64,000 bases of DNA from Heliocybe sulcata (lineage: Eukaryota > Basidiomycota > Agaricomycetes > Gloeophyllales > Gloeophyllaceae). Shown here in pieces: positions 1 through 64,000 of the stretch; position 1 is the first letter of the stretch; every line of letters starts with the position of its first letter. Where the stretch lies: positions 319,506-383,505 of the forward strand of contig ML213526.1 of assembly GCA_004369045.1 (NCBI GenBank). Direction: 5' to 3'. The notes under the pieces are model-generated. The model saw only the letters and a list, made by a program, of their open reading frames with translations, searched no databases and had not been told where the DNA came from. Both the position numbers and the translations under genes were made by a program.

Positions 1-379
1 GCTCAGACGCGTTTCCGGACCTGCCCTAAAGCGGTCACGTGACCTGACGGTCCTGCCGAACCGAAGCTCCCCCCCCAACCCACGAGAAATCGGACCCAGC
101 ACCGAGGGACACCCGGCACAATCGATTTCTCGTCATCTTTCCTTGTTGACACTCTTCTGCTGACGATTCAGCGATACAGTAGCAAGCTATGCCGGATGCC
201 ATGACATATCTCAATCCGGTATCTGTGGACTGGTACCCCGAATACACTTTCATCCACGAGCCACACCACAATTTGGATCAGGACAGGTTCTCGCTGAGCC
301 ACAAATCTTCAACGCTCAACGTTCAACATGTATATCGACGATTTAATATTTAACACCTGATACGCCGCACTCGACACTC
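1..379. other. Left-edge stretch without a gene
   Basis: I see no open reading frame with protein-like composition and no RNA gene here. The stretch directly precedes the decayed F-box copy and may hold its former promoter. Confidence 0.4.
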
Positions 380-975
380 ATGCTACCGGCAGCAATTCAT
401 CAGCAAATTCTCGAACACATCAAAAACAAACGCGAGCTCTGCTTTCTCATCTGCGCCTCCTGTACCATACCGTCGAGTCATGAATGCATCAACTCATCGG
501 AATTTTGCAACACAGTTGATACAACGTTATATCTGGGTACTATCGTCGTATCCCTCACCTCCGTCGGCCAGAAAGCTCGAGAATCGCTCACTCTGAACCT
601 CGGTCATTTTCAGCTTCGGTGTAACGTGGTACATGGACTGGCTGATTCGTCATGGCTTTCCAAGTGCCGCGCTGTCGCGTCGTCGACGAGCCCTCTGTAC
701 TGACTCAAAGGCGCATTCCCGAAAGCCATACAGAACTTGCTATAGGCCCTGGTCCGCGAAGCACACAGATTATGAACGCTAGGCATTTTTGACCTGACGT
801 CCGCCCATGTAAGCATCTATCACGCAGTATCAATTCTGACATTCATATAGGTGGGCGGGATTCCCCCATCTGCGGCAGCGCTGAAAGACCTAAGCGTGCT
901 CTTGTCCTTCAGCTTCATGACCGAGTTCCCGACAAGATGATGCTCCGCGCTGCCGCACTCAGGCTGGTTAAGGCT
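380..975 (+). pseudogene. Decayed F-box-like gene copy
   Basis: The first 80 or so codons (ATG at 380, reading LPAAIHQQILEHIKNKREL) match the F-box start of the intact gene at 1221-2411 (LPAELYQEIFEHIKSRRDL). Similarity then fades and the frame closes at 703. A second patch near 870-975 (around the bases coding AALKDLSVL) resembles exon 2 of the same family. The middle of the gene is missing or scrambled, so this looks like a dead copy standing head-to-tail with its two functional sisters. Similarity was judged by eye; a short truncated expressed protein of 107 residues cannot be excluded. Confidence 0.7.
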
Positions 976-1220
976 GTAAGTAGAGAGCGCATCTGCATCT
1001 GAGGAGTGTCATTGCTAGGCAGCGCGGAAAGTGCGTGGATCCATGTCGAAGACTAGTCAAAAACCCGAATGGCGAGTAAACGAGTTGCTGAAATATATAT
1101 CATACGAGTGCCATGAAGCAACTCAAGCTCAGGCAAGGCAATAAGTGACATACTAATAGATGAGGTGGCCACAGCAACAAATAGGCACAAACGGCCACCC
1201 TAAATTCCGCGAACTTGACC

Positions 1221-2411
1221 ATGAACCGCAGCCACAACCTCGCCAAGCAACTCGACATGCACACGGACGATCGGCTGCTTCGGCAGCCCCAGACTATGCC
1301 TGCACTGCCCGCTGAGCTCTATCAAGAGATATTCGAGCATATCAAGAGCAGACGAGACCTGTGCTCTCTCATCCGGATCTCACGATCCCATCAACTACTT
1401 GCCGCACCATTCCTCTATCATACTGTGGAGTTATCAAGACTCCCAGAAGACGCTGAACAGTTCTGTAAGGCAATCATTGGAACACCATACTATGGCAGCC
1501 TCGTCGTATCGCTGACGATCGACAAAGATAATCTCTACCAGCCGGCGTCAGCAGTTCCGGAGCTTGTGTGGTTTCAGCTCTGGTGCAATGTGGCACATGT
1601 CTTGCGAAAACTGCCCAGGCTTGAAACTCTACATCTCGTGAGGGTACCACAAGAGTACACATGGATACTCAAGAAATGCCCCTTCTTGTTGAAGGAGCTG
1701 CACTGCGATTTTAAATTCGACAGCGACCTCCTTTCGTTCCTGAATACGCAACCACGTCTCAGCAGCATCCATTGGTGCGTGTGGGATACGCTTTCTCCAG
1801 ATTTGCGAGAAGACCTGCCTCCTAGTTTTCCGAGGACTTTGCTGGGCAAGAAAGCCCTGCCAGTGCTCGAGGAGCTGGTCACCAACTGCACCTCATTCGC
1901 CGAAGCACTTGTACCAGGTCGTCCCGTACGCACTCTACGCGTCATATCCGATGTCATTTTTAGCATTTCATCATCGACCGCTCCTCTACATTGCCTAGAA
2001 ATTTATTTCCCGCCCCGTGTGGAGGTCGTACGATCACTTCTCCGTAACGTAGTTCTCCAAGCACCGAAGCTACGAGTTCTAGGCACTCTTAACTTCCAAT
2101 ACTCTCCCGTAAGTTGGCCTAGAGTCCGACGTGCGGTGATAATGCTGATGTATTCATCGCAGTTGCAGGAAAGTCTTCCGTGTCTGGCAGAATTGAAAGA
2201 GTTACGCATCCTTCTCGTCTGGGACGAACCTCTTCAATATTATCTGCTCCGCCTGAAGGCCACCTGCCCTTCTCTTCAAGCTGTTTATTCCTTGTGTCAA
2301 GGTCATCTAGATGATCGTGGCCAATACTTGCGCTTTCCTATGGACCCCATCGGGGAACCGCAGCGCCTGCGTGTCATTGAAGTCCCTCTTTGGGATTGGA
2401 AGGATGTCTAG
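1221..2411 (+). CDS. F-box-like protein
   Basis: Predicted 378-residue protein from exons 1221-2108 and 2163-2411. An F-box-like motif lies near residues 30-65 (LPAELYQEIFEHIKSRRDL, then a hydrophobic stretch ending FLYHTVEL). The rest is leucine-rich without a clear repeat and ends in a family signature (LRFPMDPIGEPQRLR, then a W-K-D-V end). F-box proteins normally bind Skp1 and choose substrates for SCF ubiquitin ligases; that role is inferred from family only. The 54-nt intron (gtaagt...gcag) has no stop and is a multiple of three, so the unspliced frame stays open. I call it an intron because two sister genes have theirs at the same phase-0 position. The ATG at 1221 is the first in frame. 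Confidence 0.8.
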   Translation: MNRSHNLAKQLDMHTDDRLLRQPQTMPALPAELYQEIFEHIKSRRDLCSLIRISRSHQLLAAPFLYHTVELSRLPEDAEQFCKAIIGTPYYGSLVVSLTIDKDNLYQPASAVPELVWFQLWCNVAHVLRKLPRLETLHLVRVPQEYTWILKKCPFLLKELHCDFKFDSDLLSFLNTQPRLSSIHWCVWDTLSPDLREDLPPSFPRTLLGKKALPVLEELVTNCTSFAEALVPGRPVRTLRVISDVIFSISSSTAPLHCLEIYFPPRVEVVRSLLRNVVLQAPKLRVLGTLNFQYSPVSWPRVRRAVIMLMYSSQLQESLPCLAELKELRILLVWDEPLQYYLLRLKATCPSLQAVYSLCQGHLDDRGQYLRFPMDPIGEPQRLRVIEVPLWDWKDV

Positions 2412-2685
2412 TCAGGTATATATATCTGTGATACAGTGAGCTACAGAGTAGCTCCTGCGCTGTGTATTGCTATGCTATATCGTGTACTATTCGTCAAGAC
2501 GATCCTCTTCACCTGCAACTCGAGCTCGTGGCATGTAGCGAATGATCTACGTACGGTACCTTCATAAGCGATAAAGTATCTTTTTGTATACGAAATATGA
2601 AGTAGGACTGACAAATACATCGACGCCCACATGCGCCTACAATAACCAGATATGGCGATGCGACTTCGCACCGACTCGGACTACG

Positions 2686-3841
2686 ATGGAGGGCGTCGGG
2701 GGCGCTCTCGATACATCCATCGTCGAGTCCACACGACCACCCACAATCCCGCTGCTCCCCATCGAAATCTACCAAGAAATCATCGCACACATCGCCTCCA
2801 AATCCGACCTCCTCGCCCTCTCCCTCCTCTCGCGCGCCGTCCACCCCCTCGCCTCCGCCTCCATCTACCACACCCTCGAGTCCCGCCGACGCTGCCGCAC
2901 CGAAGCGCTCTGTCTACTGGTCATTCAGTCCGCTCACATAGGGCCGCTAATACGCAGCCTGACGATCGCCAACGATGAGCGGCACACCTCCGCGTACCCC
3001 GCGCTGCCGCACTTCTGGGAAACGATGGCGCGGGCCTTGCGCAGGATGCCACAGCTCGAAGTTCTAAGGCTCCACGACGGATGCACAAACCCGAACGCCG
3101 GGATACTCAAGCGGTGCACGTTCTCCCTGCGCGAGCTGAGCTGCGACTTTGTATTCGACGACAATCTCGTGGCCTTTCTGGTCACGCAGGACCGCCTGAA
3201 GTCGATCGACTGGATGGACGGCGACAACTCAGCACGAAGCACGACTCCAGTGCCCTACGCTGCTGCACCAGCACGGGGCTCGCTGCCCGCGCTCCAGATG
3301 CTGCACACCAACTCGGTCGGGATGGCCATCGCCCTCGTGCCCGGCCGCCCCGTGACGCACCTATGGGTGTCCAACGAAGCCAGCACCACCGCGGAGGAGT
3401 TCATCGCGGGGATCGGGTGCTCGACCGGGCCTCTGCTGTCCATGCGAATGGGCTTTCCGCTGCACAAGGCGTCCATCGTGCAGTGCCTGTCGGCGCTTTG
3501 CGAGCATGCTCCTCGAATACGGTCGCTCGGGTTCATCAGGCCCTTCACAACCAAGGTACGTCGGCTTTTCTGTACAATCGTCTATACGGCAGCTTCAATT
3601 TGCGCAGGACTCGGAGATCATCTCCGCGCTTGCATCATTCAGAGACTTGCACACACTCGTCCTCTGGAACATGATCACCCCCGAGACGCTGCGCAGCCTC
3701 GAAGCCGCGTGCCCCTCTCTCAAAACCGTAGCATGCCTACACTACTCATATGCCTACGAGTACGTGCGCATGCCTGTAAACCCTATCGGAACGCCTCAGC
3801 CCATGCACGATCCGGACTTTCGCTTGTGGAAAGACGTGTGA
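2686..3841 (+). CDS. F-box-like protein
   Basis: Second intact member of the family, 367 residues, exons 2686-3555 and 3608-3841 with a 52-nt intron (gtacgt...gcgcag). The F-box-like motif follows a short acidic leader (LLPIEIYQEIIAHIASKSDL), and the C-terminus repeats the family ending (RMPVNPIGTPQPMHD, F-R-L-W-K-D-V). Splicing at the conserved phase-0 site joins the leucine-rich middle to a tail that otherwise lies in another frame. The region just upstream (about 2530-2740) is repeated in inverted orientation near 10.6-10.77 kb. Substrate recognition in an SCF-type ligase is the usual role of such proteins; the substrate is unknown. Confidence 0.8.
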
Positions 3842-4475
3842 TGTACCTCCATTTCCTCAATAAGTCCTTATCTCCGCACTTTGACTGTATCCATACACGC
3901 TTGCTTCTCCGCCTTGAATGGAATATCTACCATGTCGGAAAAATCGAAAAACCTATATCAGGCCTGACGAAGTCTGACAGCCTGACCAGACCTGATCAGT
4001 CTGTGCTGTGGCTCTGATCAGGTTCTGATCAGGCATCGTCATGTATGGTAAGGTCAGTGCCCACAGGGTTACAAGAGCAGAACCTAGGTGCTGTGGGGGA
4101 TCCCTTGTATGTCATACTTACCCTTCAGCGTCCTTGAGAATACGTATTCATTATTCACGTTCACATGCAAGGTCTCCTGATGCGTGGATATTGCTGGTCG
4201 AAATTAAGTGCAAAGCGGAAGGTGCCGAGTCCGAACCTTGCCATGGCCAGCGTGCGTTCGAGTAATGTAGAAAATACCTTATAATAGCATATCTAGCGTA
4301 TATGACCAGATGCGACTCATATATTGTAATATTGTCGAGTCAATGAGGTGGTAAGGAGGCCTACAAGATAAGGTAATAGTTCTGCGCATCTGCCGGTTAT
4401 GAACACGCGCTTTTCCTTCCAGTTCATTAGTAATTACCATACAATACAGCGGATATATAGCAGAGCAGTGTCCTT
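3842..4475. other. Intergenic stretch with clustered CTGATCAG motifs
   Basis: No gene seen. Bases 3955-4034 hold a dense cluster of short palindromic units related to CCTGATCAGG. The remainder separates the 3' ends of the F-box gene and the convergent HDAC gene. Confidence 0.5.
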
Positions 4476-6400
4476 CTAGTCCTCCCACTCCTCGTCTCTT
4501 CCTCCTCTCCTCATCACCTCCCCCACCCCATTCTTTCTCCCCCGCCCCATCCCATACACCTCCACGACCTCATCCACCCCAGGCCAATTCTCATCGTACG
4601 CGCCATCCCCGGCGAAGAATCGCCTCCTCGTCTTCCTGTCAGTTCCCGTCGTCCCGGAGCAAAGGTCGAATTCGTGCCACTGCGGCAGCTCCTGATCGAG
4701 GGACTGGTTTGTGATGATGCTCATCCTCTTCTTCGGCGGGTGGTAGCTGTCCGGTGCATCGGGTTCTTGCAGCTTGTACACGAAGCGTGCGTGCTCTAAG
4801 ACGATAAGTGAGTACGTGAGGGAGCGGCAGGAGAGCGGATAGGAAGGCGACTCACGCGCGAGCGACTTGTCGAGGTCGTCTTGCGGTTCTTCATCTTCTA
4901 GTCTCCATCCAAGGTGCGCACCGACGCTCTCGCGAGGCACGTCCTGCATCTGCACAGATGGCGCACACGGCAGACTACCCAGATGCTCTAATGTCTTTTC
5001 CCTAAATTTCGTGATCAGCGCTGCGATCATTGAATGCGTAAGGAGCACTCACAAAGTGCGTTGCAAATAGCCCTCCTTCAGATTCAAATTCTCCATATTA
5101 TTCTCGGGCACCTCGAGCCTATATCGTGGGCCAAACCACTCAAAGTACGCGTTATAGGGCAGCATCGGGTCAATAGTATCTTCAACCCCGAGCGCACAGG
5201 CTGTTTCGTAGCACCACGTCCGCGCAACGTTTTTCACCGTGTACCCGCCCCCACCCAGCAGCAGCATCGGAATGTTCTGTTTTCGTACGAATTGGACACA
5301 AGCGGCATGCCCCTTCATGGTGACGTTGAAGCAGCCGAGCTTGTCCCCCGCTAAGGAGTCCGTGCCACATTGCAGAACAATGGCGGACGGATGGAAAACT
5401 TCGAGTACTTTGGTGATGATCTTGCAATAGTCAAAGCATGGGCCCTTCTTTGAGTAGAAACCAGGACTTACAGGTTGGAATACACTCGCATATGTCTCGT
5501 CTGTCATTCCATCTTTCAATGGTACGTTGATCGCATAGCCCTTCCCCTTCCCCTTCCCAATGTCCTCCTGCTGGCCTGTTCCTGGGAAGTATTCCCCGAA
5601 CTTATGGAAGCTGCACGTCATGACACGGTCGGTGGTGAAGAAGGCCTCCTCGACTCCGTCGCCGTGGTGGCAGTCGATATCAATGTAGAGTACCCGCGGG
5701 TAGGTGCGCAGGAGCTCGAGAATGCCGAGTACAATGTCATTGATGTAGCAGAAGCCAGACGCTTCGCGCTGTTTGGCGTGGTGCAGCCCGCCTGCCCAGT
5801 TAATGGCGATGTCGGCGGCGCCGGATGCCACGCGATTTGCGGCGGCTTTTGAAGTTAATGAGTAGCGCTGTGGATACCAAAGGGACTGGAGCGCACCGAT
5901 AGACCCTCCAGCTGAGATTGAGCAGAACTCGAAGACCCCTTCGAAAGCTGGGTTGTCCTCTCCCACCAGAACTACCAGTAGCTTAGCTTCTCGTCCAACA
6001 ACTATCAGACCAATACTTACACCTTGAGCCATGATACGTTAGCTCTTCCGCGGTCTCCGGAGTGACCTTGCTGAGAAAGTCGACATATTCATCGGTGTGA
6101 AATCGGGTCATGGTCTCTGCAGACGCGCGTTCCGCCCTCTCCAAAAGGAATCATTGAGTGGCATGGTACTAAACAGCGGTAACACACACCAGAACATGCA
6201 TCTTGTCCAACATACTATAGGCTGAGATGAGGTGGTGCGCAATGAGGATGCGATGGGGCTTCATCGGATGCCCCAGGTTATAGTTGTAACAGCCCACATC
6301 CGCTGCAGCCGACACCCGTGAGCTTCAGAGAACCTGATAATGGTGGCCACGTACGGTCGAAATAGTAGGCAACGCGTCGCTTGTCCGGAGTATCAGCCAT
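4476..6400 (-). CDS. HOS2: Class I histone deacetylase, Hos2-like
   Basis: Predicted 519-residue zinc-dependent deacetylase. It removes acetyl groups from histone lysines in the nucleus, in yeast as part of the Set3 complex. Eight exons read leftward: 6355-6400, 6190-6302, 6021-6138, 5897-5971, 5472-5845, 5053-5420, 4856-5001 and 4476-4795. Visible motifs are the substrate-channel GHPMKPHR, the catalytic and zinc-binding blocks [10 protein letters not shown] and [14 protein letters not shown], the loop [15 protein letters not shown] and the active-site tyrosine in GGGGYT. The block [10 protein letters not shown] is Hos2-like rather than Rpd3-like. About 130 residues beyond the fold form a charged tail. 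Three introns (60, 51 and 51 nt) contain no stop and keep frame. The start [17 protein letters not shown] fits family N-termini. Confidence 0.93.
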
Positions 6401-7016
6401 GGTAGAACACAGGATGCAGGACTGTGGCTGAGAGGACGCAAAGCCGGGGAATTATGAGCCAAAAATAGAGTACACGTGACGGCCAATTAGCATCAGGTGA
6501 CCGCGCTCGATCGTGGGTCGGGAGAGGCGAACATGCGGGGCGCGGACAACCTCAGTTCTAGGCAGCAGATGGGAAGAGAGACGGGAAAGAGAAACAACAA
6601 GGTGCAAGAGTTGAAGCGGTCAGCTTATAAGCGCGAACGGGCTCCGTGTGACGTGGAGCGGTAGCTAGACAGAGAAGAGAGCTAAGAAAGAAGCAATTAA
6701 ACGTGGGATGTGGCGCATGAACGAAGAGACACGTGGCAGTATAGTAATCCTGCTGAATACTGAAATATCCCCGTCGATTTTTTCTTCAATAGACCGCTTG
6801 TTCAATGTCAGATATGGAACTTGGTGAAATCCCAGTCCACGACGAGAGAGTGCTTCAATATTATTTCAATCCCTAGCTCTGATTAGTACTGGGGTATATG
6901 ACAGTTGCCTAATATTCGGGGCATACGAATGACAATTACGGACAATCTAATCACTATATATTTACCGCCAAGTAGCTTGAAGACTCTGGAGGTATGAAAA
7001 CTCCATTCCACTCTGA
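6401..7016. other. Intergenic, HDAC promoter side
   Basis: No coding potential seen. The stretch separates the HDAC start from the CHS5 stop; both genes read leftward, so it holds the HDAC promoter and the CHS5 3' region. I recognise no specific site. Confidence 0.4.
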
Positions 7017-8635
7017 CTACAGCTCAATCTCCTCCGTCTCTCCAACCTCTTCCTCCCCCTCCTCACTCACCGCCGGCTTTTCTTTCTCAACCGGCGGCGG
7101 CGGTGGCACCTCCACGGTACTCGGTGCGACTACGTGCACTGCTGGTATCTTCCTCTCTTCCTCCTTCACCTCCGGTGGAGGTGTCGCCCCTTCGTCTTGA
7201 TTCTGCGTAGCCCCTCCGTCTTGGATTCGCGCTTCTCTTGCGGGGGACGATTCCGGCCCCTCCTCCTCCTCGGGCGGAAACTTGAAGGCCCTATCCATCG
7301 TCCCATGCCTTGTCCTTCTCTTCGCGCTCTTGGGCGTCTTACCATCTGTCCGCTCGGGCTCCTGGTACTCACCGACGTCTTCTTCGGTCGGTTCTTCTGG
7401 TGTAGGCTCGATAGGCCGCGTTTCTGCGGGGATGGACTGGTGGCTCTGAGACCTCGTCGGCGCGGGCATTGACGCACGGTTAGGGGATCGCTGTGCGCTG
7501 GGGGAGTGGGCAAGGGAGACTTGGGACATGGATTGAGGGCGGGTAAAGGGCGCGGAGTTGATAGGGGTGCCCGGGTTGACACCAAGATAGTACCCAGAAA
7601 TGGGGACCATTCTAGCTAGGATAAGCACATCATAACGTGGATAAGATAGATGAGGACACGTACTTCTTTTCTGCATGACAAGCCAATATCCATTGAGGCT
7701 GGACCACAGGTATACTCAGCTGCAACGCGCGCTGGTACTCCACCCCAGGCGAACTACTAATACTCCCACTCGCTTCCGCCCCGCTCGGCGTCGCCGCCGG
7801 AGTCGTACACACAAAATGCGTCGTATCAATCTGGATCTTCTCGCTCCACTTCGCATTCATCTCTCTCAGGGCCATCTTTGCATTCTCCAGCAACACCAGA
7901 TCCTGTACATTCCCGAAACACACTGAGATACCCGAGGTGTCGGTCATAGTGTGCGTGCGGACGCGGACCACGTTCGACGGGTATGTGCCCGCTGAGGTGC
8001 GCAGGACGAGCTGGAACGAATACTCTGTGTTGATATCGAGCCCTGAGAGCTTGGTGGAGGTATTTTGGTGCGCGGAGGGGATGGCGGCGAGGCGCTGGCC
8101 GTTGCGGTAGATGTCGAGCGAGCGGAGCTTGGCCGTGGCGAGTTTGAGCGGCGGCCATTCGAGGGTGACGGAAGTTTGGGTGACGTTTCGGAGCTGCGAG
8201 CTTGTCGTTGGGAGTGTTCCAGGCTGCGGGAGGGTAGAACGAGGCGCACCTGCAGGTTGGGAGGCTCAGGCGACTCCCGACCAAAAGCGTCCATGATCTC
8301 ATTCTGCAACGCCCAGAACCCGTTGTCCCTCCGCTTCTCCTCGGCATGGTTCTGCGTGACGGATATATTGACTATCGAGCCGGCGGTAGTCCCAGGCGGT
8401 AGCAGCAATGACGGGAATTCAATGAGATGGGCTCGCTCTCCCAGTAGAATCTGGAGCACTCTCCGTTAGAACTTGCTTGTACGACTGCGGGAATCAAGCG
8501 CATACCGCCATGCCAGCATCTGTAACCAGAGTTTCATCAGTCGCCAGTGGTCTCACCCACGCACCGAGTCCTCAGCCTGTCCGCACCTAGCTTTCCTACT
8601 GTGAACATAAAGCTGTCCTGCGTTGCTTTCGTCAT
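7017..8635 (-). CDS. CHS5: Exomer scaffold protein Chs5-like (FN3 plus BRCT)
   Basis: Predicted 462-residue protein. In yeast, Chs5 is the core of exomer, which with Arf1 carries chitin synthase III and a few other cargos from trans-Golgi to plasma membrane. Five exons read leftward: 8587-8635, 8506-8519, 8250-8450, 7664-8193 and 7017-7611. The N-terminal dimerisation region (FMFTVGKLDAGMAILLGERA, IEFPSLLLPPGTTAGS) is diagnostic. A fibronectin type III domain (TSVTLEWPPL to LVLRTSAGTYPS) and a BRCT domain (ISVCFGNVQDLV to QPQWILACHAEK) follow, then a long acidic, proline-rich tail as in other Chs5 proteins. Exon 2 is only 14 nt, and without it the conserved GKLDAGMAILL block would be broken. 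CDK8 diverges from it across about 209 bp. Confidence 0.92.
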
Positions 8636-8844
8636 GTCGGGCCTAGGTCCAAAGGTAGTGGTAATGGAGAAGGTTGGGCAACGCGTCGGTGGCAACTTGC
8701 AGTCAACTTTCTCACAGCTTTCTTTCAATTTCCCATTATTGCCTCAAGCTTATCTTCTAATAGACTCCTTACCGGCCGCTTACCGCGATGTTGACAAAGG
8801 GAAGCCAGCCCCACTGATACAACGGAATTAAATGGGCCGGAATC

Positions 8845-10205
8845 ATGGACGAATGGTCAATGAGTCTCTTGCAAACTGACCCCATGCGCGCGTACCGCAT
8901 GAAGCGCGACGCCGCGCGGCGGACCGTCCAATCTGCCTATACCATCCTCGGATTTATCTCTTCTGGTACGTATGGGAGGGTGTATAAGGCTCAGAGTAAA
9001 GGAGAGGACGGGACGGTACATGCCATCAAGAAGTTCAAGCCGGACAAGGAGGGGGATGCGATTACTTACACTGGGATCAGCCAAAGTGCGATTCGGGAGA
9101 TTGCTGTGAGTAGAATGGTACTGTGGCAGAGGATACTAATGGATATAAGGAGTAGCTGAACAGAGAGTTGTCGCATGAGAATGTCGTTTCCTTGAAAGAA
9201 GCCATTTTAGAGGACAAGTCCATCTACATGGTGTTTGAATATGCCGAGCATGATTTTCTCGTACGTTCCAAACCCGTACTCTGTATGGCCTCTAATCATC
9301 TATACCAGCAAGTGATCCACCATTACTCTCAAACTCTCCGCTGCTCCATCCCCGCCGCCGTCCTCAAATCCCTCATTTACCAGCTCCTCAATGGTCTCGT
9401 CTACCTGCATGCCAGCCATGTTCTGCATCGTGACCTTAAACCCGCCAACATCCTAATCAGCTCCTCGGGTGTTGTCAAAATCGGTGATCTTGGCCTTGCG
9501 CGACTCATCTACGAGCCCCTCCAACCGCTCTTCGCCGGAGACAAGGTCGTCGTCACGATCTGGTACCGCGCTCCCGAACTCCTGATGGGCGCAAAACACT
9601 ACAATAAAGCCATCGACTGCTGGGCGGTGGGCTGCGTGCTCGCCGAGCTCGCGAGCCTGCGTCCGATCTTCAAAGGCGAAGAGGCGAAGCTCGATTCGAA
9701 GAAGAACGTGCCCTTCCAGAAGGACCAGCTGCTCAAGATCTTCGAGGTCCTCGGCACGCCCGACGAGAAGGAGTGGCCCGGTATCAAGGACATGCCCGAG
9801 TACGCCAACATGAAGCGCCTCGACCGGTTCGACAACCGCTTGCAGGACTGGTGCCACAGCCGCGTCCGCGCTCAATCGGGCTACGACTTCCTCAAGCACC
9901 TCTTCGCTTACGACCCCGACCGGCGCCTCACCGCGAAAGAAGCCATGCAGCACAAGTGGTTCCAGGAGGACCCGAAGCCCACTGCGAACGCGTTCCAGAG
10001 CGTCGCGACCCACCAGATTCCGCCGCACAGAAGGATCACGCAGGACGATGCGCCGAGCATGATGCCCGTGCCGCAGCCCCAGGGGCATTTGCAGGCGAGC
10101 GCGAAGCCGGGGAGTTCGGCGAGTTTCGCGGCGAGCATGAGTCAGAGCGCGGGTGGGTATGGGGTGTCGAGTGCGACGACGAGGAAGAAGGCGAGGATGG
10201 GATAG
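8845..10205 (+). CDS. SSN3: Mediator kinase Cdk8/Ssn3-like
   Basis: Predicted 420-residue cyclin-dependent kinase of the Mediator kinase module, acting with cyclin C on RNA polymerase II transcription. Exons are 8845-9105, 9156-9260 and 9309-10205. Visible are the glycine loop GFISSGTYGRVY, the catalytic lysine in AIKKFK, the C-helix GISQSAIREIALNRE, HRDLKPANILI, the DLG motif (DLGLAR, a Cdk8 variation on DFG) and the hallmark activation segment YEPLQPLFAGDKVVVTIWYR, which lacks a phosphorylatable threonine as in Cdk8. Length fits the family. The C-terminal 70 residues are low-complexity Ser/Gln/Pro. A divergent promoter of about 209 bp is shared with CHS5. Confidence 0.94.
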
Positions 10206-10399
10206 GCTGATGGCCCGGACATAGTTTCTTATGTATTGATATCCTTGATTTCCCAGGTATTGTGCGCGATGATTCCTTGGTGTGGACTCCGTTGTGAATG
10301 GCTAGAGTGCATCCTTTGTCGTAGTGCCAGATCCAAATCGAAGCATCGAATCTTCAGTACACTTGAAGCTCCGGTACATGATAATTTTGAACACTATTC
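10206..10399. other. CDK8 3' region and partial repeat
   Basis: A phrase near 10233-10340 (cccaggtattgtgcgc, then ggtgtggact, then gtgaatggctagag) recurs in order near 10541-10625, so this looks like a partial direct repeat of the neighbouring fragment. Confidence 0.45.
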
Positions 10400-10770
10400 A
10401 CCCAGCTACTCGAGACTGCATCGTCTGTGCTCGACATCTGTGCCGCCCATCGCGCAAGACCGGTCCACTCGAGATTTTGCGGACTTGTGGAGACTGACAT
10501 GGGTCCAGAGTAGTACCTTGTGTATTGATACGCTTCGTCTCCCAGGTATTGTGCGCTCGTGTACTGATGTGCGAGATGATTTATTGGTGTGGACTCGGTT
10601 GTGAATGGCTAGAGCGCACAATTGGTATCCTCCATCGTAGTCCGAGTCGGGGCGAAGTCGCATCGCCATATCTGATTTCATGGGGTTGCAGGAGTCCCAT
10701 ATGCCTCATATTCTGTATATACGAAAAGACTCCCTATTACTTTGAAAGGTGCAGAGGTATCGTGCGGAAA
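10400..10770 (-). pseudogene. Detached 5' fragment of an F-box-like gene
   Basis: Read leftward, the bases around 10600-10770 match the upstream region and start of the F-box gene at 2686. The reading MAMRLRPDSDYDGG here corresponds to MAMRLRTDSDYDGG (an out-of-frame reading overlapping the start) there, and flanking non-coding bases (around the phrase tatacgaaaaga) also align. Only the promoter and first part of the gene are present. It is an inverted duplicate relative to the left cluster and continues the F-box theme of 10.8-13.7 kb. Confidence 0.65.
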
Positions 10771-10873
10771 TTATGCTCTACAGACCACGATCTCGGGGTG
10801 CAGTGACGAGGATCGTGTTCGCAAATAGTATACCAACAGAGCCAGAGTCACTTTAGCATGATTATATGGCCGC

Positions 10874-12019
10874 CTATGCATCCTTCCAAAGAGGGACTTC
10901 GCTATCACGGAGGCGCTGCGGCTTCCCGACGGGGGCCATAGGAAAGCGTAAGTAGTCGCCACTGTCGTTCAGACGACCTTCGAACAAGCAACAAACCGCT
11001 TCAAGAGATGGGCAGTGATCCTTCAGGCTGAGCAGTATTCCGCGAGAAACCCTGTCCCGGAGGACAAGGGTGCGTAGATCTTTCAACGTTGCCAGGGACC
11101 GCAGGGTGTCCTGTGATGTCTACATCATCAGTACGACCGCACGACGAATGCTGGCACGACTTACAGTGGAATATACGAAGTCAAGAGTGCCTAGAACCTG
11201 CAGGTTCGGTGCTTGGTGGACCACATCGGACAAAAGTGTTCCACTGAGCGGGGTATGAGTTTCGAGACAGAGTAGAGGAGCCGTCGAAGACGCAATGGTA
11301 GAAGTGAGAGTTTCATCCACTGTTTCGGATAAAATGCGCAGACGGTGTACGGGACGGCCTGGTACCAGTGCTACGGCGAGTGAGGGACAGTTGGTGACCA
11401 GCTTCTCAAGCGCCGGCAGGGCTTTCTTGGCCAGCAACGTCTTCGGAAAGCTAGGAGGAGGGCGGCCTCTCGAAGGACATATATCCGGTACGACCCAATG
11501 GATGCTGCTGAGACGTTGTTGTGTATTCAGGAACGAAAGGAGGTCGCTGTCGAATTTATTATGACCGCAATGTAGTTCCTTCAACGAGAAGGAGCATTTC
11601 TTGAGTATCCATGTGTACACTTGTGGCAGCCTCACGAGATGCAGCGTCTCAAGCCTGGTAAGTCGCCGCAATGCGCATGCCACATTGCACCAGAGCCGAA
11701 AGCACTCAAGGTCCGGAAGTGATACCGGGTAGTGATTGTCGCCGTGGATTGTCAGCGATACGACAAGGCCGCCATAGTATGGTGTTCGAAGGATGGCTTT
11801 ACAGAACTGTTCAGTGTGTTCTGAGTATTTTGATAATTCCACGGTATGATAGAGGAACCGTGCGACAAGTGGCTGATGGAATCGAGAGATCCGGATAAGA
11901 GAGCAGAGGTCACGTCTGCTCTTGACGTGCCCGAAGATCTCGTGATAAAGCTCAACGGGTAGTGCATGCGCAGTAGGTACAGCCTGTTTGCGTCGCACAA
12001 CCGAGTCGTCAGTATGCAT
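10874..12019 (-). CDS. F-box-like protein
   Basis: Predicted 363-residue member of the F-box-like family, exons 11165-12019 and 10874-11110 read leftward, with a 54-nt intron (gtaagt...atcacag). It is the closest relative of the gene at 1221-2411: both share MHTDD near the start, HALPVELYHEIFGHVKSRRDL as F-box-like motif, and the same body and ending (LRFPMAPVGKPQRLR, V-P-L-W-K-D-A). Here the intron does carry an in-frame stop, which confirms its reality in the sister. Relative to that sister a 2-nt loss upstream of the ATG removes the first residues, so translation begins at MHTDD. Ubiquitin-ligase targeting is inferred from family only. Confidence 0.8.
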
Positions 12020-12604
12020 GTTGAGTTGACGAGATTGTGGCTTGATGGAGTTCGGGATACTTGTTCGAATAGTGATACCTGTTTGTGTCTATTTGTGTGG
12101 CTATATCTAGGCGAGCCAGTTTCCGCATGGTATATGTTGCCACTGTAACATTGCAACGCTACTTCTGCCACCCTGGCAATGGCCGTGGCAGATGGCAGAA
12201 TAATGCCTGGCAGAAGGGTGGCCTACTACTGCCTTACATGCTTTCAACCACTGCTTCAGGGTCGGGAAGTACACTCAGTAACTGCGGGAAACGGGAGCGT
12301 TTATGTAGCTACACGGGGCCAATTTTACACATGCGGACATGATACATACCGCTGCCTCCCATCGTCAGCAAACATCGTTAAGGCCTAACTACTAGGGCTA
12401 CTTGCATTCACCTCCAACTATGATGGCATTTGTGCCAGAGCATACTCACATTTTCGCCACCCTTCTGCCACCCCTGGCAATTGCCGTTTCGCCTGGCAGA
12501 TGGCAGAAGCTCGCCCTCATTTTGCCGTGCACTAGGCAAGACGAGATCGGGATGATTGTAAGTTGCGCAACCAGTAAGGAGATATGTGTACAGAGGCGAG
12601 CTAT
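12020..12604. other. Intergenic with a repeated TGGCA-rich element
   Basis: No gene seen. Two copies of a roughly 55-nt element begin near 12163 and 12469. Each contains CTTCTGCCACC, CTGGCAA and TGGCAGATGGCAGAA and can fold on itself through TGCCA/TGGCA. Confidence 0.6.
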
Positions 12605-13741
12605 TCATGATACATGTTCAGTAATAGGCCCTTCCAACGGCGAGCTCCCGCGACCGCGCACGAGCTGCGGCTCCCGGATAGGGTTCATCGGAATGCGGAC
12701 AAAATGGCCATGCATGCCGTCTTGGAACAAGCATACGATCGCTTCGAGGGACGGACACGCAGCTTCTAGGCTGACTAACGTCTGCTGGTCAACCCTGTCC
12801 CACAGGACTAGGGTGCGTAGGTCTCTCAGCGCCCCTAAGGCGTCGAAGATCTGTCGCACCTAAGGCGGCAACTTCAGCGCTGGTCAATGTTCAGGATGAA
12901 ACGATGGACTTACGTTGGTTCTTCTCAGCTTAATAGCGCCCAGGGTCCGCAGATGAGGCGCTTGTCGGACAAGGTCAGACAAGAACCTCTGCGTAGCTTC
13001 CTGCTGATGGAACGGAAAGACAATATCCAGGCAGTGCAATGGGCCTGTTGAAGCTCCGATGCTAGGGCCCAAATTCTCCCCAATAGCTTCAGACAGTACC
13101 CGCAAAGTGGTTATGGGACGACCAGGGACGACCGCAACGGCGAACGTGGTAGAGTTGGTAACAAGTCTCCGGAGCACAGGTAGATCGCCCTCAGCCAGAA
13201 AGGCGCTCTGATCGATCGCTCGTTCAGACCTGCCTCTCTGCTTATCGGGATCTATCCAGCTCATACTGGAGATGCGCGGCTGCGTGCGTAGGAACGTTAT
13301 GAGCTCGTTGCCAAACGTAAAATCGCACTGAAATTCCTTCAATAAAAAGGGGCACTCCTTGAGAACCCACGAGTTCTCGTTGGCGTGCGGTCCGCTCTTG
13401 ATACGCAGTACTTCGAGTCGGGGCATCTTGCGCAGCGCACGGGCAATATTGTACCAGACCTGCGGCATGGCGCTCTGGAACTGCCAGAGATCCCCCAGTC
13501 TCCATTGCTCGTCGCTACTAATCGTCAAGGATAGAACGAGAGCTCCGAGATGCGTTGCTTGAAGAATAGCTCTGCAGAAAGCGTCGGTGTGGTCGTGTCG
13601 CCGTACTTCAATGGCACGATAGAGCCTTGCCTGCGCAGGTGCCCGGAGAGTCTGGGCTACGCGGATGAGTGAGCAGAGATCGCGTCTTCTGTCGACGTGC
13701 TCGAGTATCTCTTGATACAGTTCTATCGGCAGTGTTGCCAT
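12605..13741 (-). CDS. F-box-like protein
   Basis: Fourth intact family member, 360 residues, exons 12914-13741 and 12605-12859 read leftward, 54-nt intron (gtaagt...gccttag) at the conserved phase-0 site. It begins directly with the motif LPIELYQEILEHVDRRRDLC and has the standard leucine-rich body (ARALRKMPRLEVLRI, LKEFQCDFTF, VVPGRPITTLRVL). The tail carries IRIPMNPIREPQLVRGRG-like sequence but lacks the usual W-K-D-V ending, being extended to H-V-S. It stands 0.6 kb upstream of, and parallel to, the gene at 10874-12019. Role inferred from family: substrate receptor for a Skp1-containing ubiquitin ligase. Confidence 0.8.
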
Positions 13742-14366
13742 AGCAGATGTCGTAGCAATGTCGAATTAGACTTGCTCGCGGACGTCTCCTCAAAGAGACC
13801 GAGTAGGCGAGCAACGGGTTTCACAGTGTCGAGGGTGCTGAGCGCAATGGCCGTTATGGGCCGCCCATAACGGCTACCGGTCAATCTCATGGTCGCCGGC
13901 CAAGTCTCCGTCTCCGGCAAAACGTCGTGCGCGCGTATTTCCCTGTATTTTCCTCCATAAATTGGAGCCCTCAATATTGGCTCACTCTCGCTCTCATTGC
14001 AGTTACGTTCTCGTCTTATATCCTTCGGCTACAGGATTCCCAAGCAGGAGTAGGCTGCCGTGCTCTCAGCGTCCGTATGCGAGAGCAGGCGGGATTAGTT
14101 GTCAAAGCACTCCCACTGCCGAGGTCAGTCCATGGGAGCAAGCGCGTCTGCAGATACTTTTGAAGGTGGGGGGCATCTTCAAGGGGCTCTTCGGATGGCG
14201 TGGTAGATGTGCACGTCGGTGCCGCGCTTGAGGAACATGGTGACGGAGTCGCGATGACGGACCGTGAGCGTTCCGAGGAATCTATGCCGGTAGTTTATCG
14301 GGCTGCCTGATAACTATCCGTATTACCAGGATACGTCTGAGGAACTGCGCTTTCTAGCACCCTGAC
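13742..14366. other. Intergenic, divergent promoters, with a hairpin
   Basis: No gene seen. It lies between the leftward F-box gene and the rightward DUF1989 gene and should hold both promoters. A perfect inverted repeat sits at 13850-13874. Confidence 0.5.
13850..13874. repeat. Perfect 11-bp inverted repeat
   Basis: The arm GCCGTTATGGG is followed after three bases (CCG) by its exact reverse complement. It sits about 110 bp upstream of the F-box ATG on the minus strand and could be a dimeric regulator site or a chance/relic palindrome. Confidence 0.7.
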
Positions 14367-15881
14367 ATGTCTAAGAATCCTCTTATCAACGCTGCGTACG
14401 CACCCCTCCCTGTTGACGAGCCGTTCTACGACAGCGCCGCTGCAAGAGAGGGCAGGACGCTCGTGGAGACTTTTAGCATCCCGATACGAAGTGGGAAGGC
14501 TTGGAACGTCCCAGCTGGGCACGTCTTTAGGATCAGTACGCCAGATGGCCCTCAGGTGAGCTTTGTGACATATTGCTGATTGGCGATGAATGTGCAGTCT
14601 TATGAAGACGAGATCAGGTCGGCGATCTGAATTGTGAGTGAGGCAGCGATAATCCATTGTTTCTTTCAAAGTAGGAGGGCTGATCTTGCAGTATGGAATG
14701 CAAATGATTCTCGAGAGGTGCTATCCTCTCCATAATGACGTCCAGCTTGGCCGTTATTGACCATCTCTATAAAGCGAATGTGGGCGGCTCGGACACGTCA
14801 ACTACAGGCTGCCCATGTCAGCGTCTACGACAGACTCTGGTCGAACTTACCTTTCCGTGAGCTACGTCTTCATGTTTGAAAATCTTCTCGTACGATAGCC
14901 CTCAGTCCGTCCGCTGGTCACAATCGTCGCGGATTCGCTGCAGGATTACGGAGTGGACGAAGACGGAGGCAGAGGTACGTTCATGGTATGCTTCGCCTGA
15001 TACCACCAGATATATGCAGTCTGCGACCAGTACATGACTTGCTCGGAACTCGCTGCGATCCATACGTGAACAAGTATCTATCAGGCCAGTCGCAATTTCA
15101 TACATACTGTCCACCTCTTCTGGATCGGTGCCTTACATACGCAGGTTCGTAGGTGTCGACTTCGATCTTCATTGCCATTCAAACTTGATACGCGCGGTGA
15201 AACCATACGGTTTGACTGAATTCGACGTACATGTAAGTAGCAGCGTCTATCGAGCATCCAGTATAGAATTCACATACCGCGCAGGACGTCCTGAACGTCT
15301 TCCAATGCACTGGACTGAACTCCCAGGATAAAGTGCGTGAAATATTCATCGCTTACGGGTGTTCTGACCGCTTCTCGATGACTCGACTACTCAGTACTAT
15401 ATGGTTTGTAATCACGATGAGAGCGCTATTCTGATAACCTGACTGTCTATAGAAAACATGTCCGGCAGTGAAGGGCTCATGTAAGTCGGAGCCAGCAACC
15501 GTTCTTTCTCACTGCTTACTCTGCGATAGACATTGAATTCTTCGCGGAGATGGATATCTTAGCCGCTTTGTCGACTTGTCCAGGAGGAGACCTCAGTATC
15601 CGCATGTGGGGCGACGGTAAATATTTCAGCATCATTTATACCTCTCCGATCACTAAAATCTGGCACCAAAGATATCCCTGAAGGCGAAGACCCGAGTAAG
15701 CCGTGGCTCATGCCTAATCTACCACGAATTGTGCTGATTGGCGATACTGCCAGCACTTGCGGTGTGCCGGCCGCTCCAGGTTGACGTCTTCAAGCTTTCG
15801 GAGGAAGTTCTGAAGAGTTGGAAGCCGTTCAGTTTGGATACGTACCATGGCGATCATGGGCTGAAGGCCGCCGGGTTTTGA
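14367..15881 (+). CDS. DUF1989 (urea carboxylase-associated) family protein
   Basis: Predicted 278-residue protein built from thirteen exons: 14367-14555, 14618-14633, 14692-14717, 14775-14856, 14906-14974, 15031-15073, 15145-15232, 15285-15332, 15395-15403, 15453-15480, 15530-15616, 15672-15695 and 15754-15881. Family features visible in order are GKAWNVPAGHVFRISTPDGP, QVGDLNLWNAND, RTRQLQAAHVSVYDRLWSNL, LLGTRCDPYVN, DFDLHCHSNL, GLTEFDVHDVLNVFQCTGLN, the ALSTCPGGDLS block and MWGDD. Bacterial relatives sit beside urea carboxylase, but no urea-degradation gene is nearby, so the substrate is unknown. The 9-nt exon (Y-Y-M) and exons of 16 to 28 nt are unusually small, yet every junction keeps frame and conserved residues, so I judge the gene intact. 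Confidence 0.85.
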
Positions 15882-16558
15882 AACTTGCAGGTAGAGCCAG
15901 GTATCCCATCAAAGCTGCGTGATTGTCCTGCCAGTATTTTATCTCGCGAGCGATCTTTCAATGCGTAACATGTCTGGGCCAGGAACAGATGTGGAAAATA
16001 TTTACTGGAAAACTCACCATCCGGAGTGAACATCGTCCCTCCGCTGGTTACCGGATGTCACAGACATCACGTGATACCGGCGACGATGTCACACCGTGAT
16101 TCAGCGCCACAAAAATGGCACATCGACCCTTTAGCTTTATCAGCTGCACGCCGTCACTCCGAAAAGGTAATATATTTGTAGGTATGCACATATGGAACTA
16201 ATCTGTTGATAACCATGCCCTCGATAACGCTGTGTACACTTGGGTGGCAATATTAGCTGCCACACGCGATTCATGCAAGGTCTGTCTTCGATATCAGCCA
16301 CTCTTCAGAATCAGGGAGCACTTGCCCCACTTTGACCTCCACAACGTCAGAGAACTAGCTGTTGCTCTGTAAGTCCTTGATACCATCCTTCGTCATAGGA
16401 TAACCGTTTTGCCAGTTCTCGAATGTGGTGCATAAAGGACTATTTTCGAAAGGAGAAGTAATATAGAGTGTATAGAATACATCTATCGTACAACAAAGTT
16501 CATTTTCGTGTCCGTATCCTACATATTCCTGCGAGAGTCTCCCACAAGTCGCGTACAA
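15882..16558. other. Intergenic between convergent genes
   Basis: Nothing recognisable; 3' flanks of the DUF1989 and tricalbin-like genes. Confidence 0.4.
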
Positions 16559-19500
16559 TCACGCTTCAGATTCGACGGTCGCTGCCAAACCTTCTCAGCT
16601 CAGCACCATGACGAAAATTGTAAACACTCACGTTCACGGTCCTTGGTCCCAGTAATCGCGTTCTTAACCTTTCTGGCCCTCGCCTTGACACCCTCCTTCG
16701 ACCACAACGCCGTGCGTGCAGGCTGATACTGCATCACACCCCGATGGCGCATCGCAAGCTGATGCTTCCTCTCGTCCTCCACCGCCTTCTTCTCCTTCTT
16801 GTCTGCGTTGCCATTCGCACCGAGCTCCGCAGTGCGTTCCGCGATGGCCTTCTGACCCTCGACCCGGTCGTACGCCTCATACCGGTGCTGGTCCTCCCGG
16901 GTGTCCTGGAAGCGTTCGTGGTCGGGATCCAGGCCAGAGTCAAGTACAAGCGTGCAGGTAAGGTACCCAACAACGTCGTACTTGTGCGTCTTGGCTGTCT
17001 GATCATTAACTAGTTCACCATACAGCGTCAAGTCCATCATGCATTGCAAGAACAATACCAACTCACTGTAGTTCTGCCTTATCTGCGCCAGCTTATCGCT
17101 CCTAATAACCGGCACCCTCAACTGGTACTCCTCATCGTCAGGCACATCCTTCAGCCACGCAACGGCCACATAGTCTGAGTCCTGCCCAATCGGCCCCGGG
17201 CCCCCACCCCCAATCTCGAACACAACCGCGCTCGAGTATCGATTATACACCGGCAAGCGCACCTTATCCACCGGCAGATCCCAATGCACGTTCGAGCCCG
17301 TCACGGTCGCGCTCGACGACGGCGCCTTATACTTGTCCTCGCTCGTCGACACCGTCAGCTTCTTCGTCTTGAAGCCCTCCCGCAGCTCATCGGTCGCCTC
17401 GATACTAACACTCCCTAGGATCTCCATTGTCCCCGTCTCCCACCCCAGCATCGACCTGGGCAACTCCGTCTTCACCTGCCTGAAGAGGAATGAGATATTC
17501 GCCCGTCCATACCCAATCCCCTCCTGCAGCGAGAACAGCCTCGTCACCTCGGAGCTATCCTTGAACAACTCCGCCAGCTTCACCGTCACGATCCCCAACA
17601 CAGGATCCTTCTCCCGCACCCTCGCATCCCTAACTTGCACCCTCACAACCGTTTCCCTCCAATCCCTCACAAACCTCTCCGTCCCCGCCTCGAAATACGG
17701 CATGCTCGTATACTGCTTGACCCGCGTCTTGTATATCAAATCATCATTTAAGATGACCTCGCAATACCCATTAGGAAGGTTCTCGCCCTCCTCCTCCGGC
17801 TCCTCGGTATCCTGACCAGACTGTCCCTCCCGACTCCCCGTATTCCCCTTAATATCTTGCCTCTCCAAGTTATTAATCTGGTGGATGATAACCGACAGAA
17901 TCCCAGTCGGGATGTTCGGATCAGGCGGCGTCATCAGCGCATCCGCCTCCTCCTGCGAGTCGGCCACAGTGGGTGTCTCCTGCACCTGCTTCTTGTCCTT
18001 GATAACGTCCGGCACATTCGGCTGCGGGTCATCCCTCTTCAGCGCCTTGTTCAGCGGCATCTTCTCGAAGTACCCAATATCCCAGTGCAGCGTCCCCGGC
18101 ATATCGTTCGCGTCCTCGAAGCCCTGCAGCTTGTCAACGCGTGAGTGCATCTTGCCAGGGTTCTTCATCAGCTCGACCAGCGGGATATTCACACGACCGA
18201 CGAGGTCATCAGCGCTGCGCTTGTCCGAGTCCCAGAGAGTCGCAGACACGCTCTCCTCGCCCTTGACTTCGTCGTCGGTCACGAGAAGGAACGCAGTCTC
18301 CTCCCAGACGGGGTTGAGGTCACCAAGGATGATCCGAGTACTGTACAGCGGCTTGCCGAACTTGGCATACGCCAGAACAATATACGGGTCAGACAACCCA
18401 TTCGAGTCCTGAGCAGAGATATCCTCCGCATGGTGGATAGTGACCACAAGCACACCAAGCGCCTTCGTGTCCTTCTTGATACCGTCGCCCATGAGCATCT
18501 GAGCCAGGTTAATGGTCATCGACTTCGGCGCTACGAACTCGGCACACTATTCCGACCGTCAGCACTGGGCCACCCACTCAATACGTAAACCAAGCACTTA
18601 CGGCAGCAGCAATCGCCATCTCCACAAACCCCTTCACAAGCGGCAAATCAAGCACATTCGGCAACTTCGTCGTAAACGGCTCCACGCTAACTTCAACCTG
18701 CGGCACACCCATCAACGTCACCGTCAAATTCCTCACAAACGGCGGCTGCTGCACAAACTGCACACGCATCCTCGCCGTGGCCACGAACCCCTCCACAATC
18801 GCGTAGATGGGAATCGGTACGCGGAACCAGTCAAACGCGCTCAGGAAGAATTCGAGGCAGATGTGAATGTTGTGGAATCTGAGACGGCGAGATTGACCAG
18901 GGAGCGCCTGGTATGATAGCGAGATTTCATAGTTGAGATAATCACCGGATTGGTCGTTGTCGATCTCCGCAGCCGCCGGATCCGCGTTCTGCGCTTGCGA
19001 TTTCTTATTCTCCTGTTCGGCTTTGATCTTACTTTGCGTATCCTTGTCAAGACCGACCCACTCCTCCTGCGGGTACTTCGGGTGTCCGGGCTGGTCTGGT
19101 AGCGCACGCATCGACACAATGCGCACGGGATTCGTGCCCTGACCGACATCCGTAAGGCGCACAGCTTCGATGAAGTTCGGCAGAGAGGCCTGCAGTACAT
19201 CCTCGACCATGTCGATCACCGGGACAAACATGTCCGGGTTAATCAGGCCCCAGACCAACTTCAGCAGCGCATTCATCCACTCAACGCTCTCCGGCGTAGG
19301 CGGGGAGAATGTCTCGCCTCGCTGCTGATTCATCTTCATCCGGACACGCTCGAGCTCCTTCTCGATCTTCCGCCCAGCATTCTCCGCGCCAATCCAAGAG
19401 ACAGCCGCTACGCTACCAAGGATAGTGCTCCTGGCGAAGAAGGCCTTCCAGGAAACGCCGTGACCAAGACAACTAAAGAAGAAGCCAACTGCACATAGTG

Positions 19501-20201
19501 CCGTGATGACCATTGCGCCAGAGCGCAGAATAGTTTTCGCCTTGGAGATGTCGACGGGGTCGACCGGGGGCGGAAACTGCTGCAGGCAGATGTTACCCAC
19601 TTGCGCTGGGTTCGGCGCTGGGTAACGCGGGTCCTGCGTCGCTGGATCGGCCGGTTTGCGTAAGGCAGGACCAGATTTCTCACCAGCGGGGTCCAACGCT
19701 GCATTGTCGAAGCCTTGGTCGCGGAAGTCTGCAAAACGATGGGTAAGTCGTATCACTAACCTGGTCCGGATAGTGGAGGGAACGTGGCAACGTAGAGACA
19801 GTCGTACCTGCGAACTTGGGATCCTTCACTAGAACCTGCAGGCCCGTGACAGGATCCTTCTCCCACCTGTCGCCTTTCTGCTTACCCTTGTCTGCTGGCT
19901 TCGAGTCCTTCGGGGGCTGAAGACGTTCCATCATCTCCCTCTTTTCATCTGCTCCGCTCTTCTTCTGAGCCTCAGGCGGTGGTGGCTGTGGTACACCCGC
20001 CGGCGTCGGCGGCAGAGACTTATCGGCCTCTCCATTGAGGTTGTTCTGACCATCCTGAGCAATGCGCTCTTGCTGGGCTGCAAGCGAGTTGTTAGGCTTG
20101 TCTTCGGACACACCAGACTCCATACCTTGATATCCCTGAATGGTGGGCACCTTGTTGCGACCCGAGTACGGCTCGCCGTACTGGTGGGCAGTTGTCGACA
20201 T
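16559..20201 (-). CDS. Tricalbin-like SMP/C2-domain membrane protein
   Basis: Predicted 1133-residue protein, exons read leftward 19808-20201, 18602-19728, 17067-18546, 16632-17009 and 16559-16581. An N-terminal disordered, proline-rich region is followed by a hydrophobic hairpin (AMVITALCAVGFFFSCLGHG, then a second segment through SILGSVAAVSW-like residues), an SMP lipid-transfer domain (ESVEWMNALLKLVWGLINPD, EAVRLTDVGQGTNPVRI), a clear C2 domain (LVVTIHHAEDISAQDSNGLS, DPYIVLAY, NPVWEE) and further C2-like segments. Tricalbins tether cortical ER to the plasma membrane and move lipids between them; that role is by homology. A 57-nt intron at 17010-17066 and a 50-nt one at 16582-16631 give the basic tail ending TVESEA. 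The last exon is only 23 nt. Confidence 0.88.
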
Positions 20202-20995
20202 CGTCGTTCACAGCGGTGAGAGTGATGTCGGGGTCGTCGTGGTCGTTGAGGAAAAAGGCTCGTCGACTGCGTGGGCATGTGCGCGCCCATTTCTAGGGTC
20301 AGCGTCATACTACGTCAGTCCGTCCCTGGCCTCCAATTCTGTAGCTGGAGAGCTGCCATTGCTCGACGTGCGATGTGGAGTGACGCAGCCTATTTGACAG
20401 CTGTGACGACGTGATCGAAATCCAGGCCCATCCTTGCTACGACGAAGAAGAGGAAGCTTGCAGTGCAGTGCAATCAATAATGGATTGTGGCTTCAGCGCA
20501 AGAACTCCGGCGGGGATGGTGGTAGTAGGCTCCGAGAATTCATTAAGTCGGCCGGGGCCAACGGCGTGCGACCGTATCGGACGACTACCGGCCCGGTATC
20601 CCGTGGCCACAATTCTGGCCGCGATGTGGCTCGTTCGTAGATTCCTCCAGCTTCGTTTCATTCTACTTTGTTCTCGAGCACTCTCACTGAACAACAAAGT
20701 TGTCAAGCGGGACCCGCATTTTTGTCGCTGGTGACATTTACATAATGGAACGTCAATGACGCGTCATGCAAATGTCCTCACAATATTTGTGTTTAATGCG
20801 CCTACCCAATCTTCCTCGTAATTTCTAACTGGCTATTTGGGAACCATGTGATGCCTCCGTTATTGCGTTATCGGCATGCCGCTGTTTTGGAAATGCACAT
20901 CGCCAGGAAGTAACAACACTCACTTCTTATACCCCTCAACTTTTTACGTAGTAAAACTACAAGATCGGCGCACAATACAGGTTTCTATTAATCGT
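20202..20995. other. Intergenic
   Basis: Tricalbin-like promoter and 3' flank of the GH16-like gene. No gene or RNA recognised. Confidence 0.4.
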
Positions 20996-22419
20996 CTATA
21001 TCTGGCAGGCAGCAGGCCTCCCAGCCGCATCGCACGCAGAAGCAAAGGACGACTCATCCAAGGTAGTCGAGTTAAAGTACAGGTGCACCCACTGGATCGT
21101 TGCAACGGCATCGCTCGTCGGGGGACCGTTGGTCCACGTACTAAAAGAAGAACGCGTATCAACATAAAGTCAGTGGTGACATTTAGAAGGAGGAAGATGA
21201 CGCACGGATCTCCGTCACTCCAGACGTTGAGCAGGAAGTACGACGGCTGCGTCGGGACCTGCTGGTTGATAGTCTATGCGATCTAGCATGAGAATATATT
21301 CGATCATCTGAGCATTAACGGAACGCACCGCCTTCTGCTGGTCGTTGTAGTAGAAGTTCGTGGCTGAAGGCAGCCAATCGATCCGGTGGTTTCCGAACGC
21401 CCTACATTATTTGACAGTCAGAATAATCACACGGGACATCGAGATCGAGGAAGAGCAGCTTACGTGAAATCCGCTCCATCAACCGTGACTTCCTATATGT
21501 CCGAACCTTTGAGTATTACCTAGCAGGAGTTCCTGGCTAGTATGGCTCACCTGGGTTACATGAGGCTGGTTGGTGTAATGAGCGGTATTGTAGTAGCTCG
21601 GATCGGAGGAAAGGAACTCGATATCGGCCTCTTGCGTGTTAGACTGGAATGTAAAGAACCCTGCATGCACGCGACCACCCACATCAGAATAACCCGAAAG
21701 ATGGAGTTAGTAGGAGAGGAACGTGCCGAAGCAGACACCCGGGACGCTGGGTACCTGTGCCCTCATTCTGAATGTGCCATACAATATATCGTCCCTCTGG
21801 TGCGCGGAAGAACACATTCAATGTGAGTACAGAAAAAACGTCGGAAGACATACATGAGACTGGATCTCTGACACCTCCGTCTGACCACTACCAGTATACT
21901 ATAGATATAGGTCAGTCACAGCCTGCGAGCTGAGATACCGTTCAGTTACCGCAGATGTCTTCATTCCCAGAGCATCTGTGCAAATATGTGAGCGCTCAAT
22001 TTCCGTCATCGGGAGGACTACCCACCGTTATACTAATATACGTTTCACTCTTCAATATTAGCGGGACACGACAGAACACATTCACGTACATTGTAAACAT
22101 TCCCTGCCACATTCTGCATATACACGTACTTGTGTTGCTCGCCCCAAGTCTCGATGTTCCAGTCATTGCTCAGCACGGACAGAGCTCCAGCGTCAGAGGT
22201 GAAATCTGAGATGATGGATTCCCTCTACAAACAGATCAGGACATGGGTATACGGACGATAGCAGACATGAAAGGCTAAATGGCGCACCCATAGGTTCCCG
22301 TTTGAATCTTGGTAGCCACAAGCACAGCTATCCGCTCTCTTTTCGAGACGGGCAGCAGGAGAGGCCGAAGCACCGACAAGGAAAGTAAGAAGAGACAAGA
22401 ATCCAACACTGAGGCGCAT
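20996..22419 (-). CDS. Secreted GH16-like glycosidase, copy B
   Basis: Predicted 279-residue secreted protein, eleven exons read leftward: 22288-22419, 22090-22224, 22026-22032, 21950-21975, 21854-21898, 21727-21796, 21551-21660, 21464-21492, 21329-21401, 21206-21273 and 20996-21140. A signal peptide (MRLSVGFLSLLTFLVGASAS) precedes a dibasic K-R. The glucanase/lectin fold shows YGTFRMRAQVPSVPGVCFGF-like sequence, the catalytic E-x-D-x-E motif in QEADIEFLSSD, and RIDWLPSATNFYYNDQQK. Such enzymes cut or transfer beta-glucans in fungal or plant walls; the exact substrate is not inferable. It is a close paralogue of the gene at 27358-28722. Exon 3 is 7 nt. The intron at 21661-21726 starts with GC instead of GT, and the 51-nt intron at 21899-21949 is absent from the sister. 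Confidence 0.87.
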
Positions 22420-24164
22420 GATGTCGACAAGCTTGGAATCACAAACCACTCAAGAGCAGCACGCATATGTATATCAAGGACTCGCGTAGCCAAGTGATCA
22501 AAATCCCCGCGCGTCGAGGACAGCCACCCAACTTTAATCCACATGCGAAGAGCTTCGGCAATCAGATGATCTTAGCAGAGTAAACTCAGAGGGACCACTC
22601 ATGATGGCGAGCCTGATCGGTTGCTGCTACTCCGAGGCAAGCCATACAGCGAGAACAACATGACTGCGAAGGTCCCTGGATCCGCCTGCATACCGCCCGA
22701 GTTTTCGGTGATGCCCGCAAAGGGGCTGTTGCTGAGACCAATGAATGAACAGCCCCTTGCAGAGTCCATCAAGCACGTTCAGGCTTCCAGAGTCTCCGGA
22801 AGTCAGGAAGCACCTCTACTCAGCAGGGTGCGAGTACGTGTACTGCGTTTCCTGAGATTCTGTGTCCGTCTTGATACAGTCCAATTTTTCGATGGACAGC
22901 AATGGCGGCCGTACGGAGGATATTACTTTGCCCATTAAAAATAAACAGCATATGACACAATCCACCAAGCATCTCTGGAAGAGTACCAGATAGAAATCGC
23001 CCGCAGTGGAGGTTTAGAAGAAAGAGTGGGTTGACTGAAAGACGCCGATTGTGGGTAAATCATGGCGGGCGGTCTCACCGGCCCGGATATCCGATGCCAC
23101 AGTCGCTACGGTCGTGTGGCAGGCGCACTCGAGGCGCACTCGACACCTGCCGAGTGTCGATTCAGTTACTTTATATTGCATTTCAATTCCAAAACAAGCC
23201 GCTCAATACAGTAGAGTGAGCGGGTGGCAAACAAACAAATCGAAAAATGGGCGTGAGCCTGGTATGAGGCGACGGAAGTTCTTGCAGTCGAATTTCTCCC
23301 TGCCAAGCCATACATCAGCCGCCGCGTAATGGAACATAATATATAATGCCTTATATTACTAAAGGAAACCAGTCACGTCCGGAGCCAGAGTCGACACGAT
23401 ACATAGCACTTAATAACAGAAGTACTGGGTATAGCAGACAGCACGGTGTCCGTGCTTCGGTTACCGGACGGTTTCAAGGACGCTGCGACCATTTTATCGC
23501 GGCTGTGAGCAACGCAGGGCTCAAAGAATATTATTTCATGGACCCGTACGCGTTCCTATCCCTATGGGACGCAGAAAACACGGTGTAGCTCAAGCACTGT
23601 GAACTTACCGTCCCGTCTGATGCTGACACGAATTATCATAACCAGGTTGATTATCTGAAGGTACTTACTGCAGACATTAAACGCGCAAAGATTCCAGGAG
23701 GACAGAAAGCAAGTAGAAAGACGCTGAGATATAGCTCCGAGTCCCTTCACAGCTCATGCCTTAGATCTTGATGTTAATAAGTACGAGGGAAAGCGCTCGA
23801 GGTGATGATGGAGGCCTGTAAAAACAATAAGTTAATGATATTTACGTTAACAGTCTGTGGGCGCTTCGATTCGTTTCCGGGCTTGTACATGATCTGTACA
23901 TCGTCGGAGCGTTGAAGGAGGGACGACAGCCACTGTCCCGGTCCGGAGTTCAAAACGGCCATGTCCACGCGAGCATCGCGCGTTGCCGGCTCTGGCGCCG
24001 ACCACCGTCAATCATGGTCTCCTAGATCTACGACTCTAGCACGACCGCACTGTACACGAAATACAGCTCTAGCTAGTTCCTCTGTTTTATATCTGTGATA
24101 TTCTGTTTATATCTTCACTGTCTTCCTCGACGCCTGAGCTGGTCCGGGCCCCACTCGACACGAC
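22420..24164. other. 1.7-kb stretch without a recognised gene
   Basis: Between the leftward GH16-like gene and the rightward auxilin, so it holds both promoters. Short open frames at 22621-22938, 23346-23588 and 23774-23968 (minus) lack protein-like composition or partners. Bases 23125-23160 hold a small direct repeat of GGCGCACTCGA. I assign nothing. Confidence 0.4.
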
Positions 24165-26892
24165 ATGGCCGACTCTTTCGCTGACCTTTGGAACTCGACC
24201 GCTTCCCCGAAACCTGCTCAGTCATCGCGCACGCTAGGCTCTGTATCCCCTTCTCTGAACACTGCATCGAGAGCTCAGCCTGGTCGAGATGTCTTCTCTA
24301 TGCTAGCCTCGGCAGGTTCATCCTCACCCTCCGGAAGCTCTCGGCCGATTACTCCTGCTGTGAATTCATCTCAACGGTCCACACCAAAAGTACCTTCCAG
24401 CCAACCAGCAAAGTCGACAGGCGGAGATGCCTTCGGCTCTCTGTTATCTGGCGCGATTGGAGGAGGGTCGAGCAGCACTAGCGGTATGACGATCGCCCAG
24501 CGCGCTGCGCAGGCTGAAAAGGAGCGGGCTGAGCAAATGCGAAGGCAGCAAGAGGCACATAAAGCTCAGAACTCCGCTTGGGCCGGTTTGGATAGCTTAG
24601 GAACGCCGTCTGTGTCAGCTTCTACAAGTGCTACTGCAGCTACGGATGATTGGGATTTCGGTCTATCCAGCCCTGCTACCACTGTGTCCCAGCCGAAACC
24701 TTCTCCGGCTGCCCTGTCAGTCCATGACGATGATGACTGGGGTCTTGGTGACTTCTCTTCGGCGCCAGTTGCCTCTCCTGTACCCTCTAAACCGCTAGCA
24801 TCCCAGTCTCCGTTCGACCTTGAAGACTTCGGCTCTTCAAGAGATGGCGCCACTCCCACGCGAATCGACTCACCTGGAGACTTTGACTTTGGCGAGAAAG
24901 AAGATCGGCTGTTGGACGACCAGTCGGGAGACGAGGATGACCTACTGGGTGACCTCGGAAAGCCCGTAGACTCTATTCGACGCAGAAGTCCACCAGTGAG
25001 TACTGCGATCCCTAGCTTTGACTAACAACTTACTTGGTCACAGCAATCTCGTCCTCGAGACACTCCATCACCAGCATCCGCAAAACCCGCAACAAACGGA
25101 AGGCCAGTATCGTCACCCCCACACATTGTTGGGCAAATCGTAGAAATGGGCTTCTCACCACAACAAGCCCGGGTAGCGCTGGCAGCCACCGAGACCGGTC
25201 TGGATGTCCAAGCAGCACTCGAAACCTTGCTAGCTAATGGAGCAGCATCTGACTCACCCCCTCCTCGCGACCGCGAACGGGAGCCACCCAGACGGCAGCG
25301 GCGCCCACAACGCGACTCCGACCGCCAAGACAGGGAGAGGACTAGACAGTCCCCGCAGAGTCGTGACTCGGATGGGACCTTCCAAGAGCACGCCGATAAG
25401 CTGCTCGCGCAGGCCAGCGTGCTGGGCGCAAATGTGTTCAGCAGGGCGAACGCGTTTTGGAAGGAGGGGAAGGAGAAGGTGCAGAAGGCGTATGAGGAGC
25501 GGGCTGCTACTGCTGCGAGGGCTACGCCGCCCAGGACGGATGGGAGGCCGCGGTGGATGGTGGAGGCTGAGGAGGCAGAAGGGGAAAGGGAGAGGGAGAG
25601 GGTGCCGAGAGGGGCGAGTCAGAGAAGGAAGGAGAGGGAGGCGAGGGAGGAGCGGGAGAGTGGATTCAGGGATGATGAAGGGGAGAGTGAAGCTCCAAAG
25701 CGGCAGAACGCGCAACCGAAGAGGGAGGAGCCGAAGGTCGGCGATTTGTTCTCTGCTGACGAGCCTAAAGTGTACCGCTCTCCGTTCAGGCATGGTACAC
25801 CGTCGCGGGCAAAGGCATCTGAAGCGTCGGGATCGTCTCCGAAGCCTGTCCCGCCTCCTGCACCCAAGCCCGTGGAGTTGGTCAAGAGACAGACGGTCTC
25901 TGCGTCGGCGGCGGCTCTCGCTACTGCGGCGAAGCATAAGGCTGTTGGAGGGGAGAAGTTCAAGCTGGGGCAGTATAGCGAGGCTGAAGCTGCGTATACG
26001 TCAGCGATTGCGGCCCTTCCAGAGAAACACCTGCTCCTCGTGCAGCTGTACAATAACCGTGCTTTGGCGAGACTAAAAACTGGGAACCATGCCGGCGCTG
26101 TGGAGGATTGCACAACTGTGATTGATATCATTGGGGAGGATTATCGGCCAGATAGAGAGGAGAAGGTGAGCAGGCAAGAGGACGGGGCGGGCGTGGATCT
26201 TGCGGATGGGCTGGTGAAGGCGTGGAAGAGACGGGCAGAGGCGCATGAGGGGCGGGAGAAGTGGGAAGATGCGCAGAAGGATTGGGAGAGGATTGTGGGG
26301 ACTGACTGGGCCGGGAGGGCGAGGGGCGAGGCGGTAGGCGCTGCGGGGAGGTGTAGGAGGATGGTGCAGGCGAGTCAGAACCCCGAAGCAGAGAAGCCGC
26401 CTGCCGCTGCGACGCCTCCTAGGCCGAAGACTTCGGCTGTCGACAGAGCTGCAAAAGCTGCGGGTGTCAAGGCCTCACAGGCTGCGGTGTCGAAGCTGCG
26501 CCAAGCGAATGACGCGGCGGAGGCGGAGGATTCTGCGAAGCACGAATTGAAGGATAGTATTGATTCGCGGATTAGCCAGTGGAAGGGCGGGAAGGAGGGG
26601 AATATTAGGGCGTTGATAGCAAGTCTGGATACGGTGCTGTGGCCGGAGCTGGGATGGGCGAAGGTGGGGATGCATGAGTTAGTGACGCCGGCGCAGGTGA
26701 AGGTGAGGTATATGAAGGCGATTGCGAAGGTGCATCCGGATAAGGTGCGTGGTGCTTTCCTTCGTTGTATGGCGGGATACTCATGGGTTGGGTGGGCAGT
26801 TGAATGCGGGGAATACGACGGTGGACCAGAGGATGATTGCGAATGGAGTGTTTGCAGCGTTGAATGATGCGTGGAATGCGTTTAAGCAGTGA
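24165..26892 (+). CDS. SWA2: Auxilin-like UBA-TPR-J protein (Swa2-like)
   Basis: Predicted 874-residue cochaperone that would recruit Hsp70 to strip clathrin from vesicles. Exons 24165-24995, 25044-26744 and 26800-26892. Domains in order: a Ser/Thr-rich clathrin/adaptor-binding region with repeated D-D-W and F-D-L-type motifs (DDWDFGL, DDDDWGLGDF, SPFDLEDFG); a UBA domain near residues 300-345 (IVEMGFSPQQARVALAATET); a long charged linker; TPR repeats (KHKAVGGEKFKLGQYSEAEA, LYNNRALARLKTGNHAGAV); and a C-terminal J domain with the H-P-D tripeptide (AIAKVHPDK) ending in LNDAWNAFKQ. Splicing at 26745-26799 is needed to reach that ending. The architecture and domain order match fungal Swa2. Confidence 0.93.
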
Positions 26893-27357
26893 TTGCACTG
26901 GTGAATATTTTATTGGTGCGATTGTAATTGGTTGATTGGTGTGTTATAGATGGACTGTATAGACTTGTGCTATGGTCAGGAGGCTTTCCCTTACCCTCAT
27001 AACTCGCACGTGGGCGTGATGGCACTCGCAAGACGCTTTTCATCATGATCATATTTCTCGACGGAGGCGGTGCAAGTGACAACCTTCCTGCGGGCACCTC
27101 CGAGAATCAGGGAGATGATCCAAGGATGCGTCGTGGTGCACAACTGACTTCGGACTTGCAGCGACGGACCAGGCTCATTAGCATGCGGTGAAAGACCATC
27201 AGTGAACATCAGTCTGATTGCCGAAGGCTTTTGCATGTGGGCTAAACTTGGGACGATGTCTTGACATGGGGACTCTCGATCACTTGACTACACGAGAGCT
27301 TGGTATAAATATGCATTCTGTTCTCAACTTCCCCACCATTTCAAGGCGGTTGACAGC
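26893..27357. other. Intergenic, promoter of GH16-like copy A
   Basis: No gene seen. A TATA-like element (GGTATAAATATG) lies at 27302-27313, about 45-55 bp before the ATG at 27358. Confidence 0.5.
27302..27313 (+). promoter_or_regulatory. TATA-like box of GH16-like copy A
   Basis: GGTATAAATATG stands about 50 bp upstream of the start codon of the secreted GH16-like gene. Spacing fits a short 5' untranslated leader. Assignment rests on sequence and position only. Confidence 0.5.
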
Positions 27358-28722
27358 ATGCGCTTCAGTGCTGGATTAGCGTCTCTTCTTGCGCTGTTTA
27401 TTGGTGCTTCAGCGTCCCCTGCTAAGCTCGGCAGGCGAGCGGATAGTTGCGCCTGTGGCTACCAGGATTCGAACGGCAACTTATGGGTGCGACTACATTC
27501 TTGGATAGCCGCCCTGTGTACACCTGACCATGATCATATGCGTAGAGGGAGTCGGTCGTCTCAGATTTCACCTCCGACGCGGGAGCGCTGTCTGTGCTGA
27601 GCAATGACTGGGACGTCGAGACCTGGGGAGCTCAGCACACATCCGTGTACATGCAGAACGTTGCCGCGAACGTCTATAACGTACGTCGCGTCTATCTTGC
27701 TGCGACTTTCTGATGTGCAAACGCTGAATATGCATCAGTACAACGGTGAGCCCGCCTCGAAGGAACAATATCGACCATTGGGATGGTGTGGCTTATCAGA
27801 TTGTTACAGACGCACTGGGCTTGAAGACGTCTGCATACACCGGGAATGGCCAGACGGATGTAGCGGAGATCCAGTCACATGTATGTTTTCTTATCTTCCA
27901 CCTCTGAAACTCAAGCTTAACGCACTGTGGCGCGTCAGAGAAGCGACATACAATACGGCACATTCAGAATGAGGGCGCAAGTGCCCAGTGTCCCCGGGGT
28001 TTGCTTTGGTATGCTTATCTTTTATAGGTGGGAGCGATGAGCTGATGATTCCGATCCGTAGGATTCTTCACGTATCAATCTGACACTCAGGAAGCTGACA
28101 TCGAGTTCCTATCGTCGGATCCAAACTACTACAATACCGTCCACTACACGAACCAGCCGCATACGACTCAGGTAAGCCAATATGATGCGGGAAGGCCCTG
28201 AATACTCGTGCTCACAGGCTCGGCATTACAGGAAGTGTCGGTGGATGGAGCAGACTTCACGTAAGTCCTTGCTTCCTTGATACCCATATGATTTGTGACT
28301 ATTCTGCCTTTCGATAATGTAGGGCGTTCGGAGACCACAGAATCGACTGGCTGCCTTCAGCCACGACATTCTACTACAACGACCAGCAGAAGGCGGTACG
28401 TCTTGTCCATATCTGTACTATCAGTACTTGTCCACTGACCTTGAGTCGCATAGTCCATCAATCAGAACGTGCCCACAGAGCCCTCATCCTTCTTGCTCAA
28501 CGTCTGGAGCGACGGAGATCCGTGAGTCAATTCCGCCTTCCCGACAATTATGACTCACCGTAATGTTGTGACTTCAGGGGATGGACCAACGGTCCTCCGA
28601 CGAGCGACGCTATTGCGACTGTCCAATGGGTACATATGTACTTTAACTCGACGTCGTTGGATGCGTCCGCCTTTGACTCCGCGTGCAGCGCGGCGGGGAG
28701 GCCTGCTGCGTGCCAAGTCTGA
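27358..28722 (+). CDS. Secreted GH16-like glycosidase, copy A
   Basis: Predicted 278-residue secreted protein, ten exons: 27358-27486, 27546-27680, 27739-27745, 27810-27880, 27939-28008, 28062-28171, 28232-28260, 28323-28395, 28454-28521 and 28578-28722. A signal peptide (MRFSAGLASLLALFIGASAS) is followed by R-R and the shared opening DSCACGYQDSNGNLWRESVV. The E-x-D-x-E catalytic motif is in QEADIEFLSSDPNYYN. The end GRPAACQV keeps the cysteine seen in copy B. Exon 3 (TACAACG) is only 7 nt; skipping it would shift the frame, and copy B has the same exon (TATAACG) at the same place. Copy A lacks one intron of copy B. A beta-glucan-active wall enzyme is the likely role. Confidence 0.88.
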
Positions 28723-29054
28723 TCTGGCTCTTGACTTTCTTGTATCATGCCCGATATCAATGCCAACTCGACTTTATCTCTAATGCCTTGGAAGCACCCG
28801 CCCTCCACTAGGGGGCAACAGCAATACTTCGGTGAACACATCCATAATGCAATCGTCATTCTGGCCCATGCACTGTGACGCCAGGTGGTGGTGTCGACGA
28901 CGTATGCACTGCCAGGCACGAACCTCCTTCTCGCTTCTCGCTTCATGCTGCTTTCTACTTCGTAAACCTGCCGGACCTCCGAGTGTGCATCGCAATTGTC
29001 CGCACATGCGTAGGGATAAGCCATATAAACTTGTGAAGAAAAACCTGAATCTAT
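28723..29054. other. Intergenic
   Basis: 3' flank of GH16-like copy A. Nothing recognised before the tRNA. Confidence 0.4.
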
Positions 29055-29136
29055 GGGCACTTGGTGTAGATGGTTATCACGCTCGCTTAGCATCGCAGTT
29101 TGCGAGAGGGGACCGGTTCAATTCCGGTAGTGTCCA
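29055..29136 (+). tRNA. tRNA-Ala (anticodon AGC), intron-containing
   Basis: A full cloverleaf can be drawn: acceptor stem GGGCACT with AGTGTCC (7 pairs, one G-U), D arm GTG...CAC with the G-G pair in its loop, anticodon stem CTCGC with GCGAG, T arm ACCGG-TTCAATT-CCGGT, and discriminator A. The anticodon loop is expanded to 15 nt; removing 8 nt (29093-29100, TCGCAGTT), one base 3' of the anticodon, restores a standard loop with anticodon AGC. A TTTT run at 29137-29140 can end Pol III transcription. The B box reads GGTTCAATTCC. The body resembles fungal tRNA-Ala(AGC). Confidence 0.88.
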
Positions 29137-29281
29137 TTTTGGCTGGCGTTCGGCGTGAATAGGCCCCAGATAAGATTGCGATAGAGTTGCCGGCTGTGAA
29201 ACTGCCACAAAGAATGTAGTTTCATCGGCTTATTTTGCTCTTGTTGCCCTCACCCCGCCTATCTAGCAGCCAGTGCCAGCT

Positions 29282-30470
29282 ATGGAGGACTTCATGAAGA
29301 TGATGACAAGTAATACCTTTGGCAACCAGTTCAAGCTCCTCATGGCCATACGAGAATTAAGCGGCGGCCTACCAGTCAATGCCGACCCTCTCGGGGGACG
29401 CACGACTCGGAAGGAGTATGAGAAGCTACATGCCGCGTTCGCAAAGCCAGGGTTTCGTCCCCCGGATGTTGAGGCGGAGCTGTATGACCGTGATGGACGT
29501 TACCTACAGCCGCGGTTCGAACCGATGGCGGCCGAGTTTCGGGTGGCATTTGTACGTCCGTCTCCTATCACGATGCTAATTGATGCACGAACTCATTGTG
29601 TATTTGTTCGTTTTACCTGCGGTTACAGCAAGTCTGGAAGAAGTGCGCGGTATGCGAGAAGCGCACGGACAATAAATGTGCGAAATGCAAAATGATATTC
29701 TAGTACGTTCCTCCTTTCCCTCGACACCACCGCCGTTCTGACAACTTGTTAGCTGCTCGCGGGAGTGCCAGAAGTCACAATGGAAGAAACATAAGCCACA
29801 CTGCTACGATCTTGACGCTCCCGACGACGAGTGGCTCTCATACCTGCCGGATAACGCGTCACGCAAACAGCATGAAGAAGTTGTTGCGTTAGATCGAGAA
29901 ACTATCACAAAGGGCCGCACCTACGAGAATGTCAAGGCCTTGCTTAAAGACTGGCTCGTGAAAATGATGCAAGTGACTGCGGGCGCATTGTCCGCTAGCG
30001 GGGGGAAGAGCACGTATCTCTGGATGATCGCGTGCGAATCGAAAGCGACGCATGGCGATGGGAACTTGAGGATCACGCATCAGACTCTTTCGAAGGGGCA
30101 TAAGAAGAATAAGATGGAGAGCCTGGGTCTGGTTAAGTGGACCAATGCGGAGGAGGTCGCTGCGTACATCGTACGTGATTTCTAATGTTCCGTAACTTGC
30201 GATCTGAACGCATGCTAGGCGCCGCTTGTCGAGGAGCTCGCCGCAACTATGCATGAAGAAGGCGATCTTCTCATCACGGCGGAGTGGCACCTGGACAACC
30301 CGTTCGACACCAATAGCATCCTGAACAGGGAGAGACCCAACGATTATCGCCTCGCAACTGTCACTAGGAATAGCGGTGCATTGAAAGTCGTGCAGCACAA
30401 CCCGGATCTACGGAAAAAGTATGACATGCAGCTAGGAAAGTTCAAGAAAGGGGACAAGTATGTATGGTGA
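29282..30470 (+). CDS. MYND-type zinc finger protein
   Basis: Predicted 337-residue protein, exons 29282-29551, 29629-29702, 29753-30170 and 30219-30470. The MYND finger is near residues 95-130 (CAVCEKRTDNKCAKCKMIF, then YCSRECQKSQWKKHKPHC) with all expected zinc ligands (C-x2-C, C-x2-C, C-x3-C, H-x3-C). MYND fingers usually bind proline-rich partner peptides. The remaining C-terminal 200 residues have no SET-domain signature that I can see, so a methyltransferase is not claimed. Many Agaricomycete genomes carry families of such MYND proteins of unknown role. The ATG at 29282 lies closely upstream of MEDFMKMMTSNTFG. The intron inside the finger region restores Y-C-S at the junction. Confidence 0.85.
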
Positions 30471-32237
30471 TTTTCTGCGGGTGAATCTATATATGGGGAT
30501 ATACTATATGCGTAGTGGATCTTACTGCATATGTATTTGATTTGGAGTATTTGGGTTGCAGATGACTGAACTCGGTGCAGTGAAAGACAGACTGATACTG
30601 CTTCAGGTATCATATCGCAGCAATACTTGTCGTTCCCTCGTTTGCGTAGCATATCGAAACGGCATCGTCCTAGACTACTGGCGCGTGTAGCTATATAGCT
30701 CCTAGAAGCCATATGCCAGATATCGCAATTTTCCAGAGGTTGTATATGCGACGACTTTCAGAATTCGTTAAAAATGGAATAGTCCATTCACTGGAAGGTG
30801 AGATCCGTGAAGAGGTGACAGGAACTGCATCTGAGGGCGACCAGAAAGTCACCGGCAGGTGACCAGAATGATTCCCGGGGGAGACAAGATCATATCGCAC
30901 AGCCACAGACAGAGAAGCATCGCATGATCGCGATCAAACGGTTACCGCACTTTATGAACTCCTCCATCCCTCTCTCTCTCTCGAACTTGGCCGCCTACTG
31001 TTCACACAGCGTACTAAGCATGCATGGTATTAACGAAAACGGTCATGATCGCTTTTTGCGAGTTGAGCGGATGAAGTCTTATCGCGGACGAGGCGGGTGG
31101 AGGTTAACTAAGCCTAAGATGGATGCTGCAGCTTTTTTACAAGCCTGAATATGTGAAACTTGAGAGAGTACTCTGCGGACTCTTTTACAAGGAGGGATAT
31201 CTGCTTCCTTTTGTGCCTCATGCAGCGGAGTATTGATGGATTTCGTGCGTCCGTCGGTTTCGTTGACTTAGAGAAACCTGGGTTAAGCAGTTGAGCAAAA
31301 CATTAGGTGAGTGAGAGAGTATATGGTTAGTACGACATTTGTAGGACTCACAAACATGACTATACATACTGCTAACTGACAACCTTCATCAGACTGCTCT
31401 TACTCAGGAAGTCGCACGTTCACTCGAGGATGGCAGCCGAGATGACGTTCTTATCAGGGTGCAGCCGTATTTTAATGACTCTTAAGAAACCAAAAATGTC
31501 GACAAGCATGCTGCACCCGTGCCAGTATCGCATTGCCACTGGTCCGTACATGGAATGCCCTCGGTCTGAAAGGTCTTGCAGCACCATCCCGAGTCGCGTA
31601 AGGCATATAATATGAGCGTCCTAGTATACAAGCCGACTTCACAATATGTTGATAGGTCCAGGGCAAACGCAAAACGGGATGCATGTGCGCAGTTAGTTAA
31701 TGTTCGGATCCTCGTTTATATTATATCGGTGATGCCTCGAGCTGGATGTAGATGCGGCACAAATCAAATAACGTGCGGCTTTGGTTAAATCCTAAGGGAG
31801 GACTGTTCAATCATGGAAGAGCTCTACACTTTGCTGCGAATACATTACTATGGTGTAGGAATAATTGTACGTTTCCTTGGCACGTTCGGTCTGAGCGGGT
31901 ACAGTGTCAGTCTCATGTCGTAGAGTGCTTGATCTGAAGGCAGTGAATTTGAACCTCATAGAAGACGTTTTTACGCACCTTTGTGCTCACCTTTTATTGT
32001 CGATGAATGCCATGAAGGGCCGTCTATCCAGCTTAGGTCATTCACCTTCCCCATTCATTGAATCAGGATGCTGCTTAGTATCCGGGGTCTCGCGACGCGT
32101 TCAGCGCGCGTCTGCCAATTTCCAGGCTTCAGCTGGCCGCCTACTGCACCCCTTCTGAAGCTTGAAGCTTGAAGCTTGAAGGATGGCAAGTTCTCGTTAA
32201 CTGCTCATGTATCTTCTGACTTACTCGCATTATCCAG
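30471..32237. other. 1.8-kb stretch without a recognised gene
   Basis: No protein-like frame is found on either strand. Noted: a CT-rich microsatellite near 30966-30982 and a GAAGCTT tandem repeat at 32157-32181. The 5' exon of the SKI8-like gene may lie in its last 100 bp. Confidence 0.4.
32157..32181. repeat. GAAGCTT tandem repeat
   Basis: Three full 7-nt units (GAAGCTT) and a partial fourth lie just upstream of the SKI8-like gene. The unit contains an AAGCTT palindrome. Confidence 0.8.
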
Positions 32238-33529
32238 AGTCTCGCATATCTACTCGCTCTCGAAGCAAAAGAACGTGCGCGACTCCATGCAGCCATGCTC
32301 CATCGTCCATCTGACCGTTGCCCCAAGCAGCCCACTCCGACGCCATCTGGGGCATCCATTTCTCGCCCAGCTCACACATCATCTCCGTATCGGCCTCGGG
32401 CCAGGTGCACGCGTACGACTCGACGTCTGGCCAGCTCTCGGCATCGGCGCCACCGCATACCCTCGGGGTGACGAGTCTCAGCGTAGGCGCGGGTGGGAAG
32501 AAGGTGCTGTATAATACGATTGAGGGGTTGACGGCGCTGTGGGATGTTGAGAGTGGGGAGGTACAAGGACGTTGGGAGAGTTATCGGAGGAAGGGTGAAT
32601 CAGAGCCGGGTAAGCGACGGTTAGTGATCACGAATGGGTAAACGAGTGCTGACGAGGACGTGCGAAGCGTGGTCTGTCTCGTTGAACCCCACTGGAGCGA
32701 CGTATGCAGCTACTGGTGGAGGTGGTAACGCGATTATCCATTCCGCAGATCCGTCTTCCTTTGGCGAGCCGCAAGCGAAGCTCTCGAGCGGCAGGACCAA
32801 GTTTGGCATGTTTTGTAAACACGTAAGTACGCTCTAACTTGTCATGGTTTTGACGTTTATGATACTTTGCTCCTCGCAAAGAGCCCAGACGGCAGTCGTC
32901 TAGCGCTCTCATCCGAAACTGGACAAATCTATGTGTTCGACCTTGCATCGACGCAGCTCACCGCGACATACACCTCCCATGCGATGGCAGTCCGTTCGTT
33001 AGCATGGAGTCCGGACTCGCAGGTGAGCTATTTCGTGTCTCTTCGACCGTAATATCTGCGTATCTGCGCGCATACATCGACGGTTTTCAAAGTGGACTGA
33101 TCGAACAGTGATACGAGTAGCTTTATGCTTCATGCTGACATGTTGGACATACAGCTATTACTGTCTGCGTCGGAAGATAAGCGAATGATTCTACATGACG
33201 TCCGCGGTGCAGGCGGAGCCGTCGCCTCATTGACCGGACACACGTCCTGGGTGCTCGCCAACGACATCTCACCCGACGGACGGTTAGCCGTCTCAGGGTA
33301 CGTAGATCCCCACTTCAAAGCTCTCTGTAGTCTTACTAATTCTCTCGCTAGGTCCGCGGATCGGACTGCGAAACTGTGGGACCTCTCTGCGCGGACGTGC
33401 GTGTCGACGATTCAAGACCCGTGTGCTGGCGAGGTGTGGGGCGTGTCGTGGGCGAAGCACGGGATGAATGCGTTTGTGGCTGGCGGAGAGGACGGGGTGG
33501 CGAGGGTGTTTAGGGCGGGTGGGGCGTAG
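32238..33529 (+). CDS. SKI8: Ski8-like WD40 repeat protein (5' end unresolved)
   Basis: WD40 protein resembling Ski8/WDR61, a subunit of the cytoplasmic Ski complex that feeds RNA to the 3'-5' exosome (in fungi it also has a meiotic recombination role). Supported exons are 32238-32274, 32331-32609, 32668-32822, 32882-33022, 33155-33297 and 33352-33529. Repeats are visible as AHSDAIWGIHFSP, AWSVSLNPTGATYAATGGGG, SPDGSRLALSSETGQIYVFD, DISPDGRLAVSGSADRTAKL and GEVWGVSWAKHGMNAFVAGG. The last blade and the short tail fit Ski8 in length. I could not place an ATG in frame: the first supported exon (SLAYLLALEAKE) begins at an acceptor at 32237, so a tiny upstream exon is missing from this model. Confidence 0.82.
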
Positions 33530-34438
33530 ATGGAGGTGAGCGTTGAAGTCGGCGTCGTTGGAATTTTCGTGGTAGCGGGAGAAGTGCTCCCAGCTTTGGC
33601 AGCTAATTATGAGTTTGTCTTTAGATGGTTTGCGGTCCGTTGTGAAGACCGTTGTGTATGATAGTGAAGAGGCCTCTTCAAAATGCCCGATTTGTAGGTC
33701 GAGTGACTCGGCAGTCAGCTTCGATGCCTGCAGAGATCAGAGTGGCCTTTTGGAGGGGTCCTAGCTGGTTGAGTTGCGAGCACCCACTGGAGTCCCCCTT
33801 GTTTCTCGTTCTGGCGTGTCACAGAGGTCACTGCGTCTTGCGCGGCCAGTGCCAATTTGAAGCTGCGTGCGCTTCAGACTCGGAGGTGAGTTGCGGACAT
33901 TGAACTATTGTTTGGACCGCGCCCGGAATCCCGTAGCTCGTCGTCGACGTGGATCGTTAGCCTCTAACAATTGGCCGTCACGAAGAAAGCCTGTGAGTGT
34001 TAGTTCTGTGGTACGATATGAGATGGTGCATCTGTTGATGCGGAGTGGTCATTTAATTCTCGCAATGCGCCTAAGGTATTCGGCTCTATGAATCTGCGGG
34101 GACGAGCGTGATTGGCTTGCCTGGCATTACAGGCGGTATGATGCTGCGCCCGTTTTTGTTTTTCAGAGAATCGATTTGCGCCGCTAGTGCTCTGAGGAGA
34201 GTGTCATCGTTGTCGAGCGTCTCGCGCGAAAATGGTCAATGCTATTGCCATCGATACTGGGACAATCGTCAATTCTGTTTTGGCTTGATCGGACGCCTCC
34301 AGTTTGAATATCCTACGGCATAGTTCCGCTGCCCGCGCTAACACCCTAGCGCCTTTTTCGTTTGTCGTGAGTGTACTGAAAATTTATCATTAGTTATGCA
34401 TTAATATACGGCATGTCTCTTAGATGATGGCTATATGG
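33530..34438. other. Intergenic between convergent genes
   Basis: About 0.9 kb with only short frames of unconvincing composition; nothing assigned. Confidence 0.4.
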
Positions 34439-35483
34439 TCAGTCCAGACGTTGAAGCAGCTGCGAAAGTCGTCAGTGTCGTCGTAGAAGAATCACGTTCA
34501 AATCCCTCACGTATTGCACCTCGATTTCCGATGTGATAGGTACGAGCTCATGGAACAGGGTTTGCGTGGCCGCCTCCAACGTGCTGTTAAAGGTAACAGG
34601 CAGGATAGCGCCCGCTTGGATCCACCCCGCGGAGAACCCGCTGGCAGCTGTGGACGCTTGGGCGTATACAGCGGCCTCTTGGGTGGTGTTTGTGATAGCG
34701 GCGAGTAAGCCGGCAGAGTCGCTCGCCTTGATTAGTTTGGTCATCTCCGTGACGTTGCTAGCGTATTTCGTCTCTGCGACGACCTTCCCGATGTGAGCGC
34801 TTCATATGGTCTTGTTCGTTAGCTGGTTACTTGGCGGATGCATCGACGTACCGGTGCGACAGCAACGCTAGGAGAGTGGCGTCGAGGTTGTATACTGCGT
34901 CGGGGTTGTAAGTCGAGTTGTCGAGGTGGTAGAAGTAGGAGGTGGAGGAGTTGAAGAAGGGAACGAGTGTGGTCAGGTAGAAGGTTGTGATGTTGGGATT
35001 ACCCGAGTACGTGTCCTGGTGGAAGCGGCCGGGAGGGAAGGGGTCGGAAGGAGTGGCGATGTCCGGAGGGATTGGGGGCAGGGTGAAGGGGTATTCGAGT
35101 TTGCCGTAGTCGTAGCGACCTGAGGAAGCTGCTGAGGTCTCGCGGGCGAGTAGGTAGGACATGAGTCCGGCTCCGTCGTTGGCGTAGAGGTCTGGCGGGG
35201 TTACCAGGTTGATCCTCTCGGTCAGGGCACTGGGTCACGTCCGTGAATGCGAACTGGTTAGATTGTCGAGGCAGCTGGTATTTACCTGATGATGGGGGCT
35301 TCGAGGTTGGCCAGGATGTCCTTGAAAGAGTCAGCGAGACGATATCGCGGATGTTACGGAGGAGATGGTCCGTACCCGGATTTGCGCGAGGCCTGGTACT
35401 GGTAGGTACGGACGCGCTAGTGCCAGCGCCGATTGGACGCTCCACAGAGAGAAGAAGATTAGCAAGGCCTGTGTGCTGACCAT
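34439..35483 (-). CDS. Secreted chorismate mutase
   Basis: Predicted 276-residue AroQ-type (all-helical, eukaryotic) chorismate mutase with an N-terminal signal peptide (MVSTQALLIFFSLWSVQSAL). It would convert chorismate to prephenate, but outside the cytosol. Exons read leftward: 35376-35483, 35286-35320, 34852-35229, 34511-34799 and 34439-34459. Family signs are ILANLEAPIISALTERINL, RYDYGKLEYPF, the regulatory-loop region with added Asn-Thr/Ser glycosylation-like sites, HIGKVVAETKYAS, LLAAITNTTQEAAVY and the ending HELVPITSEIEVQYLLQRLD. Comparable secreted enzymes are known from smut fungi (Cmu1 class), where they act as plant effectors; that function is only suggested here. A TATA-like element lies near 35561-35568. 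Confidence 0.85.
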
Positions 35484-36315
35484 GGCGCAGACGGTGAACG
35501 TTGAGCGTTGAACGTTGAACGCCAAGAAGAACGTCAGTGGGTTGCCAACGGTGGAAGGTGTTATAAATACTCTGCATCGTTTAATATACCTGTGATGATC
35601 CGTAACTTCCAATAGCCCGTAGCCAGCGACTTCGCCTCGCGATGGCGAAATTCCACCTTATTATCGTACGTTTCGTGCTCCCATCATCCGCTAACAAAGT
35701 GAATGTTAGTCCGTATCGCCCGGACCTCACCTCAGACCACCTCATTTTTAGGTTAAATCATGGGCTATAACCCGGTACTATGGGGATTTATGGAGATATG
35801 TACTGCTAAAGTCCGGGTAGTGCCGGGTAAGCCTGTCACATGACGTCACATGTCTTCTAACTCATCCTCAAAACCCACAATTGTGCGCAGGAGTACTATG
35901 ATCTCTAACCCCACGACAATTCTTGGCGCTGCAGATGTTCCATGGCACGACCTGGTGATCCCGCCAGTACTTGGATATATCCCCGCATTCATCAAATCTC
36001 CGTCTACTCAATCTGCTCCCGCCAAAAATCGAAGCGCAGGTCAAAGTTCGTGGCACCACCCATGCTGCTAGAAGCGGGCCAGAAGGGCTTTTCTGTCCAT
36101 GGCCACATTGGTTTATATAGCAAGGTTACCGTTCCGCGCGGACGAAAGTCCCAATGGGATCGCGGAATCCCCGTAAGGCTCAGAAGGTCGACCAACAGTC
36201 GTACCTCCGGAGATAGTCAATCAGAGAGAACCCTTCGCCTATGGAGCCTCATAATCTATATCTCTGCGCCACTGGAATGCTACGCCGTCCCCAGCTTTTC
36301 CTCTCCTCCGTCAAC
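35484..36315. other. Divergent intergenic region
   Basis: Holds the promoters of the leftward chorismate mutase gene and the rightward SDR gene. A short repeated phrase (GAACGTTGAGCGTTGAACGTTGAAC) near 35496-35520 forms a small tandem array. No gene seen. Confidence 0.45.
35561..35570 (-). promoter_or_regulatory. TATA-like box of the chorismate mutase gene
   Basis: On the minus strand GTATTTATAA lies about 80 bp upstream of the ATG at 35483. Position and sequence only. Confidence 0.45.
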
Positions 36316-37586
36316 ATGTCGAAGCAACTGGTCTGGCTCGTTACAGGAACGTCGTACGTCTGGAAGGTCTGTATATTTTTCTATTCGGGCTAATGGGATT
36401 GTTAGGTCTGGCATCGGCCGTGAAATCGTGCTGGCAGCTCTAGACCGAGGAGACCACGTCATTGCGACAACTCGAGGGCGTTCTTTTGACGCTCTGGCGG
36501 CTCTGAAGGAAAAAGGCGCAGCTATCCTGGAATTGGATGTTACGGCGCCGATGGAGAAACTCGATGCCATTGCGGCCGAGGCAGTCAAGATATATGGCCG
36601 AGTGGATGTCCTCGTCAATAACGCGGGTGACCGTTCCTACGAGGCTCCTCGTATAGCGTTATGGTATGCTAATCAGTACCGCCTTTCAAGGGATAGTTAA
36701 CGCGCTTGGAACGCTAGAAGACCTGAGGTACGATACTCACCCCATTTAACAGAAACACTTATTTCTACTCGTCATTTCGCAGGCCAGAGGACACATTGCA
36801 GCAGTTCAAGTACGCAGTGCACTGTATTAATTACAGGTATACATGCTGATAAACCCCAGCACGAACCTCTTCGGGCCTCTAAACGTCACCCGCGCGTTCC
36901 TGCCGTACATGAGGGAAAGACGGACAGGCACCGTCGCCTGGATCGGGAGCGTCGGCGGGTACAGGTAACCTTCGCCTCTTACATCCCTACCCTCTTCCGC
37001 TCACAGTGAAAACTAGCTTCATACCACTCTGCGGACTGTACTGCGCTACAAAGGCCGCCATGATCCGTAGGCAGCTAGCTGCATTCGACTCGATTTACAC
37101 CAAGTTGACTTTGACCTTATTCCAGGCGTCTCCGAGGCCCTCAACGTAGAACTGCAGCCTTTCAACGTCCGATCCATCTGTTTCGATTTTGGCTGGTTCA
37201 ACACGGAGCTGGCGCATCCCGACCGGCTCGCGCCGCTCACCCAGCGGATACCCGACTACAAACAAAAAGCGGAGGATTGGAACTCATTAACCCGGAGTGC
37301 GCATTTTCACTACGTCTCACATGGCTCTCGTTTAACGCGCGCGTCGTTGCTCCCAGAGTATTACCAGAACCTCCCTGGAGATCCGGTGAAAGCCGGGAAA
37401 CTCCTGGTCCAGGTCATCCGAGGGGAAGGCGTAGCCTCCGGGAAGGCGGTCCCGAGTCGGTTCGCTGTGGGCGCGGACGCGTACGGTGTTATCAAGGACG
37501 ACGCGGTCACGTCGGCGGAGAGGCTGGAAGCATGGAGGGACGTGAGCGCGAGCACGGATGTCGAGAAGGCTGCGGTGGCCATCTGA
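36316..37586 (+). CDS. Short-chain dehydrogenase/reductase
   Basis: Predicted 312-residue classical SDR, exons 36316-36353, 36406-36626, 36691-36727, 36783-36809, 36860-36964, 37017-37066 and 37126-37586. Motifs: cofactor-binding TGTSSGIG across the first intron, LDVTAP after strand 3, NNAG in VDVLVNNAG, and the catalytic Y-x3-K in LYCATKAA. The body TLQQFNTNLFGPLNVTRAFL follows the fungal pattern for this subgroup. Substrate unknown. The C-terminal part (SLLPEYYQNLPGDPVKAGKL) is matched by an isolated minus-strand fragment at 45860-46000. It lies tail-to-tail with the membrane-protein gene at 37704, with only about 118 bp between the stop codons. Confidence 0.88.
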
Positions 37587-37703
37587 GTGATGCATGTACG
37601 AAGGGCTGACGCGAAGCTGGGCGTCTCCCGCCCGAATGACGGTTTTTGACAGCCGTGCCCGGTCGTCGAGCACGACATACTCAGTAAGAAATTGTATATA
37701 CAT

Positions 37704-39285
37704 CTAGTCGTCTAAATTGTCCATACGGCTTACTTGCCCGTCCGGCCCTTTGTTCGGATCTAGTCCAGGCTCCTCGACAACCTCTGCCGTCCTGATTATC
37801 TCCAAGGAGATATGGACAGTCCCGTCCGGCGCCCCCGTAGCCGTCGATTCAGCTATTACCGGAGGTGCGAAATACATAGTCGTAATGACAGTCTCCCGCG
37901 TCGTATACTCCGCCGTCTTGCCGAGGCTGATCAGCGCGATGATCACAGGCGGCACCATCCCCTACAACCAACAGTACTAGTGTCAGAGCGCAGTCTCGCT
38001 TCTTCCCTTGAGCGGGGCGTACTATACTCATGTTGAAGATCATGATCATGAGATCCTAGAGCGAGTCAGGAAGACAGGGTGGAGTGGGGAGGGCGGAGAT
38101 AAGGCTCACCCCGAATAAGGTGTTGTAGGGGATGGCGGATACGCCCATGGCGACGATGATCAATATGGAATAGATGACGCCGGATTCAAGCCTGAGGAGC
38201 ACAGTGAGACATGGTATAGCATCCGGATCAAGGCTTACATGATATGAAGAATCCGATAGTGTCTCGACGGCAGCCTCTCCGGGCCCGCGTTCATCGCGCG
38301 CAACAACCGCCAGATCTTCCACGCTGTGCGATGATAGAGTGACACCGCCACGCCAGCTGCGACGTTGCGAGTACGCACATATAGCCGTGTTCAGTACGAG
38401 GTTGATGGCGAATGTGCACGAGTAGTACGCCTTGTCCAGTGTACTGGAGGTCGCAGCCACCTGGTAGAACCTCGCCGGTAACGGCTCGTCCCAGGGCGTG
38501 TTTTTTCGGATGAGATACTTCTGGGCTTGGTGCGCGATGACAGCTGTTCCAAGACCTAAAGTAGGGTAATGGCGCTGAGTCTCCATCGAAGACAGCCAGC
38601 AGCTTACTGATCTCGAGAGTGATGAGCATCAGAGGAAATATAGCAGCGCTTGTTTTCTTGTCCTGGAACACATAATAGCGCCACACCTGCAGGAAGCTGA
38701 TATGCTGAGACTATGAGCAGATAGTATGAATGCTCACCAGAAGAGCATCTGCTAAGAAGCTAAGACGGCATCAGTGTCCAAATGCTTCCTCCGCGCCGCA
38801 TTCAACGTACATATCAAGGCCAAATATCCCGTCATGAATACACCGCCAAAGCGCACTGCTGTTCTGCTCCTGATTGCCCCGAAGGGTGTCATCAGCCCAA
38901 TACGCCGGAGACGTCCAGAACATCTTCGTCGAATACACATCAATCACAAAATTGGTGGTCGTCCCGATGAATAACACGACGAGCAGAACCGCGAGCCGCC
39001 CTAGCACTGCGAACGAGCGCGCTCTCGAGCACGTCAGATATATGCTCGTGCAGAAAAAGAGGAGGTATATGGCTTGTGGGAGGTAAGCATGAGCAGCGAG
39101 CCCTGACTGTCGCTCGCACCATAGAGCACTGATTCAACCTAGCAACATGTCGGACCTTCTCTGCAAAGCCATCTAACGAATAAAGCTGCTCACGATTATA
39201 CAGATGATATAGTTCTAAGGCAAGATCAGCACTCGTTACCGGTAGAGAAGCTCTGAGAACTGACCTCCTCCGGAGAAAGGGCCAT
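37704..39285 (-). CDS. Seven-helix membrane protein, copy 1
   Basis: Predicted 352-residue polytopic membrane protein of a family I know only as unnamed Agaricomycete proteins. Eleven exons read leftward: 39265-39285, 39194-39214, 39120-39138, 38811-39072, 38738-38759, 38608-38686, 38379-38555, 38239-38323, 38110-38191, 38023-38055 and 37704-37961. Seven hydrophobic segments are visible, starting NYIICIIVESVLYG and AVLLVVLFIGTTTNFVID, and ending SIGMVPPVIIALISLGKTAE, with a hydrophilic C-terminal tail. The introns at 38324-38378 and 38192-38238 together preserve frame, so an unspliced reading hides them; copy 2 at 43888-45481 shows they are real, giving SWKIWRLLRAMNAGPERLP. Function unknown; a receptor-like fold is possible but not shown. 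Confidence 0.82.
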
Positions 39286-40166
39286 GCCAGGTTGTAAAGA
39301 CGGTGACGAGCTATGCTCTTGACTCGCCGGTTATATCTTCCCCGGAGAGCGTCCAGAATACCGGTGGGATCATCCCTGCGGAACGACATCTTCACACACG
39401 CTGTCCTGACGGTGAATCCTCATCAAAGCCGTCCTTACATGGGATATCTATCAGTAACCACGACGAGCGTTTTGATCACAACAGCCCTGAATGAACATCG
39501 TTTCAGTGGGTGACGCGTGACGGGTAGTGATGTGTGCGAGACTGGCTGACCGTTGAGCTCAGCATGGATTCATGTCTGCTCCCGTAGGGTGCCACATCAC
39601 TGATCCAGTGGATCATCATTAGCTGCGGACACTCACGCGCACGTACCAGAGAGACAGAGACACAGTTCCAAATTAGCCAATCACTCCGAAGATCCACCTG
39701 GACAGCCAAGTATCGGTTGTGCTCGCGCGGAGCCTGTAATAGCCTGAGTAGCCGGTGCACACACCTGTCATGGAAGATCTTCACCACGCACCTCCCTATT
39801 CGGACCCAGTCTCATGGACCGCGTCACGGGGCCAATCGCGATTCCGTGGCATTGAACCCATCTATGATTGAGAAGAAATGAGACGCATGAAGCGAGCAAA
39901 TACGAGGTTGGTTGAAAACTCACGGGAGTGTACCCTCTACTCCACTCACAGCTGAGAATATCTCACAATCCTCCGCTGAGCCGCCGACAGTCTCGCCACA
40001 CAAAGGCAATAAATCATGTTGCATTATCCGTACAATAAATATCTCCATCCATCCGACCACAGTTCAGTAAGTACGAGAACAAATCTATAAAGATATCAGA
40101 AGTCCAGGATATCATCCGAACAAAAGGCCTGCAACGCACAACAATAGCATATCCAACATCCACCAC
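39286..40166. other. Intergenic
   Basis: Promoter side of membrane-protein copy 1 and 3' side of the PH-like gene. No gene seen. Confidence 0.4.
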
Positions 40167-42543
40167 CTACTTCCCCTCGACAAAATCCAACGCACTATCC
40201 AGCCCCTTGACCAACCTCTCCGCCCCCGCCCTGACCGAAATTCCCCTAACCAACCCCAACCTCTTCTTCTTCCCGCCCCCAATGCGAGGCCCCGCCTCCA
40301 CCGCAGAATGCAGCGTCCTCCCATCCCACCCCTCACTCCCCCTCACATTCTCCAGACTCGTCGCATGCCTCAACCCCGCAGGCACGTCCTTATCCTCGCC
40401 CGGCTTCCACTCATACCTTACCCCCTCCCCATCGCGCCCACTCCCCCCGCCGAATAGAGACAGCTTCAACGCAGGTCCCTTCCCATGCGAGCTCGACGGC
40501 GGCTTCGCGCCGCTCGGGACGCTCACTGTCGTGCTCCTCACTCGCCCACCAGCAGTGACCGTGCTCGTCGTCGTCGTCCGCCCCATCGCCATCGCACCCC
40601 TCTCCGTAAACGGCCCGCCCACTCCCGAATGGCTCCCCGACGCGAATACGCTAGAAGAAGGCGGCGGCGAGAACACCCTCATGGGCGGGAGCGGCGGGGA
40701 CGCCGGCGCATCCCGCTCATACGACGAGTACAATTCCTTCTTGCTCTCCGTCCTCACCCGGCGCTGTCGCTCAAGATCCCCCGCCCAGTGCTCCCACTCC
40801 TTCTCCGATTCCGGCTCTTCCTCCTCATCTTCGTTCTCCTCGGCGTCTGGGGCATTCCAGCTCGCGCTACGCCGCTTGTGCTGGTTCTTGCTCTCGTCGC
40901 CCAGTAAAACCCATTCGAGCACGGGGCCCAGGTCGCCCATACCTACCTTCCTGGCACGACCGACTAGGTTGACGCGCCACTCGGGGTATAGTACCGAAGA
41001 TGCAGAGTCAGATTGTGAGGGGAGGAATGAAGACGAAAGGCTATTCGGGGCATGCCTGTGAAGAATCCGCAGTAGAGAAGTGTATGCTAATGTCGCGCAT
41101 ATACCCAGCTCAGATAATGCAGGGGGAGAAACAGGTGGAATAGAACACTTACCATACTCGTCTATCATATCCAGAATAATCCACACATCCTCCTTCCCGC
41201 CCCTCCTCTGGTCTTCCCTCTCCTCCGCAATCCCGTCGTACGACATACCCAATCTTCCGGCACTCCCTCGCCGGCCATACTCATCCGTGTACAAGCCCCT
41301 ACCCGAAGCACCAGGACTGGTCCCTGCGAATGAGCTGCTAGAGTATGAATGTGATGGGAAGGCATGTGTCGAGGAGGCTTGCTTGAACTTGGCGCAGACA
41401 ATGGTTTCTCCTTTCCCTCGGGAAGGGACGCCATTGGAAGCGTTCTGTAGGTGCTCGGAGCCACGCAGCGAGCGCAGTGCAGTAAGGGGAAAGGCTTGAG
41501 ACGACGAGGAGTCCTGTAAATCAAGCTATTAATCGAGGAATGAGAGTGAAGGGAAGAGGACACGCACGCCTCTGTCTTTGCATAGGCGTAGGATGCCATG
41601 ACGGATGATAATCCACTTCTCTCTCCACTCAATTTTGCTCTTGCGCAACGGCAAGGGGTGGGAAGGGTCGGACTGGGTACTTCGGATGCGGGTGCTGGAC
41701 GATGATGATGTTTGGCTGCTTATTTGATTACTCTTTCACTAGCTGAGAACGATAGCAAGGATCAGAAAGAACTTTGGGACGAACCTCCTTCTCCTTCCCT
41801 TTGCCTCGGTCCCGCTCCCGCTCCTTCTCTTTATCCACGTCCGGCCTGGTCTCCTTGTGTACTACTCGAAGGGTCTTTACCTTGCACTCAAAGTACGGTT
41901 CGATATACTTGAACAGAGTATCTCGGTGCAATCTGATGATGGCTCCTGCAAGGTGCATCTCCAGCAGCTCATACGGACGTAGGCGGTACCATGAGATCGT
42001 ATAGTCGTCCTCGAGCAAGTGAGACGTGGAGAAAGTCAGGAGACTAAAATGCGAGTGATGGTAGACACCCCGAGAGTCTGCGCGCGATTGGCGAGTGGAC
42101 TTGGTCGGAGGGGGTGGTTTATCGGGAGCGGATGGTCGAGCATTGGCAAACGCAGTATTGTGGTAGTGGTCTCGCGTCGGGCGCACGTACTTGTTTTGAT
42201 CCATCGGAAACACGTCGTCGGCATCGTCCTCATCCTCTTCATCAAACTCATCCTCGCCTTCATCGTCCCCCTTCGCGCTGGCACTGGTGACCGAGCGCTG
42301 ATCCAGGCTCCTTCGCGAGCGGCTAGCCGAGACGGAAGCAAAGGTTATGGGACTGAGTGAGCGGGGCTGTGGGGGCTCCGGGGCCTGTGCGCGGACATAG
42401 GACGAGAAGGGTAGGCACTTGGACAGAATGTATTGCTTGACTTGCTTGGTCTTCCACGACGCCGAGATGTGTGTCACGAGCCACTGGTCGTAAGGCACGA
42501 AACGTATTGCGAGCGGTATTACGATAGCCGGAGGAGGGCCCAT
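40167..42543 (-). CDS. Large PH-like protein (N-terminus uncertain)
   Basis: Predicted protein of at least 714 residues, exons read leftward 41785-42543, 41568-41672, 41153-41513 and 40167-41086. The N-terminal part (VPYDQWLVTHISASWKTKQV, KQYILSKC) looks like a ubiquitin-fold or Ras-association-type segment. After acidic linkers there is a split PH-like domain: WYRLRPYELLEMH, then KIEWREKWIIIRHGILRLC, an insertion, and DVWIILDMID with a final helix AYTSLLRILHRHA. The C-terminal third is low-complexity Ser/Gly/Pro. A membrane- or GTPase-linked adaptor is a guess. The 66-nt intron 41087-41152 is stop-free and in frame. The coding frame continues upstream of the ATG at 42543 to about 42609, where an acceptor-like site suggests a further 5' exon I could not define. 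Confidence 0.7.
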
Positions 42544-43350
42544 CGCACGCAAAGTCGTGTAGAGCAGAGCGAGTTCCCTCACCGGTCGGCCCTCCAGCAA
42601 GAATCCGCTTTACCGATGCTCTCAGCTCGAGATGTGGCGAAGCCGAGAAAGGACCTATGAAGTAATAAAGACCCCGGGTACTGACTGTCAGCGATTTGCT
42701 CTAGGCATACGGATATCGCTGCCCTTAAAGATATGGCGGAAGCATTGACAGACTTTTGGTCGCCATATAATGCAATACAATCCGCAGTAGTGAGGATGGT
42801 AGATGCTCAGGCCGACATAGAAGACAAGTTAGACAAGGAGCGAAGGTCGAAGACAACAGCGGGCACGCCGTGTGCACGACGACATGCACTGAGGGAAGGA
42901 AAGGAGGGAGAAAACCGGATGAGCACAGTACTATATATATATGCCACTGGTGTAGAGAAACTGTGGTAAGCAATCTATGGGAGCAGCCATTATCTAAATG
43001 AGGACCTTTACTGACCTGATATGGGTGGTTATAAGGAGTGATGTCACCGCTGCTTGATCCACGAATACCTCCTCGGTATCCTCCTGCCACAGCGCGCGCG
43101 ATGTTCAGTCGCGTCTAGGTTGTCGGACATACCACTACAGCAATATTGCTCCATAATGCACAAGTACCCATCAACGTCGGGAGTTGCTCCTGGCGGGCGC
43201 TTGTGGCTTCGACGAAGCGCTCACTCGCGGCTTTTCAAGGAGTGGCCGCTGGGACCTATTCTTGAGAATCAAAGGGAAAGATTACTTTAATGCCATCCAC
43301 GCCGAGCCGCTGTTCGGTCGGTTGATCCTCTTGATCTGGTAGTGCTGCAC
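42544..43350. other. Intergenic with unresolved 5' exon
   Basis: Up to about 42610 the frame of the PH-like gene stays open (FLLEGRPVRELALLYTTL). An ATG frame at 42733-42969 on the plus strand (MAEALTDFWSPYNA) could be a small gene but has no support. The rest is empty. Confidence 0.4.
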
Positions 43351-43547
43351 GTCTATATAGCAACCCATGCCGCAGTAAGTTCATCGCTGCCTCCGGAATT
43401 AACTGAGCTGATAGCGACCTTATAGGGAACTATTAAAGCTTGCATTATGGGAATGTCAAATCCTCTCCTGTACTGCTGAGAACAGTCGGCGATCAGACCG
43501 GATAGCTGTACATGCTGACCATCCCACCCTGTCACCGGGAATAGTCC
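43351..43547 (+). repeat. Direct repeat unit, copy 1
   Basis: About 200 bp upstream of membrane-protein copy 2 recur in direct orientation at 46706-46920. Long shared runs include GAGAACAGTCGGCGATCAGA and CACCCTGTCACCGGGAATAG. It is non-coding and likely part of the duplicated 5' flank of the membrane-protein gene. Confidence 0.8.
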
Positions 43548-43887
43548 TCATCGTGACATCGTGAGGCAGAAGATAAGACCAATTCTGCATACGCGAAGGC
43601 ATTTGCGTCCAAGAACTGGAGGAGCGGCTCTGGCACTCTTGCTGCGGGTTGCGTATGGCCTGACGGGTAGGTGCCTCTCGCGGTACTGCTGCATCGACAA
43701 TCCATGATCCTCCTTGCCTGCGCAGATAGAAGGGATGACTACCAGCCATCAAGCCATCACCCCGACATATCCCCAGCAGTGTCTGGAGTTATAAGTGGCC
43801 CATCCGCTTGCCCATATAGGCAGACAGCGGTAACATCTGAGAGAACGGCCTTGTGGTCTCCCCAGTAGGTCGCTGCGGGTGTCAGGT
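43548..43887. other. Proximal promoter of membrane-protein copy 2
   Basis: About 340 bp without a gene between the repeat unit and the ATG at 43888. No clear TATA box. Confidence 0.4.
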
Positions 43888-45481
43888 ATGGCTTACTCGA
43901 GGATACAGCAGGTAAAGAATTCTTTACAGTAGTCAGCGCTTGGCTTATCGTCTCCCAGAACTACTTCATATGCATTATCGTAAGCCGCTATTCTCGAAAT
44001 CCGCGCGCTAACAGCTGAAGGAGCAGTAGGTCGAAGGAATCCTATTCGGTGAGCCATCCATCCAACAAAGAGCTTGCACGCTCAATATCTCGATGTCTCG
44101 TATAAGTGGCCTACCTCCTCTCCTTCTGCTGGACGCTCGTTGTGACCTGCAGACGCGCCCGGCGCTCCGCACTGCACGCCCGTCTCGCCGCGCTGCTGAT
44201 CTTTCTATTCGTCGCGACGACAGTCAACTTCGTCATCGACATTTACCTGACAGCGCGGTTCGACCTGTCTGACGCCTTCTACGAGACCACGCTTCATGCC
44301 TGGCACGAAAAGAACGTCTATAATGTTATCAATGTCGTACACAATGCGATATTCGGATTGAGCATGTACGGCGCCCACTTTCTTGTTCTTCGCACGGCTT
44401 GTTGATTTTCACCGCAGCTTCGTCGCGGATGCGCTTCTCGTGAGTCGCTCACGGCACCATCCATTGCACGCATCTCACTGTGTCCACAGGTCTGGCGGTT
44501 CTATGTCTTCATGGATAGAAAACGCTGGGTGATAGCCGTACCCATCTTCGTGCTCCTATTGGAGATATGTAAGTGTCACTGGGGCTTCACGTACTTCCAA
44601 ATACCTCACTCGTGATGATAGCCTTCGGTATCACAGTGATAGTGTTCACAGCCCGCCGAAGCGCCGTACAGAAAGCCACACCCTGGACAGACCCTCTTCC
44701 CCCGGAGTACGCGACACTGACAGCAACGTTCAACTGGCTGAATATCGCGTATTACGCGATGACCTTTGTGATCAATTTCTTCCTGTGTATTGCTATATGT
44801 AGGTCGCCGGAGCGTGCTGGGTGTGACTTTGATCCTGATGCCGTACTGCAGCGTGGAGAATTTGGAGGATGTTGCAGGCTATTAGTGCCCTCTCCGTTCG
44901 GCCACCCACGAGGTACTATCGGATGGCGCATATCCTGTGAGATGATACCATGGCTCGCGCGAGGGCGTCTCTAATGCCTTCAACAGCTTAGAATCAGGCA
45001 TGATATATTCAGTGCTGATAGCAGTGAATATGGGTCTCTCGGTTGTGCCTTATAACACTTTATTTGGGGTGCGCGACCCGTCCCTTGAGTGTTATTTGAA
45101 CCTGAATTTTTGATTATAGGACCTTGTCTATATGTTCCTCGACCTGAGCATCGTACGTATATCTCGCTTCAGTAAGTCCAGCCCACCTCATAGCTTCGAC
45201 AGGGAATGGTGCCAACCGTGGTCATCCTGCTCATCACGATGGGCAAGACCGCAGAATACACTTCCACAGAATCGTCCGGTACTCTTACAGCGCTCAACAC
45301 CGCGATCCACTTCGCGCCAGGCCAACGCCCCAGTCCTAGGACCCCTTCAGACGATGGACCCCCTAGAGTCGATATCGAACTCGATATCCTGCACGGTCAT
45401 CACGATCCGGCGTCGAGGGATGGTTTGATAGGTCGTGGAGATAAACCTGGCGTGACTGTACTTCGCGAGAGTATTGTATGA
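43888..45481 (+). CDS. Seven-helix membrane protein, copy 2
   Basis: Predicted 359-residue paralogue of the gene at 37704-39285, eleven exons with matching phases: 43888-43911, 43959-43979, 44030-44048, 44107-44365, 44418-44439, 44490-44568, 44622-44798, 44852-44936, 44987-45068, 45120-45152 and 45203-45481. Matching segments are NYFICIIVEGILF, LLIFLFVATTVNFVIDIYL, VWRFYVFMD, SWRIWRMLQAISALS, YYRMAHILLESGMIYSVLIA and GMVPTVVILLITMGKTAEYT. The two copies are diverged but both appear open. Like copy 1 it faces an SDR sequence tail-to-tail, but here that SDR is only a fragment. The last exon codes a hydrophilic tail (DDGPPRVDIELDILHGHHD) that is duplicated again at 46972-47120. Confidence 0.82.
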
Positions 45482-45859
45482 GCGGGCTGGAATGACTACT
45501 GATGGAGCACCTCGTCAGAAACATATACGGCTATAGTACTTTTGAGAGCCTCCGAAGGTACGCAGCCGTGGTCTTCCGTGAGGGGCGGGTACTGTACTGC
45601 TTACGCGGTGCGCCATGGGCTTCGCGCAAGCACTGTGCTTCAATAAAGTGTAAAGCCTAGTACCGAAGTCCGGAGGCAAGTATTGCGTCAAGCGCGGTGC
45701 TCTGATCAGAATCTCGATGGCAGACCATGAGCCGCTGCGCCTCTGGATGTGTGCGCTGCATGTTGGCCGTTTCGCTTTCAGAAATGAGCTGAACTATAGT
45801 GCGACATTACGAGGCCTTCAGCTAAGCCCCCATACATTCACCATATGTACATCGCAATC
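45482..45859. other. Intergenic
   Basis: Nothing recognised between membrane-protein copy 2 and the SDR fragment. Confidence 0.4.
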
Positions 45860-46000
45860 CGACGTTTCGGACGCTACTCCTTGTCCTCGAATTACCTGGA
45901 TTAAAAGCTTGCCAGCTTCCACTGGATCACTGGGAAGCTTCCTATAGTAGTCTGGGAGCAACGACACGGCGGCATTAAACAGGCTAGCCAGACAGCCCAT
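45860..46000 (-). pseudogene. C-terminal fragment of a short-chain dehydrogenase
   Basis: Read leftward, SLLPDYYRKLPSDPVEAGKL and LIQVIRGQGVAS match the C-terminal exon of the intact SDR at 36316-37586 (SLLPEYYQNLPGDPVKAGKL, LVQVIRGEGVAS). No cofactor-binding or catalytic part is nearby. Its tail-to-tail position with membrane-protein copy 2 repeats the arrangement at 37.6 kb, which marks it as the leftover of a duplicated gene pair. Confidence 0.8.
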
Positions 46001-46705
46001 TAAACAAGGTCCACTCGAGCACGAGTTGGAACGCGCAACTCCGTGTCAATAAATCTGAACCTTCAACGTTTCAACCTTCTTCTTATAATCGGGTACTTAT
46101 CCTCCGACTGAGCGTTGGCCTTGTGACATTGTGACCGGTCCCGCCGGCCCCGTGATATGTGACGTCATGCAAGTATGTTCGAATGCGACGCATAATTTAG
46201 CAGTATGCAACTACAGTACAGTTGTTGCGCTGCAGAAACTAGTAGATTCTCACTTCATTGCCTCCGCATCCTGCCACTCACGGAAGACCAATGTAGCGCG
46301 CTACAGACCACGGCTAACTGGATATTTGACTCTCTCAGCACCTCACTCAGCAGCGCTAACGTTGATCTGCGACAGCCCTGTTCAGTCGCTTCTACGTGCT
46401 TGGACGTATCTCTACAACCTCACTCCATAAGCATCTCTCGGCTTCGGGAGTTCGGACCCCTGCGCTTGTGGCTTCAACTAAGCGCAAACTCTGATGGCTT
46501 TACAACCAGTGCCGATGGTACTTATTCTTGAGAACCAAAGAGGAAAATCACCTCAACTCGCTGTTGAACTGCAATGTTGACTAAGCTCGCTGTCTGCTGC
46601 TCCCATGTCGCTGTTCCCGTCTGCTGATCCTCCTGTTCTGATAGGTCTCTTGGTCGGCACAGGCTCGTGTTGGATGGCTGGGTTGTAGTCATGCGGCTAC
46701 TGCGG
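46001..46705. other. Intergenic
   Basis: No gene seen. Bases 46440-46550 weakly resemble 43195-43285 (phrase TATTCTTGAGAA), extending the repeat similarity leftward. Confidence 0.45.
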
Positions 46706-46920
46706 GTCTATATATCAACCCATTTTCGTTCTTATACGTTGCTGGTAAGCTCATCGCTGCCTCGTGAATTGACTACGCTGATAGCGACCTTCTAGGGAAC
46801 TGGCAAAGTTTGCAATATGGGATTCCCGGATCCTCTCCTGTATTGCTGAGAACAGTCGGCGATCAGACCTGACACTAGTTGTGCGTGCTGACGATCCCAC
46901 CCTGTCACCGGGAATAGTCC
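46706..46920 (+). repeat. Direct repeat unit, copy 2
   Basis: Second copy of the 43351-43547 unit, in the same orientation. Here it abuts the membrane-protein tail remnant at 46972-47120 instead of a whole gene. Confidence 0.8.
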
Positions 46921-46971
46921 ATTCCTCTTATACCTTGACCCCTTCGTACGATGGGCCCCCTCCCGAGACCC

Positions 46972-47120
46972 AGGACCCCTTCAGACGATGGGCCCCCTGG
47001 GGTCGATATCGAACTCGATGTCCTGCACGGCCAATACGATCCAGCCTCGACGGATGGTTTGATAGGTCGTGGAGATAAATCTGGCATGACCGTACTTTGC
47101 GATAGTGTTGTATGAGCCGG
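46972..47120 (+). pseudogene. Last-exon remnant of the membrane-protein gene
   Basis: Nearly the same sequence as 45338-45485, the end of membrane-protein copy 2 (both read GGTTTGATAGGTCGTGGAGA near the end). The gene body between the repeat unit and this tail is missing, so it is a third, internally deleted copy. Confidence 0.82.
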
Positions 47121-48022
47121 TTTGGTACTATGGAATGACATTTGAGCATGGACAGTTTAATGCGATTCACTTTCGTAGTGGCCACTTTGTGGTCAATACA
47201 TCGCCTCAACGTCTTGAATATTTGAATATCCATCTATATACGTCTTGCCACCGGCTAGCCACCGGCGGCAGCCCCTGATCGATATCGGTGACGCATTTGC
47301 TATGAGGCCTATTCACCCTGCGTTTATGGGCCGTAACCTCGTTTATCGTTCCGGATCCGAAAAGTAATGTCTGGCAAAGTCTAGTGGCATCGTCCTTCTT
47401 ATTCTGGTTAAATCTACAGCGCGGCGCCCTTTACGTAGGTCCTCAAAATCTACTGAAGTAGCAACAATCTGGGCCCTATCCATATGTATTGCAAAGCTTA
47501 TTCGTACCATGAGGTCTTCTTATTGATGGTTCCTCTCTTTTGTTTAGCGGTACATGCAATGGCTCGCGACCTGCAGGGTGGACTTCCCTTTTCAAAGAAG
47601 AATGCTATAGCTACGTACCACCTTTGCAAAGGTTTTCCCGGGCGTACGATAGGATCGGGATGCGCGGGGCGAATCGAGGATGATATTCTACCGGCGTCCG
47701 TACGGACCAATCCATTTCGGGAGCTTGACCGCGGTGGAAGGTTCCATTTCGTACCGCAACTGTTTGCCAGAGGTATCCATCCCACCTCATGTTACAGCAG
47801 TAAATGACGCCAATTGTGAGCTGACAATCTAGTCTAATAGCGGGTATGATACCCTCGGATTGCTTTTCCACGGATACGCGACATACCGAGTATGGCTCGC
47901 CCCGCCGATCGGTCTCAGAGTACCTGGAACCCCTAAATCTCACTATACGAATCCATGATCTATAATGAATCTCTTTCCGTGCTCCTGGACGACCCACCTT
48001 GCTGTTGCTCCAGCTACCAGCA
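47121..48022. other. Intergenic
   Basis: No gene recognised. Small frames on both strands around 47.5-48.0 kb overlap each other and lack family-like features. Confidence 0.4.
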
Positions 48023-49916
48023 ATGTCTCCAATGACAGCCAAAGTAAGTACTCCACCGGACTACTTAGACTTCGTGTGCGACGCTAATCCCGATCGTATT
48101 CAAAGGCACCCTGTACGATTGATATCGTAGTCGTGGGCGGAGGTATTGCTGGCCTGGCTTGCGCCGTGGGGCTTGGACTCGCTGGTCACCGAGTGACAGT
48201 GCTAGAGGAGGACGACAGCGTCGAGAATGTATGCGTACCGACTCTTCCTTATACCGTCGTCCAGTTTTAACAGCTTCGATAACCCGCAGGGCATGTCCGG
48301 TTGTCGATCCCCACCAAACATGTCGCGGATCCTCCAGGACCGGTGGCACCTGGGCGACGAACTGGCCAAAATATCAATCACGTCCGAGTCGGCTTTAATC
48401 ACAAAATGTACGCGCTTGTCCGAGTGATTGCTGCTGCGAGTGCGACTGAGGGTGTTTAGATGAGACCGGCGAGGTTCTCGGCCGACATCCCTGGAACGAC
48501 GCGTTGATGCAGCAAACAGGATCAACCTTCAAATGTTTGCACGTAAGCCAGTCCTCTCCTCTCTTAAATCACATCTCGAAACCTCGCTGGTATAGCACGC
48601 CGATCTCCGTAAAATGCTAAGCGACGCCGCAAAGTCGCACGGCGCCACCATCCGCACCAAGTCCAAAGTCGTCTCGATCACCAATGGCAGCTTCGAGGAC
48701 GACGTGAAGCCTTCCGTAACGCTCGCCTCCGGGGAGACGCTCACCGCCGACCTCGTCGTTGGCGCGGATGGACCGGACAGCAGTGTGAAAGAGCTCGTCG
48801 TCGGGAAGGATGATAATCGAGTGCCGATGGGCCTCGTATTGTGGAAGTAAGCAGCCTCAGGATTTTCCGTTCCCGATCAGCAGCCTGAACTGGCGTCTAG
48901 TACGCTGATACCGTGGAGTGATGTGGAGGCAGAACCAGATCTGGCGTATCTTCTTCAGGAAAAAGATGTAAGCAGCTTCCTACGACTCGCGCTTGGTGTA
49001 TTCACCGACCTTCATCCCGGCAGACGATATATATGAGCTATGGAGATAGCCACAGCGTGATCTCATACTATATCGTACGTGTATTCCTATCCTCATGACT
49101 GCTCTGTCACATTATCCTCTTAGAACGGCCCTAGCGGGGAGTACTTTCACATGCACATCTGGACGCCAGACGATGGCACAATGAAAGACCCAGGCCCAGG
49201 CTCCTGGCGCGAGACGTTCCCTACTTCAATGCTTGTAAACGCGCTCGGCACATGCGATCCGCGGTGAGTCTCGTTCTTGGTCCGGCGACATCCTAGCCAT
49301 TTACATTGCTGCTGGACCAGACTAAAGACGTTGGTAAAGTTAGGCAAGCCGCCTACGTTGCTCCGCGTCTCCGAGCAGCTGGAAGTGAAAGATTGGATAT
49401 CAGAGGATTCGCCCGTAGTCCTCATCGGCGAAGCCGCCCACGCTCTCCCAGTACGTCCTCCCTCCCTCATCCTCTCCCGCCCCCTTAACGCCCCCTGAAA
49501 CCCAGGCGGGCTCGACACAACAACACAGCATGGCCATCGGCGACGCGTCCTGCCTCTCCGAGTTCTTCAGCCATCTGCGCTCGCGCGAGCAGATCGGCGC
49601 GCTGCTGGAAGCGTTCGAGGAGGTGCGCCAGCCGCGCATCAACGGGATCCTCCAGACCGAGAGCGGCATCATGCGCTTTATCTCCCAGGGCGGGGAGGAG
49701 CAAGTGGCGCGCGACGATGCGATGAGGAAGAATAGGGAGGCGGGGCGGGGCGCGTTTGACGATACGGATATTTTTGATGCGCTCATGGGCGCGTTTGCGT
49801 ACGATGCTGTGGATGGGGCGGCGGAGTGGTGGGTCAAGTGGGGCGTGCTTAATGAGAGGGTCAGTGGACATGTCTCTGATGCTCTTAGTGTTGCTGTAGT
49901 GAAGACTATTCATTGA
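48023..49916 (+). CDS. FAD-dependent monooxygenase (salicylate hydroxylase-like)
   Basis: Predicted 464-residue flavoprotein of the aromatic hydroxylase class, which uses NADPH or NADH and oxygen to hydroxylate a substrate bound near FAD. Ten exons: 48023-48043, 48106-48228, 48290-48407, 48460-48542, 48596-48846, 48901-48967, 49024-49074, 49124-49263, 49321-49450 and 49506-49916. Motifs: the dinucleotide fold VVVGGGIAGLACAVGLGLAG, the D-G motif in VVGADGPDSSVKELV and the second FAD contact in VVLIGEAAHALP (E in place of the usual D). The central part is shorter than in salicylate hydroxylases with intact partners. Substrate unknown. No pathway partners lie beside it; the SDR and chorismate mutase are over 10 kb away. 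Confidence 0.88.
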
Positions 49917-50639
49917 TAGAAAAACGGGGTGCCGGAGGAGTTGGAGGTCGTGGTTATCGAGTCGTGATTTGGATACCCGGGTGTGGTTTATGTATTAGGT
50001 TTGGATTTAGTGTAGTATGGGTACGCGCGGATGACGCGGATGACATGTCTTGAAGGGTGCAGCCGCATGGATTGAATAGCAACTGCCGGGGCGAATGTGA
50101 GTAAAAGATATTCACGTTCGAGTCCGCACTTCCTTGTCAACCGATTTCGGGAGGCAGAGCAACTAGTCTTATGACCGACCCTTGGCAGCAGAGCTTGACA
50201 AATGCTAATACGGCAGTGCAGATCGTACTTAGTTTGGCGCTCGAAATCGGTATCCACGAACGCGCCCTCTGCTACGCACATGCTGCACGGACCCAGCGAA
50301 GCCACGTCGAGATGCTCCCCTGGCCTGACCTCAGTCTCGAGCCTACTAGAAGTCACACATATTCATGCGAAGCGTACACGGCGAGACTGACGTTCATAGT
50401 ACACCCGGGGTTCTATGAATAGTCTCGTGAGGACATCAATATCGTGTCCGGGGATCTGCATCTCGATAGGCCAAAGTGGAACTCCACTTTGACATGGCGT
50501 CGCGTCGACAGTTCCTGAGGCCTGCGCACGTGACCGGTTCTCAGTAGTGCACAACGCCACAGCGCGCGATGGACGCGGATTTCCGGCATGCAGGATGCGA
50601 GTCTAAAACTGCGATATGAAGCTGGCACCGATCCTCAGC
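49917..50639. other. Intergenic
   Basis: Nothing recognised; short frames only. Confidence 0.4.
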
Positions 50640-50975
50640 AGGGCGGTTCAAAAGATATCGGATAGCAGGATAGAATACAAAGACGGGGATCCTACCTCCC
50701 TTCTCCAGGAAACACCAAACCCCAAAACCGCACATAACACGAGTACCACCACAAACCTCACTCTCGTCATATCCACGGAACCCATCCCCGTCATGATCAC
50801 CGCCAAGCCGCAGCTGCTTGCCCAATGGCCATCCCGACCTCCCGAGATCAAGCGGCCGAGTGCCCAAGTACGAGATCGTGCACTTGTGCGGCAGCGCGCA
50901 GGCTTTTGGGGAGGAGTTCCCGAGGGTGATGAAGGGTGAGAGCTGCGCCGTGTCGAGCGGGCTCGAAGTCAGGTG
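50640..50975 (+). pseudogene. Detached 5' copy of the small gene at 60.1-60.6 kb
   Basis: Bases from 50769 read STEPIPVMITAKPQLLA and, after frame changes, KYEIVHLCGSAQAFGEEFPR and VMKGESCAVSSG, matching exon 1 of the minus-strand gene 60082-60556 (STEPIPVIITGKPQLVA, KYEIAHFCFSAEAFEEEFPR). About 120 bp upstream (phrase AATACAAAGACGG) also match that gene's promoter. The position of its start codon holds ATA, frames shift within the copy, and exon 2 is absent. Confidence 0.78.
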
Positions 50976-51303
50976 GGCGACGAGACTCGCTATATCGCGA
51001 ACGAGGAGTGAGGCGAGGTGCCGGTGAAGGGTCGCGATCAGAGCAGGTGGGTATATATGTTAAAGAGCGTCGGGGAGAGTACCTGAGAGAAAACCAGAGT
51101 CTCAGAAGCCTGTGAATAACACAGCGGGATAAGCACAATATCGCCCTCTGAAAAGTTGGAGTGAGTACGTACGCCTTTCTCTGTGTCACATTGGGTTCGA
51201 CATGTCACGTGACCACGCTCATCCGTGACTTCAAGAACCTAGTAGTTCTCGAGCCTATTACCTAACTCTAACACGACACTCAACCAAGGAGCAATACATA
51301 CTA
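50976..51303. other. Intergenic
   Basis: No gene seen; promoter side of the small gene at 51304. Confidence 0.4.
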
Positions 51304-51795
51304 ATGGACCCTCCAGTATGTGCCGGCTGATTCGTTTTCAGCACGCGGACTAACGCGCAGATAAAGGCAGACGAAGGCCAACGTCAGGCGTACGAGCGCG
51401 CCGTCGCTTGCTACCCGAAGGGAGATATTCACAAAGATCTCCAACCCGACGGAAAACACACAATGCACTACGGCATCCCCATCAGCGAAGAAATACTCAA
51501 CCTCATCGCCGACGGGTTCAAGCTCAAGAGCCGCTTCGGCGGCCCCGGGTTTCAGCGCTTCCGCCAGTTATCGCGGAAGCTCAGGAAAGCGAGCGGCGTC
51601 AAGGCTATTGAGATCAAGGTGGTGATGGCAAAGGAACGACTCGATTTGATGTGGATGGTCGTTGTTGCGGTTAATACCAAGGAGAGCCTGGAGAATATCG
51701 CGCCGGCGGGTAAGATTGAGAGGCTCCGCGCGTGCTTGCCGCCCCCGCCCGTCACGATGGAGCTGGGGTGGTTCGAGAGGATGTGCCAACACTAG
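51304..51795 (+). CDS. Small hypothetical protein
   Basis: Predicted 148-residue protein, exons 51304-51315 and 51361-51795 with a 45-nt intron. No family is recognised. The sequence is soluble and basic in the middle (FRQLSRKLRKASGVKAIEIK) with a short hydrophobic strand (LDLMWMVVVAVNTKES), and ends PPPVTMELGWFERMCQH. The first exon supplies only M-D-P-P. A real gene is supported by codon-like composition and by a degenerate inverted relative at 54470-54640, which preserves the same order of segments. Function unknown. Confidence 0.65.
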
Positions 51796-52739
51796 TCCTG
51801 TATAAAGGTCGGAGATTGGATGGGATATGAGCGATTGTGTTGAGGGGAGATGCTGGGAGGCATAATGTCGTACTATGTCGCGTACAATGACGACGGAATC
51901 TGCTTGATATGCGAACGAACGGAGAAGGCAGCTGCTACCCAATAGCGACAACTGGAGAGGCGAGGAGAGGGGCGGGAGCACCATAAACGCGAGAATAAAC
52001 GATACCGCGCAATGCCACGCAACGAGGACATAGCGCGGTCGTTTTTGTCCTTCGGTCCATGCCACAATGTTGAGAGGGGGTCATCAGGAATAGAGCAGAA
52101 ACCCAGTACAGCGCTGGGGACAGGGTCAGATTGCTTGATCCGCCCACAAGCAGAAGATGGTGACATAGCCCGTAGAAAGAGCACGCCGAGGGAATGGGCC
52201 ACGAGAAAGTTAACCGATGTGAACGGCGGAGCTATTATGCCGTACTCAGTGATGCATGCCGCGCTCCCGGTGAGGTACACGTACAGCATGAGCCGTGCAA
52301 TCCATCGTCAAGGGAAATAGGTACACAGATCTCCTAGGGACGACGAGGATAGGCGGGTGTTTCATGAGCTGGAATAGACGACCCTGCCTGTGAGGTGCGC
52401 GGAGAGTCTTGAGCCGGGAGACATGGATGTATGGCAAGGGGATCCATGCAAGCTCAGGATTTCGCTGGGAGATCAAAGTAAAATCGATCCTACCCGTCGA
52501 AGGAACCGGAGACTGACTGTGAGGGAAGTAGCTGTTGGGGCAGGACGGAGCAGCGAGGAGTCGAGGACCAAGCGATCGACAAAACCATCAGTGGCAGTTC
52601 ATCGATGTCAGGCACACTCAGATTAGATTAGATATACTTCGACCTCACTGGGTAGGACACCCTCCCATTAATACAAGTCCTATTCAATATACCTTACACA
52701 TACAGTACAAATACACATTAATACCAATAAACACCCTTC
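51796..52739. other. Intergenic
   Basis: About 0.9 kb between convergent genes; nothing assigned. Confidence 0.4.
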
Positions 52740-53675
52740 TCACCCCTCCTTCCCATGCACAACCCCCACATTCCCAAACTCCCCACTCGGCCACCGCCGA
52801 TTCTCATTCGTCCCCGGCACCCTCCTCTGCCCCTCCTCCCCAACCGTCACGCTCCCCTTCCTCGCCGGCGTCTCCGCCGCCCCGCTCCCGGCGAGCTTCG
52901 CCTTCTCGTATCCCTCCGGCCCGCCCGAGTCCAGCGCGAGATGCGCCTCTTTCTGCTTCTGCGTGCGCCCGGCCTTAGGCGAGTCAGGAGCGGACGCGGA
53001 CGTGGAGAACGCCCGGCGCGCGTGGCCTTCCCACTGGCTCGGAGCGGGGGAGGCGGTCTGTGTCTTTACCGTGTCCCCGAGTGCCGCACCCACCCCGGGC
53101 CCAGTACTCCCCACCGCCGACAGCCCCTCCCACTGCCCCTCCCTCAATCCCGTACCCTCCCCCACCCGTCCCACACTCCCCTCATCATCCGGCATATACC
53201 TGCTCGCGCTCGCCCCGCCCACCTGCTCCACGAACCCCACCTGCTCCCGATTCCCGCTCCCCATCCCCTCCGGCTTGATCTGCGCCTCCGTATGCGCAGA
53301 CGCCGCATCGAGCGGGAGCGCGTGCGACCTGGCGTGCACGCCCGCGCGGACGGACTCTGTCTGCACGTCCTGAGGGGACTGGTTCGTCGACGGGCTGGCG
53401 GCGTGCCCTTGCGAGACGGAGGCGTCCTGCCCGCCGCGCGTGACGGTCTTGTTGGTGTGCCCGGTCTGAGCGGGCGCGCTCGTGTGGATACCCCGCGTCC
53501 CGGAGTTCATGTACCCCGCGCTCACGCTTGCCCCGCGGATCCCGACGCCGCTAGTGCTGGTGGTGAGAGCCCGGGGCTTGTATTGCGCGTTCGCAGCGAG
53601 GACTTGTGCAGATTGGGGCGTTTGAAGCGCGCGGGTGGACTGGGAGCGGAGGGGGACGCGGGTGAGCGGGCGCAT
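52740..53675 (-). CDS. Hypothetical protein, possibly mitochondrial
   Basis: Single open frame of 311 residues with an ATG at 53675. The N-terminus MRPLTRVPLRSQSTRALQTP is basic, Ser/Thr-rich and lacks acids, as in mitochondrial presequences, and the segments RGIHTSAPAQ and RRAFSTSASAP resemble presequence-end motifs. The rest is low-complexity, rich in Gly, Ser and Ala, with no domain I recognise. The opposite strand also has a frame of about 310 codons over the same bases, but it is a Pro/Arg-rich reading typical of a GC-rich shadow, so I prefer this strand. Confidence is limited by the absence of introns and known relatives. Confidence 0.6.
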   Translation of the reverse strand: MRPLTRVPLRSQSTRALQTPQSAQVLAANAQYKPRALTTSTSGVGIRGASVSAGYMNSGTRGIHTSAPAQTGHTNKTVTRGGQDASVSQGHAASPSTNQSPQDVQTESVRAGVHARSHALPLDAASAHTEAQIKPEGMGSGNREQVGFVEQVGGASASRYMPDDEGSVGRVGEGTGLREGQWEGLSAVGSTGPGVGAALGDTVKTQTASPAPSQWEGHARRAFSTSASAPDSPKAGRTQKQKEAHLALDSGGPEGYEKAKLAGSGAAETPARKGSVTVGEEGQRRVPGTNENRRWPSGEFGNVGVVHGKEG

Positions 53676-54469
53676 GGTTGTATATGATAAGAGTCTAGGA
53701 GGATGTGGTTGGAGACGACGGGAGCTTGGTTATAGGCCATGGCGAATCGTCGGGTGGATGACCGTTGTTTCCTTGCGGGTGACGTCAGGCGCGTCGTATT
53801 GCGATCTTCCCTTTTTGGTTGGCGGCTTTGTGGCGCTTCCCTCTAGTTCTCATCCCAGTTGACCGCCGCCTTATGTGAGTCTCTCGCCTGTAGTTGACTA
53901 TCCGCGGCTCGCCCTGCACCGATGGCCCCATCCGCCAAGCTCTCTATAACCCCTTACACTCCGGCCCTGGGAGCGAGTTGCATCGACTCCTTCTTGTACT
54001 CATCCATGCTTTGGACCGCTCGACATCTCGATCTCAGATTCCATCGCGTGAAGTGTCCAGGTTGCTTTCTCCAGATCTGCTCATCTGATCGCTTCCCTAT
54101 CCTATAACCTAGCTTCTTCCGTCGCAGTCATTTCGTTGAGATCTCCTAGCGAAAGTCGCGTGCAGAATGATGTACGAAGGCTTGGATGGGCTACTACCTT
54201 TCATCCATCTCTCGGCCCCGCCCAAGTAACAGCCACCTATCCTCATCCTCGTCGACTTTCTGTATACCTCGGAGCTCGGGGACCCTCCTCAACCCAGAGC
54301 CCGTGGAGCTGTTACTCCTTCCTCTGCTGTTCTTCCTCGTCAATCCTTTTTCTGTGACGACGTTATCTATCCCTGCTTCTCCTCTACATCCACCCCGCTC
54401 TATAATACTACTCTCACGCTCTGGCCTATACACGCGTCTGTGGTACTTTAAGTGTGCAAGCTACTTTCG
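53676..54469. other. Intergenic
   Basis: No gene accepted. A 73-codon frame at 54136 has no support. Confidence 0.4.
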
Positions 54470-54640
54470 TCAAGGCAAGCACTCGAAATATTATCCTCTG
54501 GTGCGATGTTCTTCAGGCTCTGCTTGGTATTGACCGCGACGACGACAGTCGAGTTCGTTCTTTGACGAGCACCACTTTGATCTCTATGGGCTTTCCTGAG
54601 CTTCAGCGCCACATTGCGGAAGCGGTGAAACCCGGGGCGA
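54470..54640 (-). pseudogene. Degenerate copy of the small gene at 51.3 kb
   Basis: Read leftward, the bases align with the middle of the gene at 51304-51795. Shared phrases in order include GGTTTCA-CGCTTCCGC, AAGCTCAGGAAAGC, GAGATCAA-GTGGTG, GTCGTCG/GTTG-CGGTCAATACCAAG and AGAGCCTG-AGAA. No open frame spans the region and both ends are missing. Confidence 0.7.
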
Positions 54641-55224
54641 GTCTTGAGCTTGAGCTTGAGCCCGCCGACAATACAATCGAGTAGATCTTCCCTGACGAAA
54701 ATTCTAGTTTTCTCGCTCTACTCCTTGCAAACATCTCTCAAGTCCTGGCTCGTACACATGTCTCAGCTTACGTCCTCACTCGCTCCGAGTTAAGCTCTCC
54801 TGCTGATGTATCACGCACACCTCTCTCCGCCTTGGCATGTCTCAAATCCTCGCTCGTACGCATGTCTCCGCTGCTCCTTGGCTACCATCGCGTCTTATCT
54901 GCTCTTCACCTCGCATGACTCCTCAGATTAGGTTGAGCAGGCGCACAGTCTTTCTGCCCTTCTATCCTCCGGAGCTAGCGTTCGTCTTCTCTCCCCAGAC
55001 TCGCCCCTCAGTTCCTTTCCCACTTTGAGGGTCAGAAATCAGCTTCGCTCGGATTGTCGGGAGATATCAGCGTACGAACAGCTGGACCGCCTGAGCTACT
55101 CGGCTGATATGGAAACGACTCTATACGAACCGCGCCCACCTGATCAACACTCCACTTCATTCCGACGCTACTCTCATTTCCCCCCTCTGCCAAGAGCACA
55201 CACACCGCCACCCATACAGGTCCG
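54641..55224. other. Intergenic with small repeats
   Basis: A GAGCTT tandem run lies at 54644-54663. Two related units of about 33 nt (GGCTCGTACACATGTCTC and CGCTCGTACGCATGTCTC) lie near 54735-54770 and 54838-54873. No gene seen. Confidence 0.5.
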
Positions 55225-55844
55225 TCAATCATAGTACGTATACGTCGCAACCACACTCGTAATAGTCTCCGTAGCAGCCCATTCAGTAATCGTAGTAACC
55301 CCACTGTAGATCGTCGTCGTATCTTCGATCGTCGCGACCCCTTGTGTGGTCTTACAAGGCTTACAAAACGCAAACGCATACAGGTCAGTACATGGTTTAT
55401 AGACACACTGGAGGAGAGATAGAGAGAGATGCTGACGTAGTCGACGACGGTGACCGTCGACGTGGCGCTCGGGTTCGGCGGGGGAGTGGGTAACGTGAAG
55501 GGCGGGATGCCGCTCACGTTGAACTCGGTGACATAGAACGTGGATGTCGTGCTGGTGTCAACAATTTATCAGCCCCAAGCGCAGACTGGACATACGCGGA
55601 TGCACCGTACGTCGATGGGACGGATACGGTCTCTGTCACGCTCGCCTGCGTCGTTGTCCAGACGGGTTTGTAGGTGAACGATTGGCATGTCCATGCGGTA
55701 TACGCCCAGGCGGTATATGTCGTCGCTAAAAGAATAGGCGTTATGATCGGTACGCTGCGATCGGACGGATGGCTCACTGATGGCATACCCCAGCGCGGGC
55801 GCGACGAAGGAGGCGAGTATCGACGCTGCAAATGCAACACGCAT
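55225..55844 (-). CDS. Small secreted Thr/Tyr-rich protein (exons uncertain)
   Basis: A signal peptide (MRVAFAASILASFVAPALG, ATG at 55844) is followed, after splicing, by ATTYTAWAYTAWTCQSF, TYKPVWTTTQASVTETVSVP, then STFYVTEFNVSGIPPFTLP, a Pro/Thr stretch, a Cys-containing segment (CVYKPCTDLYAFAFCKPCK) and the ending TTTIYSGVTTITEWAATETI. Supported parts include a donor at 55788 (gtatgc), an intron of about 43 nt ending near 55560 and a last exon ending at the stop at 55225. The first and last junctions need unusually short introns in my reading, so the model is approximate. It looks like a small secreted or cell-wall-bound protein; no enzyme motif is visible. Confidence 0.55.
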
Positions 55845-56683
55845 CTCAGAGGGTTGAAGCCGACATGAGTTTGGTGGATGGGTTTATAGGACACTGGGGA
55901 CCTCTGCGTTGATGATCCAGGTACGCCTTGAGTGTTGGTCTTTGTCACCCAGCTGATTTACACTTTGACAGGCGGGACGGTTGTGCCCCTTTCAGCACGC
56001 AGGACTAGAATAGGCGGGTCAGCCGCTCTCGGGCTTTATACTTTTGTTCGACGGGCTCGGACATCAGCACGTATGGGGTTAATTATTCCTTTGTGCCGCT
56101 GAACATTTCGACGGTTGTGGAATGAGATGCGGCTGGAACCTCTGGTCGACGACGTTGCTTTGCTGTTCGTGTGCCTGATATGCAATGACGGTGAGTCATG
56201 GCTTGGTATTCTGATCCCGGATTCTGTGTCAGCACGATAGTCGAGGTGGGCCTTGCTTTTCCTCGGATACGTTCACCTTCGCAGCCATGTCGGAGCAGTG
56301 GAATGTGGGCAAGGCGACGTTCGAGGACGATGGCTTCCACTGGCTGGGACACCTTGGGGACCCGGAGGGAATTTCGAAGACGGAAGACGAGGACTGTGGC
56401 ACTGGATAGATCTAGGTGCAGAAAAGATGACTCGCTGCTCTGTTTCATGCTGCTGGACATTGTGCCGGCTTTTTGATAATGGCATCGATCATCAGTGGAC
56501 AGCAGTGAACTGTGGCAGCACGGTATTTCGGTCTCTGCGTACGGGCGCTAGTTCACCGCAATGATGTGGCTCGAGCGCTTGAGCATCCGCTGGGCCGTTC
56601 CATCCAACGACTATCACCGTCGTTTTATCACCGCCCTCACGAGCATGTTTCTGTGAGTTCCATCCTAGTGCGAGCAGATTGAC
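55845..56683. other. Intergenic
   Basis: Divergent region between the secreted-protein gene and the MIT-family copy A. Nothing recognised. Confidence 0.4.
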
Positions 56684-57313
56684 ATGACCATTCGCATCAG
56701 GAAACGTGAAAAACGCGTGTCCGAGCCACCTGAAGACTCTATCGAAGAACATGAAGTTACTCTGCCGGCCTCCCTCGTGAGGGCTATGCGACTAGACAGT
56801 CGGTACTCTATCCACACTATGAGCAACTCGACTGCGTCTAGCTTACCTGGTGTGGGACGGACGATGGACAGAGTGATTGGGTATCTTGGTCGCGGTGTGG
56901 AGGCTGGGCTTGCGAGATTGGGGGTGAGGTCTAAGCGGCAGACTTCGCGGGTTTCCAGCCCATGTCGTTCGGTGAGTTCTCTGGGAGGAGCGCCGCGCGT
57001 GCCTGTTCATCTGGAACACCTCCGTCCGGATCCATCGTGAGTTCTCGCCAACATATCTTCATTGCGGGCGTCTAATACCGAGAACTGTGCTAGATCGAGG
57101 TCTGGTGAGGTGATGCCTAATGGTCTGGAATCCCCGTATGATCATAGTTCCAGTCCCAAGAGCACGGGCACAGCTGTGTACGTCGCTATCAGTTCTGCGC
57201 TTCAGAGATGCACATTGTCATTCGACATACAGGAGCAGCCGCACCTCTTTGGTGACTGCCAGCTGCATCTCTTTCGTGACAAATCCAGATCCCGAGAACG
57301 ATGGGAGATATGA
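56684..57313 (+). CDS. MIT-gene paralogue copy A, lacking the MIT domain
   Basis: Two exons (56684-57036 and 57094-57313) give a 190-residue open frame. Its first half (EEHEVTLPASLVRAMRLDSR, YSIHTMSNSTASSLPGVGRT, MDRVIGYLGRGVEAGLARLG) is matched by the tandem neighbour at 58.4-58.6 kb. The second half is Ser-rich and ends in REREWEI-like charged residues without reaching an MIT domain, unlike the neighbour. It is either a truncated protein or a decaying duplicate. Its N-terminal block is intact, whereas the corresponding block of the neighbour carries a 2-nt loss. Confidence 0.55.
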
Positions 57314-58395
57314 GAAGACATCGAGGGTCGAGGGCGTTGTCGGCGATGGCCGCGGGCTGAGCGCTAGGTAAGGTTGTTATCTTGTCATGACCAAGGATGT
57401 ACCTGCTAGACGTATTTTCAGTGCAGGTCCGAGGCCAGAGGATTACACATCTTGAATACGCTGCAGGCGTAGTATTTGCAGATAGCACCGTACATGTGGT
57501 CAGGCGGGAGGTTGCCCTTGCAATGCAGGTGTAATCGAGTCTCGTTGCCGCAAGCGAGTCGCAGGTAGCCGCGAGAGGCTGCCTTTAGCGCTACAACAGA
57601 AGAGTACGGCGGGTGCCTGGAGGCACTCTTGAGCATCTTGGATCGCAGGCGCTGGACTCATAGCTCACTTTACAGTCTTGCTGCACTCAACTTGTTGACG
57701 CTTTCGCATCCACAGCATTACCAGTCGCGATGGTTAGGAAAATGGAAACCCCAGCGATGTTCATGCTGGGGCAAACTCTGCCTTGAATGAGGAACGTAAG
57801 AATAGTACAGAAGCCGTGCGTACCTGCGAGGGTCATGTACACCGTTACAGGGCTGCGGTAAAGCACTAATTTAGAGTGTAAACTTTTCCGTTCGAGCTCA
57901 GAGTAAAGTCGCGATCAAAAGCACTGGGTGGCTACGCGGAGTTTGGAACTGCTCGTCGTTCCGCCACCTTCCTCCATGAGTGTTTCTTTGCTTGGACAAT
58001 CCAGGACGATGCACGTCCAATAGGTTCTACAAGCTTGAGCTTCAAGACTTCCGGAGACGCGGACAGTGTGTATTATGTAAGTCGTAACGTCGATACCACT
58101 ATTTAAAAAGGCTGTGTCTGGCGGGACAGGCGTGAGGTCCGCTGGTCTTCCACGCTGTGTATATTGTACCTTGCACACAATTTTGTCCTGCAAGCTCTGC
58201 CGTATCATTCCTACCCAATCTTAGGCGTTCTTTTCCCCTTCTGTTCCCCGGACAGTATTGGAGTGGGATCATCGTTCTAGCATCGATCCCAGCAACGTGC
58301 ACATGTAAGTTCAATTCCCGCAGGTCTGGCCAATATTCATTCCACTTCTCCGTTGCATTAGGGAGAGCAGACAGAGTCTCGATGACCTATCTCTA
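57314..58395. other. Intergenic
   Basis: About 1.1 kb between the tandem MIT-family copies. A 72-codon minus-strand frame at 57418-57636 has odd Cys/His content but no recognised family. Nothing assigned. Confidence 0.4.
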
Positions 58396-58528
58396 TCTCA
58401 GTACTCTTTCGAAGAGCATGAGGCCACGCTTCCGGCATCGCTTGTGGCCGCAATGCGACTGGATAGCCGATACTCTATCCAGACGATGAGCGACGACTGT
58501 TTCTAACATACCTAGAGTGGGGTGTACG

Positions 58529-59328
58529 ATGGACCAAGCTGTGGGCTACCTCGGTCGTGGTCTGGAAGCAGGGCTCGCAAGGCTTGCTTGGAGATATAGG
58601 CGCCTCCGGCAGAGGACTGCTTATTCTGCTTCGCGTCCCGAGCCGGGCCCTTTGGCGGCTGCATCACCGCACGACTTAGTGGAGGCTCCCGGATCATGGT
58701 GAGCGCGCATTGAACATCTGCGTTACTTAATGTCACGACCGAAGATCGGTAATCCTCCAGGGTCCCGCCTGACGAAGCTGACCGAGGAACCTTCGACATT
58801 TCAGAGGAGCCATCTACTAGTAGCAGCACCCCCCAGCTCCGATATCCATCCGGCACTGATGCCACCTCTGTCTTCCCGCTGCAGTCACAACCGACCTCTG
58901 ACGTTCCTGTGCTCCTGACACCAAACCTCACTGTGCATGGTGTACTGGACGCATCGCATGATGGACCCACAGCCCTTATTAACAGGAAAACATCCTCGAA
59001 GCGGATACTTACCACAGCCCTTGACTTGGCCCTAGAGCCTGTGAAACTCGACGCGGCCGATGATCCTCGCGGAGCTATAGAAGCCTACCGGAAGAGCGTC
59101 GCCTTACTTCAGGTGATGCTGGACCGGATTATGCCGTACGGAGATGAGGAAGAGTCGCTCACGCGGAAAACTGGATCACGGAAAAGCGCGGCCAAGCTAG
59201 AGGGGGAAGTGCATCGATTGAAGGCTATCGTGAGTTGTTCAACTACGGTGTATATCTGGTTATTGTCAACTTTTGTATAGCTGGACAAGTATAAGAACAG
59301 GATGACCATCTTGAGCCTCATCTTATGA
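58529..59328 (+). CDS. MIT-domain protein, copy B
   Basis: Exons 58529-58698, 58761-59229 and 59281-59328 give 228 residues from the ATG of MDQAVGYLGRGLEAGLARLA. The C-terminal half is an MIT domain: ILTTALDLALEPVKLDAADD, PRGAIEAYRKSVALLQVMLD, a charged insert, then KLEGEVHRLKAILDKYKNRM ending TILSLIL. MIT domains bind ESCRT-III tails in endosomal sorting; that link is by family only. Upstream, bases 58396-58528 continue the homology to copy A (EEHEATLPASLVAAMRLDSR, YSIQTMSD) but a 2-nt loss relative to copy A breaks the join, so the present start is probably internal to an older, longer gene. Confidence 0.7.
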
Positions 59329-60081
59329 TCGATCCTGAACTATCGAACTTCAGGTTGATCACGACCCCTCATTACCTCCCAGATATCTACGACCTCATCC
59401 CTCGCTCTCCTGATGTTTTCCTCTGCCACTAACTACCGCAGTGCGAAATTATTATATCATCTGTCCCCGTTTTGTACATATATGAAGGCTCGCAGCGTCG
59501 CAACACACTGATATCCGGCAAAGTATAGGAAGGAGTGTCGCGAGGGCAGGTATAGGAAGGAGTGTCGCGAGGGCAGTCCCTACAGCCGAGCACTGCGGAC
59601 GCTGCATACTCTCCCCATAGTTGTGTACTGCAGGGATATAAGATGGCTTCACTCCGTGTGTGTGCTACAGGTCACTGACAGCGAGAGTAGTGTAACTAAT
59701 CCCGCCAGGGAGAGGCTGCGCTTCTGCTCATCGGCTTTTGCCGGTAAGCATGCGTGGTGGCTATGCGACACGCGTGCTCTTAGACATCATCTTCTACGTC
59801 TACGTCCCATCTTACTCTTGTATTGCAGGATATCTTATAGGGATGCATCTATCCTGCATCGTCTCAGTCATGCAAGCTACTCAGCTTCAGCTCTTATCAA
59901 TGCGGCACATGGAGTAAGAGTATGGCAGGTGATTTTCACTGCCTCCTTTTGCGCAGATCAAGGCGGCGTTCAAACAGACAGACATTTTCTGGACTTGAGC
60001 GGTGTGTTTCTGAATACCAATACAATATACTCGTACAGAACCTCAATTTCAATCTCTGCGCAACATCCGACCGCCGACCGC
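59329..60081. other. Intergenic with a perfect tandem repeat
   Basis: Contains the 27-nt repeat at 59523-59576. No gene recognised; a 220-codon plus-strand frame from 59623 mostly shadows the small gene on the other strand. Confidence 0.45.
59523..59576. repeat. Perfect 27-nt tandem duplication
   Basis: The unit beginning GTATAGGAAGGAGTGTCGCG occurs twice back to back without a mismatch (59523-59549 and 59550-59576). Confidence 0.95.
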
Positions 60082-60556
60082 CTACTGTACGTCCTGCTCG
60101 TCCAACCACTTGACGATGTCGTGCTCGAGACCCTCCAGCGCAGGCCCAAGGCGGTCCATCGTGTCCGTGGGGATGCGCACCCACTTGACTTGGTCAGCGC
60201 CCTCGCACGCCCTCATCCTCTCATACTCCTCATCGGTCATGCCGCCTCCCACAACCGCGGCCTTAGGCTTCCTCGGGTTAGCTAACACCGCTCTCGATCA
60301 GCAAACGCATATTGTATGATATCTTGGATTTCGGTCGCTCACATGAGTTGGCGTTCGACCCGACCCCGCTCGACACGGCGAAGCTCTCCCCCTTCATCAC
60401 CCTCGGGAACTCCTCCTCGAACGCCTCCGCGCTAAAGCAGAAGTGCGCGATCTCGTATTTGGGCTTCAGGCCGTTGAGGAGGCGTTTCGGGAGGTCCGGG
60501 TGCGCGACCAGCTGCGGCTTGCCGGTGATGATGACGGGGATGGGTTCCGTGGACAT
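60082..60556 (-). CDS. Small conserved hypothetical protein
   Basis: Predicted 137-residue protein, exons 60343-60556 and 60082-60281 read leftward, 61-nt intron. Segments: STEPIPVIITGKPQLVAHPD, KYEIAHFCFSAEAFEEEFPR, then KPKAAVVGGGMTDEEYERMR, and VRIPTDTMDRLGPALEGLEH followed by DIVKWLDEQ. The pattern of strand, glycine turn and helix suggests a small alpha/beta fold, but I recognise no named family. It is intact, while its partial copy at 50640-50975 on the other strand is dead. A TATA-like CTTTATAT (plus strand) lies near 60655, about 100 bp upstream. Confidence 0.75.
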
Positions 60557-61537
60557 TGTTGCTGAGAGTGCGTTGGTGCTGAGTGTATTGGCGGTAGTTG
60601 TGTTAATTAGGTGCGTTTCGTGGGTTTGGTGGAGAAGAGTGGCAGGACCGCTGTCTTTATATTCGGTCCTGCTGCGAGATTTCCTCCCTACCAGCTGCGT
60701 CCCACATCTGCATCAGCTGAGGAGGCCTGAGGGGTGAGGACCATGACAGTCTCCGATCGCAATCCTAGATGACTATTCAGTGATAGTCCCGCATCCTGTA
60801 GATCGGAAATCCGCAGATATCGCGGCAGACACGCAGTATCGCAGCATCCGCTGTAGGGTTCTTATCTCTACCGCCCGATCCGCGCAGCTGCTCATGCAAA
60901 AGCGTTACGTGTGCAAGCCACTGCCGACGCGACGCGAGTCCTTTGAATGCCGGGTCTGCTGCGAGCTTTAAGCTTCCGTCGCCTGTTGACCCGACGGCCA
61001 TGCCAAGCGGAGTTGGCGGGTCCTGGCCGCAGCAGCTAGTGTTGTTTTATTTCCGTCCTGATCGTGATCATGATGTTCGCCAGTCCCGCGTTTGATGTCC
61101 TTGCGAGACTAGTCATAGAATGCTGAGTTCGTGAACTTCAATCTAGTTAAACCGTTGACCTGCAAACTCGGCCATTATAAGGGCGCGCAGATCATCCACA
61201 GCAGCAGGGACACCAGCTCCAAGCACCCAGGCACCGCTTCTATAAACCACCTGGTCTTGCGTTCTCAGAGTACGGCCCAATGCTGAAGAGAGAGACTGTC
61301 AAATGGTGGGGTTGGACGTATGTTTTTATGACTCGGACAACGACGTTCCCTAAGTCACTAAGGCGATCGTAAAATTCCAAGATAACGATGATTTAAAATA
61401 TACAAGCATGTCTGCTCTCTGCGTGAGGATCAGCGTTAGAGCCGTTAATTGAGAAGGGAGGGTAACACACGAACATGAGTACAAGTACGTCCAACGGGTC
61501 CTGCAAATGCGATCCCAGCTCTCCCGACGCCGACACG
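60557..61537. other. Intergenic
   Basis: The first 120 bp are the small gene's promoter, copied at 50640-50768. The remainder shows nothing recognisable. Confidence 0.4.
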
Positions 61538-62708
61538 TCACAGTTCCTCATCACTCAGAAAATCATCCTCGTCATCGCTCGGCAGCCCACAATTCCCGTT
61601 ACTCGACGTCGGCTGCGTGATCACGCGGTGTCTGCAGCAAAGCAGCGTGTCAGCGCATCCATCCTCAGCACTCAAGAGAACCAAATAAATAATAGACGTA
61701 CTTGAGCAACAGGTCCTCGATGCCCCCTCTCCCCGCTTCCAAATCCACTCTGACCCAGTTAAAGACGAGATCGCCGGCCCGGTAGACTAGCATTGTCGGG
61801 AGCATGTCCACGTCGACATTATCGTCGTCGTCGTCCTCCGCTTCCTCGCCCTCCTCCGCTTCGGCATCACCGTACGGGTCCTCTTCATCCTTGATGGTGG
61901 ACAGCCCGCTAGGGCCTCTGCGTGTAGGTCGGGAGGAGGATGTGGAGGAGGAGGATGCGAAGCCAAGGGCGCCGGCGCGGCACCGGAGGAATTTGGTCCC
62001 GGGATGGCGGCGCGCGAGGTGTGCGAGGGAGTCGTCGAGGGCGTAACATCTGTCCACCGACTGCACGGGCTGCCTTAGCTCGAGTCCGTATGAGATCCGC
62101 GGCTCCGCGACTCACCGGCGCGTAAAGGTGCACCACCACCCACACGTCCCTATCCTCGCCCTCAATAGCCGGTAAGAACCCCTTCACCCCCACCTCCCTC
62201 AGATGCCCAAACCTCCCTGGTGCCTTGCCCCCCGCCCCGAAGAAATCCCGCGCCCCGCCCTCCAGCATCTGCTTCTCCCACATCCTCTCCTCCTCCTCCT
62301 CCCTATACGTCCGCGCACTCAGCGCCGCGCCCTCCATCCTCCTGCTCACCTCGTCCACCTCCCGCTTCTGCTTCTCGCGCGCATACCGGTCGGCCTCTTG
62401 TTTGTCGCGGATGACGCCCTTCACCCCCGTGCGGCCTGGGACGCCGACGCCGACGCTGTTGGAGGCTTGTTGTTTGGAGAGGATGTGGTCGATCTGTTTG
62501 GAGCGCTCTTTGTCGGAGTCGTAGTCTGCGCCGGCGTCGTCGTTGAGCTCGGGCCAGTCGGTGTTGTCGGGGGAGGGAGAGCGTTCTGGGGAGGAGGAAC
62601 GCGGGTCGCCGGAGAAGAGTTTTCCGGAGAGGACGAGGGATTCGAGGTCTTCTGGCTGGGCGAAGATTAGGAGAGGGGTCACGTTGTGTGATATTCAGAA
62701 CATACCAT
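61538..62708 (-). CDS. Phosducin-like protein
   Basis: Predicted 331-residue thioredoxin-fold cochaperone. Phosducin-like proteins help CCT/TRiC assemble G-protein beta subunits and other clients. Exons read leftward: 62706-62708 (ATG only), 62116-62655, 61702-62060 and 61538-61631. An acidic N-terminal helix region (DSDKERSKQIDHILSKQQ) contains a typical family motif for a CCT/client helix (TGVKGVIRDKQEADRYAREK). The thioredoxin-like domain runs through RFGHLREVGVKGFLPAIEGE, DVWVVVHLYAP, HPGTKFLRCRAGALGF, an acidic insertion, and VDMLPTMLVYRAGDLVFNWV. The tail DDEDDFLSDEEL is acidic as expected. The first intron follows the initiator codon directly, so the coding part of exon 1 is one codon. 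Confidence 0.88.
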
Positions 62709-63294
62709 GGTGTTTCGATGAGTCGAGGAAGAGCGTAGTTACAGAGGGTAATTACGAGTGATTGCCGCTCGCGTGACAGCCATGCGAGCCTTTTGTCAAT
62801 GATTGGTCCATTTGCCTCCGTTTCGTTCTTCTTCCCCTGCATCTCACTATCACCCAAAAGCTAGCCAGTCTCTACCACGCTTTCTGATAGTATATCTCAA
62901 TGACGTGGAAGACTTGCGGGAACGTTCGAAGGCGAGATGATCAGTCACCAGGTAGAACAAACTACCTATCATTTGTGTGCTTTCTGGCGGGTCTTCCCTA
63001 TGACCTGTAAGTCCTCTATACTATACAATCTCTTTCCTTTACTCCAGCATTTCACGCGGAACTTCATGTCCATCCTCGTGGCACAGGCAAACGATTGTGA
63101 CTCAGACTGACATGTCAGGTTCAGACAAGCACAGCGGACAACCCACCATGTCAGCCAATTGGCCGGTACTCACTACGTCCGGAGCTAGCAGGCCTTAAAA
63201 TCGACATCTGCCTGTCCTATCTTCCGTGTCCTTCTGTGCTCTGCCTCTTGCTTTCCATAGTAGCTTTCGGCACTTTGCAAGACTCCAGCCACTC
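62709..63294. other. Divergent promoter region
   Basis: Between the leftward phosducin-like gene and the rightward BTB gene. No gene or clear site seen. Confidence 0.4.
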
Positions 63295-64000
63295 ATGTCT
63301 GCCTTTACTCGCACCGACCTCTGGCTCTCTGACGGCAACATCATGCTTATCGCCGGGTCTACTCGCTTCAAGGTGCATCGGAGCCAGCTCGAACGCCACT
63401 CTGAAGTCTTTCGGGACATGTTCGCGCTTCCACAACCCTCTTGCCAGGAAACCGTCGACGGCTGTCTTCCTGTAGTTCTCTACGACTCGCCTGCTGATCT
63501 CTTCTTCCTCCTCCGCGCTTTATACGACGGACTGTACGTACCACATCCTTGCCCAATTGCACAACCCGCTCACCTCAGCACTTCCAGATACTTCATGAAA
63601 GCTATCGCCAACAACTTCCAAGCCATCTCGGCCGTCCTCCGTCTCTCCACAAAATACTTCATCGACCACCTCCGCCAGCACTGCATCTCTCTCCTCGAAG
63701 CCGACTGGCCCTGCACCCTCGCCGGCTGGGACCACCGCGAGAAGCTCGCCACCGACCCAAACTCCGGCCGCTACACCCCGCGCGACCTCTACCCGCACCC
63801 CATCCTCGTCATCACCCTCTGCACCCAGCTCGGCCTCGACCACCTCCTCCCCGCAGCCTACTACGATCTATCCCGCTACGGCCCCAGCAAGATCGCCTCA
63901 GGCATACCCGCCTCCAACCAGCTCCCTCCAACCCCTCTAAGCGAAGCCGTCGAAGCCACACCTCTCTTGTTATCCAGGCAAGACCTCGTAGCCACCTTCC
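63295..64000 (+). CDS. BTB/POZ-domain protein (runs off the window)
   Basis: Exon 1 (63295-63533) and the open second exon (from 63588) give at least 217 residues, with no stop before the window edge. The BTB fold starts at once: TRTDLWLSDGNIMLIAGSTR, FKVHRSQLERHSEVFRDMF, VVLYDSPADLFFLLRALYDG, then AVLRLSTKYFIDHLRQHC. Such proteins are numerous in Agaricomycetes and usually dimerise or serve as Cullin-3 adaptors; the partner is unknown. The 54-nt intron (gtacgt...ttccag) rejoins G-L-Y-F-M. The C-terminal domain is outside the window. Confidence 0.88.
   Translation, partial: MSAFTRTDLWLSDGNIMLIAGSTRFKVHRSQLERHSEVFRDMFALPQPSCQETVDGCLPVVLYDSPADLFFLLRALYDGLYVPHPCPIAQPAHLSTSRYFMKAIANNFQAISAVLRLSTKYFIDHLRQHCISLLEADWPCTLAGWDHREKLATDPNSGRYTPRDLYPHPILVITLCTQLGLDHLLPAAYYDLSRYGPSKIASGIPASNQLPPTPLSEAVEATPLLLSRQDLVATF

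Follow-up and report, generated by a model that had tools for sequence, protein, structure and literature searches.

Work on secreted chorismate mutases of fungi has so far treated them chiefly as a means of countering plant salicylate (PMC12607891). Among them is Cmu1 of Ustilago maydis, which is described there as combining the eukaryotic AroQ fold with secretion and a loss of control, and which presumably arose by duplication of an endogenous enzyme. The same paper describes the SsCM1-like isochorismate-pyruvate lyase/chorismate mutases of Sclerotinia, which are secreted enzymes of the bacterial PchB-like type and count saprotrophic Agaricomycetes among their carriers.

Our study reports on a chorismate mutase gene in a window of 64,000 nucleotides (the whole stretch of DNA analysed here) from Heliocybe sulcata, a basidiomycete of the order Gloeophyllales. 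The predicted product shares with Cmu1 the eukaryotic AroQ fold, the secreted type and the lost control; with the SsCM1-like enzymes it shares predicted secretion and an occurrence outside biotrophs, but it is of the eukaryotic and not the PchB-like type. Compared with the ARO7 enzymes described by TIGR01802 (yeast Aro7, 1csm/2csm; maize, 6h3p), it has a leader, sequons and a clade-specific loop, and none of the seven regulatory residues. Exported bacterial chorismate mutases (*AroQ or AroQ-gamma) are extracytoplasmic and their purpose is debated; as generally described, they resemble the window enzyme in its proposed site and stand apart from it in subclass and kingdom.

A search of the open-licence literature returned, by titles and the starts of abstracts, no paper recognisable as dealing with a secreted clade of eukaryotic type among Agaricomycetes, and a clade of this type in saprotrophs seems new, secreted chorismate mutases as such being already known. 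The original prediction, made from the sequence of the window, regarded a secreted shikimate-pathway enzyme in a wood fungus as notable; this is a fair assessment, tempered by the mention of the PchB-like type for saprotrophic Agaricomycetes in PMC12607891.

Gene structure, family and active site

The gene lies on the minus strand at 34439..35483 and encodes a secreted-type eukaryotic AroQ chorismate mutase of 276 residues, without a single cysteine, in five exons, as seen from its spliced translation, its matches to PDB chains, TIGR01802 and Pfam, and its relatives. The interval had been predicted to be one gene, and its limits are exactly the stop and the start of the spliced frame. Exon 1 (35376..35483) carries the leader and the start of helix 1 up to the catalytic Arg36, which aligns with Arg16 of yeast Aro7, and is followed by exon 2 (35286..35320). 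Exon 3 (34852..35229), delimited by spliced translation, alignment A1 and intron phase, covers helix 2, the clade-specific loop and later helices and breaks off two bases into the Arg174 codon; the third base of this codon opens exon 4 (34511..34799), in which the alignment places the catalytic residues Lys185, Asn211, Glu215, Thr263 and Glu267. Exon 5 (34439..34459) adds LLQRLD and the stop. The four introns measure 55, 56, 52 and 51 bases and are all of the form GT..AG.

The top database match is the deposited H. sulcata chorismate mutase, with 100% identity over 98% of the query. This protein, P0001, lacks exon 5: intron 4 is read through (window 34439-34510), the chain ends EVQYVRDLNVILLRRH and the conserved LLQRLD is lost. 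The C-terminus of our EVQYLLQRLD model is found in 44 of 47 relatives and the read-through letters of P0001 in none of the 47, which argues that the EVQYLLQRLD ending is the right one.

When the window protein was compared with solved structures by phmmer, it matched the maize cytosolic enzyme 6h3p (E 7.1e-15), four yeast chorismate mutase sequences (E 2.3e-14 to 6.1e-14) and other plant and Candida chains (E 7e-9 to 7e-12). With the yeast chains, the maize cytosolic chain and the Candida chains alike, it begins at residue 29-31 and runs to the protein end, a whole-length match to solved eukaryotic AroQ (AroQ-beta) enzymes. The best NCBIfam match is TIGR01802 (model positions 3-247, E 1.6e-24), at 86.9 bits and under the curated cut-off of 170.9, and the Pfam CM_2 match is barely above its cut-off (27.6 against 27 bits). 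Six other clade members score 43.6-89.2 bits with TIGR01802, and four cytosolic proteins 300.2-322.6, whereas the bacterial (PchB-type) NCBIfam models give the window protein 13.7 bits at most and do not claim it as a member. The structure, TIGR01802 and Pfam matches, with the ending common to most relatives, thus uphold the predicted AroQ fold from the first helix to EVQYLLQRLD.

As the catalytic set of yeast Aro7 we take Arg16, Arg157, Lys168, Asn194, Glu198, Thr242 and Glu246, and as its regulatory set seven Trp/Tyr regulatory residues, among which we count Arg75. All seven catalytic residues are present in the aligned Heliocybe protein, so that retention of the active site, a point to be checked in the original prediction, is borne out for this set. 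The clade signature loop (residues 85-120, GRYDYGxLEYPFTLP...FPPGRFHQD; 35013..35120, minus strand), defined by motif counts and by alignments A1 and A3, sits where yeast Aro7 has the regulatory Arg75 and its surroundings. The catalytic set is kept and the regulatory set is lost, and this suggests that the window enzyme is most likely active, feedback-free and, given its leader, exported.

Leader, sequons and the proposed site of action

The predicted signal peptide comprises residues 1-23 (MVSTQALLIFFSLWSVQSALALA, followed by RPY; 35415..35483, minus strand). It contains the hydrophobic stretch ALLIFFSLW, and hydrophobicity together with the -3,-1 rule indicates that cleavage may follow residue 18, 21 or 23, with ALA before R as one of the candidate sites. 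The signal peptide of the original prediction is therefore matched by a hydrophobic leader with possible cleavage sites, and by our simple criterion such a leader is predicted in 44 of 55 family members. Five of the other 11 are short pieces (P0042, P0043, P0045, P0047 and P0175), two are of odd make-up (P0171, with 545 residues, and P0176), and P0016 falls short by rounding only; P0003 (Gloeophyllum), P0019 (Abortiporus) and P0037 (metagenome) are near full length and have no clear leader. Among cytosolic ARO7 proteins (the best 120 of 1842 matches) one of 120 is similarly hydrophobic in the segment that precedes helix 1, although these rows were judged on hydrophobicity alone and over a short pre-helix-1 stretch, which makes the control weaker than its numbers suggest. 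The median number of residues up to the helix 1 Arg is 18 in cytosolic ARO7 and 41 in the secreted clade.

The several N-x-S/T sites noted at the outset number six, of which five are plausible for glycosylation, since N211 coincides with the position of the catalytic Asn. Each of five of the six, the catalytic one included, is shared by 18 to 42 of the 47 relatives; N245, the remaining site, is shared by two. Over the core, clade proteins average 4.71 such sites, or 3.81 without the catalytic-Asn site, against 2.17 in shuffled sequences; cytosolic ARO7 averages 1.04, against 1.17 when shuffled. With the catalytic site set aside, 43 of 48 clade rows and 48 of 120 cytosolic rows have more sites than the mean of their own shuffled versions. 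This enrichment supports a passage of the clade proteins through the ER.

From these features we propose, at about even confidence, that the window protein is a general extracellular chorismate-removing enzyme: an exported, N-glycosylated and dimeric AroQ paralogue of ARO7 without feedback control. The ARO7 paralogue would leave the cell by the secretory path, be N-glycosylated on the way and work as a dimeric chorismate mutase outside the cytosol, where, with the Trp/Tyr control site lost, it would convert any chorismate that it met into prephenate without feedback. Prephenate is acid-labile, and in the acid surroundings made by brown-rot fungi it would pass to phenylpyruvate unaided, so that a second enzyme would not be needed in acid decayed wood. 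In this way the enzyme would take away chorismate given off by nearby microbes or by plant tissue, including tissue that is dying; chorismate is the compound from which salicylate, catechol siderophores, folate and quinones are made.

Several observations count against this extracellular reading. To our knowledge, chorismate is not an abundant extracellular compound. No exported second step is visible in the genome, where the two PF00800 matches overlap at a single place and reveal no second, exported prephenate dehydratase, with the proviso that introns may hide others. In addition, six of 48 clade rows lack at least one catalytic residue, and the 11 of 55 clade proteins without a leader by our criterion weigh on the same side.

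A leader suggests entry into the secretory path only, and the fungus's own chorismate would be an obvious substrate; both points would suit an enzyme that resides inside the fungus, in the vacuole, the ER or vesicles, and feeds or drains an aromatic pathway there. We consider this arrangement unlikely, though deserving of some weight. The C-terminus is LLQRLD, with no KDEL-type signal found at the protein end, and downstream of the leader the mean hydropathy of a 19-residue window never rises above 1.07. Nor did a Pfam search of the ten neighbouring frames identify an aromatic pathway gene or a biosynthetic cluster around the chorismate mutase: the matches were to WD40, short-chain dehydrogenase, TPR/UBA and, weakly, MYND domains, and six of the ten frames had no match.

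A secreted-type clade apart from cytosolic ARO7

A second chorismate mutase gene was found by TIGR01802 and homologue search of the genome at C7:733806-734960 (L012). Its model encodes 310 residues, has no leader, is 100% identical over its full length to the deposited P0049, and scores 300.2 bits with TIGR01802 (cut-off 170.9). The cytosolic ARO7 suggested as a check on the original prediction is thus present, and the contrary case, that the window gene might be the genome's only chorismate mutase, does not hold. The window enzyme is probably exported, active and free of control, with this gene as its cytosolic partner. Other genome searches were less informative. The Pfam model CM_2 (PF01817) gave no match, missing both genuine enzymes, presumably owing to the introns that interrupt them, and TIGR01802 was used in its place; a TIGR01803 search likewise gave no match and is to be read like the PF01817 search that missed two true enzymes, and a negative PF20463 search is weakened in the same way and is not leaned on. 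The window protein itself, searched against the genome at E up to 1, returned its own exons only and missed ARO7, which indicates just that the search turned up no further close copy. Isochorismatase-like matches in the genome number five at E up to 0.001.

Between the window enzyme and the ARO7 of its own genome 69 of 252 aligned residues are identical, compared with 69 of 225 between the window enzyme and yeast Aro7 and 99 of 242 between the Heliocybe ARO7 and the yeast enzyme. No intron of one Heliocybe gene coincides with one of the other in both exact place and phase: the final pair agree in phase and are separated by three codons, and the third pair differ in phase and are offset by about four columns. 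As the identity to the own ARO7 is not clearly closer than that to yeast and the introns do not coincide, a recent duplication of ARO7 is an unlikely origin of the window gene. Both enzyme types are present in at least eight species (Heliocybe sulcata, Gloeophyllum trabeum, Collybia nuda, Plicaturopsis crispa, Hypsizygus marmoreus, Pluteus cervinus, Lyophyllum atratum and Sistotremastrum niveocremeum), a lower bound because the cytosolic set is the best 120 of 1842 matches.

Apart from P0001, which was replaced by the corrected gene model, there are 54 relatives; 47 of them entered the alignment and the tree and, with that model, give 48 clade rows. P0042, P0043, P0045, P0047, P0171, P0175 and P0176 were set aside because of their length or unusual composition, and P0048, an ARO7-like protein, stands outside the clade count. 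In the tree, with 24 cytosolic rows (the row asco_6h3p being the maize cytosolic enzyme 6h3p), one branch, supported at 100/100, sets the secreted rows apart, and another, at 93/99, does so for the cytosolic rows. With a length of 7.84 the inner branch is very long, the program gave a long-branch warning and the root is unsettled; for these reasons we leave the duplication undated. The two groups also differ in their regulatory residues, of which the clade keeps 0/7 in 46 of 48 rows and 1/7 in two, whereas 117 of 120 cytosolic ARO7 rows (best 120 of 1842 matches) keep 7/7. Of 47 relatives, 46 carry a loop motif of the R[YFH]xYGx[LM]E type, whose R[YF]xYGx[LM]E form is absent from all 119 cytosolic rows. 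A further difference was seen at the place of yeast Asn194, which is occupied by Lys in 118 of 119 cytosolic Agaricomycete ARO7s and in the Heliocybe ARO7, and by Asn in 46 of 47 secreted-clade rows.

The secreted clade, set apart from ARO7 in this way, comprises 27 named species among the matches listed, and because the relative search catches only proteins with exact word matches to the query, its spread may be wider. The window enzyme is not special to Heliocybe sulcata. We take all 27 named carriers to be Agaricomycetes, of the orders Gloeophyllales, Polyporales, Agaricales, Amylocorticiales, Russulales, Gomphales, Hysterangiales and Geastrales, plus Sistotremastrum, and most of them to be wood or litter saprotrophs. 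Gautieria and Hysterangium are mycorrhizal, Bondarzewia is a root and butt rotter and Asterophora a mycoparasite.

A clade carried mostly by fungi of dead wood and litter would imply either that these fungi have more contact with living hosts than is thought, or that the enzyme has a general extracellular use. As a tentative and bolder form of the second alternative, we suggest that Agaricomycetes kept from early on an exported, feedback-free chorismate mutase unrelated to living hosts, which may destroy chorismate outside cells in decaying wood or litter, for example denying neighbours siderophores and other chorismate products. If this is true, the secreted chorismate mutase would be an old tool of saprotrophs and not a mark of biotrophy. 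The distribution also carries a warning for effector screens, in that a signal peptide joined to a chorismate mutase does not equal an effector.

Relation to Cmu1 and the least probable readings

The original prediction offered the reading of an effector-like enzyme aimed at host chorismate, as proposed for smut Cmu1. Such a plant-directed effector would be secreted and taken up by living host cells, where it would lower chorismate and with it salicylate, perhaps in a latent endophytic phase. The effector role is possible, but the distribution of the clade does not speak for it: the 27 named species are for the most part known as saprotrophs, and H. sulcata lives on dry dead wood. Profile comparisons appeared at first sight to link the clade with Cmu1 (6fpf), which scored 41.1 bits with the clade profile A1 (42 sequences, also the basis of the structure model) and 18.4 with the cytosolic profile A2. 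The gap vanished with profiles of matched size, a broad canonical one (A5, seven sequences) giving 34.9 bits and a narrow clade one (A6, seven sequences) 33.7; because A5 and A6 score alike, the difference between A1 and A2 is explicable by profile breadth. With the C-terminal half profile A4, Cmu1 ranked tenth (31.2 bits), behind yeast and plant enzymes. The clade-loop profile A3 found no chain among the solved structures at E 10, missing the yeast and plant enzymes too, and says little on Cmu1. A special kinship of the clade with Cmu1 is thus not supported by these comparisons, and the effector reading, weakened on both counts, appears quite unlikely. Descent of Cmu1 from the same secreted lineage was considered as well and is unproven.

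The proposed extracellular function presupposes catalysis, and the six rows with a changed catalytic residue could instead suggest a non-catalytic relic or a binding protein on an old fold. Two of these secreted enzymes look catalytically impaired, that of Asterophora parasitica, with two catalytic arginines changed, and that of Infundibulicybe gibba, with changes of the Asn and a Glu (proteins P0040 and P0022). A relic is highly improbable for the clade at large, as all seven catalytic residues are retained in 42 of 48 rows, Heliocybe included, against a mean majority fraction of 0.66 over the core columns of the alignment.

That the leader is an artefact of the gene model, as the near full-length P0003, P0019 and P0037 might hint, is hardly credible in view of its prediction across the family, the independent support of the sequons for a secretory route, and the start itself: no in-frame ATG was found upstream before a stop, and no downstream start yields a complete leaderless enzyme, because the next in-frame Met (residue 71) follows the catalytic Arg36 and lies inside the fold. 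By the reading frame, the predicted leader belongs to any complete product starting in the present exon 1.

Around the gene, a short-chain dehydrogenase gene (window 35909-37583, plus strand) adjoins the chorismate mutase and is directed away from it; its frame 35909-36697 matches Pfam adh_short, and its frame 37071-37583 has no match. The neighbour on the other side (window 33101-33529, plus strand) is the end of a WD40-repeat gene, and a frame with UBA and TPR domains lies at window 25026-26867 on the plus strand. Just upstream of the chorismate mutase start codon, at window 35500-35521, is a near-repeat short run, GTTGAGCGTTGAACGTTGAACG on the plus strand.
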